In this document: piece after piece, positions 1 to 64,000 of the stretch
Layout: the number at the start of each line of letters is the position of its first letter
Position numbering within the stretch: the first letter of the stretch is position 1
NCBI RefSeq assembly: GCF_000568815.1
Contig: NZ_CP007201.1
Span: 2,489,654-2,553,653 of the forward strand
DNA: 64,000 nt
Direction of reading: 5' to 3'
DNA from: Sulfurospirillum multivorans DSM 12446
Lineage (GTDB): Bacteria; Campylobacterota; Campylobacteria; Campylobacterales; Sulfurospirillaceae
Program-made: the position numbers and the translations under genes
Notes under the pieces: generated by a model
Databases searched by the model: none
What the model was told of the DNA's origin: nothing
Seen by the model: only the letters and a program-made list of their open reading frames with translations

Positions 1-813
1 TTTGCCGTTAAAGCCTCCATTAAAAAGACAGATAAACTTGAGAGCACCCGCGCCTCCGTCAATAAATATTTTAACATTCCCCTCATCTTCTCTGCAGCTC
101 TTTTAAGCTTTGCGCATGGAGCAAACGATGTCGCCAACGCTGTTGGACCCTTAGCAGGCATTTACGATGCGCTGACAACGGGACATATCTCCTCCGCTGC
201 GGGAATTCCCATCTGGGTCATGCTCCTTGGTGCATCGGGTATCGTTGTGGGACTTGGGTTGTATGGACCACGACTGATTAAAACCGTTGGCAGTGAGATC
301 ACGGAGCTTGATCAAATCCGCGCGTTTTGTGTCGCAATGTCAGCAGCCCTCACCGTCATCATCGCTTCACAAATGGGACTGCCGGTTAGCTCAACTCACA
401 TTGCCGTCGGCGCTGTTTTTGGCGTAGGCTTTTTACGTGAATACTTGTTAAGAGATCATACCAAGCTGACCGAAGAGGAGTTGAAGCAACACAAGCTTGA
501 TGATGAGATGCAAAAACTTGAAGAGTACAAGCACTCACTTGAATCGCTTGGCAAACTCAAAAAAGTCGATCCTATTTTAGTCAAAACACTCATGGGTAAA
601 ATTAATGAAGAAAAGGCTATTATTAGCCATATCTATGAAGGGGAGTTGGAGCTCAGTAAGGTCGAGAAAAAAGCGCTTAAAGCCGTTCGAAAGCATGAAC
701 TGGTGAAACGCTCTGCTCTTAAAATGATCCTCGCAGCATGGCTCATTACCGTTCCTGCTTCTGCCCTTTTAGCCGCTATTTTCTACTTTATGATTCGAGG
801 AATGCTGCTGTAG
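1..813 (+). CDS. PiT-family inorganic phosphate permease (C-terminal part, start outside window)
   Basis: The reading frame is open from base 1, so only the last 270 residues are visible. It begins in the loop before the family signature GANDVANAVGPL (about bases 112-155), followed by membrane segments and the second half-repeat signature GLPVSSTHIAVGAVFG (about 379-426). PiT proteins move phosphate, often as a metal-phosphate complex, with protons or sodium across the inner membrane. Between the last two membrane segments lies a charged, probably helical insert of about 85 residues (about bases 440-715), rich in Lys and Glu and likely cytoplasmic. It is one of three phosphate uptake systems in the window, with pstSCAB and the Na/Pi-type gene at 47.7 kb. 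The upstream promoter is out of view. Confidence 0.9.
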   Translation, partial: FAVKASIKKTDKLESTRASVNKYFNIPLIFSAALLSFAHGANDVANAVGPLAGIYDALTTGHISSAAGIPIWVMLLGASGIVVGLGLYGPRLIKTVGSEITELDQIRAFCVAMSAALTVIIASQMGLPVSSTHIAVGAVFGVGFLREYLLRDHTKLTEEELKQHKLDDEMQKLEEYKHSLESLGKLKKVDPILVKTLMGKINEEKAIISHIYEGELELSKVEKKALKAVRKHELVKRSALKMILAAWLITVPASALLAAIFYFMIRGMLL

Positions 814-884
814 TTTTTGAAGGTCTCATACGTCAGGTACGAGGTCTTCTCTCTATTTTATCCCTAGTTTTGACTAGGCAATGT

Positions 885-894
885 TTACATGTAA
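885..894. repeat. Highly iterated palindrome TTACATGTAA (first of 38 copies)
   Basis: This perfect 10-bp palindrome, usually extended to TTTACATGTAAA, recurs across the window. Start positions read by eye: 885, 2652, 3633, 3656, 7162, 10399, 10565, 10815, 15819, 23087, 23663, 24251, 25942, 28737, 29254, 31634, 34419, 35553, 36630, 38000, 38252, 40617, 44474, 45026, 45705, 47334, 47731, 48975, 50870, 50892, 55333, 56612, 58515, 58857, 59747, 60761, 62069, 62373. Twenty-one are intergenic, often within 30 bp of a stop codon, and 17 lie inside genes. None lies in pstCAB, in 10.8-15.8 kb, in 15.8-23.1 kb or in nifJ. Its role is unknown to me. Confidence 0.95.
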
Positions 895-954
895 AACTCT
901 GTTAAGATCATCTCCTGTGACACTATGAACAACCCAAAAGGAAACCAAAAATTT

Positions 955-2202
955 ATGTTATTTTCAGATTTAAAACTCAGCCCTGCGCTTTTAAAAGCGA
1001 TTCACGATGAAGGCTATACGACCCCAACACCCGTACAAGAAAAAGCGATTCCTTCCATTTTAGAAGGTCGCGACATGCTTGCAGGTGCGCAAACGGGAAC
1101 CGGAAAAACCGCAGGCTTTACGCTTCCTATTTTAGAGCTTCTCTCCCAAAAACCTCACGCTAAAGGCAAACCGCTTCTTCGCGTGCTCATTCTCACCCCA
1201 ACACGTGAACTTGCCGCACAAGTGCAAGAGAGCGTTAAAGCGTATGGCAAATACCTTCCGTATAAAAGTGCGGTTATCTTTGGAGGGGTGAGTATCAACC
1301 CTCAGATTCAGATGTTACGTGCTGGCATCGACATTTTGGTCGCAACACCAGGTCGTTTGTTAGACCACGTCTCACAAGGTACGATTGATCTCAAACACAT
1401 CGAAACTTTAGTCCTCGATGAAGCCGATCGTATGCTCGATATGGGCTTTATCAAAGACATTCGTCGTGTCATTTCGTTACTTCCAACCAAGCGTCAAAAC
1501 CTACTTTTCTCAGCGACCTATTCGGATGATATCAAAAAACTCTGTGAATCGATCTTGAGAAATCCCGTCATTGTCGAAGTGGCACGTCGCAATACATCGA
1601 GTGAACTGGTCAATCAACGCGTCATTATGGTCGATTGCAAGCGCAAAACTGCCCTACTTGCCAAGCTGATTCAAGAGAACAAATGGGAGCAAATTTTGGT
1701 TTTTACGAGAACCAAACACCATGCAAACAAAGTCTCTGAATACCTTGCCAAGATCAATATCAGCTCTGCGGCGATTCATGGCAATAAAAGCCAAGGTGCC
1801 CGAACCAAAGCGCTCGCTGATTTTAAAAACGGCTCGGTCAAAGTGCTGGTGGCAACCGACATCGCAGCACGCGGTCTGGATATCGACCAACTCCCACACG
1901 TGGTCAATCTTGAGCTTCCCAATATTGCAGAGGATTATGTTCACCGTATCGGACGAACAGGGCGTGCTGGCAACAACGGCGAGGCGATTTCACTCGTGTG
2001 TGTCGATGAGCATGAGTACCTTGCAGGCATTGAAAAACTGATCAACCGCAAGTTTAAACGTGAAATCATCGAAGGGTTTGAGCCCAATCCTGACATTAAA
2101 GCAGAGCCCATTCAACAAGGTCGTGGCAGTAAACCCCAAGGTCAACCGCGTCGCAGAGACAATGCGCCTCGTGAATACGTCGAAAAAAGAAGAAACAGGT
2201 AA
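955..2202 (+). CDS. rhlE: DEAD-box RNA helicase, RhlE type
   Basis: ATP-dependent RNA helicase for RNA remodelling. In order: Q motif region [11 protein letters not shown], Walker [17 protein letters not shown], the DEAD box in [13 protein letters not shown], motif [19 protein letters not shown], and motif [12 protein letters not shown]. The tail is short, basic and arginine-rich ([18 protein letters not shown]), as in RhlE proteins that bind RNA through the tail. An earlier in-frame ATG at 925 has no ribosome site. The ATG at 955 has AAGGAA about 12 bp before it and gives the usual RhlE N-terminus ([10 protein letters not shown]), so I chose it. The yaiI-like gene follows after 3 bp and is probably cotranscribed. 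Confidence 0.93.
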
Positions 2203-2205
2203 GCA

Positions 2206-2649
2206 ATGATCTACGTTGACGCCGATGCTTTTCCCAACACGCTTAAAGAGATTTTGCTTCGTGCGGTCTTTAAGCGTGGCATTACCACCCATTTTGTGGC
2301 AAATAAAAAAATACCACTCCAAGACTCACCACTGCTAACCATGATCATCGTTTCCCAAGGTGCGGACGAAGCCGATCATTACATCGTCGAGCATGCCGTG
2401 AGCGATGATCTGGTCATCACCGCGGACATTCCTTTAGCCGACAGACTGGTCAGCAAAGGCGTGCTTGCGCTTGATCCACGCGGCACGATTTACGATGAAA
2501 GCAACATCAAAAGCTTGCTTGCGATGCGCAATTTAATGCAAGAACTCCGCGACGCAGGTGAAATCACAGGAGGACCTAGTGCCATTGGCGAAAAGCAAAA
2601 GCGAGCCTTCGCCGATGCGCTCAATGCGCTCTTGCAAAAACAAAAATAG
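2206..2649 (+). CDS. YaiI/YqxD family protein (DUF188, UPF0178)
   Basis: 147 residues, full length for the UPF0178 family. Recognised by the N-terminus MIYVDADAFPN, the central ITADIPLADRLVSKG and the C-terminal half DPRGTIYDESNIKSLLAMRN with ITGGPSAIGEKQKRAF. The fold is PIN-like with conserved acidic residues at the N-terminus, so a nucleic-acid role has been proposed, but no activity is established for the family. It starts 3 bp after the helicase stop, with the ribosome site inside the end of that gene, so it is translationally linked to it. A TTACATGTAA palindrome begins 3 bp after the stop. Confidence 0.9.
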   Translation: MIYVDADAFPNTLKEILLRAVFKRGITTHFVANKKIPLQDSPLLTMIIVSQGADEADHYIVEHAVSDDLVITADIPLADRLVSKGVLALDPRGTIYDESNIKSLLAMRNLMQELRDAGEITGGPSAIGEKQKRAFADALNALLQKQK

Positions 2650-2664
2650 CGTTACATGTAAAGA

Positions 2665-3618
2665 TCAAACGCCTTTGCGTTTGAAAAATAACAGGGTAAT
2701 CATCCCCGCGCAAAAGCTGACGATACAGAAGATAAGCAGCGAAAATTTTGAAACCCATGATGTGTCCACAAGTTCACTCATGCCCTCACTTGTTTGCGCC
2801 TTTTCAACCATGCTACGCAATGTCTCCGCATTTTCATTCATCCGCGGAAGCAGCTCTTCAAAGGTCGTGGTCAAAATGGCTTTTTTTGCCTGTGAATTGC
2901 GTGCGATCTGCTCGAATCCTTGGGCGTAAAGCGCAAATGCCTCTTTAAAGATTTTGATGCGTTTAAGGCTCTCTTTGTTGTCCACAACCACTTCAATTTT
3001 GTTGGCATGCTTTTCGATCTCATCTTTAAGCTCTTTGATGCGAATGAGAAAAAAGTCGTTGTTGTTGAGCGTAAAAGAGGCGGCTGAAATTTTATATTTT
3101 AACAGAGCATCCAGCAAGTACGCTGCGCTGTTACCGCTCATTGGGTCATTATCCATAAACGATTGAAAAAGAATTTTGTTGGGGTGCTCTTCTAAAAGCG
3201 TGTTGTATTTTGCAAATACGTTACCTTCAATGCCTGCGTTCTCTTTCTCCAGAGCCACGATCCTTTTAAACGATTGCTCGTACGTTTTAAGATCGCTACT
3301 GAGCGCACCAATGCCTTTTTGCATCGCACTGCTTTTTGCAACCAAACTCTCTTTGCCAAGCTTCGTTAACGTCTCAGCCAACTTCGCAGCTTCCGTGTCA
3401 AAATCGCGCAGGTATTTGTCATCTTGCACCATCAAATACTCTTTGATGTCCAGCTTGAGTCTCATGATGCTTGGATTGATGGAATGAATGTTCGCTTCAC
3501 TTTTATAAAGTGCAGGGGCTGAGTTACCTTGGTGTGGAAGCAAAAACTGAACGATCACGGTACTGGCTAAAAGAAAGCTCAGTAAGAGAAGGAGTTGGAG
3601 GGGAGAGAAACGATTCAC
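2665..3618 (-). CDS. Orphan two-TM periplasmic helical sensor protein without signalling domain
   Basis: 317 residues starting at GTG, with GAAGGAA 6 bp upstream. There is one membrane helix at about residues 7-28, a long periplasmic region of about 260 residues predicted almost wholly helical (Lys/Glu/Leu-rich), and a second membrane helix at about 290-311, ending five residues later with KRKGV. The layout matches the extracellular half of a chemoreceptor or kinase with a four-helix or double helical-bundle domain. However, there is no HAMP, MCP or kinase domain, and none is left in the DNA downstream. It may be a stand-alone sensor that pairs with another membrane protein, or a truncated receptor. 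Convergent with yaiI and upstream of the pst operon on the same strand. Family not recognised with certainty. Confidence 0.75.
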   Translation of the reverse strand: MNRFSPLQLLLLLSFLLASTVIVQFLLPHQGNSAPALYKSEANIHSINPSIMRLKLDIKEYLMVQDDKYLRDFDTEAAKLAETLTKLGKESLVAKSSAMQKGIGALSSDLKTYEQSFKRIVALEKENAGIEGNVFAKYNTLLEEHPNKILFQSFMDNDPMSGNSAAYLLDALLKYKISAASFTLNNNDFFLIRIKELKDEIEKHANKIEVVVDNKESLKRIKIFKEAFALYAQGFEQIARNSQAKKAILTTTFEELLPRMNENAETLRSMVEKAQTSEGMSELVDTSWVSKFSLLIFCIVSFCAGMITLLFFKRKGV

Positions 3619-3632
3619 GGTGCATTCCTTCG

Positions 3633-3665
3633 TTACATGTAAAGCTTAAAGCGCTTTACATGTAA
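3633..3665. repeat. Paired TTACATGTAA palindromes, centres 23 bp apart
   Basis: Two copies of the iterated palindrome, at 3633-3642 and 3656-3665, lie just upstream of the orphan sensor gene, separated by an AT-rich spacer that itself contains AAGCTTAAAGCGCTTT. A similar pair with 22-bp spacing is at 50870-50901. About two helical turns between centres would place both sites on one DNA face. Confidence 0.85.
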
Positions 3666-3686
3666 ACATAAATTAACTTCTTGCCA

Positions 3687-3836
3687 ATAGACTTCTTGCA
3701 AAACTCATTTTGCAAGAAGAAAAAAAAAGCACCAAAGGTGCGTGGGCATTGCGCCGAGCAAAACACAGTGTTCACGTAGTCTTTAGAGCTTTGCTTTAAA
3801 GACGTGTAAAAAGTTCTTGCAGAACTCTAATGAAAT
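3687..3836 (-). repeat. Dispersed 3'-end repeat, copy A (behind pstB)
   Basis: About 150 bp immediately behind the pstB stop, nearly the same as 47027-47169 behind luxS. The strongest shared blocks are GCACCAAAGGTGCGTGGGC, TTGCGCCGAGCAAAAC and AGAGCTTTGCTTTAAA (plus-strand reading). Each copy carries several hairpins: an outer TTCTTGCAAAA...TTTTGCAAGAA, a central GCACC-AAA-GGTGC, and AGTTCTTGCAGAACT. Read on the minus strand, as pstB is transcribed, the central hairpin is followed by nine T. The element therefore at least ends the pst transcript here. It holds no convincing ORF. Length and sequence conservation beyond the hairpins suggest more than a plain terminator. Confidence 0.85.
3720..3741 (-). 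terminator. Rho-independent terminator of the pst operon
   Basis: On the minus strand GCACC-TTT-GGTGC is followed directly by a run of nine T, a canonical intrinsic terminator. It lies inside repeat copy A, about 107 bp behind the pstB stop. Confidence 0.8.
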
Positions 3837-3847
3837 GTAAGCGCTAT

Positions 3848-4672
3848 TTATCCAAAACGACCCGTAATGTAGTCTTCTGTTTTTTTCTCTTTGGGATTGA
3901 CAAAGAGTGTTTTAGCATCACTGTATTCGATGAGATTGCCCATGTGAAAAAATGCGGTGTAATCTGCGATACGCGCGGCTTGTTGCATGTTGTGCGTGAC
4001 GATAACGATGGTGTAGTTTTTTTTGAGATCCAACATCAAGTTTTCAATCTTCTCGGTTGAAATCGGATCAAGTGCAGAGGTTGGCTCATCCATCAAGATA
4101 ACATCGGGCTCAACCGCAATAGCACGCGCGATACACAAACGTTGTTGCTGTCCGCCTGAGAGTGCCGTGCCTGGGTCTTTGAGTTTATCTTTAACCTCTT
4201 CCCAAAGATTGGCACCTTTGAGTGCTCGCTCGACCAACTCGTCACACTCTTTGCCTTTTTTCACGATGTCATGCATCAAAGGAGCATACGCGATGTTTTC
4301 ATAGATACTTTTTGGGAAAGGATTGGGTTGTTGAAACACCATACCAACGCGTTTTCTAACCGCAACGACGTCGATGTTTTTGTCATACACATCGTGCCCA
4401 TCAATGCCAACGAACCCTTCTACTCTACAGCTGGGAACGAGATCGTTCATACGGTTGATGCAACGTAAAAAAGTAGACTTTCCGCAACCACTCGGTCCTA
4501 TGAGTGCTGTGATTTTTTTCGTATAAACATCCATATTGATGCTATTGAGAGCCTGTTTATCGCCGTAAAAAAGATCAAGGTTTTTGACCTCTATTTTGAT
4601 ACTCTCTGCAATCTCAGGAGTCTCATCACGATCGTTAAAGGTTGTGTGAATAAAACCATTTTCCATTGTCAT
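3848..4672 (-). CDS. pstB: Phosphate ABC transporter, ATP-binding protein PstB
   Basis: ATPase subunit of the high-affinity phosphate importer. Shows Walker [10 protein letters not shown], the Q-loop region VFQQPNPFP, signature [14 protein letters not shown], Walker [14 protein letters not shown] and switch His in VTHN. The GRCINRMND and YENIAYAP-like segments and the length are typical of PstB. A GTG at 4678 is possible, but the ATG at 4672 overlaps the pstA stop as TAATG behind GAAAGAAAG, so I take 4672. Last gene of pstSCAB, with repeat copy A and a terminator directly behind. Confidence 0.97.
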
Positions 4673-5844
4673 TACCACTTTCTTTCAAATTTTTTTCTAA
4701 GGTACACGGCGCCGGCATTCATGGAAAGAAGTACCGCTAAAAGAACGATAATACCTGCAGCAGTACGCTCCAAGTAAGCTTTTTCAGGCATACCTGCCCA
4801 TGTAAAGATTTGTGCAGGAAGCACGGTTGCAGCGTCGGTAAAACTCGTCGCCGCATCGGGAACAAATGCGATCATACCGACAATAATCAAAGGTGCCGTC
4901 TCACCCAAAGCATGCGCAATGGAGATGATGGAGCCTGTCATAATGCCTGGCATCGCCAAAGGTAAAACATGATCACGCACGATCTGCCATTTGGTCAGAC
5001 CCAGCCCAAAACCCGCTTGGCGAATGCTTGCAGGAACCGATTTGAGAGATGCTTTAGAGCTTACAATGATGACCGGCAAACACATGAGTGCCAAGGTCAT
5101 ACCACCTACCAACGGTGAACTCCTTGGAACCCCAAAGAAGTTGATAAAAATTGCCAAGCCTAAAAGACCAAACAAAATGGAAGGAATCGCGGCAAGGTTG
5201 TTGATATTCACCTCAATGATCTGCGTCCAACGATTATCAGGAGCAAACTCTTCGAGATAAATGGCTGTCATAACGCCAATTGGAAACGCAATCAACATCG
5301 TGACGATAATGGTCATCACCGTTCCAATGATGGAAGAGTAGATACCCGAATTTTCAGGAATTTTTGAATCGCCGGTGGTGAGAAAAATGGTGTTAAACTT
5401 CAGTTCAACCAGCCCTTTTTCTTTGAGTTCATCCACATAGGCACGTTCATTTGGCTTGGTTCGTGACTCTTTGCCTTTGACATATTGGTCAACCTCAGAG
5501 TTGGCGAGTACCCAGTGTTCTTGTGTCGTATTCATCCATGTTGGATTTTGTTTGACTTGATTGGGAATGTCTCTTAGCCATGCGCGACTGATAATTTTAA
5601 GGTTTTTACCTTTAACCGCAACATAAGGATTTTCCAAAACCTCTTCATTGATGGTGACTTCCATTTTGACATAGGTTTGAAAAAAAGCGGGATAGCCGGA
5701 TCTTCCTAAATCCACCAAAAAGAAGATCAAAAAAGAGACAGAGAAGACAATCGCCATAATCGTAGCCCCTTTAAAAAGAGCTGCTTTTTGGTTACGTCTT
5801 TTGATCTGTGGTATGTAAAAATAGTTGTCGTTTTGCTCTTTCAT
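4672..5844 (-). CDS. pstA: Phosphate ABC transporter permease PstA
   Basis: 390 residues; inner-membrane permease pairing with PstC. The transport domain is in the C-terminal half, with the binding-protein-dependent permease loop ([24 protein letters not shown]) and ALGETAPL. It is about 90 residues longer than the common PstA. After the first membrane helix (about residues 26-47) comes a hydrophilic stretch of about 115 residues (containing [12 protein letters not shown] and [22 protein letters not shown]) before the second helix, presumably periplasmic. The start has AAAGGG upstream. Overlaps pstB by one base and lies 9 bp behind pstC. Confidence 0.95.
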
Positions 5845-5853
5845 ATCTGCCCT

Positions 5854-7110
5854 TTAAAGCGTTGAAACTTTGTATTTTCTATGGAACTTACGAATGGTAC
5901 TGACCGAGATAATGTTAATGACCAATGTCACCACAAAAAGCACCAAACCCAGCGCAAAGGCTGAGAGGGTGAGTGGGTTGTTAAACTCTTGATCACCCGT
6001 AAGCGATTCAACGATTTTAACCGTGACGGTGGTCATATCTTCCAGTGGATTCCACGTTAAGTTTGGTCTTAAACCTGCTGCCATAACAACGATCATGGTC
6101 TCTCCAAGGGCTCGTGAGACACCAAGGAGGATCGAAGCGATGATACCTGGCATCGCAGAAGGGAGAACCACAAAACGAATCGTCTCTGCTTTGTTCATAC
6201 CAAGTGCATACGCACCATTGCGCATATTTTGAGGTACAGAGCTGATAACATCATCGGAGAGGGAAGAGATAAACGGGATAATCATAATCCCCATGATAAT
6301 ACCTGAAGAGAGTGCGTTTTGGTACTGTGCTTCGATGCCAAAGACCGCAAAAAATTTAACCACAAGCGGAGCGACCGTAAGGGCAGCAAAGAATCCATAC
6401 ACAACGGTTGGGATACCCGCTAAAATCTCTAAAAAAGGCTTCACTTGAGATCTAACACTTGAACTGGCATACTCAGACATAAAAATCGCAGACAGCAGTC
6501 CCATCGGAATGGCAACCACCATCGCAATAGCGGTGATGTAAAAAGTTCCTGCAAAAATAGGCACGGCGCCAAATTTAGCTTCCGCCGCGTTCGCATCTGC
6601 TCTACCCGCACCCTCTAAAAAGGCGGTATCGGGTGACCACTCTAAACCAAAGATGAAGTGAAAGAAACTTTGCATTTGGAAGAAATGAAGCGCTTCAAAG
6701 ATGATAGAAAGCAAGATACCAAAGGTTGTTAGCACCGAAACCAATGAAGCGGTGAAGAGCATTCCCTTAATCAAATCTTCTACCAAGTCACGCGCTTTGG
6801 TCGTACCTTGGATATTTTTAATCAAGAGTCCAAGGGTGAGTGCTCCCACACCAAGGGCTGCTGCTAAAAGCATCGTTGGGGGAATGGCGTGAACGCCAAA
6901 AAGATATAAAAATACTCCACAAACCCCAATCGTAATGATCGGAAGTCCTGTATAAAGAGCTCCAAACCAACCGTATTGGTCAGGTTGAGAATGCATTTTA
7001 ATACCTTGTGAACGAATCGTGATGGCTTTTTGTCGGCCTAAAACATAGCCTAGAAACATTAGTGGAACAAGTCCACCAAAAAAGATAAGATAGAGTGTTT
7101 GCGTACTCAC
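5854..7110 (-). CDS. pstC: Phosphate ABC transporter permease PstC
   Basis: 418 residues; first permease of the Pst importer. Membrane segments near the N-terminus are followed by the permease domain with SEYASSSVRSQVKPFLEILAG, PTVVYGFFAAL and the EAA-type loop GAYALGMNKAETIRFVVLP, then SRALGETMIV. The N-terminal region before the transport domain is longer than in E. coli PstC, with two or three extra membrane helices. Start codon is GTG (complement of 7108-7110) with AAAGGA about 8 bp upstream. A hairpin between pstS and this gene may lower its expression relative to pstS. Confidence 0.95.
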   Translation of the reverse strand: MSTQTLYLIFFGGLVPLMFLGYVLGRQKAITIRSQGIKMHSQPDQYGWFGALYTGLPIITIGVCGVFLYLFGVHAIPPTMLLAAALGVGALTLGLLIKNIQGTTKARDLVEDLIKGMLFTASLVSVLTTFGILLSIIFEALHFFQMQSFFHFIFGLEWSPDTAFLEGAGRADANAAEAKFGAVPIFAGTFYITAIAMVVAIPMGLLSAIFMSEYASSSVRSQVKPFLEILAGIPTVVYGFFAALTVAPLVVKFFAVFGIEAQYQNALSSGIIMGIMIIPFISSLSDDVISSVPQNMRNGAYALGMNKAETIRFVVLPSAMPGIIASILLGVSRALGETMIVVMAAGLRPNLTWNPLEDMTTVTVKIVESLTGDQEFNNPLTLSAFALGLVLFVVTLVINIISVSTIRKFHRKYKVSTL

Positions 7111-7133
7111 CAGAGTCCTTTAAAAAGAGGTGC

Positions 7134-7154
7134 GAGAGGCTCTAAAAGCCTCTC
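7134..7154 (-). terminator. Intra-operon hairpin between pstS and pstC
   Basis: On the minus strand GAGAGGCT and AGCCTCTC form an 8-bp perfect stem, followed after a few bases by CTCTTTTT. It sits between pstS and pstC. It can act as a leaky terminator or RNA-stabilising end, keeping the binding protein in excess over the membrane subunits as is common for ABC importers. Confidence 0.6.
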
Positions 7155-7173
7155 ATCGGTCTTACATGTAAAC

Positions 7174-8214
7174 TTATGGAAGAATGGTATTTTTCTTAAC
7201 CATCTCTTCAGTGAGTTTAGTCTTAGCTAAAACAGCTGCTTGTACTTTTTTAAGATCTCCCTCGGTCATTGGAACCAAACCGATTGTTTTAAGTACACCT
7301 TTTGTACCGATCATTTTTGCATCAACATACAATTTCAAGAATTCATCCATCCCTTTAACTTGAGAACGGTGTGAGTTTTTAGCGTAGATATAAAGGCTTC
7401 TTGAGATTGGGTATTTTGCAGATGAAATCGTATCAAATGCTGGTTCAACGCTATCCACAGATGCGCCATTGATTTTATCGCCATTCTCTTCAAGGAAGCT
7501 GTAACCAAAGATACCAAATGCAGCAGTGTCTTTCGTCAATTTTTGAACGATTAGGTTGTCATTTTCACCTGCTGGAACAAACACACCGTCTTGGCGTACT
7601 GCTTTGTATTTGCCTTTTTTGTCGCCATACGCTTCAAATTTCTTTGAGCTGTGCTCCATAACCATTTCATCAAATGAGTCACGTGTTCCTGATGTGGTTG
7701 GAGGACCGTAAACGGTAATTTTTCTATTTGGAAGAGCCGCATCGATCTCATTCCATGTTTTGTATGGGTTTTTAATGAGTGACTTACCATCTTTACTTGG
7801 TACTTCTTCAGCAAGTGCTAAGAACATTTGCTCACGTGTAAAGTTGATTTTGCCATTGGTTTTAGATTGCGCAAACGCGATACCATCAAATCCTACCATC
7901 ATACCCGTGATGTCTGTGACGCCATTCTCTAAACATGTTTTGTATTCAGACGCTTTCATAGGGCGTGAAGCATTGGTAAAATCAGGTGTATCAAGACCAT
8001 TACCTGAACAAAAAATCTTCATACCACCACCAGTTCCTGTTGACTCAACGACAGGTGTCGCATTGCCTGTTGTTGCTTTAAACTCTTCAGCGACATAGCT
8101 GGTAAAAGGATACACGGTAGATGATCCAACAATTTTAATCTGATCTCTTGCACTCGCAGTTACACTTAAAGCTGCAACACTTAAAAGGGCAATTGCACAT
8201 GTTTTGATAGTCAT
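7174..8214 (-). CDS. pstS: Phosphate-binding protein PstS
   Basis: 346 residues; periplasmic phosphate receptor of the Pst importer. Signal peptide MTIKTCAIALLSVAALSVTA, then the phosphate-binding pattern IVGSSTVYPF, STGTGGGMKIFCSG, and TTSGTRDSF. An upstream in-frame ATG at 8226 lies inside the ribosome site. GGAG sits 7 bp before the ATG at 8214, which also gives a proper signal peptide, so I start there. Its promoter has the Pho-type operator described at 8247-8278. First gene of pstSCAB. Confidence 0.96.
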   Translation of the reverse strand: MTIKTCAIALLSVAALSVTASARDQIKIVGSSTVYPFTSYVAEEFKATTGNATPVVESTGTGGGMKIFCSGNGLDTPDFTNASRPMKASEYKTCLENGVTDITGMMVGFDGIAFAQSKTNGKINFTREQMFLALAEEVPSKDGKSLIKNPYKTWNEIDAALPNRKITVYGPPTTSGTRDSFDEMVMEHSSKKFEAYGDKKGKYKAVRQDGVFVPAGENDNLIVQKLTKDTAAFGIFGYSFLEENGDKINGASVDSVEPAFDTISSAKYPISRSLYIYAKNSHRSQVKGMDEFLKLYVDAKMIGTKGVLKTIGLVPMTEGDLKKVQAAVLAKTKLTEEMVKKNTILP

Positions 8215-8246
8215 TGTATACTCCATTTCTAAAATTTGGTAATGTC

Positions 8247-8278
8247 ATTGTAAGGGAATTTGATTACAACTTGGTTAC
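8247..8278 (-). promoter_or_regulatory. Pho-type operator and promoter of pstSCAB
   Basis: Read on the minus strand: GTAACCAAGTT (8278-8268), GTAATCAAATT (8267-8257), CCCT, then -10 TACAAT (8252-8247). The two 11-bp direct repeats take the place of a -35 box, as with PhoB-activated promoters. The same layout with identical spacing occurs before the olsF-like, phoU and phoH-like genes. The regulator is presumably the PhoB-type protein at 21249-21920. It differs from the GTTTC-based box described for Campylobacter jejuni PhosR. Confidence 0.8.
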
Positions 8279-8376
8279 GAATTGTTTCTCAATAGAGGAT
8301 TAAAATGCTTCGTTATTATCATTTTTTTGGGAAGAGCCCGTTATAATTCTAAGCTAACTTGCTACAAGGAATTTTT

Positions 8377-9978
8377 ATGCTTCAATCTATCCGTGCTAAA
8401 CTCTTATTTCTCTTTGTTATTATTTTTGTAGGAACACTAGGACTCGGCTATTTACTCGTTTCAAATACCCTAAAAGCGGAAGATGCCGTCGAAAAAGTAC
8501 AACATGCGGGCGACATTGCTACGTACACAAATGAACTCTTAGTCCACGCAAGAGGACACCAAATCACCTTCAATCCTAAAATGACGGAGGCGTACTATAA
8601 AGCCTATGACAACCTTCTCAAAGCCGCACAAGAGCTTGAACCAACACTGCATAATCAAGATAATATTACACTTTTAGAGCAGATTAAAAAAGTAGCTGCC
8701 GAGGTGAAACTCTCCAGTGATGAACGTTTTGTTTTAGTCGATAAATACAAAGAAGCGATTAATTCACCTGAGTTTCTAAACTCTCCCGAGGGCAAGCGAT
8801 TTACGGTGATCACCAATGAAGGGCGTACGAGCTTTATTACCCTCTTAGACTCTTCGAAGCAACTGACGAAAGCCATCGAAGCGTATGAAGATCAAACCCT
8901 AGATCAAGCCAATATAGTTGGTGTTATTATGGCGTTGTTGGTCTTAGTTGCTTCAAGTTTTATCTTTTGGTACGTCTCAGGTCAGATCAGAAGCTCCATT
9001 CAAACCGCGTCTAAAGAGTGTGAATACATTGGCAATGCTAAAGATTTAAGCCATAGCATCAACACCAAAGGAAATGATGAAATCACCTCGATGATGGCAA
9101 TCGTCAATACCCTACTTTCACAACTGCGCACTGCCATTGATGGGGCAAAACGTACGGCATTAGAAAATGCTGCCGTTGCTGAAGAGCTCTCATCCACCTC
9201 ACTTCAAATCGGAAAACGAACCGAAGAGGCCGCTAAAGAGGTCGATCATGCACTGGATTCTACGAAAAAAGTCGCGACCATCTTGCATACGAGCGAAGAG
9301 AGTTCAAACCGTTCTGAGTCGGTCATTCAAAATGTAGCCGATGGGCTGAGCAACGCTTCTCAAGAGGTGCTCTGCGTCTCCAATGATCTTCAAACCATCG
9401 TGGTCAACCAAACCGATCTTTCAAGCCGCATTGAGCATCTCGATCAAGAAGTGACCCAAGTGCAACAAGTGCTCTCCGTCATATCTGATATTGCAGAGCA
9501 AACCAATTTGCTAGCCCTCAATGCTGCCATCGAAGCAGCGCGTGCGGGAGAACACGGTCGTGGATTTGCCGTTGTGGCTGATGAAGTACGAAAATTGGCA
9601 GAACGCACCCAAAAAAGCTTGGTGGAGAGCAACGCAACCGTCGCTGTCATCACCCAATCCGTGGCGACCTCATCCGAGCTCATGAAAAGCAATGCGCAAG
9701 AGATTCAAGCGCTGGGGCAACGAGCTGAAGAGACGCAAAAACTGATGCTTAAAACCGTCTCCACGATGAATGAAGCCAAAACATTGGCACAAAACAGCGC
9801 CAAAGATGCTAAAGAAGGAAGCGCTCAAGCTTCTGAAATGTTGGGGCGCATTGATGCGATTCATCAAATTTCTGCGACCAATGCCAGAAGTGTTGAAGAG
9901 ATCGCGAGTGCAGCAGAGCATCTTTCAAAACTCTCTAACACTTTAAGCATTGCGCTTGCAGCCTTTAAAACCACCTAA
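8377..9978 (+). CDS. Methyl-accepting chemotaxis protein (helical sensor domain), paralogue of 17039-18643
   Basis: 533 residues. Membrane helix at about 8-28, a periplasmic helical region of about 150 residues, second helix at about 180-203, a HAMP-like segment, then the cytoplasmic signalling hairpin with the conserved tip [19 protein letters not shown] near residue 373. It feeds CheA/CheW to steer motility; the ligand is unknown. ACAAGGA precedes ATG 8377; a TTG at 8359 is less likely. TATAAT at 8342 is a good -10. The cytoplasmic half is nearly identical in pattern to the protein at 17039, so they arose by duplication. The dioxygenase gene follows after 9 bp. Confidence 0.93.
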
Positions 9979-9987
9979 GGAAAAGCA

Positions 9988-10761
9988 ATGAAAAACACTA
10001 TGCCTTGCCTCTTTTTGGGACATGGTTCACCGATGAATCTTGTGTTAGAAAACAGTTTTACCGAAGCGCTTGAAGCACTCTGCAAAGAACTTCCCACACC
10101 CAAAGCGATTCTGGTTATCTCAGCACACTGGTACACAAACCAAACAGCCGTGAGCATCAGCTCAGGCATTGCGTATGAGACGTTGTATGATTTTTACGGC
10201 TTTCCGCCCACGCTGTATGAAATGAGCTACCCATCACCCAGCAACAACACGCTCTCCAAGCGTATCGCCACGCTTTTAGATGCCCCCTTAGTCGAGCGAG
10301 GCTTAGACCATGGCGCGTGGATGCCACTGCATTTTCTCTTTCCCAAAGCAAGTGTTCCCATCATTCAGCTCAGCCTCAATAAAAACCTGCCCCTGTCTTT
10401 ACATGTAAAGATTGGAGAACAACTCCAAGTGCTCAGAGAGGAAGGCATTATGATCATCGGAAGCGGTAACATCACGCACAATCTTGGCATGGTCGATTTT
10501 TATAACATCAATGCCCCCGCCGTGCAATGGGCTCAAAATGTGGATGATTTTGTCCATCAAGCCTTTACATGTAACGATGTTGAAAGCTTAGTGCGCATTG
10601 AAGAGCGATGCCCTGATTTTAAAACAGCACACCCAAGCATCGACCACTATCTGCCACTGCTCTACATAGCAGGTGCTAGACGCGAAGACGATACGGTGAA
10701 AATACTCACCCCTTTCTTCCAAAATGCCAGCCTCTCGATGCGAGGGTATATGCTCTCCTAA
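9988..10761 (+). CDS. YgiD/DODA-type extradiol ring-cleavage dioxygenase
   Basis: 257 residues, class III extradiol dioxygenase family (4,5-DOPA dioxygenase type, YgiD). Metal-site signatures are GHGSPMN near the start, ISAHWY, and RGLDHGAWMPL, which supply the conserved His residues; the catalytic-site segment GSGNITHNLG follows. These enzymes cleave catechol rings, but the natural substrate in bacteria such as this is unknown. The gene starts 9 bp behind the chemoreceptor with AAGGAAAAGC as ribosome site, suggesting cotranscription. Two TTACATGTAA palindromes lie inside it, encoding SLHVKIG and AFTCNDV. Confidence 0.88.
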   Translation: MKNTMPCLFLGHGSPMNLVLENSFTEALEALCKELPTPKAILVISAHWYTNQTAVSISSGIAYETLYDFYGFPPTLYEMSYPSPSNNTLSKRIATLLDAPLVERGLDHGAWMPLHFLFPKASVPIIQLSLNKNLPLSLHVKIGEQLQVLREEGIMIIGSGNITHNLGMVDFYNINAPAVQWAQNVDDFVHQAFTCNDVESLVRIEERCPDFKTAHPSIDHYLPLLYIAGARREDDTVKILTPFFQNASLSMRGYMLS

Positions 10762-10777
10762 TCTACACTTTTTACCA

Positions 10778-10816
10778 CCCTCTTTGCAAAACCGTGCACA
10801 GAGGGCTGGTCTTTTT
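10778..10816 (+). terminator. Intrinsic terminator behind the dioxygenase gene
   Basis: CCCTCT (10778-10783) pairs with AGAGGG (10800-10805), with an inner GCA/TGC pair, followed by CTGGTCTTTTT. The T run merges into a TTACATGTAA palindrome at 10815. Confidence 0.6.
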
Positions 10817-10950
10817 ACATGTAAAAAAATTCTCCTTCTCAAATGAGCGCTAACGCTTACAAAAAGCCCTATTTTCAACGATGATACTATCCATTCATGG
10901 CACCATTTTTATATTTATTAAAAATATCTTAATTTTATAAATTATTTTTA

Positions 10951-11009
10951 CGGTCAGTTTTTGTCACTGATTTTCCCCTGAATTCTTTTTAGCGGTCAAT
11001 TTCTGTCCA
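10951..11009 (+). promoter_or_regulatory. Tandem operator-like repeats before the lyase cassette
   Basis: CGGTCAGTTTTTGTCAC (10951-10967) and CGGTCAATTTCTGTCCA (10993-11009) match at 13 of 17 bases and are 42 bp apart, four helical turns. A TACTAT hexamer follows at about 11009. This is a plausible binding region for the WYL-type regulator encoded at the end of the same cassette (15886-16845). The remainder of the 10762-11059 gap is AT-rich and holds the terminator and one palindrome. Confidence 0.5.
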
Positions 11010-11059
11010 TACTATCGGCTACTATTTTCCTTACAAAAACTTGTTTTAAGGAGAAAATT

Positions 11060-12406
11060 ATGGCTTCCAGTTCAGTTGATAGTAGAGTATTTGGGGTTCT
11101 TTTCGCAAGCGAAGAGATGAAAAAGATTTTCAGCGATGAAAACCGTGTTCAAAAATGGCTCGATACCGAAGCGGCTCTTGCACGTGCACAAGCAAAACTT
11201 GGCATCATTACACACGATCAAGCAGATGAAATCACTAAAAAAGCAAAAGCAGAGCTTCTAAATTTAGACGCCATTGGCGAGACGTACAAAAGTACGATTA
11301 CCATCGTTCCTCTTTTAAAAGAGTTCAAAAAAGTTCTTGATAACAACGCAGGTGAATTTGTGCATTGGGGCGCTACGAGCCAAGATATTATGGATAACGG
11401 ATTGATTCTTCAAATGCGAGAAGCGCATACACTTTTAACACAATTGCTGACAAAAACGTATGAAGAGTGTCTTAAAATCTCTGAAAAATACAAAGATACC
11501 GTTATGGCAGGACGTACCCACGTCATCCATGCGTTACCAATTACTTTTGGTTTTAAAACAGCGATGTGGGCAGATGAGCTTAAACGAAATCTCATCCGTT
11601 TGGAAGAGCTTAAACCACGCCTTCTTAAAGGGCAACTCAGTGGTGCCGTGGGAACACTTGCTTCTCAAGAAGGTAAAGGTTTTGCAATGCAAGAACTTAT
11701 GATGAAAGATCTAGGTCTTGCTGTACCTGTTATTTCATGGCACCCAACACGCGATCATATCGCAGAGTATGTTTCACTTTTAGCGCTTATTTCGGGAAGT
11801 ATTGGTCGCATTTCACATGAGATTTTAAGTCTTCAAAGAACAGAAATTTGTGAAGTGGAAGAACCTTTCTTTATGGGGAAAATTGGAAGTTCTACCATGC
11901 CTCACAAACGTAACCCACAAGTATGTGAAAGCATCATTGCGTTAACAAAAATTGTTCGCGCTCAAGCACCGCTTGCTGTGGAAATCATGCAATGTGAAAA
12001 TGAAAGAGACTGGGGATGTGAAGCCGTTGAATGGGATATCGTACCTAAAACGTCTATTTGTATGGCAGCCGCGTTGGAAAAAATGAATGACACCCTTGAA
12101 AACCTTATTGTCTATCCAAAAAACATGAAAGAAAATCTCAATAAACTCAAAGGTGCAATGCTTAGTGAAGCGGTTATGTTACATCTTGGTGAAAAACTGG
12201 GTCGTTTAACTGCACATGAGATCGTTTATGAAGTGTGTATGAAAGCATTCTCGGAGGGAACAATGGTGATCGATGCCCTTCTTGAGCGAGAAGAAGTTGC
12301 GAAAGCATTTAATAGAGCCGAATTAGCCGAAATTCTTCGACCCGAAAAATATACGGGGCTATCATCAGAATTTGTTGACAGAGTATTAGCAGATCGTTTA
12401 AAATAA
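11060..12406 (+). CDS. Fumarase/aspartase superfamily lyase, adenylosuccinate-lyase / carboxymuconate-cycloisomerase-like
   Basis: 448 residues. Superfamily hallmarks: HWGATSQDIMDNGL, RTHVIHALPITFG, and the signature loop GSSTMPHKRNP containing the catalytic Ser region. Members eliminate fumarate from N- or C-substituted succinates, or do related lactonisation. Purine-pathway PurB is not supported by context: the next gene, 18 bp downstream, is a dicarboxylate-type anion transporter, then comes a chemoreceptor and a WYL regulator. I infer a catabolic lyase acting on an imported carboxylate, perhaps releasing fumarate. The true substrate cannot be read from sequence. AAGGAG precedes the start. 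Codon use looks slightly more AT-rich than neighbours. Confidence 0.85.
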   Translation: MASSSVDSRVFGVLFASEEMKKIFSDENRVQKWLDTEAALARAQAKLGIITHDQADEITKKAKAELLNLDAIGETYKSTITIVPLLKEFKKVLDNNAGEFVHWGATSQDIMDNGLILQMREAHTLLTQLLTKTYEECLKISEKYKDTVMAGRTHVIHALPITFGFKTAMWADELKRNLIRLEELKPRLLKGQLSGAVGTLASQEGKGFAMQELMMKDLGLAVPVISWHPTRDHIAEYVSLLALISGSIGRISHEILSLQRTEICEVEEPFFMGKIGSSTMPHKRNPQVCESIIALTKIVRAQAPLAVEIMQCENERDWGCEAVEWDIVPKTSICMAAALEKMNDTLENLIVYPKNMKENLNKLKGAMLSEAVMLHLGEKLGRLTAHEIVYEVCMKAFSEGTMVIDALLEREEVAKAFNRAELAEILRPEKYTGLSSEFVDRVLADRLK

Positions 12407-12424
12407 TTTAATAAGGGGTTTTCG

Positions 12425-13831
12425 ATGAATAAGAATATTATTAACGGCCTTCTTGTCTTGTTTGTAGGTGCTTTACTTTGGTTTATACCTGCACCTGATG
12501 GAATAACTGCGCAAGGGTGGCATCTTTTTGCTATCTTTGTGGCTACGATTTTAGGATTTATCTTGCAGCCTCTACCCATGGGGGCTCTTGCATTTATTTC
12601 CATTACACTGACTATCCTTTTCAACGTTTTAAAACCTTCTGAAGCACTCTCTGGCTTTGGCAATAACACCATTTGGTTGATTGCTTCAGCCTTCATTTTT
12701 GCTAAAGGTTTTATTGTCACAGGCTTTGGCCGAAGAATTGCTTATATCGTTATAAAAATGATTGGAGATAGCACACTTAAGCTTGGTTATGCTGTAGTTA
12801 TTAGTGATCTCATCATGTCGCCAGCGATGCCATCAAGCGGTGCTAGAGCGGGTGGTGTGCTATATCCTATTGTTAGAAGTCTTGCTACTGCTTTAAAATC
12901 TGAACCAAATGATGGAACAAACCGAAAAGCTGGTAGCTTTTTGATGCAAATTTTGTATCAAGGTAATACCATTACCAATGCAATGTTTCTAACCTCAATG
13001 GCAGCCAATCCACTAATCGCAACGTTGGCACAAAAAGCACTTGGTATAGAAATATCATGGGGGTTATGGGCACTTGGGGCTTGTGTACCAGGCATTGTTT
13101 CTTTGATCATTATTCCTTATTTTCTCTACAAAGTGTATCCTCCTGAAGTGAAAGAGTTTCCTGAAGGTAAAGAGATAGCTAAAGCAGAACTGGCCAAAAT
13201 GGGACCTCTTTCTTTTGGTGAAAAAATAATCTGTGGTGTTTTTGTGGGTGCGCTTGCTTTATGGTCAACTTCACAGCTTACAGGCATTAATGCAACCGTT
13301 GTGGCCATGCTAGGTGTCAGTGTAATGGTCATCACGAAAACATTGGATTGGAAAGATGTTTTAGAAGAAAAAGGTGCGTGGGATACGCTTATTTGGATGG
13401 GAACATTAATGACATTGGCTGGATTTTTAACTAAATTTGGGCTTATTGGCTTATTTTCAAAAGCAGTAAGTGCTCAAGTTACAGGTATCTCTTGGCCTCT
13501 AGCTATGACCATCCTGATCATTGTCTATGTCTATTCACATTATGCTTTTGCAAGTTTAACAGCTCACATAACAGCTATGTATATAGCATTTTGTACTGTA
13601 ATGGTTGCTGCTGGAGCGCCTGCTTATCTTGTAGCACTTTCAATGGCGTATATGTCTAACATTTGTATGTCGATTACCCATTACGGTGGAGCGCCTGCGC
13701 CGATTATCTTTGGTGCTGGGTATGTTGATCAAGCAACATGGTGGAAACTAGGGTTTTACACGTCTATCATCAATCTGATCGTTTGGGTTGGTATTGGTGG
13801 CGTTTGGTGGAAAGTCATCGGACTTTGGTAA
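12425..13831 (+). CDS. DASS-family anion (dicarboxylate/tricarboxylate) transporter
   Basis: 468 residues with about a dozen membrane helices. Divalent anion:sodium symporter family (SLC13/CitT/DIT1-like): N-terminal [20 protein letters not shown], the first half-site [16 protein letters not shown] with the SNT-like motif replaced by MPSSGAR, and the C-terminal [20 protein letters not shown] as in 2-oxoglutarate/malate-type carriers. It imports or exchanges a di- or tricarboxylate in the inner membrane. It lies 18 bp behind the lyase with GGGG before ATG, so both likely handle the same substrate. A strong hairpin follows. Confidence 0.9.
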
Positions 13832-13839
13832 TCAACACA

Positions 13840-13872
13840 GATTGGAGCAGAATATTCTTTTCTGCTCCAATC
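13840..13872 (+). terminator. Strong hairpin between transporter and chemoreceptor
   Basis: GATTGGAGCAGAA (13840-13852) is perfectly complementary to TTCTGCTCCAATC (13860-13872), a 13-bp stem with a 7-base loop, followed only by TTTAC. It probably ends most lyase-transporter transcripts or stabilises their 3' end, with partial read-through into the chemoreceptor. Confidence 0.75.
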
Positions 13873-13898
13873 TTTACAAAAAAAGGGGAAAGACCGTG

Positions 13899-15794
13899 AT
13901 GAATGTTGGATTTAAACAACGAATTATTTTGGTTGCAAGTGCGTGTCTTGTTATATCTCTGCTTATTTTTGCTCTGATTAGTTTCTACGAAATTAAACGT
14001 AATTTAAGAGGCGAAATCATTGATAAACAGATGCAATCGATGGCAACACTTCAAACGGATCTTAATGGATGGTTTACCTCCCAAGTCAAAGTGATCACAG
14101 CACTTGCTAAAGAGCTGAATATTCACTCTTCTTTAAGTAAAGAAGAGACAATGCCACTTCTTAAAATGGCAAATGACAGTATCAATGCGGAAACAACCTA
14201 CTTTGGGTTGAACGATGGCACGATGATCTATGAAAATGGCAAAACGCCATCAGCGGGGTATGACCCACGAACACGTCCTTGGTTTACGGAAGCTATGGGC
14301 ACAACAACCACGTCCATTATGGCACCTTTTATGGGATCTAGTAGCAAAAAATTGACCATCTGCATCATCTCGCCCATTATTCGAAATGGCGTTAAAGAAG
14401 GTGCTGTTTCAACCAATATCTTAATAGACGATGCGATGAAAAAAGTGTATGCTACAACATTTGATGGCGGATATGCTTTTATTATGGATAAAGCGGGTCA
14501 ATTCGTCATCCATCCAGACAAAAGTGTCATCAATAAAAAGTTCCAAGAGTTATCCCCTGCCCTTAATGATGCCTACAAATATATCACCGCTCATGACAAA
14601 GGCTCGGTTGAATATACGATCAATGGCGAAGATAAAATTCTTACGTTTGGAAAACTTGAAAATGGTTGGATTGTGGCATTATCGATCGATACAAAAGTTG
14701 CATTTTCTTTTTTAGATCAACTCATTACCATGTTTGTGATCATCGGCTTTGTTATGACTGTTTTATCGGTTTTAGTGCTGCTCGGTGTCTTAAAAATACA
14801 ATTTCAACCCCTTACCAGACTTAACCAACTCATCGAAAATCTCTCCAGTAGCGAGGGGGATTTGACCCAACGACTGGAAATCAAAAACAAACACGATGAA
14901 ATAGGCATTATGAGCCATAATATCAATGCGTTTATCGAAAAAATTCACGGTATGATCATCGCCTCAAAAGTGAGCAGTAGTGAAAATGCTTCTGTCTCCC
15001 ATGAACTCTCCAACACCTCACTCGAAGTGGGTAAGCGTGCTGAAGAAGAAGCCATTATTATCACAAAGGCGACCACACAAGCCATCACCTTGAAAAGTTA
15101 TCTAGAGACATCGGTGGAAAATGCCAAGACATCCAGCAATGAAGTCAGTGATGTTGTCGAGAATCTTCAACGTGTGAGCACGGAAGTTAGTAATCTCTCA
15201 ACTTTGTTACAAGAGAGTGGTCACCGCGAAGTTGTCTTATCTGAAAAATTAAATACGGTCAGTCTCAATACAGCGGAGATCAAAAACATCTTAGGAGTGA
15301 TCAACGATATTGCTGATCAGACCAATTTGTTAGCACTCAATGCCGCCATTGAAGCAGCACGTGCAGGAGAGCATGGAAGGGGCTTTGCGGTTGTTGCGGA
15401 TGAAGTGCGAAAGCTCGCGGAGCGAACCCAAAAAAGCTTAACCGAAATCAATGCAACCATCAATGTCGTCGTTCAATCGATTGTTGATGTGAGTGGCGAA
15501 ATGAACACCAATTCGCAAGAGCTTAATAAAATCACCGATACATCTATCGCGGTACAGAACAATGTTTTTGAGGTCATGAAGACGTTAAACAACGCTGTAA
15601 CAAATGCCAATAAAACCATTCATGATTATATCGATACCGCCAGTAGGATCGGTCTTATTACCGAAGATATATCCAAGATCAATGAAATTTCAAGCATCAA
15701 CGTGCGCAGTGTAGAAGAGATAGCCTCAGCAGCGGAGCATCTCAATAAAATGACTGAAAATCTCAATATTGAGCTTGGGAAATTTAAATCGTAG
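13899..15794 (+). CDS. Methyl-accepting chemotaxis protein with dCache sensor domain
   Basis: 631 residues. Membrane helix at about 9-30, then a dCache_1-type periplasmic domain containing [12 protein letters not shown], the ligand-pocket pattern of Cache receptors for amino or organic acids, second helix at about 275-297, HAMP, and MCP signalling domain with tip [19 protein letters not shown] near residue 470. The frame extends upstream, but ATG 13899 with GGGGAAAG upstream is the sensible start. Lying between the DASS transporter and the regulator, it may sense the carboxylate used by the cassette. Confidence 0.93.
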
Positions 15795-15885
15795 CGTAGA
15801 ACTCTTTCAAATATGACTTTACATGTAAACAATTTGTGGAAGTCATGTTAGAATAGTAAATTACTTAAAATTGCGTCGAGGAAAA

Positions 15886-16845
15886 ATGGACAGTAAAAAA
15901 ATATTTGAGATATTGGAACTTTTGCAAGAATTATCAACAGGAAAAGAGGTCATTCTTGCGGATTATGCTGCCCAAAAAGAGGTCTCTGTTCGTACAATCA
16001 GACGTTATTTTGAAGACATTCGCTCTTTTTTTGGGAAAGAGTGTCTCATCCAAACAGCAAGAGGCAGCTATAGCTCCATCAATAAAGAGTTTTTTACAAA
16101 TGCGCTTTTGCCAAGTGTTGAAGACAAGATAGAGATAGAACACCTCATTGACCTCTTGCACATCATCAATCCTGGCTTTACCAATGAACTCCCTTCTATG
16201 CACCGCAAAGTAGATAATAAAATTCAAAAAGAGCTCACCCAAGTTTTGCTCATCAAAGGGAGTCCCTCCGAAACATTGCCCTCACAAGAGACGTTTGATA
16301 CGCTTAAAAAAGCGATCAAAGGCAGACGCTATTGCGACATTGTGTATGAAAAAGAGCTTCTCAGTGATGTGAGACCTTTAAAAATTATCTACTGCAAAGG
16401 GAATTGGAGTTTAGCCATTTTACACGAGCATGAGCCTAAAAACAGTGGCTTTCGATACATTCGTGTTGGATTCATTGATTCTATTGTATTGCATGCTAAA
16501 ACATTCAATAAAGATGCCTATGCGGAAAACTTTGTCTGCAATGCCCAGAGCTTTTTTGAAGGCTACAAAATACCAAGTTATGAAGCGATTGTCGCCATCG
16601 CTCCTCATGTCGAAAAATTTTTCCGTCAAAAATCTTTCTCTCGAACCCAAAAAATTTTAGACACATTGCCAAACGGCTGGATTAAAGTATCGTATCAAAT
16701 TACGAGTAATGATTTTTTATTGATGCTAGCACGCAGGTGGTTTCCCGATATGATCATTCTTGAACCCAAAGAGGCACGTGATGAGATGGAAACTATGATC
16801 CAAAAATATCAGGACAATAAAAACGATTTTTTTGACGAGCTTTAA
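15886..16845 (+). CDS. WYL-domain transcriptional regulator
   Basis: 319 residues. N-terminal winged helix-turn-helix of the DeoR/HTH_11 type (FEILELLQELSTGKEV, VSVRTIRRYFEDI), then a WYL-type effector domain (GRRYCDIVYEKE, YCKGNWSLAILHE, FRYIRVGFIDSI) and a C-terminal extension. Such proteins sense small ligands or nucleotides and act as repressors or activators. GAGGAAAA lies before ATG 15886; the TTG at 15871 is rejected. It closes the lyase/transporter/chemoreceptor cassette and is its likely regulator. A TTACATGTAA palindrome is at 15819 in its promoter region. Confidence 0.88.
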   Translation: MDSKKIFEILELLQELSTGKEVILADYAAQKEVSVRTIRRYFEDIRSFFGKECLIQTARGSYSSINKEFFTNALLPSVEDKIEIEHLIDLLHIINPGFTNELPSMHRKVDNKIQKELTQVLLIKGSPSETLPSQETFDTLKKAIKGRRYCDIVYEKELLSDVRPLKIIYCKGNWSLAILHEHEPKNSGFRYIRVGFIDSIVLHAKTFNKDAYAENFVCNAQSFFEGYKIPSYEAIVAIAPHVEKFFRQKSFSRTQKILDTLPNGWIKVSYQITSNDFLLMLARRWFPDMIILEPKEARDEMETMIQKYQDNKNDFFDEL

Positions 16846-17038
16846 ACCTTTATACTCTTATTTTCTTACTTAATTTTTATTTAAAAGATTAACTTTTTTT
16901 ACACGAATGATCATATTTAAAAACTCTACAGTGCGTGCAGTAGGATATTTTGTGTATATCTCACGCAAAATCTCACATGAAAAAACTACAATTAAAGCTA
17001 TAATATAAAAATTAAAAGTTATTTATAAGGGGCACTTT

Positions 17039-18643
17039 ATGTTACAGACAATCCGCGCTAAACTCATGTTTTTATTGGTGATTATTTTGATCGGCACTGT
17101 GGGGCTCAGTTACCTGCTGATTTCACATGCAGAAGATGCCGAAATAGCCGTTAAAAAAGTGCAACATATCGGGAAACTTCCTCGCTACACCTCAGAGCTC
17201 TTGATGTACTCCAGAGGCTACCAAATTTCGTATGCACCGCAATTTATCGAAAGCTATGTCCAATCGCAAAAGAAGCTTGATGAGCATATTAACGAACTTC
17301 GACCACTGCTGAGTGCGGAAAAAGATATCGCTCTTTTAAATCTCATCCAAAAAGGAGCGGATGATTTTAGAGTCAGTGCTATGCCTCGCTTTGAGATGCT
17401 TAAGCAGTATAAAAATGAGACCAGTTCTGCCGAATTTATTGCTACACCTGAGGGAAAGAAATTTATGGAACTGACCAACAAAGGACGTGACGCATTTATT
17501 TCCATCTCTAAAAATTCCGATGCTCTCTCTCAAGATATTGAACAAGAAGAGCACGAACTCCTCGACGGTGCCAAAAAAATTGGGATGCTCATGGCACTGC
17601 TTGTTTCAGGCGTCACAGCGTTTCTTTTCTGGGTGATTGCGACTAAAATTAAAAATTCACTCTCCAACGCTGCCAAAGAGTGTGACTATATCGGAAAAAA
17701 TAAAGACCTCAGCCACCCTATCGAAATCACAGGCAATGATGAGATCGCAAACATCATGCGCACCGTCAACACGCTTTTCGAGCAGTTACGCATCGCCATC
17801 GATGATGCCAAGCGTACCGCGATGGAAAATGCCGCTGTTGCCGAAGAGCTCTCCTCAACATCGCTTCAAATTGGAAAACGCACCGAAGAGACCGATCAAG
17901 AGGTCGATCATGCGGTCAATACCACCAAAAAAGTTGCTAGTATTTTACATGACAGTGAAGAAAATGCGGAACATGCAGGCACTATAATGCAAAATGTGGC
18001 GAATGAGCTGAATAACGCTTCCAATGAAGTCCTTGCCGTATCGACGGATCTTCAAACCGTTGTCGTTAACCAAACCGATCTCTCTGCGCGTTTAGAGCAA
18101 CTTGATCAAGAAGTCTCCCAAGTGCAACAAGTGCTCTTAGTCATTTCAGACATTGCCGAACAGACCAATCTTTTAGCGCTCAATGCCGCCATCGAAGCAG
18201 CGCGTGCAGGCGATCAAGGTCGTGGCTTTGCCGTCGTCGCCGATGAAGTACGCAAACTAGCAGAACGCACTCAAAAAAGTCTTGTGGAGAGTAACTCCAC
18301 CGTAGCGGTCATCACCCAATCGGTCAATACAACGTCCGATCTCATGAAGAAAAATGCTAAAGAGATTCAATCCCTCGGACACCGCGCTGAAAACACGCAA
18401 CAGTTGATGCTTAAAACAGTGAGTAGCATGAATGAAACCGCAACCGTTGCAGAGGGTGCAGCACAAGAAGCCAAACGTGGCAGCGTGGAAGCCAATGCCA
18501 TGATAGGACGTGTCAATACCATCCATAAACTCACCTCAACCAACGCCAGAAGCGTCGAAGAGATCGCGAGTGCGGCAGAACACCTCGCCAAACTCTCCAC
18601 CAATCTCAGCAACGCCCTCTCCTCTTTTAAAACAAACGTATAA
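17039..18643 (+). CDS. Methyl-accepting chemotaxis protein (helical sensor domain), paralogue of 8377-9978
   Basis: 534 residues with the same plan as the receptor at 8377: membrane helix at 8-28, helical periplasmic domain of about 155 residues, second helix near 183-206, HAMP, signalling hairpin with tip [19 protein letters not shown] near residue 372. The shared stretch [20 protein letters not shown] and the C-terminal [15 protein letters not shown] show recent duplication; the periplasmic halves have diverged more, so ligands may differ. AAGGGG lies before the ATG. The 193-bp AT-rich region upstream carries a TATAAT-like -10 near 16999. Confidence 0.93.
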
Positions 18644-18650
18644 TCCACAA

Positions 18651-18678
18651 AAGCCAAGCCTCTATTTAGGGCTGGCTT
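18651..18678. terminator. Bidirectional terminator between chemoreceptor and olsF-like gene
   Basis: AAGCCAAGCC and GGGCTGGCTT form an imperfect stem around the loop TCTATTTA, between two convergent genes. It overlaps the end of the minus-strand acyltransferase gene. Confidence 0.5.
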
Positions 18679-20389
18679 CCCCTTTGATATAGCGCGTCTT
18701 TTTGGCTTCTTTGATTTTGGTGATGTCCACTAAAATAAAGCTATCCACACAGTTAGCGAACTCTTTGTCGATGTTAAAATCTAAAAAGGAAATTCCACCC
18801 TCTTCACAGAGTTCCGTGTACTGTTTATACAGCGTTGGCACACTAAGATCCATGTGTGAGAGTTGCTCTTTTAAAACGGCAAAGTCCTCTTTATAATCAT
18901 CGCCTTTGAAAAAAGAGAGTGCTTCTTCTTTCTCTAACTTACTCATAAAAAATGAGTTTCGCGCGAGCACCAAGGATTGTGCTGAACCAAAATAAAGGGA
19001 ATAGAAGGTGATGATGAGATTTTTGGCGATTTTAGGATAAACATCGCTCAAACTCACAGGACCGTACATGTAACGAATATGCGGATTTTTAAACAAATAC
19101 GCCCCAATGCCTTGCCAGAGATAATCAAGGGCACGTGTGCCCCAATAGCGTGGCTGAACAAAACTTCGCCCTAGCTCAATGGAGTTGTGCAAATAAGGCT
19201 CAAATTCAGGGGCAAATTCAAAAAGGCTGTGTGAATAAAACCCTTCCATTCCAAAATACTCACTGATATAATTGGCTTCGCCAATACGATACGCGCCCAC
19301 GACTTCAAGCTCGTCATCGTCCCATAACACGATGTGTTTATAGTGTTTATCAAACGCATCCACATCGCGTTTTCCACCTGTTCCCTCTTCCACTTTACGA
19401 AACGTAAACTCTCGCAAACGTCCTATCTCTTTCATCAAAATAGAACCTGCTTCATACTCATACAGATAGATTTTTTTGCCATCACTCGTTTGACCTAAAA
19501 GGGTGGATTTTTTAAGTTCAGCGCGTATGGCTTTGCGCTCTTCAGGATGCGCGATCGCTCTTTGGGTCGCAAAAATTCCCTTTTTACCTTTACTGATTTT
19601 ATAAAGATGTTTTTTCAAAAGCGTAATCAAGGTTGTGTCGCTAAAGCCTGAGCTTTGAAGTGTTTTATAGGTGATCATCTCGCCAATTTTAAAATTAATC
19701 ACTTTGGAGCGTTTTTTAAACATCTCGCTGGCAAGTAAAAAGGTCGATATTTTTTTGTTGATCATCGAAAGGGTGTAAAAAAGTGGCGAATTTTTCGCAT
19801 CAATAAACACCGGTAAAAGAGGTGAATTGGTCTTTTGCGCAAACTTTAAAAAGCCTTTTTTCCATTTCGTATCTTTAATGCCTGTTGGCTGAGCCCGTGA
19901 GACTTCACCGGAAGGAAAGACGATAAGTGCTTCGTCACGCTCAAGCGCATCGTACACTTTTTTGATCGACTCTTTCGCCGTTGCACCTGTAAGATTATCG
20001 ATGGGAATGATCAGTCCGCTGAGCGGTTCAATCTGCATCAACACATCATTTGCGAGCACTTTCACATCGCTTCGTATCTCTTTGATCAGCGAGATAAGTG
20101 CCAACGCGTCCAGTGCGCCTAACGGGTGATTTGCGATGATGATGATGCGACCAGAAGAAGGGATATTGGTTTTATCTTTATTAGAGATGGTGTAGCCAAA
20201 GTTAAAATACTCCAGCACCGCTTCGACAAAATCAAACCCACGATACGCCTCTCCGTGCATTAAAAAATCGTTAATCTCATCTTGATGAAGTAGCTTTTTC
20301 AGGAGATAAACAACGAAATTTCTCACAATACTCGGATAATAGACAATGCTAGGGTACTTGAGGCTTAACGTTTTTTCTACATCTACCAT
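18662..20389 (-). CDS. olsF: OlsF-like bifunctional acyltransferase (PlsC-type domain + OlsB/GNAT-like domain), ornithine-lipid synthesis
   Basis: 575 residues in two domains. The N-terminal half is a lysophospholipid-acyltransferase domain with the histidine/aspartate motif NHPLGALD (H88, D94; five residues between) and the FPEGT-equivalent FPSGE (158-162). The C-terminal part, from about residue 315, is an OlsB/hemolysin-type N-acyltransferase domain (GRLREFTFRKVEEG, DVDAFDKHYKHIVLWD, VVGAYRIG, ELGRSFVQPRYWG). This order matches OlsF proteins, which make both acyl bonds of ornithine lipid, a phosphorus-free membrane lipid. AAAGGAGC precedes the ATG. The promoter carries the Pho-type operator also found at pstS, which fits replacement of phospholipids in phosphate starvation. 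Activity is inferred, not shown. Confidence 0.82.
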   Translation of the reverse strand: MVDVEKTLSLKYPSIVYYPSIVRNFVVYLLKKLLHQDEINDFLMHGEAYRGFDFVEAVLEYFNFGYTISNKDKTNIPSSGRIIIIANHPLGALDALALISLIKEIRSDVKVLANDVLMQIEPLSGLIIPIDNLTGATAKESIKKVYDALERDEALIVFPSGEVSRAQPTGIKDTKWKKGFLKFAQKTNSPLLPVFIDAKNSPLFYTLSMINKKISTFLLASEMFKKRSKVINFKIGEMITYKTLQSSGFSDTTLITLLKKHLYKISKGKKGIFATQRAIAHPEERKAIRAELKKSTLLGQTSDGKKIYLYEYEAGSILMKEIGRLREFTFRKVEEGTGGKRDVDAFDKHYKHIVLWDDDELEVVGAYRIGEANYISEYFGMEGFYSHSLFEFAPEFEPYLHNSIELGRSFVQPRYWGTRALDYLWQGIGAYLFKNPHIRYMYGPVSLSDVYPKIAKNLIITFYSLYFGSAQSLVLARNSFFMSKLEKEEALSFFKGDDYKEDFAVLKEQLSHMDLSVPTLYKQYTELCEEGGISFLDFNIDKEFANCVDSFILVDITKIKEAKKTRYIKGEASPK

Positions 20390-20421
20390 GAATGCTCCTT
20401 TACGTTTATTATTTTGGACTG

Positions 20422-20453
20422 ATTATATGGTGAGCTGATTACGATGTGGTAAC
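20422..20453 (-). promoter_or_regulatory. Pho-type operator and promoter of the olsF-like gene
   Basis: Read on the minus strand: GTTACCACATC (20453-20443), GTAATCAGCTC (20442-20432), ACCA, -10 TATAAT (20427-20422). The repeat period (11 bp) and distance to the -10 match those before pstS, phoU and the phoH-like gene. Only 17 bp separate it from the divergent phoU operator. Confidence 0.8.
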
Positions 20454-20470
20454 GCTGAGAGGGTTTTTAT

Positions 20471-20502
20471 GTTACCATATTGTAATGATTTCAAACTACA
20501 AT
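20471..20502 (+). promoter_or_regulatory. Pho-type operator and promoter of phoU and the two-component genes
   Basis: GTTACCATATT (20471-20481), GTAATGATTTC (20482-20492), AAAC, -10 TACAAT (20497-20502). Same layout and spacing as before pstS, olsF-like and phoH-like genes. As it drives the regulator operon itself, it implies positive autoregulation. Confidence 0.8.
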
Positions 20503-20529
20503 GATGGCAAACTATTATAAGGAAAACGT

Positions 20530-21198
20530 ATGCTTCAAAAATATGAAGAGAGACTTATTGAGATCAAACGAATGTTGATTGATTTAGGTTCTGAAATCTC
20601 TATGGCAAGTGAAAAAGCTCTTTGCGGTATGGAAAGTTTAGATATATCTCGTTTTGACTCGGCAAAAACCCTTCTTAAAAACATTGAAAACAGAGCCAAT
20701 GCTATTGATAATGAAATCGTTGTTGCACTCGCCCTTTTTGGACCGGAAGCAAAAGATTTACGTAAGATGGTTGCGTATCTTAAAATCACCAATGAACTGG
20801 TCAAGATTGCTGAAAACATTCGTGGGTTTAGCAAACGTATGGCACAACATCTTCAAGGCGATGTACCGTTTGTCTCTTTGCATGAATACTCCACGCATTT
20901 GTGTAAAACATCGATTAAAGCGGTCACCTTAGCCATCAGCACGATCGAAATCGGTGATCCTGAGACACTGGAAGACATCTACCGAAGGGTTAAAGTTGAA
21001 GAGAGCAAGAGCGATGATCTTTACTCGATTTTGGAGAAAAACATCCTCAGTGACATTGCAAAAATGATCGACCAATCGGCTGATTTTATCCAAATTCTTA
21101 GCACCATGCGAAAGTTGGAACGTATGGCAGATCGTAGTGTAAATATTGTACAATTAATGATCTTCGCACGTGTGGGTGGAGAGATGAAGACGTATTAA
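20530..21198 (+). CDS. phoU: Phosphate signalling regulator PhoU
   Basis: 222 residues with the two three-helix repeats of PhoU: first repeat FDSAKTLLKNIENRANAIDN with VVALALFGPEAKDLR, second with the matching VKVEESKSDDLYSIL and LERMADRSVNIVQLM. PhoU damps the PhoR-type kinase when phosphate is plentiful and modulates the Pst transporter. Ribosome site AAGGAAAA before the ATG. First gene of phoU-phoB-phoR-type operon, with its own Pho-type promoter, divergent from the olsF-like gene. Confidence 0.93.
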   Translation: MLQKYEERLIEIKRMLIDLGSEISMASEKALCGMESLDISRFDSAKTLLKNIENRANAIDNEIVVALALFGPEAKDLRKMVAYLKITNELVKIAENIRGFSKRMAQHLQGDVPFVSLHEYSTHLCKTSIKAVTLAISTIEIGDPETLEDIYRRVKVEESKSDDLYSILEKNILSDIAKMIDQSADFIQILSTMRKLERMADRSVNIVQLMIFARVGGEMKTY

Positions 21199-21248
21199 GT
21201 TAACACGCATTTCAAGCGCTTTGAATTTTTCGTGTATTATGAGGTAAA

Positions 21249-21920
21249 ATGAAACAGACTATTTTGATTATTGAAGATGAAGAAGATTTACTCGAACTCT
21301 TAGAGTACCATCTTCAAAAAGAGGGTTACGAAACACTGGGATTTTTAAGCAGTAGAAATGTTGAAAAATGCCTCCAAGAAGAACCAATTGATCTTTTAAT
21401 CGTGGATCGTAACCTCCCTGGGGTTGAAGGAAGTGAATTTGTAGAGAACTTGCGTAAGAAAGGGTTCTCTCAAGCGGTCATTTTTGTGACCGCAAAAAAC
21501 AGTGATACCCACATCGAAGAGGGATTTTTAAGAGGGTGCGATGACTACGTCACGAAGCCTTACAACATGAAAGAGCTCTTGCTTCGCATCAAAGCTATCT
21601 TAGCACGCACCGCACCTACAAGCAAAAATACGCTCTCGTATCGCGATCTCATCTTAGACCTTGAAGCGCACCGCTTGTCTGTCAATGACAAAGATGTGGA
21701 GCTTACAAAGCTGGAGTTTGATCTGCTCAAAACAATGATAGAAAATAAAACCGCTGTTTTAAGCCGCGAATTTTTGCTCGAACATGTTTGGAAAAACGAT
21801 GAATTTTTTCAAGATAAAACGGTCAATGTCGCCATCAATCGCCTCAAACAAAAGATAGATCCAACCAAAGAGAAGGAGTACATCAAATCCATCTGGGGAG
21901 TAGGATATAGCTTATGCTAA
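21249..21920 (+). CDS. phoB: PhoB-type response regulator (OmpR/PhoB family)
   Basis: 223 residues. Receiver domain: acidic pair in IIEDEEDLL, phosphoacceptor Asp in LIVDRNLPG, VTAKN and the Lys of TKPYN. The winged helix is at about residues 130-223 (LTKLEFDLLKTMIEN, VAINRLKQKID, IWGVGYSL). Its place behind phoU and the Pho-type repeats before four nearby operons make phosphate control the likely role. The gene overlaps the following kinase gene by 7 bp. The symbol is by role and context; relatives in Campylobacter are called PhosR. Confidence 0.88.
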   Translation: MKQTILIIEDEEDLLELLEYHLQKEGYETLGFLSSRNVEKCLQEEPIDLLIVDRNLPGVEGSEFVENLRKKGFSQAVIFVTAKNSDTHIEEGFLRGCDDYVTKPYNMKELLLRIKAILARTAPTSKNTLSYRDLILDLEAHRLSVNDKDVELTKLEFDLLKTMIENKTAVLSREFLLEHVWKNDEFFQDKTVNVAINRLKQKIDPTKEKEYIKSIWGVGYSLC

Positions 21921-23314
21921 TGCTTCATCAACATGTGACCAGAGCGCTTCTCACCCTTTTTCTTGGCACCTTATTTCTTTCGGGCTTGGTGAGTTATTTT
22001 ACAATTAAAAGTGACAACATAGAACGTTACCAAATGGAGCTTGAATCGCACATCAAGATCATCAAGCACCAACTTCCGCATATCGAAGACTTTGAAGCTT
22101 TCGCGAAGATGATCAAAGAGAGTTCGAACATTCGTTTTACCCTCATTGATGAAGCAGGTGTCGTCCTTGTCGATAGCGACAAAGACAATGAAACGATGGA
22201 CAACCACTCACACCGCGAAGAGATCATCAAAGCTCAAAAAGTAGAATTTGCCCATGCGGTGCGTTTTTCTGATTCGGTGCAGAGTAACTTTTTGTATGTG
22301 GCGCATCGGTTTAAACTAAATGATCGCATCCTTTTTTTACGTCTTGCCACGAATATTGATACGATTATGTACACCTTCTACAACCTTTGGATCAAACTGA
22401 CCATTATCTTTGGTCTCAACATCTTAGCAGGACTGTATGGCGCGTATGTGTTCAGTCAAAAAGTTCGCCACGAAATCGATAAGATCATCGAAAATCTCCA
22501 ACAAATTGCCGACAAAGACTACAAAATCAGCCTCTCGTCTCACTTCTGTTTGGAGTTCTTTGAGATTGCCAATTACCTTAAAAAACTGGCAGCCAAATTG
22601 GAAAAACGTGCCAAGCAAAAACGCAAATACACCGCCAAGATCAAGCTCATAAGCCAACAAAGAAGCGACGTTATCTCTGCTATTAGCCATGAGTTTAAAA
22701 ACCCTATTGCGTCCATTATGGGCTATGCGCAAACACTTCTGGATGATCCGCTTGCGAACCCGCAAATTAGGGAGCGCTTTTTAGGTAAAATCGTTCAAAA
22801 TGGACAAAAAATCTCTGGAATGATCGACCGACTCACACTGACAACCAAGTTTGAAAATGGTGACTTTAACACGCAAAACAGTACGTTTGATGTGGTCAAA
22901 ATGACGCAAGATATCGCGCAAAACTTTAGGGAAAAACACCACAATCGCCCCATTGTCTGCACCCTTCCTGAGACATTTCCCATTACGGCTGATCGCACGA
23001 TGATCGAAATCGTCATCTCCAATCTCATCGACAACGCACTCAAATACTCCGACGATACCATCGAGATTTACCTCACAGAGGGATCTTTACATGTAAAAGA
23101 TAATGGCGTTGGCATTAAGGAAGAAGAGATCGAAAAAGTAACCCAAAAATTCTACCGCTCCAACTCGCATTCGTGGGACAATTCGATGGGACTTGGGCTT
23201 GCATTGGTGAATTACATCCTCAAGATGCACAACTCCATGCTTGAAATACAAAGTAGCTTAGGCGTAGGATCTGATTTTTCATTTAAATTACCTTCAAACA
23301 ATGTTGTATTATGA
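21914..23314 (+). CDS. phoR: PhoR-type sensor histidine kinase
   Basis: 466 residues. Membrane helix at about 10-32, a periplasmic domain of about 120 residues, second helix at about 158-180, HAMP-like linker, dimerisation helix with phosphoacceptor His in ISHEFKNPIASIMG, and ATPase domain with N box NLIDNALKYS, KDNGVGIKEEE and GLGLALV. Overlaps the response regulator, so the two are a cognate pair. A TTACATGTAA palindrome sits inside the ATPase domain, coding LHVK in GSLHVKDNGVG just where this family expects variable sequence before DNG. Confidence 0.9.
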   Translation: MLMLHQHVTRALLTLFLGTLFLSGLVSYFTIKSDNIERYQMELESHIKIIKHQLPHIEDFEAFAKMIKESSNIRFTLIDEAGVVLVDSDKDNETMDNHSHREEIIKAQKVEFAHAVRFSDSVQSNFLYVAHRFKLNDRILFLRLATNIDTIMYTFYNLWIKLTIIFGLNILAGLYGAYVFSQKVRHEIDKIIENLQQIADKDYKISLSSHFCLEFFEIANYLKKLAAKLEKRAKQKRKYTAKIKLISQQRSDVISAISHEFKNPIASIMGYAQTLLDDPLANPQIRERFLGKIVQNGQKISGMIDRLTLTTKFENGDFNTQNSTFDVVKMTQDIAQNFREKHHNRPIVCTLPETFPITADRTMIEIVISNLIDNALKYSDDTIEIYLTEGSLHVKDNGVGIKEEEIEKVTQKFYRSNSHSWDNSMGLGLALVNYILKMHNSMLEIQSSLGVGSDFSFKLPSNNVVL

Positions 23315-23359
23315 TACGCAAGAAAAAGCGTAGCTTTTAGACATTTACAAAGGTTTTAT

Positions 23360-23779
23360 ATGTATCAAATGGGTGAACCTCGCATCAAAATCGTCGCTAT
23401 GCCAAAAGACACCAACCCCTCTGGTAATATCTTCGGAGGTTGGATCATGTCGCAAATGGACATCGCTGGAAGTCTCGCCGTACGTGATCTCAACGTGGGA
23501 CGTGTCGTAACCGTTGCGGTACAATCCATGGAATTTCGAGAAGCCGTCAAAGTGGGCGATGTACTAAGCTGTTACGCTAAGATCATTACTGTAGGCAAAA
23601 CATCGATTACCGTGCGCATCGAAGTTAACGCCGAGCGCTCTATCGAAGGCACTCACCGCTGTTTACATGTAACGAGTGCGGTCATCACCTACGTAAACGT
23701 CTCAACGGATGGTAAAAAAACGCCTATTCCCTACACGGAAAATGAACTGATCGCACTGGGTATTGAAGTAAAAGCGTAG
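23360..23779 (+). CDS. yciA: YciA-type acyl-CoA thioesterase
   Basis: 139 residues, single hotdog domain. Family motifs: NPSGNIFGGWIMSQMD (nucleophile/acid helix), TVAVQSMEFREAVKVGD and the GKTSITVRIEV strand. It hydrolyses acyl-CoAs in the cytoplasm, with broad chain range in known YciA enzymes. Monocistronic in appearance. A palindrome at 23663 encodes LHVT in HRCLHVTSAVITYV. Confidence 0.9.
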   Translation: MYQMGEPRIKIVAMPKDTNPSGNIFGGWIMSQMDIAGSLAVRDLNVGRVVTVAVQSMEFREAVKVGDVLSCYAKIITVGKTSITVRIEVNAERSIEGTHRCLHVTSAVITYVNVSTDGKKTPIPYTENELIALGIEVKA

Positions 23780-23836
23780 TCTGCTATACTGTTTGGTACA
23801 AAGAGTATCATACTCCACCGCGCAAAGGATACGCAC

Positions 23837-24247
23837 ATGCAGTCAAAAACATGGTATGCCAATTTTACAAAGTATCTTGCCAAGCTCACGGGTAAATCAA
23901 GTACCTTTACCCTCTCCATTCTGATCATCGTTGTCTGGCTCATCAGTGGACCTTTTTTTCACTACAGCGATACATGGCAACTCGTGATTAACACGACAAC
24001 GACGATTATCACGTTTATGATGGTTTTTGTCATTCAAAACACTCAAAATCGCGACACAGAAGCAATGCAGGTTAAACTCGATGAGCTGATTCGCGTCACG
24101 CAAGGAGCACACAACGCTTTGCTTGATTTGGAAGAACTCGAAGAAGATCAGATTGAACAGTTTCGCAAGCATTACGAAATGCTCGCCGAAAAAGCACGAA
24201 AAGCACTCGCAAAAGGCGGCATCGACACCAATACACTCGATGAATAA
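23837..24247 (+). CDS. Small membrane protein of the low-affinity iron permease (Fet4-like) family
   Basis: 136 residues: a basic N-terminus, two membrane helices (about 25-45 and 50-70) with the linking pattern VVWLISGPFF and TTTTIITFMMVFVIQNTQNRDT, then a soluble helical tail with VKLDELIRVTQGAHN. This is the bacterial family named after yeast low-affinity iron permease, whose transport function in bacteria is unproven. AAAGGA precedes the ATG. A palindrome begins 3 bp behind the stop. Confidence 0.85.
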   Translation: MQSKTWYANFTKYLAKLTGKSSTFTLSILIIVVWLISGPFFHYSDTWQLVINTTTTIITFMMVFVIQNTQNRDTEAMQVKLDELIRVTQGAHNALLDLEELEEDQIEQFRKHYEMLAEKARKALAKGGIDTNTLDE

Positions 24248-24263
24248 GCTTTACATGTAAAGA

Positions 24264-24593
24264 TCAATCGACAATAAAAAGCTTCGCTCCACACGGCGTA
24301 TACGAACGATGCGCCATTGTATCATCCGCCACTTCGTAACTCATACCCGCTTTTAAAAGATGCACGTCGCCGTTTTCAAGCTCCGTGTAAAGCTCACCCT
24401 CTAAACACAAAAGAATATGCCCTTTTTGACACCAATGATCGGCTTTATAACCAGCCGTATACTCAACCATGCGCACACGAATATTGCCACACTGCTTCGT
24501 TCGCCAAAAGGCACTGCCACTTTCGCCTGTGTGCTCTATTTTTTCGATACTCTCCCAATCGGTTGTACCAAAAGGGATGCTGGTCATTTGCAT
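24264..24593 (-). CDS. Cupin-fold protein of the DHCW-motif type
   Basis: 109 residues with one cupin barrel: GYKADHWCQKGHILLCLEGE (metal-site region) and the second motif ADDTMAHRSYTP. The DHWC sequence is characteristic of a small cupin family with no known reaction. The start has AAAGGAAA upstream. It lies tail to tail with the Fet4-like gene and 11 bp beyond the unknown AT-rich gene on the same strand. Confidence 0.82.
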   Translation of the reverse strand: MQMTSIPFGTTDWESIEKIEHTGESGSAFWRTKQCGNIRVRMVEYTAGYKADHWCQKGHILLCLEGELYTELENGDVHLLKAGMSYEVADDTMAHRSYTPCGAKLFIVD

Positions 24594-24604
24594 TGTATTT
24601 CCTT

Positions 24605-25210
24605 TTAAGATGGATTACTAACTTTCCACCTTTCTTTCCAAGCTAAATAATTAAAATCTTCATTATAAAATGATAATGTTCCGACTATCTCATCTATAAG
24701 TATTTCCATATCTGCTATAACATCAGCGCCAACCATAACACCAACAATAGTACCACTTGAGAATTTCCCTTTTGGCATGTGCTTAGCCCAATGAAAATCA
24801 AATCGTTTTTTTACATAATCATCAATAAACTCTTCGGAAGTTTTTCCTTCAAAATTATGCGATGTATAAAATTCAGACAACTTAAGCCATGTATCTTTTA
24901 AAAATTCTATGACATCATAATTACCTTCTCTCATTGAAGAAGTAATGCCTGTATCCCATTTTTTATGAGCATTTTTATAGGCTAAATCTCTTTCTTCAGG
25001 TAAACTCTCTATAAATTTTAAATTATTAATATCGAATACATCTCTTTTAGCTTCGTGCACTTCAGGAATATTATCTATGTTCAAATTATCGATAATTTGT
25101 TTTTTCTTTTCATTTTGTCGTTTTATATAACTAGAAGTCTTTTCAAACAGATAGTCTATGCCAGTAATAACTCCGAAAATAGTTGCAATTATGCCCAAGA
25201 CTTCAAGCAT
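24605..25210 (-). CDS. Unknown protein with one N-terminal membrane helix, linked to HEPN/MNT pair
   Basis: 201 residues, family not recognised. One membrane helix at about 3-20 (LGIIATIFGVITGIDYLF), then a basic linker (KRQNEKKKQ) and an acidic, aromatic-rich soluble domain ending in YLAWKERWKV. The gene overlaps the MNT nucleotidyltransferase gene by 8 bp and is clearly more AT-rich than its neighbours, which suggests later acquisition. Position implies joint expression with the toxin-antitoxin pair. It could be a membrane-tethered effector or just a passenger. Confidence 0.7.
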   Translation of the reverse strand: MLEVLGIIATIFGVITGIDYLFEKTSSYIKRQNEKKKQIIDNLNIDNIPEVHEAKRDVFDINNLKFIESLPEERDLAYKNAHKKWDTGITSSMREGNYDVIEFLKDTWLKLSEFYTSHNFEGKTSEEFIDDYVKKRFDFHWAKHMPKGKFSSGTIVGVMVGADVIADMEILIDEIVGTLSFYNEDFNYLAWKERWKVSNPS

Positions 25211-25520
25211 ATTTAAATTCCTGCATATATATTTTTATTCCACCCTCATCTATCGCCATTTTCAAGGCTTTGTCACTAATCTTATCGTAAATCACAACAT
25301 CAAAAAAATAGGGCAGATTAGTCTCTTCTTCAAGGATATATTTGAGTTTTGCAAGCGTATCGAGGTCGATGTTTTTGCCTTTGATGGCGAGGTCAACATC
25401 GGAAGCTTTTTGGTGTGTTCCAAAAGCGCGGGAGCCAAAGAGTATGACTTCTTCGATGGCATCAAACTTTGTGAAGACTTTGCGCAAGGTTAAGAGTTCT
25501 GTTTCGCTCAGTCCTAGCAT
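25203..25520 (-). CDS. MNT-family nucleotidyltransferase (MntA-like antitoxin)
   Basis: 105 residues, minimal nucleotidyltransferase. The active-site pattern GSRAFGTHQKASDVDLAI holds the GSxxxG loop and the two Asp residues. In HEPN/MNT systems (type VII toxin-antitoxin) this enzyme AMPylates and silences the HEPN ribonuclease. The start codon overlaps the HEPN stop (TAATG), and the end overlaps the unknown gene. All catalytic residues are present. Confidence 0.88.
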   Translation of the reverse strand: MLGLSETELLTLRKVFTKFDAIEEVILFGSRAFGTHQKASDVDLAIKGKNIDLDTLAKLKYILEEETNLPYFFDVVIYDKISDKALKMAIDEGGIKIYMQEFKYA

Positions 25521-25915
25521 TATTTTGTCGCCAATACATCTTTGAGTTTTTCCATCATCGGGTAGTACGTATGCACGATGAGCTTTTTAAGTTCATCCAA
25601 GATGGTTTCATCATACGTGTGCGCACTTAGATTGCGTTTTTCGAGAGCTTCTAGCCATAGTGCACCATCTTCAATGAGTCCGTATTGAAAAGCTTGTTTG
25701 ATGCTCTCTCGGGGACTTTTGACCTCATAGCCCTCTGCCACAAGGTAGTCTTTCATCACTTTCCATGCCAGTTCAAACCCGACTTCAAAAAATTGGATAA
25801 GTCCTGCTTTTTCGATCTCATTGAGGCTCTCTTTTTCCACGGTCATTTTAAGATGCCTCAAAGACTTTTGATAGTTTGTAAAACGTTGCCTAAAGCGCAT
25901 TAATATATCGCTCAT
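25520..25915 (-). CDS. HEPN-domain protein, HI0074-type (toxin partner of MNT)
   Basis: 131 residues, nucleotidyltransferase substrate-binding protein family (HI0074-like). The HEPN ribonuclease signature R-x4-H is visible as RNLSAH in EKRNLSAHTYDE, and the central FFEVGFELAWKVMKDYL is typical. Together with the next gene it forms a HEPN/MNT toxin-antitoxin module on the minus strand. The Tyr after the histidine (HTY) matches the site AMPylated in studied type VII toxins. Confidence 0.88.
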   Translation of the reverse strand: MSDILMRFRQRFTNYQKSLRHLKMTVEKESLNEIEKAGLIQFFEVGFELAWKVMKDYLVAEGYEVKSPRESIKQAFQYGLIEDGALWLEALEKRNLSAHTYDETILDELKKLIVHTYYPMMEKLKDVLATK

Positions 25916-25954
25916 TACTTCACCTTTTATCTGTTGTATCTTTACATGTAAAGC

Positions 25955-26299
25955 TTATTTTTTGTCTTTACTGCCGTATTTTACAGCATACGATTCACCA
26001 AAAACGTACATCGAGTCTAGAACTTTTTTAAGCTCCAAACCGATGGGGCTGAGAGCATATTCGACGCGTGGGGGTACTTCTGCAAATACGGTTCGCTCGA
26101 TTATGTGGTCGGCTTCAAGCTCTTTAAGCTTTTGGGTTACGGTTTTTTGTGTGACTTGCGAGAACGCTTCGCAGATGTCTTTAAACCGCTTTTGACCGCC
26201 GAGTAAAATGTAGACGATAAAGATTTTGCTCTTGTCGTTAATTATTCCCAGTGTCAACTCGACAGGACAGTGGAACTCTTTTTCATTGATTGTTATCAT
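25955..26299 (-). CDS. HxlR-family transcriptional regulator
   Basis: 114 residues, single winged helix of the HxlR type: CPVELTLGIINDKSKIFIVY, GGQKRFKDICEAF, TQKTVTQKLKELEADHII, PRVEYALSPIG. A GTG at 26308 is in frame, but AGAGGTG lies at the right distance for the ATG at 26299. Divergent from the quinone reductase gene, which it probably controls in response to electrophiles or redox stress, as known HxlR/quinone-reductase pairs do. Confidence 0.9.
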   Translation of the reverse strand: MITINEKEFHCPVELTLGIINDKSKIFIVYILLGGQKRFKDICEAFSQVTQKTVTQKLKELEADHIIERTVFAEVPPRVEYALSPIGLELKKVLDSMYVFGESYAVKYGSKDKK

Positions 26300-26324
26300 A
26301 ATGGTCACCTCTTGTTTTGAATTA

Positions 26325-26396
26325 TACCATAATACCTATTTTTGTTCTTTACTTACTTTTTTTTCTGTAAGGTAATTATAAGTTATTTAGGTATAT
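26325..26396. promoter_or_regulatory. Candidate HxlR operator between hxlR-type and quinone reductase genes
   Basis: Within the divergent promoter region, ATACCTAT (26332-26339) is inverted relative to TTAGGTAT (26387-26394), with a further TACC just before the first and AAGGTAA at about 26369. HxlR proteins bind such inverted or tandem short repeats around their own promoters. Confidence 0.45.
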
Positions 26397-26424
26397 ATTT
26401 TCCAAAACACTTTAAGGAGAACCC

Positions 26425-26988
26425 ATGAAAAAAACACTGATACTCTTAGCCCATCCCAATATGGCAGAATCAAACGTCAACAAAGCGTTGATACAGAGCA
26501 TTCAAAACGAACCCAACATCACCGTGCATGACTTGTATGCGACCTATAAAACCGTAGAAGCCATTGATGTCGCGAAAGAGCAAGCCCTTCTTCTTCAGTT
26601 TGACCGCATCGTCTTTCAATTTCCACTCTACTGGTACAGCGCACCTGCCATGTTAAAAGAGTGGCAAGACAAAGTATTAAATTATGGCTTTGCGTATGGA
26701 CCTGAAGGCAGTAAATTAGCAGGCAAAGAGAGCAAGATCATCGTTAGCACAGGCTCACCCGAATACGCTTACCAATCGGGCTTTTACAACAACTTTACCC
26801 TCAGTGAATACCTAAGACCTTTGCAGTCAACGATTCTGTTTACGGGCATGGACTTTAAAGGGATTTTTGCAGCGTATGGGGCGATGAAACTCAGCGCGGA
26901 AGCACTGGAAAAAGATGTGAAAACATACCAAACTGTCCTAAAAACAGATGACTGGAGCAGTTCGCTTTTTAAATTTCTTGCGAGCTAA
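26425..26988 (+). CDS. NAD(P)H:quinone reductase, flavodoxin-like fold (KefF/YwrO/MdaB type)
   Basis: 187 residues. FMN-binding start ILLAHPNMAESNVNKAL, then FQFPLYWYSAPAMLKEWQD and the glycine-rich YGPEGSKLAGKE, all typical of two-electron quinone reductases. It reduces quinones or similar electrophiles in the cytoplasm. AAGGAG precedes the ATG. Divergent HxlR regulator suggests induction by the substrate. A perfect hairpin follows the gene. Confidence 0.88.
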   Translation: MKKTLILLAHPNMAESNVNKALIQSIQNEPNITVHDLYATYKTVEAIDVAKEQALLLQFDRIVFQFPLYWYSAPAMLKEWQDKVLNYGFAYGPEGSKLAGKESKIIVSTGSPEYAYQSGFYNNFTLSEYLRPLQSTILFTGMDFKGIFAAYGAMKLSAEALEKDVKTYQTVLKTDDWSSSLFKFLAS

Positions 26989-26992
26989 CGAA

Positions 26993-27009
26993 GAGGGTTT
27001 TAAACCCTC
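26993..27009. terminator. Bidirectional hairpin between quinone reductase and sensor kinase
   Basis: GAGGGTTTTAAACCCTC is a perfect inverted repeat between two convergent stop codons. There is no long T run, so termination strength is uncertain. Confidence 0.5.
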
Positions 27010-27011
27010 CT

Positions 27012-28715
27012 CTACGCCTGAGGCAGGACGATGCTCATGCACAGCCCGCTTTGTTCATTGCGCGCACTGATGGAGCCTTGCATGTTCTGCTCGATGATCT
27101 GCTTTGCGATGTAAAGCCCCGTTCCACTTCCACTAGCAGGGTCTTTGGTCGTGAAAAACGGATCGAAAAGGTGCGGAAGTTTAGAGGCTTCCACCCCACC
27201 TGCGTTATCCAAAACTTCAATGACAATGCTCTTCTCTTTCACAAAGCCTTTGATCGCAATCGTTCCATGAGCAATTTCGCGCCCTAAAATGGCATCTTTT
27301 GCGTTGTTGATAAGCACCAAAAGCACATGCGAAAACTCTTTTTTAAAGTTATGAATGACGATCTCTTCGGGACACTCTACGGAAAACGTCATGTCTTTAT
27401 TGGCAAGTCCTCCATCGGTGATCTTGATGCTCTCTTCAATCGACTTATGCAGCATAAAGTCCACTTTGGAACCCTCTTGCGTAAAAAAGTCTTTGAACTC
27501 CTCAATCAAAGAAGACATCAATGTAATGTGCTCTCGAAGCTTGATGATCTCCTCTTCAAGCCCCTCTTTCGTCAACTTTTCCATTTTACTCTCTAGGTAG
27601 ATCTTGTTGATCACTACGCTGATGGTATTGAGCGGTTGTCGCCACTGATGCGCGATGCTGCTAAGCATCTCTCCAAGGGCTGCAAACTTGGCTTGTTGAA
27701 ACAGCACTCTGTCTTTGAGCCTGCTTTTGTCAACCTCTTGTGCAACCTTTTGCTCCAAATGGGCATTGAGCTCTTCGAGCTTGTTTTTGGTATCAAAGGA
27801 TTCGCACAGCTCTGTTGCTATGGCTCCGTATTCGTTCTCTTTAAGGAGGTATTTTCGTAAAATCGTTTTGTCTTTGTGTTCAAGTGCCAGCATAATGTCG
27901 CGCAACGGAAGGGAGATAAACTTCATAATCAAAAAGATAAAAATCACCATCATCAAAGCAGTGATTGCAAAACTGAGCTTTAAATCTTGGATGGCGTACT
28001 CATCTAAAAATTTTCCCATCTGATTTTTTGAGCTCAAATAGAGCGTTATCGCAGGTTTTCCGTCTATGCCTAGCAGCGGAAGATCTTGGATGAGCGTGTA
28101 AGGTTCGGCTATTTTTTTACCAAAATTGATCTCAGCGATGCCATAGCTATTGAGTTTTTGCATCCATGCCGCGTCCCATATTTTGGCGATGATCAAGAAG
28201 CCATGCGCAAGATGCGTGGCATCAATGGGGGTACCTAGGTCATGAATGGGAGCGGCAAAAAACTCCACCAGTCCTTCATCTCGCTTAACAAAAAAATGCT
28301 TCATTTCACCATCGCTCAAGGAGAGCTGATCCAATGCAACCAAAGAAGAAATATCCCTTAAAAAAGGTTGGCTGGTTTCGTTGAAAAAAGGAGTTTTCGT
28401 TTGATCAAGGAGAAAAAAACCATCGACATTGAGTTGTGCGATGGCCCCACCAAAGTTTTCTTCAAACCACGCTTCATCACGATTTTTTACGGCATAAATG
28501 ATTGGTTTTGAAAGGGAAATATCCAAGGTTTGTTTGCGATAAGGCTCCGCTTTGTCCAGCATCAGCTGTTTAAAGTTTTCACTCATCTCTTGTGCGTAGT
28601 GTTGGGAGAGCGCTTCAACCTCTTCACGGTCCTCTTTCCAGTTATAAAACTCAAAGGCAATCATCGAGAGCAAAACCAACATGGTTAAGCTAAAAAAGGA
28701 GGCTTTGACGCTCAT
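27012..28715 (-). CDS. Sensor histidine kinase with CHASE4-like periplasmic domain, no adjacent regulator
   Basis: 567 residues. Membrane helix at about 5-23, periplasmic domain of about 220 residues resembling CHASE4 (VDGFFLLDQTKTPFF, FFAAPIHDLGTP), second helix at about 248-268, HAMP-like and coiled-coil linker (LEELNAHLEQKVAQEVDKS), phosphoacceptor in SSIAHQWRQPLNTIS, then ATPase domain (LINNAKDAI, VLDNAGGV, GSGTGLYIAKQIIE). The HQWRQPL box is frequent in this phylum. No response regulator lies next to it, so its partner is elsewhere. AAGGAGC precedes the ATG. Confidence 0.88.
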   Translation of the reverse strand: MSVKASFFSLTMLVLLSMIAFEFYNWKEDREEVEALSQHYAQEMSENFKQLMLDKAEPYRKQTLDISLSKPIIYAVKNRDEAWFEENFGGAIAQLNVDGFFLLDQTKTPFFNETSQPFLRDISSLVALDQLSLSDGEMKHFFVKRDEGLVEFFAAPIHDLGTPIDATHLAHGFLIIAKIWDAAWMQKLNSYGIAEINFGKKIAEPYTLIQDLPLLGIDGKPAITLYLSSKNQMGKFLDEYAIQDLKLSFAITALMMVIFIFLIMKFISLPLRDIMLALEHKDKTILRKYLLKENEYGAIATELCESFDTKNKLEELNAHLEQKVAQEVDKSRLKDRVLFQQAKFAALGEMLSSIAHQWRQPLNTISVVINKIYLESKMEKLTKEGLEEEIIKLREHITLMSSLIEEFKDFFTQEGSKVDFMLHKSIEESIKITDGGLANKDMTFSVECPEEIVIHNFKKEFSHVLLVLINNAKDAILGREIAHGTIAIKGFVKEKSIVIEVLDNAGGVEASKLPHLFDPFFTTKDPASGSGTGLYIAKQIIEQNMQGSISARNEQSGLCMSIVLPQA

Positions 28716-28750
28716 TGACTGCTCCTTGCAGATTGTTTACATGTAAAGAT

Positions 28751-29431
28751 TTAGATCGATTCTGAGTAGGCTTCCCATCCCGCTTTTCGTAGCACACAAG
28801 CAGGGCATTTTCCACAGCCATAACCCCAGTCATGTTTTTCACTATGGTCACCATTATAGCACGTATGCGACTCATCAATAACAAGCCCCAAAACCCCCTC
28901 TTTGTCTGAAAGCGCAAAGGTCTCAGCCTTGGTGAGGTGCATCAAAGGGGAGTGAAAGGTGATGTTCGCTTCGCTGCCCACATTGAGTGCGAGTTCCAGT
29001 GCCTTAACAAAGGGTTCCCTGCAATCAGGATACCCAGAATAATCGGTCTGATTGACCCCAATGATGATATGTTTTATCCCTTGCTTTTGCGCAAACGCGT
29101 GTGCGAGGGTAAAAAAGATCGCGTTGCGATTGGGAACAAAGGAAGCGGGAAGATTGGTGTGGGTTTTATGGTGTGCGCCAATGTCTTGCGTTCCATCGAT
29201 CAAGGCGGAGTCATTGAGCTGTGAAAAGGCATCTAAACTTAAAAGAGTATTCTTTACATGTAAAGCCTTGGCGATCTTTTCCGCCTGCGCGATCTCCACA
29301 CGATGCTTTTGCCCGTAATCAAACGTAATGCTCTCAACACTATCAAAACGGTTCTTCGCCCAACCAAGACAGGTCGTACTGTCTTGTCCACCACTAAACA
29401 CCACTAGCGCTTTGGAAGCAATTTTAGCCAT
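28751..29431 (-). CDS. queC: 7-cyano-7-deazaguanine synthase QueC
   Basis: 226 residues. ATP-dependent conversion of 7-carboxy-7-deazaguanine to preQ0 in queuosine synthesis. ATP-pyrophosphatase loop FSGGQDSTTC, VPNRNAIF, GVNQTDYSGYPDCR, and four Cys for zinc near the C-terminus (HTCYNGD, GCGKCPACVLR). Starts where queE ends (one-base overlap), so the two are coupled. A palindrome at 29254 encodes ALHVKN. Confidence 0.96.
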   Translation of the reverse strand: MAKIASKALVVFSGGQDSTTCLGWAKNRFDSVESITFDYGQKHRVEIAQAEKIAKALHVKNTLLSLDAFSQLNDSALIDGTQDIGAHHKTHTNLPASFVPNRNAIFFTLAHAFAQKQGIKHIIIGVNQTDYSGYPDCREPFVKALELALNVGSEANITFHSPLMHLTKAETFALSDKEGVLGLVIDESHTCYNGDHSEKHDWGYGCGKCPACVLRKAGWEAYSESI

Positions 29432-30009
29432 TACTCGACTCCTAAAAACTTGTGCAACTGCACACTTAAGATAAATTGTGGATGCGCTTTGACAAACTCC
29501 ACACAGAAATTCACATTCTCTTTATTGGGCCGATCGGTCTCATTTTGAGGTTGAATAAAAATGGGTTTGTAGCTTTTAAACGCCAGTATCTTCTCAACGT
29601 CGGACTCTTTGCTCACCACAAATTTGACCTCATCGTAGCCATATTTTTCGATCAAATCCCAATTTTTTGGGCTGTACGTCACCCAGTTCGCATTGGAAAT
29701 GTTTGAGAAATTATACCCATTGGTCTCCACCGCCACCGAGTACATGTACGCTTGCAAATACTCAATAAAGCCATTGAGATTGTAAATCGTAGGTTCCCCT
29801 CCCGTGATGATCACATGCATCGAAGGATACACCTTGATGCGCTCCAAAACCTCATCAAAACTGAGGCTTGCATACTCACCTTTATGCAACAGTTCATCGC
29901 AGAAACTACAGGCGAGATTGCACCCATGCAGACGAATAAAAATGGAAGGAACCCCGACCTGCGTGCCTTCGCCTTGAATAGAATAAAATATTTCGACAAT
30001 TTTTAACAT
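29431..30009 (-). CDS. queE: 7-carboxy-7-deazaguanine synthase QueE (radical SAM)
   Basis: 192 residues. Makes 7-carboxy-7-deazaguanine from carboxytetrahydropterin. EIFYSIQGEGTQVGVPSIFI and the cluster-binding CNLACSFCD (Cys spacing 3 and 2) mark a QueE; VITGGEPTI is the SAM-binding GGE motif. The open frame begins 20 codons earlier, at 30069, but the ATG at 30009 has AAGAAGAG upstream and gives the family start MLKIVEIFYS. Divergent from queD. Confidence 0.93.
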   Translation of the reverse strand: MLKIVEIFYSIQGEGTQVGVPSIFIRLHGCNLACSFCDELLHKGEYASLSFDEVLERIKVYPSMHVIITGGEPTIYNLNGFIEYLQAYMYSVAVETNGYNFSNISNANWVTYSPKNWDLIEKYGYDEVKFVVSKESDVEKILAFKSYKPIFIQPQNETDRPNKENVNFCVEFVKAHPQFILSVQLHKFLGVE

Positions 30010-30128
30010 ATCGCTCTTCTTATATATGATTGTTTTATCATAATATAGTTTCACTAAAAAAGACGTCAAGAATTTTTTTTATATCTCTTTTTGGGTATCA
30101 TTAAAATATAAAAAGATAAGGTATGTAA

Positions 30129-30671
30129 ATGATTTGGCAAATAAGTAAAGAGTTCGATTTTTGTTATGGGCACCGTGTTTGGTCGCAGCAGCTGGACAGT
30201 GAATTTTCGCTCACGGGCTGTTTGGCGTGTCGTCATTTGCACGGGCATCAGGGCAAAGTCATCGTCTATCTTCAAAGTTCACAGCTCAAAGATGGTATGG
30301 TCACGGACTTTCATCATCTTAACTGGTTTAAGCAGTTTTTAGACACGACGCTCGATCATAAATTTATCATCGATATTCACGATCCGCTTTTTGAGACTTT
30401 GCTTCCGCATTTTGCCGATAAAGCCCATCTTATCGAAAATGAAGCAGGCTATAAAATCCCCGATCTTAACCGTGTAAAAGACGAACCTAGCCATATTCTT
30501 GAGATGTACGATGGCTACATTATCGTTGATTTTGTGCCCACGAGTGAAAATATCTCGACATGGTTACTTGAGATCATTGCGAAAAAGATGAGTCGTTTGG
30601 GAGTGGAAGTATCACACGTGGAGTTTTTAGAAACGCCTAAAAGCAGAAGTATCGTTTACAATAAACAGTAG
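30129..30671 (+). CDS. queD: 6-carboxytetrahydropterin synthase QueD
   Basis: 180 residues. Zinc enzyme of the PTPS/QueD fold for the first deazapurine step: zinc ligands in FCYGHRVW and HLHGHQGKV, the catalytic Cys in GCLACRHLHGH, VTDFHHLN and LDHKFI. It is longer than the 120-residue E. coli enzyme because of an insert around residues 95-120, as in other members of this phylum. Divergent from queE-queC, together supplying preQ0. Confidence 0.92.
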   Translation: MIWQISKEFDFCYGHRVWSQQLDSEFSLTGCLACRHLHGHQGKVIVYLQSSQLKDGMVTDFHHLNWFKQFLDTTLDHKFIIDIHDPLFETLLPHFADKAHLIENEAGYKIPDLNRVKDEPSHILEMYDGYIIVDFVPTSENISTWLLEIIAKKMSRLGVEVSHVEFLETPKSRSIVYNKQ

Positions 30672-30690
30672 GAAAATCCTACCGTTTATT
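30660..30690. terminator. Bidirectional terminator between queD and the dUTPase gene
   Basis: AATAAACAGTAGGA and TCCTACCGTTTATT form a 14-bp stem with one mismatch and a three-base loop. The flanks AAT and ATT reinforce it in both directions. It overlaps both stop codons. Confidence 0.75.
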
Positions 30691-31387
30691 ACGCCTTGGG
30701 ATAGGCTTTTTCGAGCTTTTTATAGAGTGCATCCACCGTTGGAGCCGCTTCACCTTGCAAAAATGAAAGCATCACTTCGTTGTCCTCTTTGCCATTCCAC
30801 ACTTTGATGTAGTGACCCTCTTTGTAGCCATGATCTTGTCTGAACTGGTTCAGAACATTTTTTGCCACGTAGAATTTGTACAGTACTTTGAGGTTGATGC
30901 CACACTTGCGAGACAAGGTAAAATACTCACGAAGCAGACCATCAAACAGATCAATCTCAAAGCCTGTGGTATCGTGAATGATACTCTCAATGTCGTTAAT
31001 GAGCTCCATCATATCCGCAGAACCAATAGAGAGTGGCTCTTTGGTAAAGGCTTCAAAACCTTGAACATCCAGCACGTCCAAGACAAGTTTGTCCAGATCG
31101 CCTCTGCTGTTGGTTTTGTAATCTTCCAAAAGTAAACTCATAATAAAATGCCAAATATCAACGATCTCAACCGTGACATTGTCCCAGTCGGTCGGTTTAT
31201 TAATATTTTTCCAATGTTTCCAACTAAAGCTATCGATGAGCTCCGCGCACTCCATATAAATGCAACGTTTCCAGTTAATCATACGGTTGTTTTTGGTGTA
31301 CCCATTTTCCCAGCCGATGCCGTTGGTTTCATCGTTCAGCTTTTGCTGAAGGGAGAACATTTGGGTTAAATAATCTTTGCTTGTCAT
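30689..31387 (-). CDS. dut: Dimeric dUTPase (all-alpha NTP pyrophosphatase)
   Basis: 232 residues. Hydrolyses dUTP to dUMP, keeping uracil out of DNA. The metal-binding helices are visible as YMECAELIDSFSWKHW (ExxxE) and VEIVDIWHF (ExxD), the pattern of the Campylobacter-type dimeric dUTPase, unrelated to trimeric Dut. AGAAGGAAA precedes the ATG. Lies 22 bp downstream of the patatin gene on the same strand. Confidence 0.92.
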   Translation of the reverse strand: MTSKDYLTQMFSLQQKLNDETNGIGWENGYTKNNRMINWKRCIYMECAELIDSFSWKHWKNINKPTDWDNVTVEIVDIWHFIMSLLLEDYKTNSRGDLDKLVLDVLDVQGFEAFTKEPLSIGSADMMELINDIESIIHDTTGFEIDLFDGLLREYFTLSRKCGINLKVLYKFYVAKNVLNQFRQDHGYKEGHYIKVWNGKEDNEVMLSFLQGEAAPTVDALYKKLEKAYPKA

Positions 31388-31409
31388 ACTATTTCCTTCT
31401 CTTAAAACG

Positions 31410-32183
31410 CTAGATTATACTTTGTTGCTCCATAAATGTCAAAATGGATTCGCTCCCTCTACGGTATCCAAGCTCAAAACAGCGCATTATTTCACCAAAA
31501 GTAAACAATCCAAAAGAGGAGAGATCGGGATCGGTAATGTAAAGATCGCTTTTAGCGATTTGTGACTGTGAAGAGGCGATAAACAAAAGATAAAGCGCAC
31601 GTTTGATGACGGAGGTTAAGTCATGTTTTTGCTTTACATGTAACGGGTGAAGATTCACACTCACCACAGGGTAGGGAAACTCCAACAGAGGTGATACCGG
31701 AAGATTGTCCATAAATCCTCCATCAATGAGGAGGTAATTTTCATACACAATGGGGCGAAAAACAGGAATGAGCGCTGAGCTTGCAATGGCAAGTTTGACC
31801 GTATCGCCCTCACTAAAACGCACAATCTCGCCGCTGAGCAGATCGACGCAGGTGATAAACGTGGGGATTTTCATCGCCTCCAAGCGCGCGATGGGGGCAA
31901 TATCTCGCAAAACGGCCGCTTTTTCATTGATCCGCAACAGCCCTTTTTTGAAGTAATTAAACCCAAAGGCTTTTTGGAACGCTTTACTTTGAAAGATACG
32001 CACCATATCGAATGCACTGACACCCGAGCCCACACCTGTGGCGATTACAGCACCAATGCTGGTTCCTGAAATCGCACCAATTTCAACCCCATTTTTCTCC
32101 ATCGCCGCAATGACACCCAGATGAAACGCCCCTCTGGCGGCACCACCTGAAAGCGCCAGCGAAATTTTCAATGTCCTAGCCAT
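31410..32183 (-). CDS. Patatin-like phospholipase (RssA/YchK type)
   Basis: 257 residues. Catalytic dyad Ser in GTSIGAV and Asp in LIDGGFMDN, with the oxyanion loop SGGAARGAFHLGV at the N-terminus: a complete patatin lipase. It probably releases fatty acids from phospholipids at the inner membrane. It overlaps the phosphoesterase gene by 16 bp, so both are translated from the operon headed by the phoH-like gene, whose promoter has a Pho-type operator. A palindrome at 31634 encodes PLHVKQ. Confidence 0.9.
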   Translation of the reverse strand: MARTLKISLALSGGAARGAFHLGVIAAMEKNGVEIGAISGTSIGAVIATGVGSGVSAFDMVRIFQSKAFQKAFGFNYFKKGLLRINEKAAVLRDIAPIARLEAMKIPTFITCVDLLSGEIVRFSEGDTVKLAIASSALIPVFRPIVYENYLLIDGGFMDNLPVSPLLEFPYPVVSVNLHPLHVKQKHDLTSVIKRALYLLFIASSQSQIAKSDLYITDPDLSSFGLFTFGEIMRCFELGYRRGSESILTFMEQQSII

Positions 32184-32941
32184 CGTATAATCCTAAATTC
32201 ACCCTCGTAGGTTTCAACAATCGCCGTACACGACTCGACCCAATCCCCGCAGTTCAGGTACTTGATGCCATCAATTTCCCGTATCTCTGCTTTGTGAATA
32301 TGCCCGCAAATGACCCCATCAAAGTGGTGACGCTTGGCATGTTCGCTCAAAATCGACTCAAAATCGGTAATAAACGAAACCGAGCTTTTCACGTGATCTT
32401 TGACGTATTTAGAGAGTGACCAGTGGCTTTGGTAGCGCAGTGTTTTACGCCACCAGTTGAGGATTTGGTTGACATTCAGCAAAAGGTCATACCCCATGTC
32501 GCCCAAAACAGCGAGCCACCGTTTGGTCATTGTGACTGAGTCAAAAAAATCACCGTGCGTGATGTAGAAACGCTCATGGTTCAAACTCACATACTCACAC
32601 TCATCAACTACGATGAGCGAATCGCCCAAACCCAGTGGCAAAAATGAGCGTAAAAAGTCATCATGGTTTCCTGTGATGTAAAAGACATTGGTGCCTTTTC
32701 GGGCTTTCCTGAGCACTTTTTGGATCACGTCGGAGTGCGACTGCGCCCATTTGAGTTTGCGTTTCATCGCCCAGCCATCGATGACATCACCGACCAAATA
32801 GAGATTTTCACACTGCGTTCTTCGTAAAAACTCCAAAAGCTCATGCGCTTGTGAAAAACGTGTGCCCAAGTGAAGATCGGAGATAAAAATCGAACGAAAA
32901 GCCATCACATCGTCTTCATGGGCAAACGAATATTTCGTCAT
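32168..32941 (-). CDS. Calcineurin-like phosphoesterase, PlcP (phospholipase C) / LpxH-like
   Basis: 257 residues. Metal-site motifs in order: SDLHLG (21-26), GDVIDGW (51-57), GNHDD (91-95), HGD (129-131), GHIH (213-216). Often annotated as UDP-2,3-diacylglucosamine diphosphatase. However, the pattern RKARKGTNVFYITGNHDDFL and the ending LNCGDWVESCTAIVE are, as I recall the family, those of PlcP, a phospholipase C that strips head groups from phospholipids under phosphate limitation in Sinorhizobium. Its place between phoH-like and patatin genes under a Pho-type promoter supports PlcP. Its start ATGA overlaps the phoH-like stop. LpxH function is not excluded. Confidence 0.8.
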   Translation of the reverse strand: MTKYSFAHEDDVMAFRSIFISDLHLGTRFSQAHELLEFLRRTQCENLYLVGDVIDGWAMKRKLKWAQSHSDVIQKVLRKARKGTNVFYITGNHDDFLRSFLPLGLGDSLIVVDECEYVSLNHERFYITHGDFFDSVTMTKRWLAVLGDMGYDLLLNVNQILNWWRKTLRYQSHWSLSKYVKDHVKSSVSFITDFESILSEHAKRHHFDGVICGHIHKAEIREIDGIKYLNCGDWVESCTAIVETYEGEFRIIRWLGH

Positions 32942-34335
32942 TTGTGTGTGTCGCCATCCCCAAAAATTTCATCGGCAAAGTGTGAAAACTTACCGCGTAC
33001 CGACTTGTCAAGCTCAATCGCAAAGAGTGAGATGTGCGTCTGCTCTTTTTTGGTTTGCTTAAGAAGCGAAGTCAAACCGTTGTTAAAGCGGTTGAGGTAC
33101 ATGTTATCAATTTGGCGGTTTGAGCCGATCACAATCGCTTTACAGTTATTATCCAAACGCGATAAAATCAGCTGTGTCGTGTTATTCGAGCTGTTTTGCC
33201 ACTCATCTAAGATGACGATGGCATTACTGAGCGTTCGTCCCCTCGCCTCACCTGGCCAGAGTTTTTCGATGTTGTACTTGGTGATGAGCTCTTGCACTTT
33301 TTTCTCGATTGCCACTTGCGGTTCTTGCGTGTTATCACGTTTTTTGATGCGCTTTTTGGCGATAAATTCAAGCGTGTCATACAGCGCCATATTGTAAATT
33401 CTAAATTTTTCATCATTGCCTGAGAGATAACCGACATCCGCCCCTTTATCAACACTTTCGATGGAGTTTCGCACGTAGACAATCTTCTCGTAACTGCCTT
33501 TGGTCACCAAACGCATCGCCGCAACAAACGCCATCAAGGTTTTTCCACTTCCTGCGCGTGCGTCGATGACGTGAATGTCGTACATATTGGAAAGAAGCGC
33601 TTTCATAAAGAATTTTTGTTTGAGATTGATGGGTTTAATCTCCAAGCCTCTAAAATCAAGCTCTTCGCTGAGCATGTGAATGATGCCACCCGGAGAGATA
33701 ATCGCATGATCCGAATTGCCATCCGAACTGATAAATTCATAGCAGTAGTTTCCACTTTTGTACTCAGGGTCGTACTCGCTAATCAGCTTTTTATCGAGGG
33801 TATTAAACAGTGCTGAGTCAACAGGAAGCTGTTTGACAAACTGAAACTCAGGTACGTCGCTTCGATCTTCACGCAAGGACTCGACCGTGACATTGTAGAA
33901 AAGTCCAAACATACGCGCATACACATCTAAAGAGAGAAAAATAACTTTGTAATCAGGGTAGTATTCTTGTGCACCTGAAGCGACTTCAAGGATGCGTTTG
34001 TCATTAGATTCGTTGATAAATTGCGAGTCTATGTCTGAGGTGTAGTGCGTCTTAGAGAAAAGATGGATCGCCGTGTTCTCTTCATAGCGCATCTTGACAA
34101 CGCGATATGGCTCCCCACTGTCGACTTCGACTACGGTACATGACGCCAGCATTCTGGCAAAACTTCTGGCTTGATAACCTAGTTCCGTGAAGTTCTTTTT
34201 AAAATCTTCCAGCTCAATGAGCACCGTTTCAGGAATAACAATGATGTTGTTTCCACCATCACACAACTCTTTGATAAAATTGGTATTGTGCAAGATGATG
34301 TTGGTATCGAGCACATAAACTTTGTTGACTGACAT
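32938..34335 (-). CDS. PhoH-like ATPase with N-terminal PIN domain (PhoH2/YlaK type)
   Basis: 465 residues. PIN ribonuclease domain at about 1-140 (VLDTNIILH, with Asp at the active site, and later NDKRILEVA), then the PhoH helicase-like ATPase domain with Walker A DARAGSGKTLMA and Walker B NAIVILDEWQN. PhoH2 proteins are RNA helicase/RNases. The open frame runs to 34371, but AAAGGAAG before the ATG at 34335 and the family N-terminus favour 34335. The Pho-type operator directly upstream makes it the head of a phosphate-responsive operon with the PlcP-like and patatin genes. Confidence 0.9.
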   Translation of the reverse strand: MSVNKVYVLDTNIILHNTNFIKELCDGGNNIIVIPETVLIELEDFKKNFTELGYQARSFARMLASCTVVEVDSGEPYRVVKMRYEENTAIHLFSKTHYTSDIDSQFINESNDKRILEVASGAQEYYPDYKVIFLSLDVYARMFGLFYNVTVESLREDRSDVPEFQFVKQLPVDSALFNTLDKKLISEYDPEYKSGNYCYEFISSDGNSDHAIISPGGIIHMLSEELDFRGLEIKPINLKQKFFMKALLSNMYDIHVIDARAGSGKTLMAFVAAMRLVTKGSYEKIVYVRNSIESVDKGADVGYLSGNDEKFRIYNMALYDTLEFIAKKRIKKRDNTQEPQVAIEKKVQELITKYNIEKLWPGEARGRTLSNAIVILDEWQNSSNNTTQLILSRLDNNCKAIVIGSNRQIDNMYLNRFNNGLTSLLKQTKKEQTHISLFAIELDKSVRGKFSHFADEIFGDGDTHK

Positions 34336-34356
34336 CCCACTTCCTTTCATCCCATG

Positions 34357-34388
34357 ATTGTAATAAAACATTATATCAACTTGGTAAC
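34357..34388 (-). promoter_or_regulatory. Pho-type operator and promoter of the phoH-like operon
   Basis: Read on the minus strand: GTTACCAAGTT (34388-34378), then a weaker second repeat GATATAATGTT (34377-34367), TTAT, -10 TACAAT (34362-34357). The first repeat and the distance to the -10 equal those before pstS. The weaker second half suggests lower affinity or later induction. Confidence 0.7.
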
Positions 34389-34465
34389 AAAAAGATTGAT
34401 CTTTTCTTGCACATATCTTTACATGTAACGCGTTTCATACTCTGTTAGAAGCGTTGTTTTTTGAG

Positions 34466-34471
34466 TATACT
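34466..34471 (+). promoter_or_regulatory. -10 element placed for a leaderless araC-type mRNA
   Basis: TATACT ends 6 bp before the ATG at 34478, so transcription would start at or next to the A of the start codon. There is no Shine-Dalgarno sequence before this ATG. The same 6-bp gap is seen before the OppA-like gene at 58887. Confidence 0.45.
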
Positions 34472-34477
34472 TTTGCC

Positions 34478-35362
34478 ATGGAAACACTTGAAGCATTTTA
34501 CAAACGAATCTGTCATCCCTTGCCCGCAAATGTCGAAAAGGAACTAGGTCATTTTAATGTCTTCACAAGACAAGCGTGCATTGACATTCCCTACAGTCGC
34601 AAGAACTACTTTAAAATCACCCTGCTAAAGGGCAAACATAAAGTGCATTACGCCGATAAAACGGTGCAGAGTGAGCATTTTGCGCTGATGTTCTCAGACC
34701 CACTTGTGCCGTACAGTTGGGAATCACTCGATGGCAAGAAAGAGGGCTATTTTTGCATTTTCACCGAAGCGTTTTTCTACAATTATGGCACGATTCGAAG
34801 CTACCCTATCTACAAACCAGAGCATCCTAAACTCTTTTTACTGAGTGAGGAAACAGCACAAAAGGTTGAAGCGCTGTATGAGAAGATGCTCGCAGAAATA
34901 AGCTCAGACTACGCTTACAAAGACGATCTTTTGCGTAACTGGACGTTGGAGCTGATTCATATCGCCCTGAAAATGGAACCTGCCATCATCACAGTGGATG
35001 CACAAAGCGATAAAAAGCGTAAAATCGATTCGCTTTTCAATGAACTCTTGGAGCGCCAATTCCCGATCACTTCGCCGTATGAACGACTCGTCCTTAAAAA
35101 CCCAAGTGATTTTGCCAGACTTTTGAACATTCACCCCAATCATCTCAACCGAACGCTCAAAGAAGTCAGCGAGAAAACAACCACAGAGCGCATTGCGGGA
35201 CGGGTTTTGGAAGAGGCGAAGATTTTACTCAAACACTCTTCGTGGAGCATCAGTGACATCGCCTTCGCCTTAGGCTACGAAGAGTCGGCGCATTTCATCC
35301 ATTTTTTCAAAAAAAAGCTCAATCAAACACCGCAAATCTATCGACAAACCCAAAATGTTTGA
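34478..35362 (+). CDS. AraC-family transcriptional regulator
   Basis: 294 residues. N-terminal cupin-like effector domain (FKITLLKGKHKVHYADKT, HFALMFSDPLVPYSW) and C-terminal double helix-turn-helix (FARLLNIHPNHLNRTLKEVS; WSISDIAFALGYEESAHFIH, then FKKKLNQTPQIYR). It precedes an MFS exporter gene by about 90 bp in the same direction and may regulate it. The frame is open to a TTG at 34454, but the ATG at 34478 gives the usual start; see the leaderless promoter. Confidence 0.88.
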   Translation: METLEAFYKRICHPLPANVEKELGHFNVFTRQACIDIPYSRKNYFKITLLKGKHKVHYADKTVQSEHFALMFSDPLVPYSWESLDGKKEGYFCIFTEAFFYNYGTIRSYPIYKPEHPKLFLLSEETAQKVEALYEKMLAEISSDYAYKDDLLRNWTLELIHIALKMEPAIITVDAQSDKKRKIDSLFNELLERQFPITSPYERLVLKNPSDFARLLNIHPNHLNRTLKEVSEKTTTERIAGRVLEEAKILLKHSSWSISDIAFALGYEESAHFIHFFKKKLNQTPQIYRQTQNV

Positions 35363-35450
35363 TTTGCGCAACCCTTTATTTGAATGAGGTATGAAAGAAA
35401 TTTTCCTTATCCTGTATGATTTCACTAGATTTCAACACGAAGGAAAAATC

Positions 35451-36623
35451 ATGATCTCCGCTAAACAGATCTACGTGATGTCAGCCGTTGCTGGCATTAA
35501 TGTCGCCAATATTTACTACAATCAACCCATTTTAAATATCATCGCCCAAGATTTACATGTAAGCGCTCTTGCAGTGGGAAATCTGCCTACATTTGCGCAA
35601 ATCGGCTACGGCTTAGGGCTCTTTTTCGTAAGCCCTCTTGGCGATAAAATGGATCGAAAAAAGCTTCTGTTGCTCTCTCATTTCTTATTGGGGCTTTCAC
35701 TCATCGGGCTCTCCTTTGTCGAAAACATTTATCTGCTCTACGCCCTTAGCCTTCTTGTTGGTCTTTTTGCCGTCTCTGCGCAAATCGTCATTCCGATGGC
35801 AGCGGCGATGAGTGGCAAAGACAAAGGCAGGGTCGTTGGTTCCATCTTTAGCGGTTTGCTCACAGGCATCTTGCTTGCGCGAACACTCAGCGGCTACATC
35901 ACCGACTGGTTTGGGAACTGGCATGTGGTTTTTGCCTTCTCTGCTGTGCTGGTGTTTGGCTGTATGGTGATGGTGGCTAAAACGCTTCCAAGCATTGAGC
36001 CTAACTTCTCCAAAAGCTACGCATCACTCTTGTACTCTTCGTTGTATCAGCTCAAACGTTTTTCACTTTTACGAAGCAATGCGCTGTTGATTACCGTTTT
36101 ATTTGGTGTCTTTTGCTCTTTTTGGACAACGCTTACGTTTAAACTCTCTCTTGCACCGTTCAATTTTGACAGCGATATCATCGGTCTTTTTGGTGTGCTT
36201 GCCGTTGCAGGTGCTTTGCTAGCACCCTACATTGGTAAAATCGCCGACAAAATAAACCCGACATTTACCAAAATGCTCTCAGTGGGCATGATCGTTCTTA
36301 GCATTCTTCTGATGAAATGGTTTGATACCAGCCTTGCGGCGTTTATCGTCGCAACCTTGCTGCTTGACATCGGCTTTCAAGCCGTGCAGATCAATAACTT
36401 GGCGCAGATTTACACCTTAGATGAGAGTGCCCACAGCCGTATCAATACCGCGTACATGAGCTCCATGTTTCTTGGAGGTGCGCTTGGAACGTTTATCGGG
36501 GTTTATTGTTGGGAGCATGGCGGTTGGGAGCTTGTGACCTTGCAACTCTTGATCTTAAGCGTTGCTTCTTTAGCCATCATTATCTATACGGCTTTGTCTA
36601 AAAAGGTTACGAAAGAAGTGTAA
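35451..36623 (+). CDS. MFS transporter (12 TM, YbcL/YgaY-like drug or metabolite exporter)
   Basis: 390 residues with twelve membrane helices. The N-terminal AGINVANIYYNQPILNIIAQ marks a subgroup of drug/proton antiporters; the MFS loop signature GDKMDRKKLL follows helix 2. The substrate is unknown. An upstream in-frame start at 35391 is less likely: GAAGGAAAAA sits just before ATG 35451. Probably under the AraC-type regulator. A palindrome at 35553 codes DLHVSAL. Confidence 0.87.
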   Translation: MISAKQIYVMSAVAGINVANIYYNQPILNIIAQDLHVSALAVGNLPTFAQIGYGLGLFFVSPLGDKMDRKKLLLLSHFLLGLSLIGLSFVENIYLLYALSLLVGLFAVSAQIVIPMAAAMSGKDKGRVVGSIFSGLLTGILLARTLSGYITDWFGNWHVVFAFSAVLVFGCMVMVAKTLPSIEPNFSKSYASLLYSSLYQLKRFSLLRSNALLITVLFGVFCSFWTTLTFKLSLAPFNFDSDIIGLFGVLAVAGALLAPYIGKIADKINPTFTKMLSVGMIVLSILLMKWFDTSLAAFIVATLLLDIGFQAVQINNLAQIYTLDESAHSRINTAYMSSMFLGGALGTFIGVYCWEHGGWELVTLQLLILSVASLAIIIYTALSKKVTKEV

Positions 36624-36739
36624 TTTCTTTTACATGTAAAGACTCCCACACGTCTGCCACAGATCAGTGCCTAAGCTGTTCTGTGGTATCATCCTCTTTT
36701 GTAACACTCATTACACTTTGAGACTTTAGGAATACTTTG

Positions 36740-38233
36740 ATGTCATATACCTACGAAAAAAGATGGGCAGGTCTTGGCGCACTTTGCGTTGCTATGTCCA
36801 TCATCACGCTGGACAATACCGTCCTTGATGTCGCCCTCCCCTCCATTTCCAATGATTTAAAAGCGAGCATGAGTGAACTTCAATGGATTGTCGATATTTA
36901 CATCCTCTTTTTTGCCTCAATTTTAATTACGATTGGAGCACTTGGCGATCAATTTGGACGAAAGCGGTTTCTCAAAATTGGCATTGTGCTCTTTAGTCTT
37001 GCCTCGTTGGGCGCGGGACTCTCCACTTCAACCATAGAGCTTATCCTCTTTCGTAGCCTGAGCGGTTTTGGCGCGGCGTTTATTATGCCTTCCACGCTCT
37101 CCATCATCACGCATATGTTTACAGACCCCGATGAACGCATGAAAGCCATTGGGCTTTGGTCGATGATCTTTGGACTGAGTCAGGGCTTGGGACCGTTAAT
37201 TGGCGGTTTTATCATCGAATACACCTCGTGGCACTGGGTCTTTTTTATTAACCTGCCCATTGGTGTGATCGCTTTTGTCTATGCGTCGTGGGTACTCCCC
37301 GAATCGCACAACAAAAGCGCTAAAGCAGATCTTGTCGGCATGGTGCTCTGCGTGATCTTTTTATTTGCGCTGACATACGGCATTATCGAAGCAGGAGTCA
37401 AAAGCTGGAGCGATCCAGCGGTTCACATAAGCCTGAGTATTGGGCTGATCGTTTGTGCTCTTTTTATCCTCTTGGAGAGGCGCTGTTCTTACGCGATGAT
37501 TCCTTTTGAGCTTTTTGAAAAACGCACGTTTACGATTCCCTCTTTTGCGATTGCGCTTATTGTCTTTGGGATGGTAGGCTCCATGTTTTTCTTCTCGCAA
37601 CTCTTTCAAACCGTGGAAGGATACAATGCTTTTGAAGCGGGATTATTGCTGATGCCTATGACACTGGGCGTTGCAATTGGCGCTAAATTTTCATCCAATG
37701 GTGTCAAAAGGTATGGCGCACCTTTAATCATTGGTGGAGGCATTATTATCTCTGCCCTTGGGATGGCGATTTTTGTCGTTACGATGGATGTACACATGCC
37801 ACTTTGGTCGATTCTTGTGGGATTTTTAGTTCAGGGGTTGGGTATGGGATTTGCCATGCCGCCTTCGACGGATTCAATTATGGGCTCTATTCCCAAAGCC
37901 AAAGCAGGTGTGGGAAGTGCCTTGAACGATACCACCATTGAGCTTTCCGCCGCGATGAGCATTGCGATCTTAGGCAGTTATGTCAACCGCATTTATCTTT
38001 TACATGTAAAAGAGATCGAGGCAGATCCCACACTTTTAAAAGCGCTTCAAACCTCTATCCAAGCCGCCCATCAGGCGATCACGGCACTTCCCGATGTTTC
38101 GCTGCATGAAAATTTGTTGAACCTTGTGGATCACGCCTTTATTGATGGTATGTATCACACGATGATTTTAGGATGTATTCTCTCGGTGTTGAGTGGGATT
38201 TTAACTCTGTGGCTCTTACCCAAAAACGCGTAA
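36740..38233 (+). CDS. MFS multidrug exporter, DHA2 (14 TM) type
   Basis: 497 residues, EmrB/QacA-like. Motif D1 TLDNTVLDVALPSISNDL in helix 1, motif A GDQFGRKRFL, motif C GLSQGLGPLIGGFI in helix 5: hallmarks of drug/proton antiporters with 14 helices. Substrate unknown. TTAGGA lies before ATG 36740; the TTG at 36737 is ignored. The gene is convergent with the RND efflux operon. A palindrome at 38000 encodes LLHVKEI in the loop before the last helix. Confidence 0.9.
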   Translation: MSYTYEKRWAGLGALCVAMSIITLDNTVLDVALPSISNDLKASMSELQWIVDIYILFFASILITIGALGDQFGRKRFLKIGIVLFSLASLGAGLSTSTIELILFRSLSGFGAAFIMPSTLSIITHMFTDPDERMKAIGLWSMIFGLSQGLGPLIGGFIIEYTSWHWVFFINLPIGVIAFVYASWVLPESHNKSAKADLVGMVLCVIFLFALTYGIIEAGVKSWSDPAVHISLSIGLIVCALFILLERRCSYAMIPFELFEKRTFTIPSFAIALIVFGMVGSMFFFSQLFQTVEGYNAFEAGLLLMPMTLGVAIGAKFSSNGVKRYGAPLIIGGGIIISALGMAIFVVTMDVHMPLWSILVGFLVQGLGMGFAMPPSTDSIMGSIPKAKAGVGSALNDTTIELSAAMSIAILGSYVNRIYLLHVKEIEADPTLLKALQTSIQAAHQAITALPDVSLHENLLNLVDHAFIDGMYHTMILGCILSVLSGILTLWLLPKNA

Positions 38234-38267
38234 GAGCCAGCACGGTTTGCTTTACATGTAAAAAGGA

Positions 38268-39665
38268 TTATTCGCTTTTTTGCGCTAACCCGCCACCTAA
38301 AACTTGGTATAACGTGACACGATTGAGCAGTGCTTCTAAGCGCACGCTGATCAAATTTTGTTCGCCTGCATACATGGAACGTTGCGCTATGAGGGCATTT
38401 AAGAAGGTATCGACCCCATTTTGGTAGCGCGCATCGTAGATTTCATAACTTTTTGTGCTCACGTCCACCAAGGCATTTTGTGCTTGGAGTTGGTCATTCA
38501 TCGTTGCGCGTCTGGCAAGGGCTGAACTCGCCTCTTTAAATGCGGTTTGAATGGCAAGCTCATAACTTGCAACATACACATCGCGGTTGGCTTTGGCATA
38601 ATCCAGCGTTGCGTCACGCTCGCCTGCATCAAAAAGCGGTAAACTTATATTCGGAGCAAACGACCAGATGGTCGATGTTCCGCCATCAAACAACCCTCGA
38701 AGCGCGTTGGAGCCAACGCCTGCAGCTCCCGTTAACGTGATCGAAGGAAAATAGGCCGCGCGCGCTACGCCGATGTTGGCATTGGCGGATTTGAGATTGT
38801 GTTCGGCTTCAAGCACATCGGGGCGGTTGAGTAAGATGTCCGAGAAGAGTCCCGAAGAGACATCGCTCAACCAGACTTCCGCACCGCTTTCAAGTGTTTG
38901 AGGAAGAAGTGCATCCTCCAAAGAAGCTCCAACTAAAAGCTCTAATGCCGCACGATCTTGCGCAACTTTTGACGTGTAATTAGCACTATCGGCTCTGGCT
39001 TGGTGTAGCACACTCTGCGCTTCATAAAGGGCTACCCTAGAGTCAATCCCCCTTTGAAAACGCGCCTCGACAATAGCGAGCGAATGCTTAGCACTCTCTT
39101 CGGTTTTTTGCGCTAAGGCGAGCAAACTTTGGTCGGAGGCAAGGCTAAGCCACGCAGTAGAGACTTCGGCTATAAGGCTGATTTGAACCGCACGCGCCGC
39201 CTCTTCTACGCTTTGAAAACTCTCCCACTGCATAGCGGTTTGCGATTTGATTTTGCCAAAGAAATCAAGCTCATAGCTATTGATTCCCACCGTTGCCGAA
39301 GAGCTTTGCGTGATAGACGTTTGATTGGTCGATGAGTTCACTGCTCGTGCTTTACTGCCTGACGCACTGGCTTCAATGGTGGGAAGCTCACTGCTTTTGG
39401 CAATGCGATATGTCGCACGCGCCGCTTCAATGTTGGCGACAGCTTTGCGCAGATCGCGGCTCTGTTCAAGGCTGAGGGCTACAACGTTTTGCAAACGGGT
39501 ATCGTGAATAAAATCACGCCAAGGAAGGTTTGTTGCGCTCTGATTTTGTCCAACTTCCTGACTTAATGTGGCGGGAATAGGCGCATTAGGACGCACATAA
39601 TCAGGCGCAAGGGAAACGCATCCACTGAGTAAAAATGGTACTAAAACCAAAGAAATGGAACGCAT
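38268..39665 (-). CDS. RND efflux outer-membrane lipoprotein (NodT/OprM-type, TolC family)
   Basis: 465 residues. Lipoprotein signal peptide with lipobox LLSGC, then LAPDYVRPNAPIP, typical of NodT-family channels, two long-helix repeats (ALSLEQSRDLRKAVANIEAA; NRPDVLEAEHNLKSANANIG). It forms the outer-membrane channel of the tripartite pump encoded with the two preceding genes. GGGGAGG lies before the ATG, 2 bp behind the RND stop. Confidence 0.93.
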   Translation of the reverse strand: MRSISLVLVPFLLSGCVSLAPDYVRPNAPIPATLSQEVGQNQSATNLPWRDFIHDTRLQNVVALSLEQSRDLRKAVANIEAARATYRIAKSSELPTIEASASGSKARAVNSSTNQTSITQSSSATVGINSYELDFFGKIKSQTAMQWESFQSVEEAARAVQISLIAEVSTAWLSLASDQSLLALAQKTEESAKHSLAIVEARFQRGIDSRVALYEAQSVLHQARADSANYTSKVAQDRAALELLVGASLEDALLPQTLESGAEVWLSDVSSGLFSDILLNRPDVLEAEHNLKSANANIGVARAAYFPSITLTGAAGVGSNALRGLFDGGTSTIWSFAPNISLPLFDAGERDATLDYAKANRDVYVASYELAIQTAFKEASSALARRATMNDQLQAQNALVDVSTKSYEIYDARYQNGVDTFLNALIAQRSMYAGEQNLISVRLEALLNRVTLYQVLGGGLAQKSE

Positions 39666-39666
39666 C

Positions 39667-42600
39667 TTAAACCTCCCCTACCATGGTTGCATGGCGCTTT
39701 CGTTTGGGGAAAATCCCACGCACCAAGACAAAAAAGAGCGGTACCAAAAAGATCGCCAAGAAGGTCGCACTCAGTGTTCCTCCAACGATTCCTGTACCAA
39801 TGGAGATACGACTGTTCGCCCCTGCACCACTGGAAAGTGCTAGTGGCAGAACGCCTGCAATGAACGCCAGTGAGGTCATTAAGATCGGGCGAAGTCTCAG
39901 TTTTGCCCCCTCAATGGCGGCATCGACAAGCGTGCTTCCACGATTATACGCCGCTTCGACAAACTCAACGATCAAAATCGCATTTTTAGACGAAAGCCCA
40001 ATGGTCGTTAAAAGAGCGACTTGGAAGTAGACATCGTTTTCCAATCCTCGAAGCGAGGCTGCAACCACCGAGCCAAAAATACCCAAAGGAATGACCAAAA
40101 GAACGGAAAAAGGAACCGCCCAGCTCTCATAGAGTGCCGCTAAACATAAAAAGACGACCAAAATAGAGATGGCATACAGTTTCAACGTTTGCCCACTTGA
40201 TAAACGCTCTTGATACGAGAGTCCACTCCATGCAAAGCTTGTACCCGAAGGCAAAGCTTCTTGCAGGGCTTCTATCTTATCCATCGCCACGCCTGAACTA
40301 ATCCCAGAAGCGGCCGATCCTTGGATCTCATACGACGCTAAGCCGTTATAGCGGGTTAAACTCTGCGCACCATAACTCCAACTCGTTGTCGCAAACGACG
40401 CAAACGGCGTCATCACATCACTGTTACTTTTAACATACCACTGATCCAAATCTTCAGGTTTTGAGCGAAAAGGAGCATCGCCTTGGACATACACCTTTTT
40501 AATCCGCCCACGATCGACAAAATCGTTGACGTAGACACCTGCCCACGCGTAATTGAGCGTATCATCCACATCCGATAACGAAAGCCCAAGCGCAACGGCT
40601 TTGGCTTCATCGATGTTTACATGTAATTGCGGCGTATCTTCCATACTGCCCAAACGAACCGCCATAAACGTACTGTCACTTCGTACACTGCTAAGCAAAC
40701 TGTCCCGAAGCGTTTTGAGTTGCTCACGATCGGTATCGGCAAGGGCTTGAAGCTGAAAGTTAAAACCATTGCTATGCCCAAGTCCTTGAATCGCAGGAGG
40801 GTTGAGCGAAAAGATCTGAGCATCGCGCACACGAGAAAGATTCATCGTAGCACGATTTGAAATGATGTCCGATCGATTTTCAACGCCCTTACGCTCATCC
40901 CAATCTTTGAGAGCCACAAACGCCATACCTGCATTTTGTCCGCTTCCGCTAAAACTAAAGCCTGAAATGGTAAAAATGGCTTCGGTATTGTTAGACTCTT
41001 CGTTCAGAAAATAGTGCTCAATCTCGCGAGAAACAGCATTGCTACGTTTAAAAGAAGCCCCTGCTGGCAACGTAAACTGAACCATGCTATCCCCTTGATC
41101 TTCACTGGGTAAAAAGCCTGTCGGCAGACGAAGCATTAAAAAAGCCATGATGGAAGCAATGATCGCATAAACCAGCATCCATCGAAACGGCGTTGCAATG
41201 ACCAAGCCTACACGGCCTTTGTACCGTGCGATTAAGGAGTCAAACGTTTTGTTGAACCAACCAAAAAAGCCATGGCTCTTTATCTCTTCATGCGGTTTGA
41301 GCAATGAAGCGCAGAGTGCTGGTGTTAAGGTCAAAGCCACAATAACGGAAAGAATCATCGACGAAACAATCGTAATGGAAAACTGACGGTAAATAACACC
41401 GGTCGAGCCTGCAAAAAATGCCATCGGCAAGAAAACGGCAGAGAGAACCGTCGCAATCCCCACAAGCGCGCTCGTGATCTCTTTCATCGACTTCTCGGTT
41501 GCTTCCACAGGAGGGAGTTTCTCTTCACGCATAATACGCTCAACGTTCTCAACCACGACAATCGCATCATCCACCAAAAGACCTATGGAGAGCACCATAC
41601 CAAACATGGTAAGGGTATTGATGGAGTAGCCAAACACCTCTAAAACGCCAAAGGTTCCCAAAAGAACAACGGGAACGGCGATGGCAGGAATCAGGGTGGC
41701 TCGCCAATTTTGCAAAAAGACAAACATAACAACAAGAACCAATAAAATGGCTTCAAACAGTGTTTTAACCACCTCTTCAATCGAAATACGAATAAATTTC
41801 GTACTGTCTCTTGGATAAGCAACTTTATACCCGCTCGGAAAGGTGGGTTCCATCTTGGCAATCGCTGCTTTGATGCGACTGGCAGTAGAGAGTGCATTCG
41901 CACCTGGGGCGAGCATCACCGCAAGTCCCGAAGCGGGATGGCCATTGAGCCTTGTTACATTGCTGTAACTCTCACTCCCAAGCTCCACACGTGCCACATC
42001 GCTTAAGCGCACAATCGCGCCACTGCTGTCACTTTTGACGATGATTTTTTCAAACTCTAAAGGTGTTTGTAGTTGGGATTTTGCCGTGACAGTTGCATTG
42101 AGTTGCTGATCACTGGATGCGGGAAGTGCACCGATGCTACCAGCAGAGACTTGCACATTTTGAGCGCTAATGGCGCTGCTAATGTCGGAAGGCATCAAGT
42201 TGTACGAAACCAATTTGGAAGGGTCCAACCAGATGCGCATCGCATACTGACCACCAAAAACTTGCACCGTACCCACACCCTCTAAACGCGCAATGGGGTC
42301 TTGTAAATTGCTAAGCAGGTAATCCGCGACATCCACAGACATTTTGGTATCGGTCACATCATACAAGGAGACAATCATCAAAAAGTAATTTTGCGCTTTA
42401 GTCACGCGCACACCTTCATCTTGAACCGATTTTGGAAGACGCGTGGTGATTTGGGCTACTTTGTTCTGTACTTGAACTTGCGCCGTATCAGCATCGGTTC
42501 CTTTTTGAAAGGTCACATCAATGCTCGCAGACCCTGAAGAACTACTGGTGGAGGAAAAATACAAAAGTCCATCCAACCCCGTAAGCTGTTGCTCAATGAT

Positions 42601-42792
42601 TTGAATGACACTGTTCTCTACCGTTTGAGCAGACGCACCCGTGTAGGTGGCATTGATACGAATCGTAGGCGGTGCAATGTCAGGGTATTGCGCAACAGGA
42701 AGTGAAAAAATGGAGCCAATACCTGCTAGCATAATGACAATGGAGATAACCCATGCAAAAATGGGTCGATGGATAAAAAAGTGTGCGATCAT
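39667..42792 (-). CDS. RND efflux pump inner-membrane transporter (HAE1, AcrB/MexB type)
   Basis: 1041 residues, full length. HAE1 features: FFIHRPIFAWVISIVIMLAG start, GLDGLLYFSS..., DDAIVVVENVERIM in helix 4 with the paired Asp residues of the proton relay, and GLSSKNAILIVEF in helix 10. Twelve helices and two large periplasmic loops. Exports hydrophobic drugs, dyes or solvents by proton motive force. Its start overlaps the adaptor stop as ATGA. A palindrome at 40617 encodes QLHVNIDE. Confidence 0.96.
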   Translation of the reverse strand: MIAHFFIHRPIFAWVISIVIMLAGIGSIFSLPVAQYPDIAPPTIRINATYTGASAQTVENSVIQIIEQQLTGLDGLLYFSSTSSSSGSASIDVTFQKGTDADTAQVQVQNKVAQITTRLPKSVQDEGVRVTKAQNYFLMIVSLYDVTDTKMSVDVADYLLSNLQDPIARLEGVGTVQVFGGQYAMRIWLDPSKLVSYNLMPSDISSAISAQNVQVSAGSIGALPASSDQQLNATVTAKSQLQTPLEFEKIIVKSDSSGAIVRLSDVARVELGSESYSNVTRLNGHPASGLAVMLAPGANALSTASRIKAAIAKMEPTFPSGYKVAYPRDSTKFIRISIEEVVKTLFEAILLVLVVMFVFLQNWRATLIPAIAVPVVLLGTFGVLEVFGYSINTLTMFGMVLSIGLLVDDAIVVVENVERIMREEKLPPVEATEKSMKEITSALVGIATVLSAVFLPMAFFAGSTGVIYRQFSITIVSSMILSVIVALTLTPALCASLLKPHEEIKSHGFFGWFNKTFDSLIARYKGRVGLVIATPFRWMLVYAIIASIMAFLMLRLPTGFLPSEDQGDSMVQFTLPAGASFKRSNAVSREIEHYFLNEESNNTEAIFTISGFSFSGSGQNAGMAFVALKDWDERKGVENRSDIISNRATMNLSRVRDAQIFSLNPPAIQGLGHSNGFNFQLQALADTDREQLKTLRDSLLSSVRSDSTFMAVRLGSMEDTPQLHVNIDEAKAVALGLSLSDVDDTLNYAWAGVYVNDFVDRGRIKKVYVQGDAPFRSKPEDLDQWYVKSNSDVMTPFASFATTSWSYGAQSLTRYNGLASYEIQGSAASGISSGVAMDKIEALQEALPSGTSFAWSGLSYQERLSSGQTLKLYAISILVVFLCLAALYESWAVPFSVLLVIPLGIFGSVVAASLRGLENDVYFQVALLTTIGLSSKNAILIVEFVEAAYNRGSTLVDAAIEGAKLRLRPILMTSLAFIAGVLPLALSSGAGANSRISIGTGIVGGTLSATFLAIFLVPLFFVLVRGIFPKRKRHATMVGEV

Positions 42793-43928
42793 TGCGCTTT
42801 ACCTAATGTTTCAGTGACATCCACGGCTTTGACGCTACTGCCTGCACGAACTTTACTTGATCCTTCGACAATCACCTTATCGCCAACACTGAGTCCACTG
42901 CTGACCAACCACATATCCCCCAATGCACGCTCTGTTTTGACAATGCGTGTTTCAACTTTATTCTCACTCGTAACGATGAATGCGGTTGCGTTGCCTTTGG
43001 GATCGCGTTGAATGCCTTGCTGAGGAACTAAGAGTGCTTTTTCATTGACCGCTTCATCCATAAGCGCTCGAACATACATCCCAGGAAGCAAGATGCCATC
43101 AGGATTAGGGAACGTGGCACGAAGCGTTACTGAACCGGTACTCTCATCAACGGCAATTTCTTGAAACTGAAGCGTTCCCTCATGTGGGTAACGTGAGCCA
43201 TCTTCAAGATTTAATGCTAGCTGTGTGCTCCCTTTTTTAATCCCTTGTTGTGCTAGAAGTGCTCTTAGTTTTAAAAGTTGCGTGCTGGATTGGGTCAGAT
43301 CCACATAGATGGGATCGAGGGTGCGAATCGTAGCAAGCGCTGTGGTTTGGCTTGCACTCACAAGGGCTCCCACACTCACACTTGATGTCCCGATGCGCCC
43401 GCTAATCGGTGCTTTGATTTTGGTGTATTCAAGATTGATCTGCGCACTTTGCAAGGCAGCCTTTTTTTCATCCACACTCGCCACTTCTTGCAAATACGCC
43501 GCTTTGACATCTTCTGCATCTTGTTTGGAGACACCTTCTAATTTGACAAGATCCGCGTAACGTTCACTTTTAAGACGAGAAGACTCTAGCGTTGCTTCGG
43601 CGTTTTTGAGTGCGGCTTTAGCTTCATCAAAAGCGGCTTGGTATAACGCTGGATCGATCTGGTAAAGCACGGCATCTTTTTTCACGATGCTACCCTCTTC
43701 AAAAAAACGCGCTTGAATAATACCACCTACTTGCGGACGAATCTCAGAGATGACCGTCGCTTTGGTACGTCCGGGAAGCTCACGCGAAAGCGTAATGCTT
43801 TGGGAATTTAGGGTATACACACCGACTTCTACTTGCGGTAAAGGAGCTGTTTTTGCCTTATTGTCAGAGCACCCCAACCAAAGCAGGGGAATTAAAATTA
43901 CCAGTGATTTTAACGTATGAAGTATCAT
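42789..43928 (-). CDS. RND efflux periplasmic adaptor (MFP, AcrA/MexA type)
   Basis: 379 residues. Lipoprotein signal with lipobox LLWLGC, then lipoyl/hairpin domains (RELPGRTKATVISEIRPQVG, FEEGSIVKKDAVLYQIDP) and the coiled-coil hairpin (ALKNAEATLESSRLKSER, then a matching strand), beta-barrel and C-terminal VSSGLSVGDKVIVEG. It bridges pump and outer-membrane channel. Starts at ATG 43928, with AAGGAAAA upstream, rather than at 43958. First gene of the three-gene operon; no TetR-type repressor is next to it. Confidence 0.94.
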   Translation of the reverse strand: MILHTLKSLVILIPLLWLGCSDNKAKTAPLPQVEVGVYTLNSQSITLSRELPGRTKATVISEIRPQVGGIIQARFFEEGSIVKKDAVLYQIDPALYQAAFDEAKAALKNAEATLESSRLKSERYADLVKLEGVSKQDAEDVKAAYLQEVASVDEKKAALQSAQINLEYTKIKAPISGRIGTSSVSVGALVSASQTTALATIRTLDPIYVDLTQSSTQLLKLRALLAQQGIKKGSTQLALNLEDGSRYPHEGTLQFQEIAVDESTGSVTLRATFPNPDGILLPGMYVRALMDEAVNEKALLVPQQGIQRDPKGNATAFIVTSENKVETRIVKTERALGDMWLVSSGLSVGDKVIVEGSSKVRAGSSVKAVDVTETLGKAQ

Positions 43929-44042
43929 CCAATTTTCCTTAAAAATAATAAACACCATTTTACTCCTTATATGTTAACCAATTCTTGCGCAAAAGAGTTC
44001 AAAGCGTGCTAAAATAGCGTAGAAAAATTATGAGGAACGTCA

Positions 44043-44471
44043 GTGTTTATAGAATGGAATGAAAAATTTAGCCTGCATCATGCACTTTTAGACAAACAGC
44101 ATCAAGAACTTTTCGATTTGGCAAATGCGGTTCAAGCGCTCGATCCTGATAAAACGGACAAAGCAGAGCTTGGAAAACTGTTTAAAGAGTTTTTTGACTA
44201 CATGGCAAAACATTTTAAAGAAGAAGAGGCGTATATGCAAAGCCTTGAGTACCCGCTGCTTGAAAAACATAAGAAATTTCACGAGAGTATCATCGAGGGG
44301 ATGACCAAAATCCTCAAAGAGAAAAAGGGCATTGAAGATCTTCAAAAAAGTATGAAGATGATCGCTAAAAAATGGCTGGTAGAGCATATTTTAGAAAATG
44401 ATCTTAAAATCGAGAAGTGGCGCAAAAGCATCACCGTAAGCGATGAAGACCTTCACGCACCTCTTGCTTAA
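44043..44471 (+). CDS. Bacteriohemerythrin
   Basis: 142 residues, four-helix di-iron oxygen-binding protein. The iron ligands are visible in order: H in HHALLDKQHQELF, HFKEEEAY (H and E), LEKHKKFHESI, and the C-terminal HILENDLKI with the bridging Asp. Likely stores or senses oxygen in this microaerophile or anaerobe. Starts at GTG with GAGGAAC upstream. Monocistronic. Confidence 0.93.
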   Translation: MFIEWNEKFSLHHALLDKQHQELFDLANAVQALDPDKTDKAELGKLFKEFFDYMAKHFKEEEAYMQSLEYPLLEKHKKFHESIIEGMTKILKEKKGIEDLQKSMKMIAKKWLVEHILENDLKIEKWRKSITVSDEDLHAPLA

Positions 44472-44487
44472 GCTTACATGTAAACCC

Positions 44488-45183
44488 TCAACGCTTGGGC
44501 GAAATAGCACTAAAGCCCAGCAAAAGCCAATCTTGCAAGCCACCTCGGTACCACAAGAGCTTCTCTTTGGGATACCCCATTTTGATCAGTTTTTCAATCG
44601 CTAAGCGTGACTGCACACACCAGATGCCATTGCAAAAAATCAGTGCCGTTTTGGCATGGCTAAAATCATACGTTGGACCGACGGTTCGAAAGCCCAAAAG
44701 TTTTTGCACTCGCTCAAAATCTTCAGGAATCGCCTCATCAAACTCGATCTCATCAAAGGGAATGTTCACACTGCTAGGAATGGTAAGTTGCTCATACCAA
44801 TCACTTTTGCGCGCGTCAATTAAGATGTATTCTGAGGGCTTCACATTGGCTTTGTTTTTAATAAAATCCAGCACTTCAACTTCACCGACAGTCGTAACCC
44901 CTTGCGCAAAACTCATGGGTTGCGCTTTACCAACGGTCGTGACGAAGCTTTTTTTGCACGCTGGAGGAACATTTTTACCCGCATAATCCCCGCTAAAAAT
45001 CGCTTCAGGATTAATGCCCACCACATTACATGTAACATCACTGTGACGCTCAATCAAAACCTCTTTGAGGCTTCCATCGCTCATCACATGGGTGGTTTTC
45101 ACGCCTGTAAATTGCAAGCTCATAGGATTTTCAGCCGCAAAAAGCGAGCCCAACATAAGGGCAAAACAGAGGATTAATCGCAT
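44488..45183 (-). CDS. Periplasmic rhodanese-domain protein
   Basis: 231 residues. Signal peptide at about 1-17 (ILCFALMLGSLFAA), an N-terminal region of about 95 residues, then a rhodanese fold with YILIDARKSDWY and an active-site loop FCNGIWCVQS bearing two Cys four residues apart. The layout recalls the periplasmic CxxCW rhodanese-like proteins near quinoprotein genes, though the motif here is C-x4-C. Sulfur or thiol transfer in the periplasm is inferred. A palindrome at 45026 encodes VTCNVVG. Confidence 0.85.
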   Translation of the reverse strand: MRLILCFALMLGSLFAAENPMSLQFTGVKTTHVMSDGSLKEVLIERHSDVTCNVVGINPEAIFSGDYAGKNVPPACKKSFVTTVGKAQPMSFAQGVTTVGEVEVLDFIKNKANVKPSEYILIDARKSDWYEQLTIPSSVNIPFDEIEFDEAIPEDFERVQKLLGFRTVGPTYDFSHAKTALIFCNGIWCVQSRLAIEKLIKMGYPKEKLLWYRGGLQDWLLLGFSAISPKR

Positions 45184-45277
45184 CGAAAACTCCTTAAGAT
45201 TAGTAAATCAATCTTAATCCTTTTAAAATTTAAAAGAGCGAAAGAAAATATGTTATACTTTTTTTCAAAGGATGCCC

Positions 45278-45691
45278 ATGTTAGAGCCTGTTATCACTGC
45301 ATTTTTAAAGAAACATCACCTGCTTACACTCGCTACATGTAAAGCAAATCTGCCCTACTGTGCCTCGTGTTTTTACGCGTTTATCCAAGAGAGTGCGACA
45401 TTGGTCATCGCCACCGATGCCAAGACCAGACACGGACACGAAGCCCTTGAAAACGAACATGTCGCAGGAGTGGTTGCATTAGAAACGAAGATGGTGGGGA
45501 AAATTCAAGGGGTTCAATTTACGGGCGTTTTTAAAGCAGCCAACGAAGCAGAGAAGAAAGCCTATTTGAAGCGCTTTCCTTACGCGATAGCCCTGAATCC
45601 TTCTTTGTGGAGCATCCAAATTGAGTATCTTAAATTTACGGACAATACCCTAGGATTTGGCAAGAAATTGGAGTTTTACCGCTCCAATTAA
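45278..45691 (+). CDS. Pyridoxamine-5'-phosphate-oxidase-like flavin-binding protein (YhbP type)
   Basis: 137 residues, split-barrel FMN-binding family. LLTLATCKANLPYCASCFYAF and LVIATDAKTRHGHEALEN resemble YhbP-type members, with the C-terminal LWSIQIEYLKFTDN. Probable oxidoreductase, substrate unknown. Of two ATGs, the one at 45278 has AAAGG at the right distance. A variant palindrome (CTACATGTAA) encodes ATCK. Confidence 0.83.
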   Translation: MLEPVITAFLKKHHLLTLATCKANLPYCASCFYAFIQESATLVIATDAKTRHGHEALENEHVAGVVALETKMVGKIQGVQFTGVFKAANEAEKKAYLKRFPYAIALNPSLWSIQIEYLKFTDNTLGFGKKLEFYRSN

Positions 45692-45717
45692 CTGCCAAAC
45701 TGGTTTACATGTAACGC

Positions 45718-46926
45718 TTATAACCGTATCGGCTCATCCGAGCATGCGGCGGTAAAAACAACGTCCGTTGAGCTGTTCAGTGCCGTCTCTGCCGAGTCTT
45801 GAACCACGCCGATTAAAAATCCAATCGCAACCACTTGCATCGCAATCTCATCGCTAATACCAAAAAGACCGCACGCCAGAGGAATCAAAAGAAGTGAACC
45901 TCCTGCAACACCTGAAACACCTGCAGCGGCGACCGTTGCAACCAAACTTAAGAGCAATGCGGTAGGAAGATCCACGGCGATGCCAAGCGTATTGACCGTT
46001 GCAAGCGTTAAGACCGTAATCGTAACTGCCGCACCTGCCATATTCGCCGTTGCACCCAAAGGAATGGAGATGGAATAGGTGTCTTCATGAAGCCCTAGTT
46101 TTTTGCACAGCGCCATATTGACAGGAATATTTGCCGCAGAACTACGGGTAAAAAACGCCGTGACACCGCTCTCTTTTAAGCATGTGAACACAAGGGGATA
46201 CGGATTGCGTCTGGTTTTAATGTAGACGATCAGTGGGTTGATCACAAGGGCTGCAAACAGCATCGTTCCTACCAAAATAATGAGCAATTTTCCATACCCA
46301 AGCAGTGCGGTAAAACCCGTTTCGGCAAAGGTCTCTGCGACCAAACCCAAAATACCAAAGGGCGCTAAGCGAATGACCGCTTGAACGATTTTGGTCATCG
46401 CGTCACTTGCGTCTTTCATCACCACTTTTGTCTGCGCACTGCTATGATGAAGCGCTATACCAATGGCGACTGCCCATGTGAGCACACCGATGTAATTACC
46501 TTTTGCGAGCGCATTGATAGGATTGTCAACCATGCTCACCAAAAAGCCTTTAACAACAGCGATAATGCTTTGAGGAGGTGTTAAACCAGCATCTGCCCCA
46601 CTAGCGAGTATCAACGTCACAGGAAACGCAAAACTGACGATGACCGCTGCGAGTGCGGATAAAAAGGTACCAATAATGTAGAGGGTGATGATAGGCTTGA
46701 TGTTTGTCTGTGCCCCAACCTCTTTGGTCGCAATCGCCGTTGAAACAAGCACCAAAACAAGAATGGGAGCCACCGCTTTAAGCGCTCCAACAAAGAGCTT
46801 TCCTAAAATGGAAACTGCCATGGCAGCCGTTGGCGAAATGAGTGCGATCACAACGCCCAAAACCATACCTAAAAGAATAAGAACAATCAGATTGCTCTCT
46901 TTATACCGTGCGACTAAACGCTCCAT
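45718..46926 (-). CDS. sstT: Sodium:serine/threonine symporter SstT
   Basis: 402 residues, dicarboxylate/amino acid:cation symporter family. SstT-type features are [38 protein letters not shown] (serine-rich re-entrant loop), [19 protein letters not shown] and [18 protein letters not shown] near the end. It takes up serine and threonine with sodium. AAGGAAGG precedes the ATG. A palindrome is at 45705, just behind its stop. Confidence 0.93.
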
Positions 46927-47026
46927 AAAAACCTTCCTTACTCATAAGATTGTGTGTACCCTAAGTTTTTGTTTAAAACAAAAAGTTAATCATATAGAAA
47001 AGGTTCTTATCGAGACGTTAAAATGA

Positions 47027-47169
47027 GTAGACTTTTTGCAAAACGAATGTTGCAAAAAGTCAAAGCACCAAAGGTGCGTGGGCTTTGCGCCGAGCAAAAC
47101 CTAGTGTTAACGTAGCTTTTAGAGCTTTGCTTTAAAAGTGTGTTAGGAGTTCGAAAAGAACTTTATGAA
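47027..47169 (-). repeat. Dispersed 3'-end repeat, copy B (behind luxS)
   Basis: Second copy of the element at 3687-3836, starting inside the last codons of luxS and running away from it on the minus strand. Shared blocks with copy A are GCACCAAAGGTGCGTGGGC, TTGCGCCGAGCAAAAC, and AGAGCTTTGCTTTAAA. The outer hairpin here is TTTTTGCAAAA...TTGCAAAAA; base changes on one side are often matched on the other, so pairing is kept. Position and orientation relative to the upstream gene equal copy A. Confidence 0.85.
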
Positions 47170-47666
47170 ATTTTTGATGTATCAAGTTTTAAAGCTTCGT
47201 TATCCATCACACCAATTTCGGTGCTTAAAATAGTCGAAGCAATGTCGTGCGCTTCATCCAACGAGTGCATTTTATAGGTTCCGCACTGATAGATATTGAG
47301 CTCAGGAATATCGTTTTCACTCTTTACATGTAAGATGTCATTCATCGAAGCTTTCCACGCACTCACCACGCGTTTAGGCTCAGGTGTGCCGATCAAACTC
47401 ATGTAAAAACCGGTACGACAGCCCATCGGCGAAATGTCGATAATCTCAACACCCTCACCATTGAGATGGTTGCGCATAAAGCCTGCGAAGAGATGCTCTA
47501 GCGTATGAATACCACGTTCGGGTAAAATCGTTTCGTTGGGTTTACAAAAACGAAGATCAAACACGGTGATCTCATCGCCGTGAGGTGTTTTCATCGTTTT
47601 AGCAACTCTTACCGCAGGAGCGGGCATTTTGACGTGATCTACACAGAAACTATCTAATAATGGCAT
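47163..47666 (-). CDS. luxS: S-ribosylhomocysteine lyase LuxS
   Basis: 167 residues. Metal ligands His54 and His58 in HTLEH and Cys128 in IYQCGTY; catalytic Cys83 in GCRTGFYM. Cleaves S-ribosylhomocysteine to homocysteine and the AI-2 precursor. Monocistronic, with repeat copy B as its 3' region. A palindrome at 47334 encodes ILHVKSEN. Confidence 0.97.
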
Positions 47667-47750
47667 TTTGAGTCCTTTTTTTCGGCAATTATATCAAAAA
47701 AAGTGTACAATAATTTGCCCTTCAACTACTTTACATGTAAAGGAAACCCT

Positions 47751-49574
47751 GTGAAACGTCTGTTTCTTTTTATCGTTATCATAGCGCTTTCGTTTACTTT
47801 TTTTTACAATCAAAATCTACTCTCGATTGCCGCAGGTGTCGCCATTTTTCTCTTTGGAATGAAAAGCCTTGAAGAGGGATTTCGTTTTTTCGTGGGCGGA
47901 CTGCTCGATAAATTTCTCAAAAAAATCACCGACAATCTCTACAAAAGCATCCTATTTGGGACGGTCATCACCACACTGATGCAATCCAGTGGTCTAGCCG
48001 CCGTCATCGCGATCTCCTTTATCAGCGCAGGACTGATCAGCGTCGCGCAAGGTGTAGGCATTATTTTAGGCGGAAACATCGGTACAACCACGGGAGCGTG
48101 GCTGATTGCAGGGCTTGGGCTGAAAATTAGCATCGCGACCTACGCTTTGCCGATGCTTGTCTTTGGCATGCTTTTCATTTTTCAAGAGAGCAAGCGTCTT
48201 AAAGGCATCGGTTACGCGCTTGCAGGACTTGGCTTCTCCTTTTTGGGCATCGCCTACATGAAAGAGGGTTTTGACGCCTTTAAAGCCACCATTGATCTCA
48301 CCCAATACTCTGCCGATGGCTTTACGGGCATCATCCTTTTTGCAATCATAGGTGCGGTCATGACCATCGTCATGCAGTCTTCGCACGCCTCATTGGTGTT
48401 GATTTTAACCGCCCTTTCGGCGTCGCAAATCACCTATGAAAACGCGATTGCGCTGACTATCGGGGCGAACATTGGCACAACAATTACCGCCGTTTTAGGA
48501 GCTCTTGGCGCTGGAATGGAAGGTAAAAAACTCGCAGCAGCACACTTTTTGATTAACACCTTAACGGGCTTGTTGCTCATTGGTTTTGTTCCGCAATTTA
48601 TCCATTTCATTGACCATACTGCACCATTTTTTGGAATTGCAGAGCAAGATTACACGTTAAAACTTGCCCTTTATCACACCTATTTTAACCTCTTTTGTGT
48701 GCTTCTTTTCGCTCCACTTGTGCATCATTTAGTCAGACTGCTCAATTACTTTTTTCAACCCAAAATCACGGCTGAGAACGCCATCGATGATGTTTTGTTC
48801 ATTAACGATGCAGCGCTTGATTTTCCAGATACCGCTCAGGCGACCCTTTTAAAAGAGACAAAACATCTTTACAACAATGTTTACGACATCATCGCGCAAG
48901 GATTAAGTGTCACTAAAGAGGATATCTCCTCAGGCATGGAGATCGAAGATATTTTAAAAAGGCGCGATCAAGCCTTACATGTAAACATGGATGACTACTA
49001 CGAGAGGCGCATCAAAGAGATTTACGGCAAGATCATCACCTTTGCGATTGTAGCGCAAGGGAAGTTTTCGGATGTCACAACTCAGCAATTTATCCCCATC
49101 AAAAACGCAACGATTGACATTGTTGAAGCGTTTAAAGCGGCAAAACACATGCAAAAAAACATGCTTCGCTACCTCGAATCGGACAACGAATACATCAAAA
49201 ACGAGTACAACCACATTCGTAAAACCCTTATCAAACATCTGCGCACGATGCAGATGATCTTTAACACTTCCGAAGAAGATGTCGCCGTTTTACTCTTAAG
49301 CAAACTCCAACTCGATGCCCAAAATTACGACATCGCCGCCAATAAATCACTTGATAATCTCATTCGTACCAATAAAATCACCTACACCATGGCAACCTCA
49401 CTCATGAACGACACGAGCTATGCCTACACCATCGCTTCTGAGCTTAGCAAAGTTGCGCACACGCTGTTCGTTCATGCCACGTCCGAATCCACCGAAGGTC
49501 GTGAAGCTTTGATCTTAAATGAAGCCGAAATAAGCGACCTAACACACGCCTCAAGCCCAAGGAGTACCTCATGA
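47751..49574 (+). CDS. Na/Pi cotransporter family protein with PhoU-like C-terminal region
   Basis: 607 residues. Two Na/Pi cotransporter repeats: TLMQSSGLAAVIAISF with GGNIGTTTGAWLIA, and TIVMQSSHASLVLILTAL with GANIGTTITAVLGALGAG, each with the QSS motif. After about residue 330 a soluble helical PhoU-like region follows. Imports or exports phosphate (YjbB-type members export). The frame is open from 47703, but GTG 47751 has AAAGGAAA before it and gives a regular membrane start. A palindrome lies in the leader just before the ribosome site. No Pho-type operator is seen. Overlaps the next gene by 4 bp. Confidence 0.9.
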   Translation: MKRLFLFIVIIALSFTFFYNQNLLSIAAGVAIFLFGMKSLEEGFRFFVGGLLDKFLKKITDNLYKSILFGTVITTLMQSSGLAAVIAISFISAGLISVAQGVGIILGGNIGTTTGAWLIAGLGLKISIATYALPMLVFGMLFIFQESKRLKGIGYALAGLGFSFLGIAYMKEGFDAFKATIDLTQYSADGFTGIILFAIIGAVMTIVMQSSHASLVLILTALSASQITYENAIALTIGANIGTTITAVLGALGAGMEGKKLAAAHFLINTLTGLLLIGFVPQFIHFIDHTAPFFGIAEQDYTLKLALYHTYFNLFCVLLFAPLVHHLVRLLNYFFQPKITAENAIDDVLFINDAALDFPDTAQATLLKETKHLYNNVYDIIAQGLSVTKEDISSGMEIEDILKRRDQALHVNMDDYYERRIKEIYGKIITFAIVAQGKFSDVTTQQFIPIKNATIDIVEAFKAAKHMQKNMLRYLESDNEYIKNEYNHIRKTLIKHLRTMQMIFNTSEEDVAVLLLSKLQLDAQNYDIAANKSLDNLIRTNKITYTMATSLMNDTSYAYTIASELSKVAHTLFVHATSESTEGREALILNEAEISDLTHASSPRSTS

Positions 49575-49810
49575 GCGGCTTAAAATTTATCCAAAAGATG
49601 CAAGAATTATTTGGGCTGAGCCCAGAAAGTGCCGAGTCTACGAAAAAAAAAGCGGTCAAAGAGCTTGTCAAAAAACTCAAACTCAGACACATTCTCTTAA
49701 AGAAAGAGCTCAAAAATGAGACCGATTTGATCAAACGCGAAGCCCTTCACGATAGCATTAAAATTATCAAAAAACAGATGAAAAAAGGAAAGGAAATCGT
49801 GGATGATTAG
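49571..49810 (+). CDS. Small helical basic protein, unknown
   Basis: 79 residues, family not recognised. Lys-rich, no Cys, no signal peptide, predicted helical throughout (ESTKKKAVKELVKKLKLRHI, then KKELKNETDLIKREALHDSI). Start overlaps the Na/Pi gene stop (ATGA), and its own end overlaps the lipoprotein gene by 8 bp, so it is a real operon member. It might bind the PhoU-like domain or nucleic acid, but nothing in the sequence proves this. Confidence 0.78.
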   Translation: MSGLKFIQKMQELFGLSPESAESTKKKAVKELVKKLKLRHILLKKELKNETDLIKREALHDSIKIIKKQMKKGKEIVDD

Positions 49811-50564
49811 ACACGGCTTTTTGGCTTTGTTTCTCTTATGCGGTTGTGCGGCACCCAATCAAGAGAAGATCGGTGAAGTACTGCAATCACATGGAGCGAC
49901 CTCCTTGCAGTATGATTTTAAAAAAAGCGTTGATAACCTCATCCTCTATAAAGAGAAGCTCGATCTTCGCAATCCCAATGGCTTTAGCAAAGAGAGCCAA
50001 AAGTACATTTTCAATGAAATGAAAAATGCGAAAAATACGATTCGCATGCAGTACAATGGCACTTACCTCAAAACGTACGACGACTACCTTAGGCTCGCTT
50101 TTGATAAAAACAGTACGATTCCCGAGCGTAACGATTTTCTCATTTTAGGCATTTATAAACTTTTGTGGGAGAGCTATAAAATCGGCGAAGGGCACCAAAT
50201 CACAACCCTTTCGTATGATGAAGAGCGTTTTAAAAAGCTCTACTACTACCTTGAAGTGATCAAATGGAAGATCAAAACGGGCAAAGACGACAAAGGTCGC
50301 TACCTCTTTCTCACATGGCAAAACAACTGGCAAGTCGAGTTTCAAAACAAACTTCTCATGGGTCAAACACCTTCTTGGGAGATGCTTGAAAATCTCGCGT
50401 CTATCAAAAGCCGCAAAGAGAGCATACAAGACCCTTCCAACTTCAATTTTGAGATTCTGCTCAGCCAAGTCATCTTCCACGTCAAAAACAGCGCAAGACT
50501 CATCGGCAAAGAACCCGTAGACATCGGCATCGACGCAATGATCAGCGTGGTGCTCTTTTTGTAG
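49803..50564 (+). CDS. Lipoprotein of unknown function
   Basis: 253 residues. Signal peptide ending in lipobox LLCGC, followed by a mostly helical soluble domain rich in Tyr, Trp and Lys (YKEKLDLRNPNGFSKESQKY, KLLWESYKIGEGH, LTWQNNWQVEF). Family not recognised. Third gene of the overlapping Na/Pi transporter operon, so it probably works in the envelope with that transporter. Confidence 0.8.
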   Translation: MIRHGFLALFLLCGCAAPNQEKIGEVLQSHGATSLQYDFKKSVDNLILYKEKLDLRNPNGFSKESQKYIFNEMKNAKNTIRMQYNGTYLKTYDDYLRLAFDKNSTIPERNDFLILGIYKLLWESYKIGEGHQITTLSYDEERFKKLYYYLEVIKWKIKTGKDDKGRYLFLTWQNNWQVEFQNKLLMGQTPSWEMLENLASIKSRKESIQDPSNFNFEILLSQVIFHVKNSARLIGKEPVDIGIDAMISVVLFL

Positions 50565-50668
50565 GCTTTCCCTATGCGTCACTATTCCTATCTATAATGC
50601 TTGATCTCGCTCAATCTTTTCGACCTTTTTTTTAACTATAATACGTCAAATTTAACAAGGAGTTTTCG

Positions 50669-50863
50669 ATGCAAATCAATGCAATGCACGTCTGTAATGT
50701 CTGTTTACGAACCAGTGAAGAGAGTAGTGGAGCGGTTTTTATTCAAGCGGTTAAAAATGGCGAGGAGATTCATGTCTGTACGAGTTGTATTCCTCATATC
50801 ATTCATGGAAGTGGTGATATTGTGAAGTCAAACGCGCAAGTCGAAGCTGAACTTCAAAACTAA
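50669..50863 (+). CDS. Small zinc-ribbon-like protein
   Basis: 64 residues with two Cys pairs, HVCNVCLRT (C-x2-C) and HVCTSCIPH (C-x2-C), about 28 residues apart, which would bind one zinc ion. No other domain. ACAAGGAG precedes the ATG, and TATAAT at about 50637 is a fair -10, so it is expressed on its own. Function unknown. Confidence 0.82.
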   Translation: MQINAMHVCNVCLRTSEESSGAVFIQAVKNGEEIHVCTSCIPHIIHGSGDIVKSNAQVEAELQN

Positions 50864-50869
50864 AACTGT

Positions 50870-50901
50870 TTACATGTAAGGTATGAAAACCTTACATGTA
50901 A
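50870..50901. repeat. Paired TTACATGTAA palindromes, centres 22 bp apart
   Basis: Copies at 50870-50879 and 50892-50901 flank GGTATGAAAACC in the gap between the zinc-ribbon gene and nifJ (convergent). Compare the pair at 3633-3665. The 66-bp gap otherwise contains a short AAGAAGAGG-type stretch only. Confidence 0.85.
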
Positions 50902-50929
50902 ATACTTTTGCTCTTCAAAGAAGAGGTTT

Positions 50930-53900
50930 TTACGCCTCTTCAACCTCATTTGAGAAGTCAGCAATGGCTAAACGGTTGAGCTGTCTCCATCTACGTTGTG
51001 CATCTTTTTTGTTGTGTTCAAAGAGTGCTTGTGCATGCTCTGGATTTGACTTTTTAAGTGACGCATAACGGACTTCGTTCATCAAGAAATCATCATACAA
51101 TGACCAATCAGGCTCTTTTCCTGTAATTTTAACCGGGTTTTTACCCTCTGCTTCAAGGCGTGGATCGTAGGTATAAATCGGCCAGTAACCACACTTCGTT
51201 GCAAGTTCACCTTGGTTACCTGATTTTCCAAGACCACCTTTAATACCATGTGCGATACATGGAGAATAAGCGATAATGAGTGATACACCAGGATACCCTT
51301 CGGCTGCTTCAAAGGCTTTAATCGTTTGAGCCGCAGAGGCGTTTGAGTTGATTTGTGCCACAAAAACGTTACCATACGTCATCGCGATGTAGCCAAGATC
51401 TTTTTTCTGACTAGGTTTTCCAGCCGCTGTAAATTGAGCGATAGAACCTGCACGAGAAGATTTTGAGCTTTGACCACCGGTATTGGAGTAAACCTCGGTA
51501 TCAAGTACCAAGATGTTGACATCTTCACCACTTGCAATAACATGATCCAATCCGCCGTAACCGATGTCATACGCCCAACCATCTCCACCAAAAATCCATT
51601 GTGATTTTTTAGAAATGTACTGTTTGAGGCTTAAAATAACATCTGCACCCGCAGCTGTTGGGTTTGCTTGTAAAAGTGGTACTAAAAGATCACGAATTTC
51701 AGTAGATTTAACTCTATCGTCTCTAAATTCGATCCAGTCTTTATAAAGTGCTGCGATCGCATTTGGCGCTTTCTCAACAGATGCTTCCATAACAGAGTGA
51801 ACTCTATGGCGCATTGTTTCGGTAGCAACGTGCATACCAAGACCAAACTCAGCATTGTCCTCAAAGAGTGAGTTACCCCATGCAGGACCATGACCTTTGT
51901 CATTTTTGCGGTAAGGTGTCGAAGGTGCAGAACCACCATAGATAGATGAACATCCTGTTGCATTAGCGATCATCATGCTATCACCAAAAAGTCTGGTTGC
52001 AAGCGTGATATAAGGTGTCTCACCACAACCTGGACACGCCGCGTGGAACTCAAAGAGCGGTTGTGCAAATTGAGCACCCTTCACAGTATTTTTAGAGAGA
52101 ATATCATCTTTATACGTTACTTTTTTGAAGAGGTAATCTGCATTTTCTTGCTCACCCGCTTCAAGACTTTCACCCAATGGAACCATGACAAGCGACTTCT
52201 CTTTGGTCGGACATGCTTCAACACACAGATCACATCCTGTACAGTCAAGGGAAGAGACTTGGATTTTGTATTTTAAACCTTTAAGCTCTTTGCCTTTGGC
52301 TTCAAGGGCATGCGTTTTAACACCTTCTGGTGCGAGTGCAAACTCTGCATCATTGATAAGGAATGGACGAATAACAGCATGTGGGCAGACAAAAGCACAC
52401 TGGTTACATTGAATACAGTTCTCTTCGATCCATTTTGGAACCGTGACACCAACACCGCGTTTTTCATACTCAGTGGTTCCATGCTCAAACGTACCATCTT
52501 CGTAACCATTGAACACAGAAACAGGTAAGCTATCTCCTCGAGCTGCATTGACGGGTTTTGCGATTGCTTCAACAAATGGCGTACCTTTGTACATAACCAC
52601 ATCTTGTGTTTTGACTTCATCTTTAAGGCTTGCCCATGAAGGATCAACCTCAACTTTAATCAAACCATTCGCCCCTACATCAATCGCTTTGTAGTTAAGC
52701 TCAACAATTTGATCACCTTTTTTGTGATACGTTTTGTAGGCTTGTTTTTTCATGAAAGCTTGTGCTTCTTCAAAATCAATAATCTCTGCAAGTTTGAAGA
52801 AAGCGGATTGCATAATGGTGTTACTTCTGTTACCTAAACCAATGTCACGTGCAAGTTTGGTTGCATTAATAATGTAAAAATTAACGTTTTTGGTTGCTAA
52901 AATGCGTTTAACTTTATTTGGAATTCTCTTAATCGTCTCATCGGCATCCCAAATGGAGTTCAAAAGGAATGTTCCATGTTCTCTAATACCATCGATGACA
53001 TCATACAACTCAAGGTATGCAGCCACAGAACAGGCGACAAAGTGAGGATTAGAAACGAGGTAGGTTGAACGAATGGGGTGTTTTCCAAAACGTAAGTGAG
53101 AACGGGTAAAACCACCTGATTTTTTGGAGTCATACGCAAAATAAGCTTGTGCATACATGTCGGTTTCATCACCGATGATTTTAATAGAACTTTTATTGGC
53201 ACCTACCGTACCATCCGCTCCAAGTCCGTAGAACAGACACTCTTTCGTTTCAGGCTCACCCAAACTGATCTTCTCTTTAACATCAAGTGATTTAAAGGTA
53301 ACATCATCAAAGATACCAATGGTAAAGTCATTTTTTGGCTCACCAAGTTTGAGGTTTTCAAAAACAGCCAACATTTGTGCTGGATCAACGTCTTTTGAAG
53401 AGAGTCCATAACGTCCGCCAACGATGACTGGCGCATTTTTATGTCCATAAAATGCAGCTCGCATATCCAAGAACAATGGTTCACCGATAGATCCTGACTC
53501 TTTGGTGCGATCAAGCACTGCAATTTTTTTAACGGATTCAGGCATAACGTCCATCAAATATTTGATACTAAATGGGCGGTAAAGATGCGGCGTAATTAAA
53601 CCAACTTTTTCACCTTTGCTCATTAAATAATCAATTGTCTCTTTCAAACACTCTGTGACAGAACCCATAGCAACAATGATACGATCCGCATCTTTCGCAC
53701 CATAATAGGTGAAAGGTTTATAATCTCTTCCTGTTACTTTTGAGATTTCAGCCATATAATGGGCTACAATGTCAGGTAACGCATCGTAAAATTTGTTTTG
53801 TGCTTCTCTGCCTTGGAAATAGATATCATCATTTTGTGCGGTACCACGCGTTTTAGGATGCTCTGGATTAAGGGCATCATCACGGAAACGTTGAACAGCT

Positions 53901-54493
53901 TCTTTGTCTAAAAGCTTATCGAAAACGGCATAGTCCATCACTTCAATTTTTTGAATCTCGTGAGATGTTCTAAAACCATCGAAAAAGTGCATAAAAGGAA
54001 TACGCCCTTTAATGGCACATAAATGTGCAACACCTGCTAAGTCCATGACTTCTTGAACCGAACCAGAAGAGAGCATTGCATAGCCTGTTTGGCGAGCAGC
54101 ATACACATCTTGATGATCACCAAAAATTGAAAGTGCATGGGTTGCAAGGGTACGGGCAGCAACATGGATAACACTTGGAAGTAATCCACCTGCCATTTTA
54201 TACATATTTGGGATTTTAAGTAACAGACCTTGTGAAGCCGTATAGGTCGTTGTAAGGGCACCTGCTTGAAGCGAACCATGTACGGTTCCAGCTGCGCCAC
54301 CTTCACTTTGCATTTCAACAACTTTAACAGGCATACCAAATAAGTTTTTTTTACCTTGACTTGCCCAAATGTCGGTGAAATCCGCCATTGGAGAAGAAGG
54401 TGTAATTGGGTAAATGCCTGCGACTTCGGTAAAGGCGTAAGATGCGTATGCGGCAGCTTCGTTACCATCCATAGTTTTCATGACTTTTGCCAT
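50930..54493 (-). CDS. nifJ: Pyruvate:ferredoxin (flavodoxin) oxidoreductase
   Basis: 1187 residues, single-chain PFOR. Domains in order: pyrimidine-binding N-terminus (YPITPSSPMADFTD), domain II, gamma domain, two [4Fe-4S] motifs (CIQCNQCAFVCPHAVIRP and CTGCDLCVEACPT), a further Cys pair CPGCGETPY, then thiamine diphosphate site GDGWAYDIGYGGLDH with SNTGGQSSKSS. It converts pyruvate and CoA to acetyl-CoA with reduction of ferredoxin or flavodoxin, the central anaerobic pyruvate step. TATAATC and AAGGGGAA lie before the ATG. No iterated palindrome occurs in it, despite its length. Confidence 0.98.
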   Translation of the reverse strand: MAKVMKTMDGNEAAAYASYAFTEVAGIYPITPSSPMADFTDIWASQGKKNLFGMPVKVVEMQSEGGAAGTVHGSLQAGALTTTYTASQGLLLKIPNMYKMAGGLLPSVIHVAARTLATHALSIFGDHQDVYAARQTGYAMLSSGSVQEVMDLAGVAHLCAIKGRIPFMHFFDGFRTSHEIQKIEVMDYAVFDKLLDKEAVQRFRDDALNPEHPKTRGTAQNDDIYFQGREAQNKFYDALPDIVAHYMAEISKVTGRDYKPFTYYGAKDADRIIVAMGSVTECLKETIDYLMSKGEKVGLITPHLYRPFSIKYLMDVMPESVKKIAVLDRTKESGSIGEPLFLDMRAAFYGHKNAPVIVGGRYGLSSKDVDPAQMLAVFENLKLGEPKNDFTIGIFDDVTFKSLDVKEKISLGEPETKECLFYGLGADGTVGANKSSIKIIGDETDMYAQAYFAYDSKKSGGFTRSHLRFGKHPIRSTYLVSNPHFVACSVAAYLELYDVIDGIREHGTFLLNSIWDADETIKRIPNKVKRILATKNVNFYIINATKLARDIGLGNRSNTIMQSAFFKLAEIIDFEEAQAFMKKQAYKTYHKKGDQIVELNYKAIDVGANGLIKVEVDPSWASLKDEVKTQDVVMYKGTPFVEAIAKPVNAARGDSLPVSVFNGYEDGTFEHGTTEYEKRGVGVTVPKWIEENCIQCNQCAFVCPHAVIRPFLINDAEFALAPEGVKTHALEAKGKELKGLKYKIQVSSLDCTGCDLCVEACPTKEKSLVMVPLGESLEAGEQENADYLFKKVTYKDDILSKNTVKGAQFAQPLFEFHAACPGCGETPYITLATRLFGDSMMIANATGCSSIYGGSAPSTPYRKNDKGHGPAWGNSLFEDNAEFGLGMHVATETMRHRVHSVMEASVEKAPNAIAALYKDWIEFRDDRVKSTEIRDLLVPLLQANPTAAGADVILSLKQYISKKSQWIFGGDGWAYDIGYGGLDHVIASGEDVNILVLDTEVYSNTGGQSSKSSRAGSIAQFTAAGKPSQKKDLGYIAMTYGNVFVAQINSNASAAQTIKAFEAAEGYPGVSLIIAYSPCIAHGIKGGLGKSGNQGELATKCGYWPIYTYDPRLEAEGKNPVKITGKEPDWSLYDDFLMNEVRYASLKKSNPEHAQALFEHNKKDAQRRWRQLNRLAIADFSNEVEEA

Positions 54494-54673
54494 TAAGTTC
54501 CCCTTAGATTATAATTGTTATTCGTACATTCATTTCTGATGATTTTCCCATTCTACTTAGCATTCTCTTAATAACTCATAAATGAAACGTGACCACCTAT
54601 GGTTTAATAATCGTTTAACCAAGCCTTACGCAAAATCATAGTCTAACAATATGATAAAGATATAATAAAAATA

Positions 54674-55312
54674 CTAAGTGTGTTGTCCAATCATTTTAAC
54701 AGCGTCTAAGGCATCACGACCAATGAAAGAAGTGTATTTTTGTAACTCATACTGCGTACTGTACCCGCAGAGCACGCCTATACTCTTTACTCCCGCTTCA
54801 TTTGCGCAGATAATATCCATAGGCGTATCGCCGATCATCCATGTCTGTTCAGGATCAGCATTCAGCGCTACCAATGCTTTTTGAATGGGTTCAGGGTGAG
54901 GTTTGGGATGCGTCACTGACTCTCTTCCAATCAACACTTTAAAGTGGTGCATCACGCCTAAATGCTCTAAAAGCTCTTCGGAATACTGTGCCGTCTTTGT
55001 CGTCACAATACCCAAAATGGCCATTTTTGAAGCTCGCGTGATGGCTTCGTGTGCCAGAGGCAACAGTGTCGTTTTTTTGCGTGAAATCAGTCTGTAGTGC
55101 TCTTTATACGCATGAACATACTCATCGGCTTCTAACGCATCAATTCCCAGCATGGTAAACATCAAATCAAGAGGATGTCCAATGAGTTTTTTGATCATGT
55201 CGTCCTCAGGAACTAAGCGTCCAAAGGTCTCATACGCAACACTAAAACTTTCCAATATTGCATCGGTTGAATCGATCAATGTACCGTCTAAATCGAATAA
55301 AATTGTCTTCAT
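54674..55312 (-). CDS. HAD-family phosphatase, phosphoglycolate phosphatase-like
   Basis: 212 residues. HAD motifs: I LFDLDGTLIDST (both Asp), II GIVTTK, III Lys in THPKPHPEP, IV MIGDTPMDIICA. A helical cap lies between motif I and II. The GIDA-type cap and length fit Gph/PpaX phosphatases, but substrates in this family overlap widely. The 180-bp gap to nifJ is AT-rich; it contains an imperfect inverted repeat around 54602-54621 and the nifJ promoter. Confidence 0.87.
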   Translation of the reverse strand: MKTILFDLDGTLIDSTDAILESFSVAYETFGRLVPEDDMIKKLIGHPLDLMFTMLGIDALEADEYVHAYKEHYRLISRKKTTLLPLAHEAITRASKMAILGIVTTKTAQYSEELLEHLGVMHHFKVLIGRESVTHPKPHPEPIQKALVALNADPEQTWMIGDTPMDIICANEAGVKSIGVLCGYSTQYELQKYTSFIGRDALDAVKMIGQHT

Positions 55313-55381
55313 CTCTACCCTTAATACTTCTTTTACATGTAAAGTACTATTATAACTTCAAGACCATTAAAAAGGAGCTAC

Positions 55382-56185
55382 ATGTTACCCAAAAGCCTTA
55401 TACTTATAGCGCCCCTTATGCTGTGCGCAGCCACCTTTCAAGATGCGCTTAATTCTGCCATCAACACCACATCCTCCACTCAAAAGAGTACACCAACCAA
55501 TAGCTTAACCTCTCAAAGCAGTGCCACATCAGGAGTCAAAGAGGCACTCAGCCTTGGCGCACAGCAAGCCATTTCCCTCTTGGGAAAAGAGGGTGGATTT
55601 TTAAACAACAGCGCGGTGAAGATCCCACTGCCCGCATCGTTAAAACCTGTCGCAACGGCGGCTGAAAAATTAGGCGGTAAACGCTATGTGGATGATTTTA
55701 GTAAGTCAATGAACACAGCGGCAACCAAAGCCATTCCCAAAACAGCTTCGATCCTCAGCGATACGATTTCAAGCATGAGTGTTGAAGATGCGAATGCCAT
55801 TGTCAAAGGAAGCAACACCGCAGCAACGGATTATTTTAAAACAAAATCGGGTACTAAACTGCTCAGTGCCATTATGCCGATCATCAAAGAGAGCATCAGT
55901 GAAAACCAAGTCATGAGCTCCTACCAAAGCCTTAAAGGGTTTGCAGGGGAAAGTAGTGTGATATCAGGCGTTTCAAACAATGCGCTAGTTGGACAAGCCT
56001 CATCGATTGCAAAAGGGTTTGGGCTGGGCGATGCTGTTCCAAGTGGTGATGAGAGTATTGAAGATTATATTGGTCGAAAAACGCTCGATGGTCTTTTTTA
56101 TATGATTGCAGAGAAAGAAAAAGCACTTCGTAGCAATCCACTCTCTAGTGGAAACGCTATCATTCAGCAAGTCTTTGGAAAATAA
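55382..56185 (+). CDS. DUF4197 domain protein, periplasmic
   Basis: 267 residues. Signal peptide at about 1-17 (LILIAPLMLCAA), a Ser/Thr-rich linker, then the DUF4197 helical domain: VKEALSLGAQQAISLL, GGFLNNSAVKIPLPASLKPV, AATKAIPKTASIL, ATDYFKTKSGTKLL and the ending DGLFYMIAEKEKALRSNP. Family function is unknown. AAGGAGC precedes the ATG. Convergent with ompA. Confidence 0.88.
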   Translation: MLPKSLILIAPLMLCAATFQDALNSAINTTSSTQKSTPTNSLTSQSSATSGVKEALSLGAQQAISLLGKEGGFLNNSAVKIPLPASLKPVATAAEKLGGKRYVDDFSKSMNTAATKAIPKTASILSDTISSMSVEDANAIVKGSNTAATDYFKTKSGTKLLSAIMPIIKESISENQVMSSYQSLKGFAGESSVISGVSNNALVGQASSIAKGFGLGDAVPSGDESIEDYIGRKTLDGLFYMIAEKEKALRSNPLSSGNAIIQQVFGK

Positions 56186-56213
56186 GTTAGAGTAGAGATT
56201 TTTTAACGAAAAA

Positions 56214-56264
56214 AGCGGGATTGCGGTCTCATCAATATTCGATGTAAGCGACCACGATCCCGCT
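56214..56264 (-). terminator. Terminator of the OmpA-like gene
   Basis: AGCGGGAT (56214-56221) pairs with ATCCCGCT (56257-56264), with an inner GGTC/GACC pair. On the minus strand the stem is followed by TTTTT, so it ends the ompA transcript. It also lies behind the DUF4197 gene on the plus strand, where the T run is weaker. Confidence 0.7.
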
Positions 56265-56297
56265 AAAATCCATAAGCACGCTTAGGATTTTCTAAAA

Positions 56298-57308
56298 CTA
56301 TTTTTTGAAAATTGCGTCAACTCTTCTGTTTTCAGAACGACCTGCTTCAGTGTCATTGGTTGCAACTGGTTTGCTCTCACCATACGCTTCTGTAGTTACT
56401 TTAGCTGCTGCAACGCCAAGGTTTCCAAGGGCTTTTGCAACTGCTTTTGCACGTTGATCAGAAAGTTTTTGGTTGTAAGCGTCGCTACCTTTAGAGTCAG
56501 TATGACCCTCAAGAACAACACTGTAACCTGGGTTTACTTTCATAAAGTCTGCTACTTTTTGAATCTCAGGCATAAACTCTTGTTTTACAGTTGATTTATC
56601 AAAATCAAATGTTACATGTAAACGAATGATTTTAGTACAACCATCGGCATCAACAACGGTACCTTTTGGAGTATTAGAACATTTGTCTTTATCATCATAG
56701 ACACCATCGTTATCGCTGTCTTTAGGTGCTGCTACAACCGGAGCTGGTTTTGGCTCAGGTTTTGCCGCTGCTGCAACAGGCGCTGATTTTGCATCGAAAG
56801 GAATGGTAAAGCCAAGGCTGTAGAACAAGTTATTGTCCCCACCGTGGAATTTAATCGCATGACGAACTTCTGCTTTAAGAGCAAAACTATCTGTTAGCCA
56901 ATATTTTACACCACCGCCGTATTGTGCAAACATACTGTCTCTGTTTTGAAGTTGCTCATTGCTGAGATCTTCGTAACCAATACCTACTAATGCATACAAT
57001 GCAGTATCTGGAGTCATTTTGTACTCTTTAACTAAGTTACCATAGTAACGGTTAAAGTCGGTACTGTCATTTCTGCCCGCTTTATAATCAATATTGTCAG
57101 ATCTGTCATAACCAAGCTCGAATTGATCAAAGATAGTGTTATCAAGATTGATACCAAATCTCAAACCATAGGTTAATTGTTCTTTAAGATCAAGATTACC
57201 TTCTGGATAAACACCACCGATGGTTGGTGTTACCTCGTAATTGTATGCAGTTGGTGCTGCAAATGCCAAAGATGCTAATGCCGCCAATGAAAACAATGTT
57301 TTTTTCAT
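56298..57308 (-). CDS. OmpA-family outer-membrane protein
   Basis: 336 residues. Signal peptide (TLFSLAALASLAFA), an N-terminal beta-barrel of about 165 residues, a Pro/Ala-rich linker, thrombospondin-type calcium repeat DSDNDGVYDDKDKCSNTPKG, and C-terminal peptidoglycan-binding OmpA domain (FDFDKSTVK, VLEGHTDSKGSDAYN, LSDQRAKAV, GRSENRRVD). A major structural porin-like protein linking outer membrane to cell wall. A palindrome at 56612 encodes RLHVTFDFDKS at the first strand of the OmpA domain. Confidence 0.94.
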   Translation of the reverse strand: MKKTLFSLAALASLAFAAPTAYNYEVTPTIGGVYPEGNLDLKEQLTYGLRFGINLDNTIFDQFELGYDRSDNIDYKAGRNDSTDFNRYYGNLVKEYKMTPDTALYALVGIGYEDLSNEQLQNRDSMFAQYGGGVKYWLTDSFALKAEVRHAIKFHGGDNNLFYSLGFTIPFDAKSAPVAAAAKPEPKPAPVVAAPKDSDNDGVYDDKDKCSNTPKGTVVDADGCTKIIRLHVTFDFDKSTVKQEFMPEIQKVADFMKVNPGYSVVLEGHTDSKGSDAYNQKLSDQRAKAVAKALGNLGVAAAKVTTEAYGESKPVATNDTEAGRSENRRVDAIFKK

Positions 57309-57393
57309 TTCATATCCTTTAAACTAATATTTTTAACATTCTGTGTGTGAAGGGACAAAGTATAGCACAAATTTAGGCAAAGAAAAATTAAGG

Positions 57394-58887
57394 TTACGGT
57401 TTAATCCAATCAATAAGGTTGTGTGAGACCCCAATTATAGAGGTTGTGACAGGAGTTATCTCTTTATTGACGGCTGTAATTTCATTGGGGATTACTAAAA
57501 AAAGGTAAGGATTATCCGCAACAATTTTTGCAAAAATTTCTTGATAGAGTGCATCAAATTTTTCTTGATCCACAATTTTCTCCGCCTCTTTGATCAACCG
57601 ATCTACCTCAGCATTTTCATACCCAATAAAATTAAACCCACCTTTGCGTATGGATTCACTGTGCCAAATCGTATACGCATCGGGTTTAATGGCTAAATTC
57701 CATGCGATCAAAACGGCGTCAAATTTGCGGGGGAAAATAACGGTATTTAAAAAAGCTTGCCACTCTACGGCGCGAAGTTTCATCACGATGCCCGCTTTTT
57801 GCAACTGGTACTGCAACACTTGTGCCGCAGTCGTGCGGTTCGCACTGGTGGTGAGTTCAAACTCAAAGGGATTGTTTTCATCATAGCCTGCCTCTTTCAA
57901 AAGCGCTTTGGCTTTTGAAAGATCCGGTTTTGGCGCTTTAACATCCGCGTTAAAGGCACCCGTTCCCGGCAAAAAAGGACCCGTGCAAACTTTGCCATGA
58001 CCAAAATACAAAATATCAACCAACTCTTGGCGATCAATGGCTAACGAGAGCGCTTCTCGAACCCTCGGGTCTTTAAATTTTTCAGATTTAAGGTTAAAAC
58101 CCATATACGAAAAAGTGTGCGAAATCTCTTCATACAGAGTGTAATGTTTGCGAAAATTCTCATCAATTTGGCGCTCTAACTGCAAAGGACTCAGTGTTCC
58201 CACATCAAGCTGATGCGATTTGAGCATCAAAAACTCTGAAGATGGATCAGGAAGGTAGTGAAAAATCATCGTATCGATATTTGGCTTATGAATAAAATAG
58301 CTTGGATTTGCCGCTAAAACGATGTCTTTGGAGATGTTAAATTGGCTCAGCGTATAAGGTCCCGTGCCCCTTGGATTTTGGTTGAATTTGCTTGTCATCA
58401 AATCGGCTTCATTTTTAAGCAGATGCTCTGGCAATATCTCCATCATCCACACATCGAGCGCTTTAAAGTACGGGTATTTGTACTTCACTTCTACGGTAAA
58501 TTCATCCAGCATCTTTACATGTAAAATGTGCATGAAGCTTGAAGCGTACGGCGTAAAGATCTTAGGAGAGGTGATCGTCTCGTAGGTAAAGAGCACATCT
58601 TTCGCACTAAAAGGTGCACCATCGCTCCATTTCACGTCTTCTCTCAGCTTAAAAATCAGTGTCGTATCATCCACAAATGTGTAACTCTGCGCCAGTTCAG
58701 GCACAATATTCGCATCTTTGTCATACGTTACTAAGGCGTTAAAAATCCATTTTGCGACCGTTGAGCTAGACGAATCGGTTGAAAGAATAGGATTGAGCCT
58801 GCTTGGATTGGCGGAGATAGACAGATGCAGCGTGCTGGCTAGAGCATTACATGTAAAGAAAAAAAGGAGGATTAAAAGTGTTTTCAT
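57394..58887 (-). CDS. Peptide/nickel-type ABC transporter substrate-binding protein (OppA/DppA family)
   Basis: 497 residues. Signal peptide (LLILLFFFTCNALA), then SBP family 5 features: NPILSTDSSSSTV, ELAQSYTFVDDTTLIFKLRE, KWSDGAPFSAKDVLFTYETI, DPRVREALSLAIDRQELVD. Binds peptides or similar ligands in the periplasm. No permease or ATPase gene is adjacent. The frame opens at 58905, but the ATG at 58887 starts the signal peptide. That ATG has no ribosome site, and an extended -10 ends 6 bp before it. Palindromes at 58515 and 58857 encode ILHVKML and FTCNAL. Confidence 0.9.
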   Translation of the reverse strand: MKTLLILLFFFTCNALASTLHLSISANPSRLNPILSTDSSSSTVAKWIFNALVTYDKDANIVPELAQSYTFVDDTTLIFKLREDVKWSDGAPFSAKDVLFTYETITSPKIFTPYASSFMHILHVKMLDEFTVEVKYKYPYFKALDVWMMEILPEHLLKNEADLMTSKFNQNPRGTGPYTLSQFNISKDIVLAANPSYFIHKPNIDTMIFHYLPDPSSEFLMLKSHQLDVGTLSPLQLERQIDENFRKHYTLYEEISHTFSYMGFNLKSEKFKDPRVREALSLAIDRQELVDILYFGHGKVCTGPFLPGTGAFNADVKAPKPDLSKAKALLKEAGYDENNPFEFELTTSANRTTAAQVLQYQLQKAGIVMKLRAVEWQAFLNTVIFPRKFDAVLIAWNLAIKPDAYTIWHSESIRKGGFNFIGYENAEVDRLIKEAEKIVDQEKFDALYQEIFAKIVADNPYLFLVIPNEITAVNKEITPVTTSIIGVSHNLIDWIKP

Positions 58888-58893
58888 GGGGAA

Positions 58894-58902
58894 ATTATAC
58901 CA
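58894..58902 (-). promoter_or_regulatory. Extended -10 placed for a leaderless OppA-like mRNA
   Basis: On the minus strand TGGTATAAT (58902-58894) is an extended -10, followed by 6 bp and the ATG at 58887. Transcription would begin on or beside the start codon. Same spacing as before the AraC-type gene at 34478. Confidence 0.5.
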
Positions 58903-58928
58903 CACAGAATCATTCTGCCAACATCATT

Positions 58929-58958
58929 GAAAAGCTTTGCTTTGAAGACGTGTCAAAA
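58929..58958 (-). repeat. Fragment of the dispersed 3'-end repeat
   Basis: AGCTTTGCTTTGAAGACGTG here matches AGCTTTGCTTTAAAGACGTG of copy A (3788-3807), 19 of 20 bases, in the same orientation and again behind a minus-strand terminator. The rest of the element is missing. Confidence 0.55.
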
Positions 58959-58994
58959 ATAAAAAAAGCTTCCAGACCGGGCAATCTGGAAGCT
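58955..58994 (-). terminator. Strong intrinsic terminator of a minus-strand transcript
   Basis: AGCTTCCAGA (58967-58976) and TCTGGAAGCT (58985-58994) form a perfect 10-bp stem with loop CCGGGCAA, followed on the minus strand by TTTTTTATTTTT. No minus-strand gene lies upstream, so it should end a short non-coding RNA. Confidence 0.8.
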
Positions 58995-59043
58995 GTCGTG
59001 AAAATGGTTAAGTGATACACAAAAAGGAGGTAATTGTCTTGGT
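58961..59043 (-). ncRNA. Candidate small RNA with anti-Shine-Dalgarno stretch
   Basis: On the minus strand a -10 TATACT (59055-59050) would start an RNA near 59043. It runs about 83 nt to the strong terminator at 58994-58961. Near its 5' end it contains TTACCTCCTTTTT (59033-59021), complementary to an extended ribosome-binding site, as in sRNAs that block translation. No ORF of useful length lies on this strand. The 58906-59175 gap has no other content apart from the repeat fragment and the promoter of the next gene. Prediction only. Confidence 0.5.
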
Positions 59044-59175
59044 AATGAAAGTATAGGGGAGTTGTTTAAACGCTCTATTAATCTTTCATAAACAAAAAGT
59101 TAATAGGAGTTTTTTTCTCTCTTTTATCCTATTTTAGTGTCAGATGCAGTACAATTTGCCTAAAAAAGGAAGCGT

Positions 59176-59733
59176 ATGCAGCTAAGCATTGCAACACAAA
59201 ATGACATCGATGACGTGTTAGAACTTCATAGCAATTACCAAATAGACACGATCAGCCCTGAAGATAAAAAAGATGGCTTTGTGACCACGTCATTTACCAA
59301 AGAGCAACTCACCCAACTTATCAACGAAGAGCACGCCTTATTTATCGCGCGTAAAAATGGCACGGTCGTTGCATATGTTATGTGCGGTTCGTGGAAATTT
59401 TGCTCTATTTGGCCTATTTTCACCCAGATGATTCACGACCTTCCCAATCTCAGCTATCTTGGACAAACGATCACGACCGAAAACTCGTACCAATACGGTC
59501 CTGTTTGCATCGATAAAAGTGTGCGTGGCAGTGGTGCGCTTGAAACGATTTTTGATTTTGCACGAGAAGAGATGAGCAAACGCTACCCTATTTTGGTGAC
59601 CTTCATCAACAAAGTTAACCAACGCTCGTTTAAAGCACATTCAAGGCTCGGACTTGAAGTTATCGCAGAGTTTTCGTTCAATAACAATCACTACTACGAA
59701 TTGGTCTACGATACTTCCAAAACATTACGGTGA
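59176..59733 (+). CDS. GNAT-family N-acetyltransferase
   Basis: 185 residues, single GNAT domain: LFIARKNGTVVAYVMCGSW (strands before the cofactor site), YQYGPVCIDKSVRGSGALET (the acetyl-CoA loop, with an RGSG variant of the usual R/Q-x-x-G-x-G/A), and FINKVNQRSFKAHSRLGLEV at the end. Acceptor unknown. AAAGGAAGC precedes the ATG and TACAAT at about 59150 is a fair -10. A palindrome follows at 59747. Confidence 0.85.
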   Translation: MQLSIATQNDIDDVLELHSNYQIDTISPEDKKDGFVTTSFTKEQLTQLINEEHALFIARKNGTVVAYVMCGSWKFCSIWPIFTQMIHDLPNLSYLGQTITTENSYQYGPVCIDKSVRGSGALETIFDFAREEMSKRYPILVTFINKVNQRSFKAHSRLGLEVIAEFSFNNNHYYELVYDTSKTLR

Positions 59734-59834
59734 GTGGTTTACCGCTTTACATGTAAAGATTTTACGCTTCGTTTCTGTTCGTTAACTCTCTTGCGCTAAA
59801 ATCTTGTAACGATATTTCTGCTTGAGGAATCCAA

Positions 59835-60398
59835 ATGGCTCCAAATCTTTCACGCTGTGGCTGGGTCAAACTGAGCGATCCAACGTACGTGGCGTACCAC
59901 GATGAAGAGTGGGGAAAACCGCTGCATGATGAGCGCGCCCTTTTTGAACTTTTTTGTTTAGAGACCCAATCTGCTGGGCTTAGTTGGCTCACCGTTCTTA
60001 AAAAACGTGACGGCTACCGCAATGCCTTTGCCAGTTTTGTCCTTGAAAAAGTGGCGCATTTTGGTGAAATGGATATAGAACGCATTTTAAATGAAGGTGA
60101 AGTGATCAAAAGTCGCCCAAAGATCGAAGCGATCATCACCAATGCCAAACTGTTTCAAGCCATCATTCAAGAATTTGGCTCGATTAACACCTATTTGTGG
60201 AATTACGTGGATGGCAAAACGATTGTCAACGATGTGCCTGATTACAAAACGGCGGCGTGTACCTCACCCATCTCCGACGCCCTGACCAAAGATCTGAAAA
60301 AACGAGGTTTCAAGTTTGTAGGCTCAACCACGATTTACGCCTTTATGCAAGCGTGTGGCATGGTCAATGACCACGAAAATAGCTGTGGATGCAAATGA
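59835..60398 (+). CDS. tag: DNA-3-methyladenine glycosylase I (Tag)
   Basis: 187 residues. Removes 3-methyladenine from alkylated DNA. Family motifs: RCGWVKLSDPTYVAYHDEEW (Cys and Glu near the N-terminus), LFELFCLETQSAGLSW, the base-pocket Glu, and zinc-site residues with the C-terminal ending ACGMVNDHENSCGC. Next gene starts one base behind its stop, so coupled. Confidence 0.93.
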   Translation: MAPNLSRCGWVKLSDPTYVAYHDEEWGKPLHDERALFELFCLETQSAGLSWLTVLKKRDGYRNAFASFVLEKVAHFGEMDIERILNEGEVIKSRPKIEAIITNAKLFQAIIQEFGSINTYLWNYVDGKTIVNDVPDYKTAACTSPISDALTKDLKKRGFKFVGSTTIYAFMQACGMVNDHENSCGCK

Positions 60399-60399
60399 A

Positions 60400-60756
60400 A
60401 TGACCTTTGAAATCCTCAGCAACTACTGCCTTAGCCACATGGGTTCGATTAAAGAGTACCCGTTTGATGAAACGACCGCCGTGTATAAAGTCGGCAATAA
60501 AATCTTCGCCCTCATCGATGAAGCAAGCCGTCCTCCTCGCATCAATGTCAAATGCGATCCCTTTTATGCTCGAGAATTGCGCGAAATGTACACCAGTGTC
60601 ATCGCAGGCTATCACATGAACAAAAAACATTGGAATACGATCATCTGCGAAGGTGAAGTGGACGATGCATCGATCTTTGAGTGGATCGATGACTCCTACG
60701 ACCTTGTGTTTGGCTCGCTCTCTAAAAAAGCCCAAAACCAGATTTACAGTTCATAG
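60400..60756 (+). CDS. MmcQ/YjbR family protein
   Basis: 118 residues, CyaY-like-fold DNA-binding family. Motifs: EYPFDETTAVYKVGNKIFAL, PPRINVKCDPFYARELREMY, and the HMNKKHWNTII segment typical of MmcQ. Function unproven, thought to bind DNA. The frame is open into the tag gene (60355), but ATG 60400 gives the family start (MTFEILSNYCLSHMGS) right after the tag stop. Confidence 0.88.
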   Translation: MTFEILSNYCLSHMGSIKEYPFDETTAVYKVGNKIFALIDEASRPPRINVKCDPFYARELREMYTSVIAGYHMNKKHWNTIICEGEVDDASIFEWIDDSYDLVFGSLSKKAQNQIYSS

Positions 60757-60824
60757 CCGCTTACATGTAAAGATTTTGCGCATTTTGACTCTACACTAAA
60801 CCTAATACAAAACAAGGAGAACTT

Positions 60825-61970
60825 ATGGTTGATTTTACCTATCACAACCCGACAAAAATCGAATTTGGAAAAGACAAAGAGAACCTCATCGGCACAGCTA
60901 TTGCCAACGATGGCATTACCAAAGTGTTGCTCTGCTACGGCAGTGAGCGCATCAAAAGCGATGGACTTTATAAGAAAGTGACCGACAGTTTCAGCGAAAA
61001 AGGCATTGAATGGGTCGAACTCTCAGGCATCGTGAGCAATCCTGTGCTTTCAAAAGTGCATGAAGGCATCGCCATCGCCAAAGAAGAAAAGGTACAAGCC
61101 GTACTTTCCATCGGTGGCGGCTCTGTTTTAGACAGTGCCAAAAGTATCGCGGCGGGTGCGTTATACCATAGCGACGTTTGGGACTTTTTCATCGGCAAAT
61201 CTGTCATTGAAAAAGCGCTCCCCGTGTATGCCATCATGACCCTTGCCGCAACGGGAAGTGAGATGAACGGCTTTGCTGTCGTCACAAACGATACGATACA
61301 ACAAAAGTACAACATCGCCTCCATTCACGTCTACCCAAGACTCTCCATTCTCAACCCCAAACTGACCAAAAGTGTGCCTAAAAATTACCTCGCGTATTCG
61401 GCGGTTGACATCATCGCGCATGTGATTGAGGGCTATTTAACGGCGAGCGTTCAACCCCATTTTCAATCGCGCATGGTTGAGGGGATCATTCAAACGGTGA
61501 TGGAGACGACGGAGATTTTGCTTCAAAATCCTGACGATTACAACGCAAGAGCTGAGTTTACCTGGGCGGCAACCCAAGCACTCAATGGTGTGACGACAGC
61601 GGGCACCAACCCAACGCTCTTTCCAAACCATATGATCGAACATTCGCTCTCAGCACTCTTCAACATCGCGCATGGAGCAGGTTTAGCGATTGTTATTCCT
61701 GCATGGATGACATGGTTTCACACGCAAAATCCTGCACAGTTCAAACGTTTTGCGCAAAAGATTTTTGGGGAAAATAGTGCCGAAGAAGGCATCATCGCAC
61801 TTAAAAGCTGGTTTGCTAAAATTGGTGCACCCGTGAGTTTAAAAGAGGCAGGCATTAGTGCCGATGCCATTCCAGCCATTGCCACCAACGTCTTTTTAGC
61901 GGCGCAGAGACAAGGCGCAAGTGAGGTTTACACCCAAGAAATCATCGAAACGATTTTACATAACGCGTAA
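60825..61970 (+). CDS. Iron-containing alcohol dehydrogenase (YqhD/BDH type)
   Basis: 381 residues. NAD(P)-binding IGGGSVLDSAKSIAAG, metal ligands in SAVDIIAHVIEGYL (Asp and His) and later His in PNHMIEHSLSALFNIAHGAGLA. Full length for butanol dehydrogenase/YqhD enzymes, which reduce aldehydes with NADPH or NADH. Begins FTYHNPTKIEFGK as expected. CAAGGAGAA precedes the ATG. A hairpin terminator follows. Confidence 0.94.
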   Translation: MVDFTYHNPTKIEFGKDKENLIGTAIANDGITKVLLCYGSERIKSDGLYKKVTDSFSEKGIEWVELSGIVSNPVLSKVHEGIAIAKEEKVQAVLSIGGGSVLDSAKSIAAGALYHSDVWDFFIGKSVIEKALPVYAIMTLAATGSEMNGFAVVTNDTIQQKYNIASIHVYPRLSILNPKLTKSVPKNYLAYSAVDIIAHVIEGYLTASVQPHFQSRMVEGIIQTVMETTEILLQNPDDYNARAEFTWAATQALNGVTTAGTNPTLFPNHMIEHSLSALFNIAHGAGLAIVIPAWMTWFHTQNPAQFKRFAQKIFGENSAEEGIIALKSWFAKIGAPVSLKEAGISADAIPAIATNVFLAAQRQGASEVYTQEIIETILHNA

Positions 61971-61974
61971 AAAT

Positions 61975-61997
61975 AAAAAGGGGTCACTCCCCTTTTT
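61975..61997. terminator. Bidirectional terminator between Fe-ADH and DUF523 genes
   Basis: AAAAAGGGG and CCCCTTTTT pair around the loop TCACT, so both directions see a GC stem followed by five T. It overlaps the end of the minus-strand DUF523 gene. Confidence 0.8.
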
Positions 61998-62457
61998 GCC
62001 TCCAAAACGCTTCTGCTAAGAAGAGCTCCTCTTCGCTAAACACCGTAATGCCACTCTCTTGCAAAAGCTTACATGTAATGCCCGAATCCTTCACACGCGT
62101 ACTTGTAAACGTACCATCATAGATGATCTCTTTGCCACATGAGGGGCTTCTGGCTTTTAAAATCGCCATGCACACACCCTCTTCTTGGGCAATGCGCAGG
62201 CTCTCTTTGGCGCCTTTGGCAAATTCTTCGCTCACATCTTCACCGCTCTTGCACAAGACCGTGGTCGTTCCTTCCAACACTTCACACGCAGGACGTGGCA
62301 CATTGAGTCCTCCGAGCACTTCAGGGCAGAGTGAGACCAAAACACCCTCTTCTCTCCACTGCTCCAAAACCTTTACATGTAAAGCATTATTGCCGCCATC
62401 GTATTTGACATTTTCACCGATCAAACAGGCACTGATGAGGATTTTTCGCTTACTCAT
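61984..62457 (-). CDS. DUF523 family protein (YbbK-like)
   Basis: 157 residues with the conserved Cys motifs of DUF523: ISACLIGENVKYDGGNN at the start, LCPEVLGGLNVPRPACEV, LKARSPSCGKEIIYDG. The Cys residues suggest a metal or cluster site; function unknown. Its start overlaps the CLC gene stop by 4 bp. Two palindromes, at 62069 and 62373, encode ITCKLLQ and ALHVKVL. Confidence 0.9.
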   Translation of the reverse strand: MSKRKILISACLIGENVKYDGGNNALHVKVLEQWREEGVLVSLCPEVLGGLNVPRPACEVLEGTTTVLCKSGEDVSEEFAKGAKESLRIAQEEGVCMAILKARSPSCGKEIIYDGTFTSTRVKDSGITCKLLQESGITVFSEEELFLAEAFWRQKGE

Positions 62458-63851
62458 TCAAAATCATCCTTTGCATTTTTTACTTGCCATCGAAGCCGCT
62501 TATACCGCAAACGATTGCGAAGGCGTTTGACTTTATCAATATCTTTCATATCGATGCTGATGGAAGTATCATCAAGGTCATTTCCTTTACCAATCGTGAT
62601 ATTGTCCGCCTTGTTCAATGCCAATTTTTGAGACTGAAAGACACTGCGATGCCCCGTAATTAAAAAGGCAATCACCACGCTGAGTGCCGCATAGTTTGCC
62701 ATATGTACACCAAAAAGCTCCACCGCCATGATGATGGAAGCGATGGGAGAGTTGGTTGTACCCGCCAGAACACTCACAAACCCCAGTGCTGCAAAAAGTG
62801 CGATGTGATCGCCCGTTAGATGCCCAAAAACAACGCCACTCGTCGCCCCAACGTAAAAAACAGGCGTGATAATACCGCCACTGCCGCCCGACCCCAGTGT
62901 TATCGCGGTAAAAATAGTTTTCAGAATGAAGTCGTACCAGTGGACGTTGTCGGAAATGAGCGTACTTGGGCTAAGGGCATCGCGAATCGTGCCAAGCCCA
63001 AGACCTAGATAACTTTCGGAGAGAAAATAGGAGATAATGACCATCACCAAACCCGCAACAAAGGCTTTTAAATAGCGGTTATACGGAATCGTTCGGATCC
63101 CCGTTTCTATTTTATTGACCGCGGTAATAAACAGGTCAGAGACAATACCAAAGAAAACTCCCGCCATAACAACTTGCCCAATCAATCCAAAATCCAAGTT
63201 AAACGCGCGGTACATGTTGATGTCATAATAGTGATACGTCACGCCCAAAAACTGCGCGGTCGTAAATGCGGCAAATCCTGCAATGAACGAAGGAAGCAAA
63301 ACATCATACATAATCACGCCAATAATAAGCACTTCAATTCCAAAAATAGCCCCTGCAATGGGCGTACCAAACACTGAAGCAAACCCTGCGCTGATACCGC
63401 AAATGACCAGTTTTTTACGATCCGACTTGGAAAATTTCAGCAGGGTTGCCACAAATGAAGCCGCCCCCGCACCGATTTGCGCACCAGGGCCCTCTTTTCC
63501 CACCGAACCGCCTGAAAAGATCGTCAGTACCGTTGCGACCAGTTTGACAGGAATTACTTTGGCATTGATGTAACCATCACGCTTATGCACCGCTTCGATG
63601 ACTTTTTCCGTGCCATGTCCCGTCGCGTTTTGATCAAACGTTCGCACGATCCATGTTGTGAGCATCAACGCAAAAGGGAGGGTAAAATAGAAGGGAAAAG
63701 GGAGCAAACTCCGCGTCTGCTCGGCTGTAGAGAGGATGTTAAGAAAGACGGACATCAGCCCGCCTATCATAATACCAACGGCTGAGGAGAGAAACAACCA
63801 TTTGGAAACGCTAAAGAAGATCACCGTCTGTTCAACAACATGTTTATTCAT
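62454..63851 (-). CDS. CLC-family chloride channel/transporter
   Basis: 465 residues. Selectivity motifs GGSVGKEGPGAQIGAG and GSGGSGGIITPVFYVGA, plus GISAGFASVFGTPIAGAIFG, all diagnostic of CLC proteins. The usual GSGIP Ser motif region is not obvious near the N-terminus. A soluble tail of about 50 residues follows, without clear CBS domains, ending in a very basic stretch (VKRLRNRLRYKRLRWQVKNA). It exchanges chloride or a similar anion (fluoride types differ) across the inner membrane. Confidence 0.9.
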   Translation of the reverse strand: MNKHVVEQTVIFFSVSKWLFLSSAVGIMIGGLMSVFLNILSTAEQTRSLLPFPFYFTLPFALMLTTWIVRTFDQNATGHGTEKVIEAVHKRDGYINAKVIPVKLVATVLTIFSGGSVGKEGPGAQIGAGAASFVATLLKFSKSDRKKLVICGISAGFASVFGTPIAGAIFGIEVLIIGVIMYDVLLPSFIAGFAAFTTAQFLGVTYHYYDINMYRAFNLDFGLIGQVVMAGVFFGIVSDLFITAVNKIETGIRTIPYNRYLKAFVAGLVMVIISYFLSESYLGLGLGTIRDALSPSTLISDNVHWYDFILKTIFTAITLGSGGSGGIITPVFYVGATSGVVFGHLTGDHIALFAALGFVSVLAGTTNSPIASIIMAVELFGVHMANYAALSVVIAFLITGHRSVFQSQKLALNKADNITIGKGNDLDDTSISIDMKDIDKVKRLRNRLRYKRLRWQVKNAKDDFE

Positions 63852-63944
63852 AAAAACTCTTTAATTTTTGGGCTTATTTCATTATAGCCCTCTTTTGTAA
63901 ATTTTTTATAAATATTTAATTGTAAAAGTAATTTAATACTAAAA

Positions 63945-64000
63945 TTAACCGACCATTGATGCGACGATCTCTTTCGCTCGTTTTTTCGCCGCTTCCACTT
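63945..64000 (-). CDS. C-terminal end of an unidentified gene (continues beyond window)
   Basis: On the minus strand the frame entering at the window edge reads VEAAKKRAKEIVASMVG and stops at 63945-63947. The helical, Ala/Lys-rich ending looks like a real protein end and lies 94 bp upstream of the CLC gene start. Too short to assign. Confidence 0.45.
   Translation of the reverse strand, partial: VEAAKKRAKEIVASMVG

Follow-up and report, generated by a model that had tools for sequence, protein, structure and literature searches.

A predicted Pho operator of fixed geometry before phosphate genes of Sulfurospirillum multivorans and other Campylobacterales

Phosphate genes and promoter sites in the window

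The window, i.e. the whole stretch of 64,000 nucleotides of Sulfurospirillum multivorans DSM 12446 that was analysed, contains the following genes of interest.

1-813, plus strand: 3' part of pit (PiT/PHO4 transporter), the start of which lies left of the window
3848-7110, minus strand: pstC, pstA and pstB, downstream of pstS (TIGR02138, TIGR00974 and TIGR00972, above cut-off)
7174-8226, minus strand: pstS, phosphate-binding protein (Pfam PBP_like_2; best model TIGR02136, below its cut-off)
18662-20389, minus strand: olsF, bifunctional ornithine-lipid synthase (NCBIfam NF052615, 836 bits, cut-off 620)
20530-21198, plus strand: phoU (Pfam PhoU, 1.4e-13)
21249-21920, plus strand: phosR, response regulator of OmpR/PhoB type and presumed operator-binding protein (Pfam Response_reg and Trans_reg_C)
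21914-23314, plus strand: phosS, sensor histidine kinase of PhoR type (Pfam HisKA and HATPase_c; best NCBIfam model phoR_proteo, below cut-off)
32938-34335, minus strand: phoH-like gene (Pfam PhoH and PIN_4)

The phoU gene shares 97% identity with its counterpart in Sulfurospirillum sp. SCADC. Three methyl-accepting chemotaxis genes (8359-9978, 13788-15794 and 17039-18643) lie between pst and olsF/phoU, a clustering that phosphate taxis might explain. The start of the phoH-like gene is taken as 34335 (MSVNKVY, after GGAAGTGGG), because the listed open reading frame start, 34371, falls inside the operator. The promoter sites are as follows.

8247-8278, minus strand: predicted Pho box and -10 of pstSCAB; GTAACC AAGTT GTAAT CAAATTCCCT TACAAT; exact match
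20422-20453, minus strand: predicted Pho box for olsF, with its -10, arranged divergently to the phoU operator; exact match
20471-20502, plus strand: predicted Pho box and -10 of the phoU-phosR-phosS operon; GTTACC ATATT GTAAT GATTTCAAAC TACAAT; exact match
34357-34388, minus strand: probable, degenerate Pho box of the phoH-like gene; GTTACC AAGTT GATAT AATGTTTTAT TACAAT; two mismatches

The distance from the start of the first repeat to the -10 is exactly 26 bp at pstS, olsF, phoU and phoH, which confirms both the positions and the spacing proposed in a sequence-only reading of this DNA; the GTAAT second repeat, assigned there to three of the four sites, is exact at pstS, olsF and phoU, with GATAT at phoH. 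As expected of a Pho box, the sites stand before phosphate-starvation genes and, as in a tandem operator, comprise two direct repeats with an 11-bp period, degenerate only at phoH.

The combination of first repeat and -10 occurs four times in the window, compared with 0.05 times expected from dinucleotide shuffles. Pattern scans of the 3.18-Mb genome give three exact matches to GTWACC-N5-GTAAT-N10-TANAAT, i.e. those of pstS, olsF and phoU, all before Pho genes as had been predicted; the many exact matches before unrelated genes that had been named as counter-evidence did not appear genome-wide. When the second repeat is omitted, the pattern is no commoner than its reversed control (9 matches compared with 11), so it is the second repeat that carries the specificity; a first repeat with a -10 is thus insufficient, and phoH is a weak member in need of other support. 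The proposed four-member set stands for pstS, olsF and phoU, with phoH, which has both of its mismatches in the second repeat, a probable member only.

A weight matrix trained on 80 sites, all from other families, ranks the same sites as the top four when run on the window (pstS 30.1, phoU 28.9, olsF 21.0 and phoH 16.0), the next score being 6.7 at a position overlapping pstS; because its training sites were picked by pattern, the matrix allows little deviation in the fixed columns. Without the -10, pstS, phoU and olsF remain the top three and phoH drops to 25th. Operator pairs lacking a -10 are not enriched in the S. multivorans genome (6, compared with 5 for the reversed control), so binding sites outside this promoter frame are not callable by sequence alone. 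Several candidates were set aside, including a weak class in the same genome downstream of which no open reading frame of 60 amino acids begins (L005, L038 and L051), weak matches that are coding or unrelated (L272 and L277), and porins carrying just half of the signal (L014 and L273). L004, L006-L009 and L011 were checked for a phosphate context and none was seen.

Conservation and distribution of the operator

The operator is present, with at most one mismatch, in 23 of 24 Sulfurospirillum genomes, that of S. multivorans included, giving 80 matches compared with 8 for the reversed control. By alignment, the phoU box is kept in all 20 distinct sequences from the genus. The olsF and phoU boxes face apart and are separated by 17 bp in 17 of these 20 sequences and by 16 bp in one; in G019 the gap is larger, with both boxes intact. 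In G015 (L040) the olsF box is lost and the phoU box retained, olsF itself being present only as scrambled pieces on a fragmented contig; faulty assembly of this fragmented genome may also account for this. The half-site spellings at pstS are swapped in four congeners, GTAATC preceding GTAACC, so the two repeats can be treated as one element, GTWAYC.

In 200 genomes of the order, GTWAYC-N5-GTAAY-N10-TANAAT has 122 matches, compared with 2 for the reversed control, and 87 of these fall outside the genus. Among the latter, 54 precede pstS, pstC, pstB, phoU, phosR, olsF or a PiT gene, and the others lie upstream of genes for porin-like, phosphoesterase, solute-binding or EAL-domain proteins or are unassigned. 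The operator also precedes olsF in three further genera, of which two belong to other families, so that in several genera phosphate probably controls ornithine-lipid synthesis directly. When the spacer is allowed to vary between 2 and 22 nt, it is 10 nt long in 60 of 94 matches and every other value occurs at most four times, i.e. the element keeps a strict -35 position at a fixed distance from the -10. Among 85 sites, six have a third phased half-site upstream, at -11, with no other offset seen more than once; in 69 the first half-site follows a T. The EAL-domain genes (c-di-GMP phosphodiesterase type) are preceded by the box at L104, L115 and L250, in more than one genus, and such boxes may link phosphate to c-di-GMP.

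The suggestion that the operator is peculiar to this lineage is not supported in that form: the same operator precedes Pho genes throughout much of the order. Judged by these matches, T-GTWAYC in two copies is common to much of the Campylobacterales, an order from which, it seems, no box other than that of Campylobacter had been reported; such a definition of the operator makes the Pho regulons, and so an order-wide phosphate response, readable from these genomes. The GTWAYC operator sequence seems undescribed in the literature searched, in which the string GTTTCNAAAANGTTTC was not found.

It is very improbable that the sites are ordinary σ70 promoters in which the repeats are incidental -35 or extended elements that PhosR does not bind. 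Each site does contain a -10, and an inner TATAAT in the phoH block is possibly the true one there; however, the spaced repeat pair is nearly confined to Pho genes in S. multivorans and lies mostly before them order-wide, its half-sites swap spelling yet hold phase, and in G015 it is the scrambled remnant of olsF, and not phoU, that has no box.

The phoH site is a separate case. Its upstream region was available in 19 genomes of the genus (S. multivorans included), all of which keep the block TTTTGTTAC(C/G)AAG(T/C)TG(A/T)TATAAT, one of them starting CTGTTAC. The inner TATAAT of this block sits at the second half-site and could be the real -10; for this fourth site only it is quite possible, if short of an even chance, that GTTACC is a constrained piece of a plain promoter and that there is no Pho box. 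The operator-only matrix score, 25th in the window where about 20 such scores are expected by chance, favours that view, as does the lack of any phoH among the order-wide matches. On the other hand, the TANAAT at +26 is likewise kept in 19/19, although the intervening bases vary, and in one clade in which the first half-site of phoH is GTTACG the second becomes GTTAT. The phoH-like gene is retained as a probable further target of PhosR.

PhosR and the relation to known Pho boxes

The PhoB-type regulator that had been noticed in the window is PhosR. Its best NCBIfam models are those of PhoB, but its scores are below their cut-offs (178.5 bits for TIGR02154, cut-off 296.2; 179.2 bits for NF053854, cut-off 270); because it does not reach these equivalog cut-offs, the regulator is named PhosR and described as PhoB-like. 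An orthologue with at least 45% identity and a clear gap to paralogues is present in 30/30 genomes of the order, one in each and two in G205. Several OmpR-family paralogues are encoded in the genome, so the operator could in principle be read by one of them and not by PhosR. This has only marginally better prospects than the ordinary-promoter explanation, given the presence of PhosR in all 30 genomes, the location of phosR within an operon under the box, a box before a phosR gene in another family (L262), and differences in the PhosR helix that track operator spelling. These findings support a Pho-type operator of fixed geometry, and its assignment to the PhoB-type regulator encoded in the window, with binding by PhosR predicted.

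The PhoB residues reported to make base contacts in both half-sites are Arg201, with G, and Thr194/Val197, with T; Arg219 contacts bases between the half-sites (PMC3973317). Among the PhosR orthologues compared, the equivalent of Arg201 is invariant and the equivalents of Thr194 and Val197 are kept outside Campylobacter (with one S194), Val197 being kept in users of GTWAYC; Campylobacter PhosR has I197, T200 and R203. At the position of PhoB Arg219, Sulfurospirillum and some other genera have W. The second set of recognition-helix sequences lacks three loci, one of which, L218, is in the first set. It is plausible, from this comparison, that the constant GT is read by the constant residues, and the variable remainder of the half-site by the variable ones.

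A box of the GTTTC type was reportedly described for C. jejuni PhosR by Wosten et al. in 2006; it is known here via later papers and from pstS promoters of the C. jejuni group. The latter, identified by an exact match to the published C. jejuni pstS primer (PMC6250842), have GTTTCC-AAAAT-GTTTCC...TAAACT with a 26-bp offset, and in 150 genomes of the C. jejuni family GTTTCC-N5-GTTTC-N10-TAAACT gives 28 matches compared with 4 in controls. The operator described here has GTWAYC in place of the GTTTC half-site, i.e. one base is changed per half-site, and the -10 also differs, being TAAACT in the C. jejuni group and TANAAT here. By contrast, the orthologous regulator (46-47% identity, with a clear gap to paralogues), the pstS target, the 11-bp period, the 26-bp offset and the C at position 6 are shared. 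Since the pstS promoters there share its geometry, the operator is the same kind of box as that of C. jejuni, and the proposal that it differs in kind is not supported. The recognition helices are NIAxTRLR in Campylobacter and NVAx(N/K)RLK here, so that GTWAYC and GTTTCC, with their regulators, form a natural variant pair with few recognition-helix differences, in which a change of specificity is testable.

The likeness extends to E. coli, where the phoA promoter has TGTCAT-AAAGT-TGTCAC with TATAGT at 26 bp, i.e. GTCAT-N6-GTCAC-N10-TATAGT, with identical spacing. The PhoB boxes of E. coli (CTGTCAT repeats, including those of the phoA and pst promoters) share the T before GT, the 11-bp period and, in some promoters, extra phased repeats; they differ in the bases after GT, which are CAT in E. 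coli and WAYC here, and PhoB is 31% identical to PhosR over its length. Fixed geometry is to be expected of a Pho box, because structural models of activated promoters are said to require strict spacing (PMC10294691). In Vibrio cholerae, according to work cited in PMC11828411, olsF is PhoBR-dependent and ornithine-lipid synthesis Pho-regulated. Pho control of olsF, predicted here, and a replacement lipid at low phosphate are common to both; V. cholerae, however, belongs to a different phylum, and here olsF is divergent from phoU-phosRS, with the two boxes 17 bp apart.

Proposed mechanism and further candidate targets

The preferred reading, to which we assign a probability of about 0.9, is that the sites are Pho boxes through which PhosR would switch on pstSCAB, olsF and the phoU operon at low phosphate. 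On present evidence, three promoters appear secure as members of a Pho operator that is known in kind, with phoH probable. From the observed sequence, geometry, conservation, gene context and parallel change in the regulator, we infer phosphorylation, binding and activation as follows. PhosS would phosphorylate PhosR at low phosphate, and two PhosR molecules would then bind head to tail on two 11-bp half-sites, T-GTWAYC, that take the place of a -35 element; PhosR would thereby keep σ70 RNA polymerase at the -10, whose first base lies 26 bp downstream of that of the first half-site. Activation of pstSCAB would provide phosphate uptake, that of olsF a phosphorus-free membrane lipid, and that of phoU-phosR-phosS autoregulation; the phoH-like gene would probably be a further target.

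Beyond the four sites of the window, the genome holds additional candidates, predicted from their sequences, before pit, a phnD-like gene and ppk1.

C1:2488828-2488845 of the genome, outside the window and some 810-830 bp to the left of its first base: Pho box in reverse orientation within the pit leader (L285); GTAATC-N5-GTAAT
C1:2663678-2663709 of the genome: Pho box before a PhnD-like (phosphonate) binding protein, the fifth good one in this genome (L276); GTAATC-N5-GTAATC with TAAAGT at the -10 position; matrix score 24.7
C1:2154531-2154562 of the genome: Pho-box-like promoter of the polyphosphate kinase gene ppk1 (L268); GTTACC-N5-ATAAC, the second half-site one base off, with TAAAAT; matrix score 24.0

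The pit box lies on the opposite strand, 13 bp before the pit start codon and after a probable -10. Eleven copies from the genus were examined: seven match perfectly, at a distance of 12-15 bp from the start codon in six and of 24 bp in the seventh; three others carry a single mismatch, and in the last the box is lost. Its place in the leader, and the absence from most copies of a -10 serving the opposite direction, make a repression site the best reading and suggest that PhosR represses pit through it. PhoB is described as an activator or a repressor depending on site position, although no PhoB control of E. coli pitB was found (PMC10294691). A broader proposal, which we consider evenly poised, combines a single Campylobacterales operator code, T-GTWAYC twice, that would have been rewritten to GTTTCC in Campylobacteraceae with the helix changes V197I, N/K200T and K203R (PhoB numbering), with repression of the low-affinity transporter pit by Sulfurospirillum PhosR via the reverse leader box.

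A related box (e.g. GTTACCAATTCGCAATGAACTT..TAAAAT) is present at six loci in congeners (L099, L100, L101, L102, L103 and L105) before a membrane protein, the scanned piece of which gave no Pfam match. The protein looks like the N-terminus of a chemoreceptor, and it is possible that it is a phosphate-regulated sensor.
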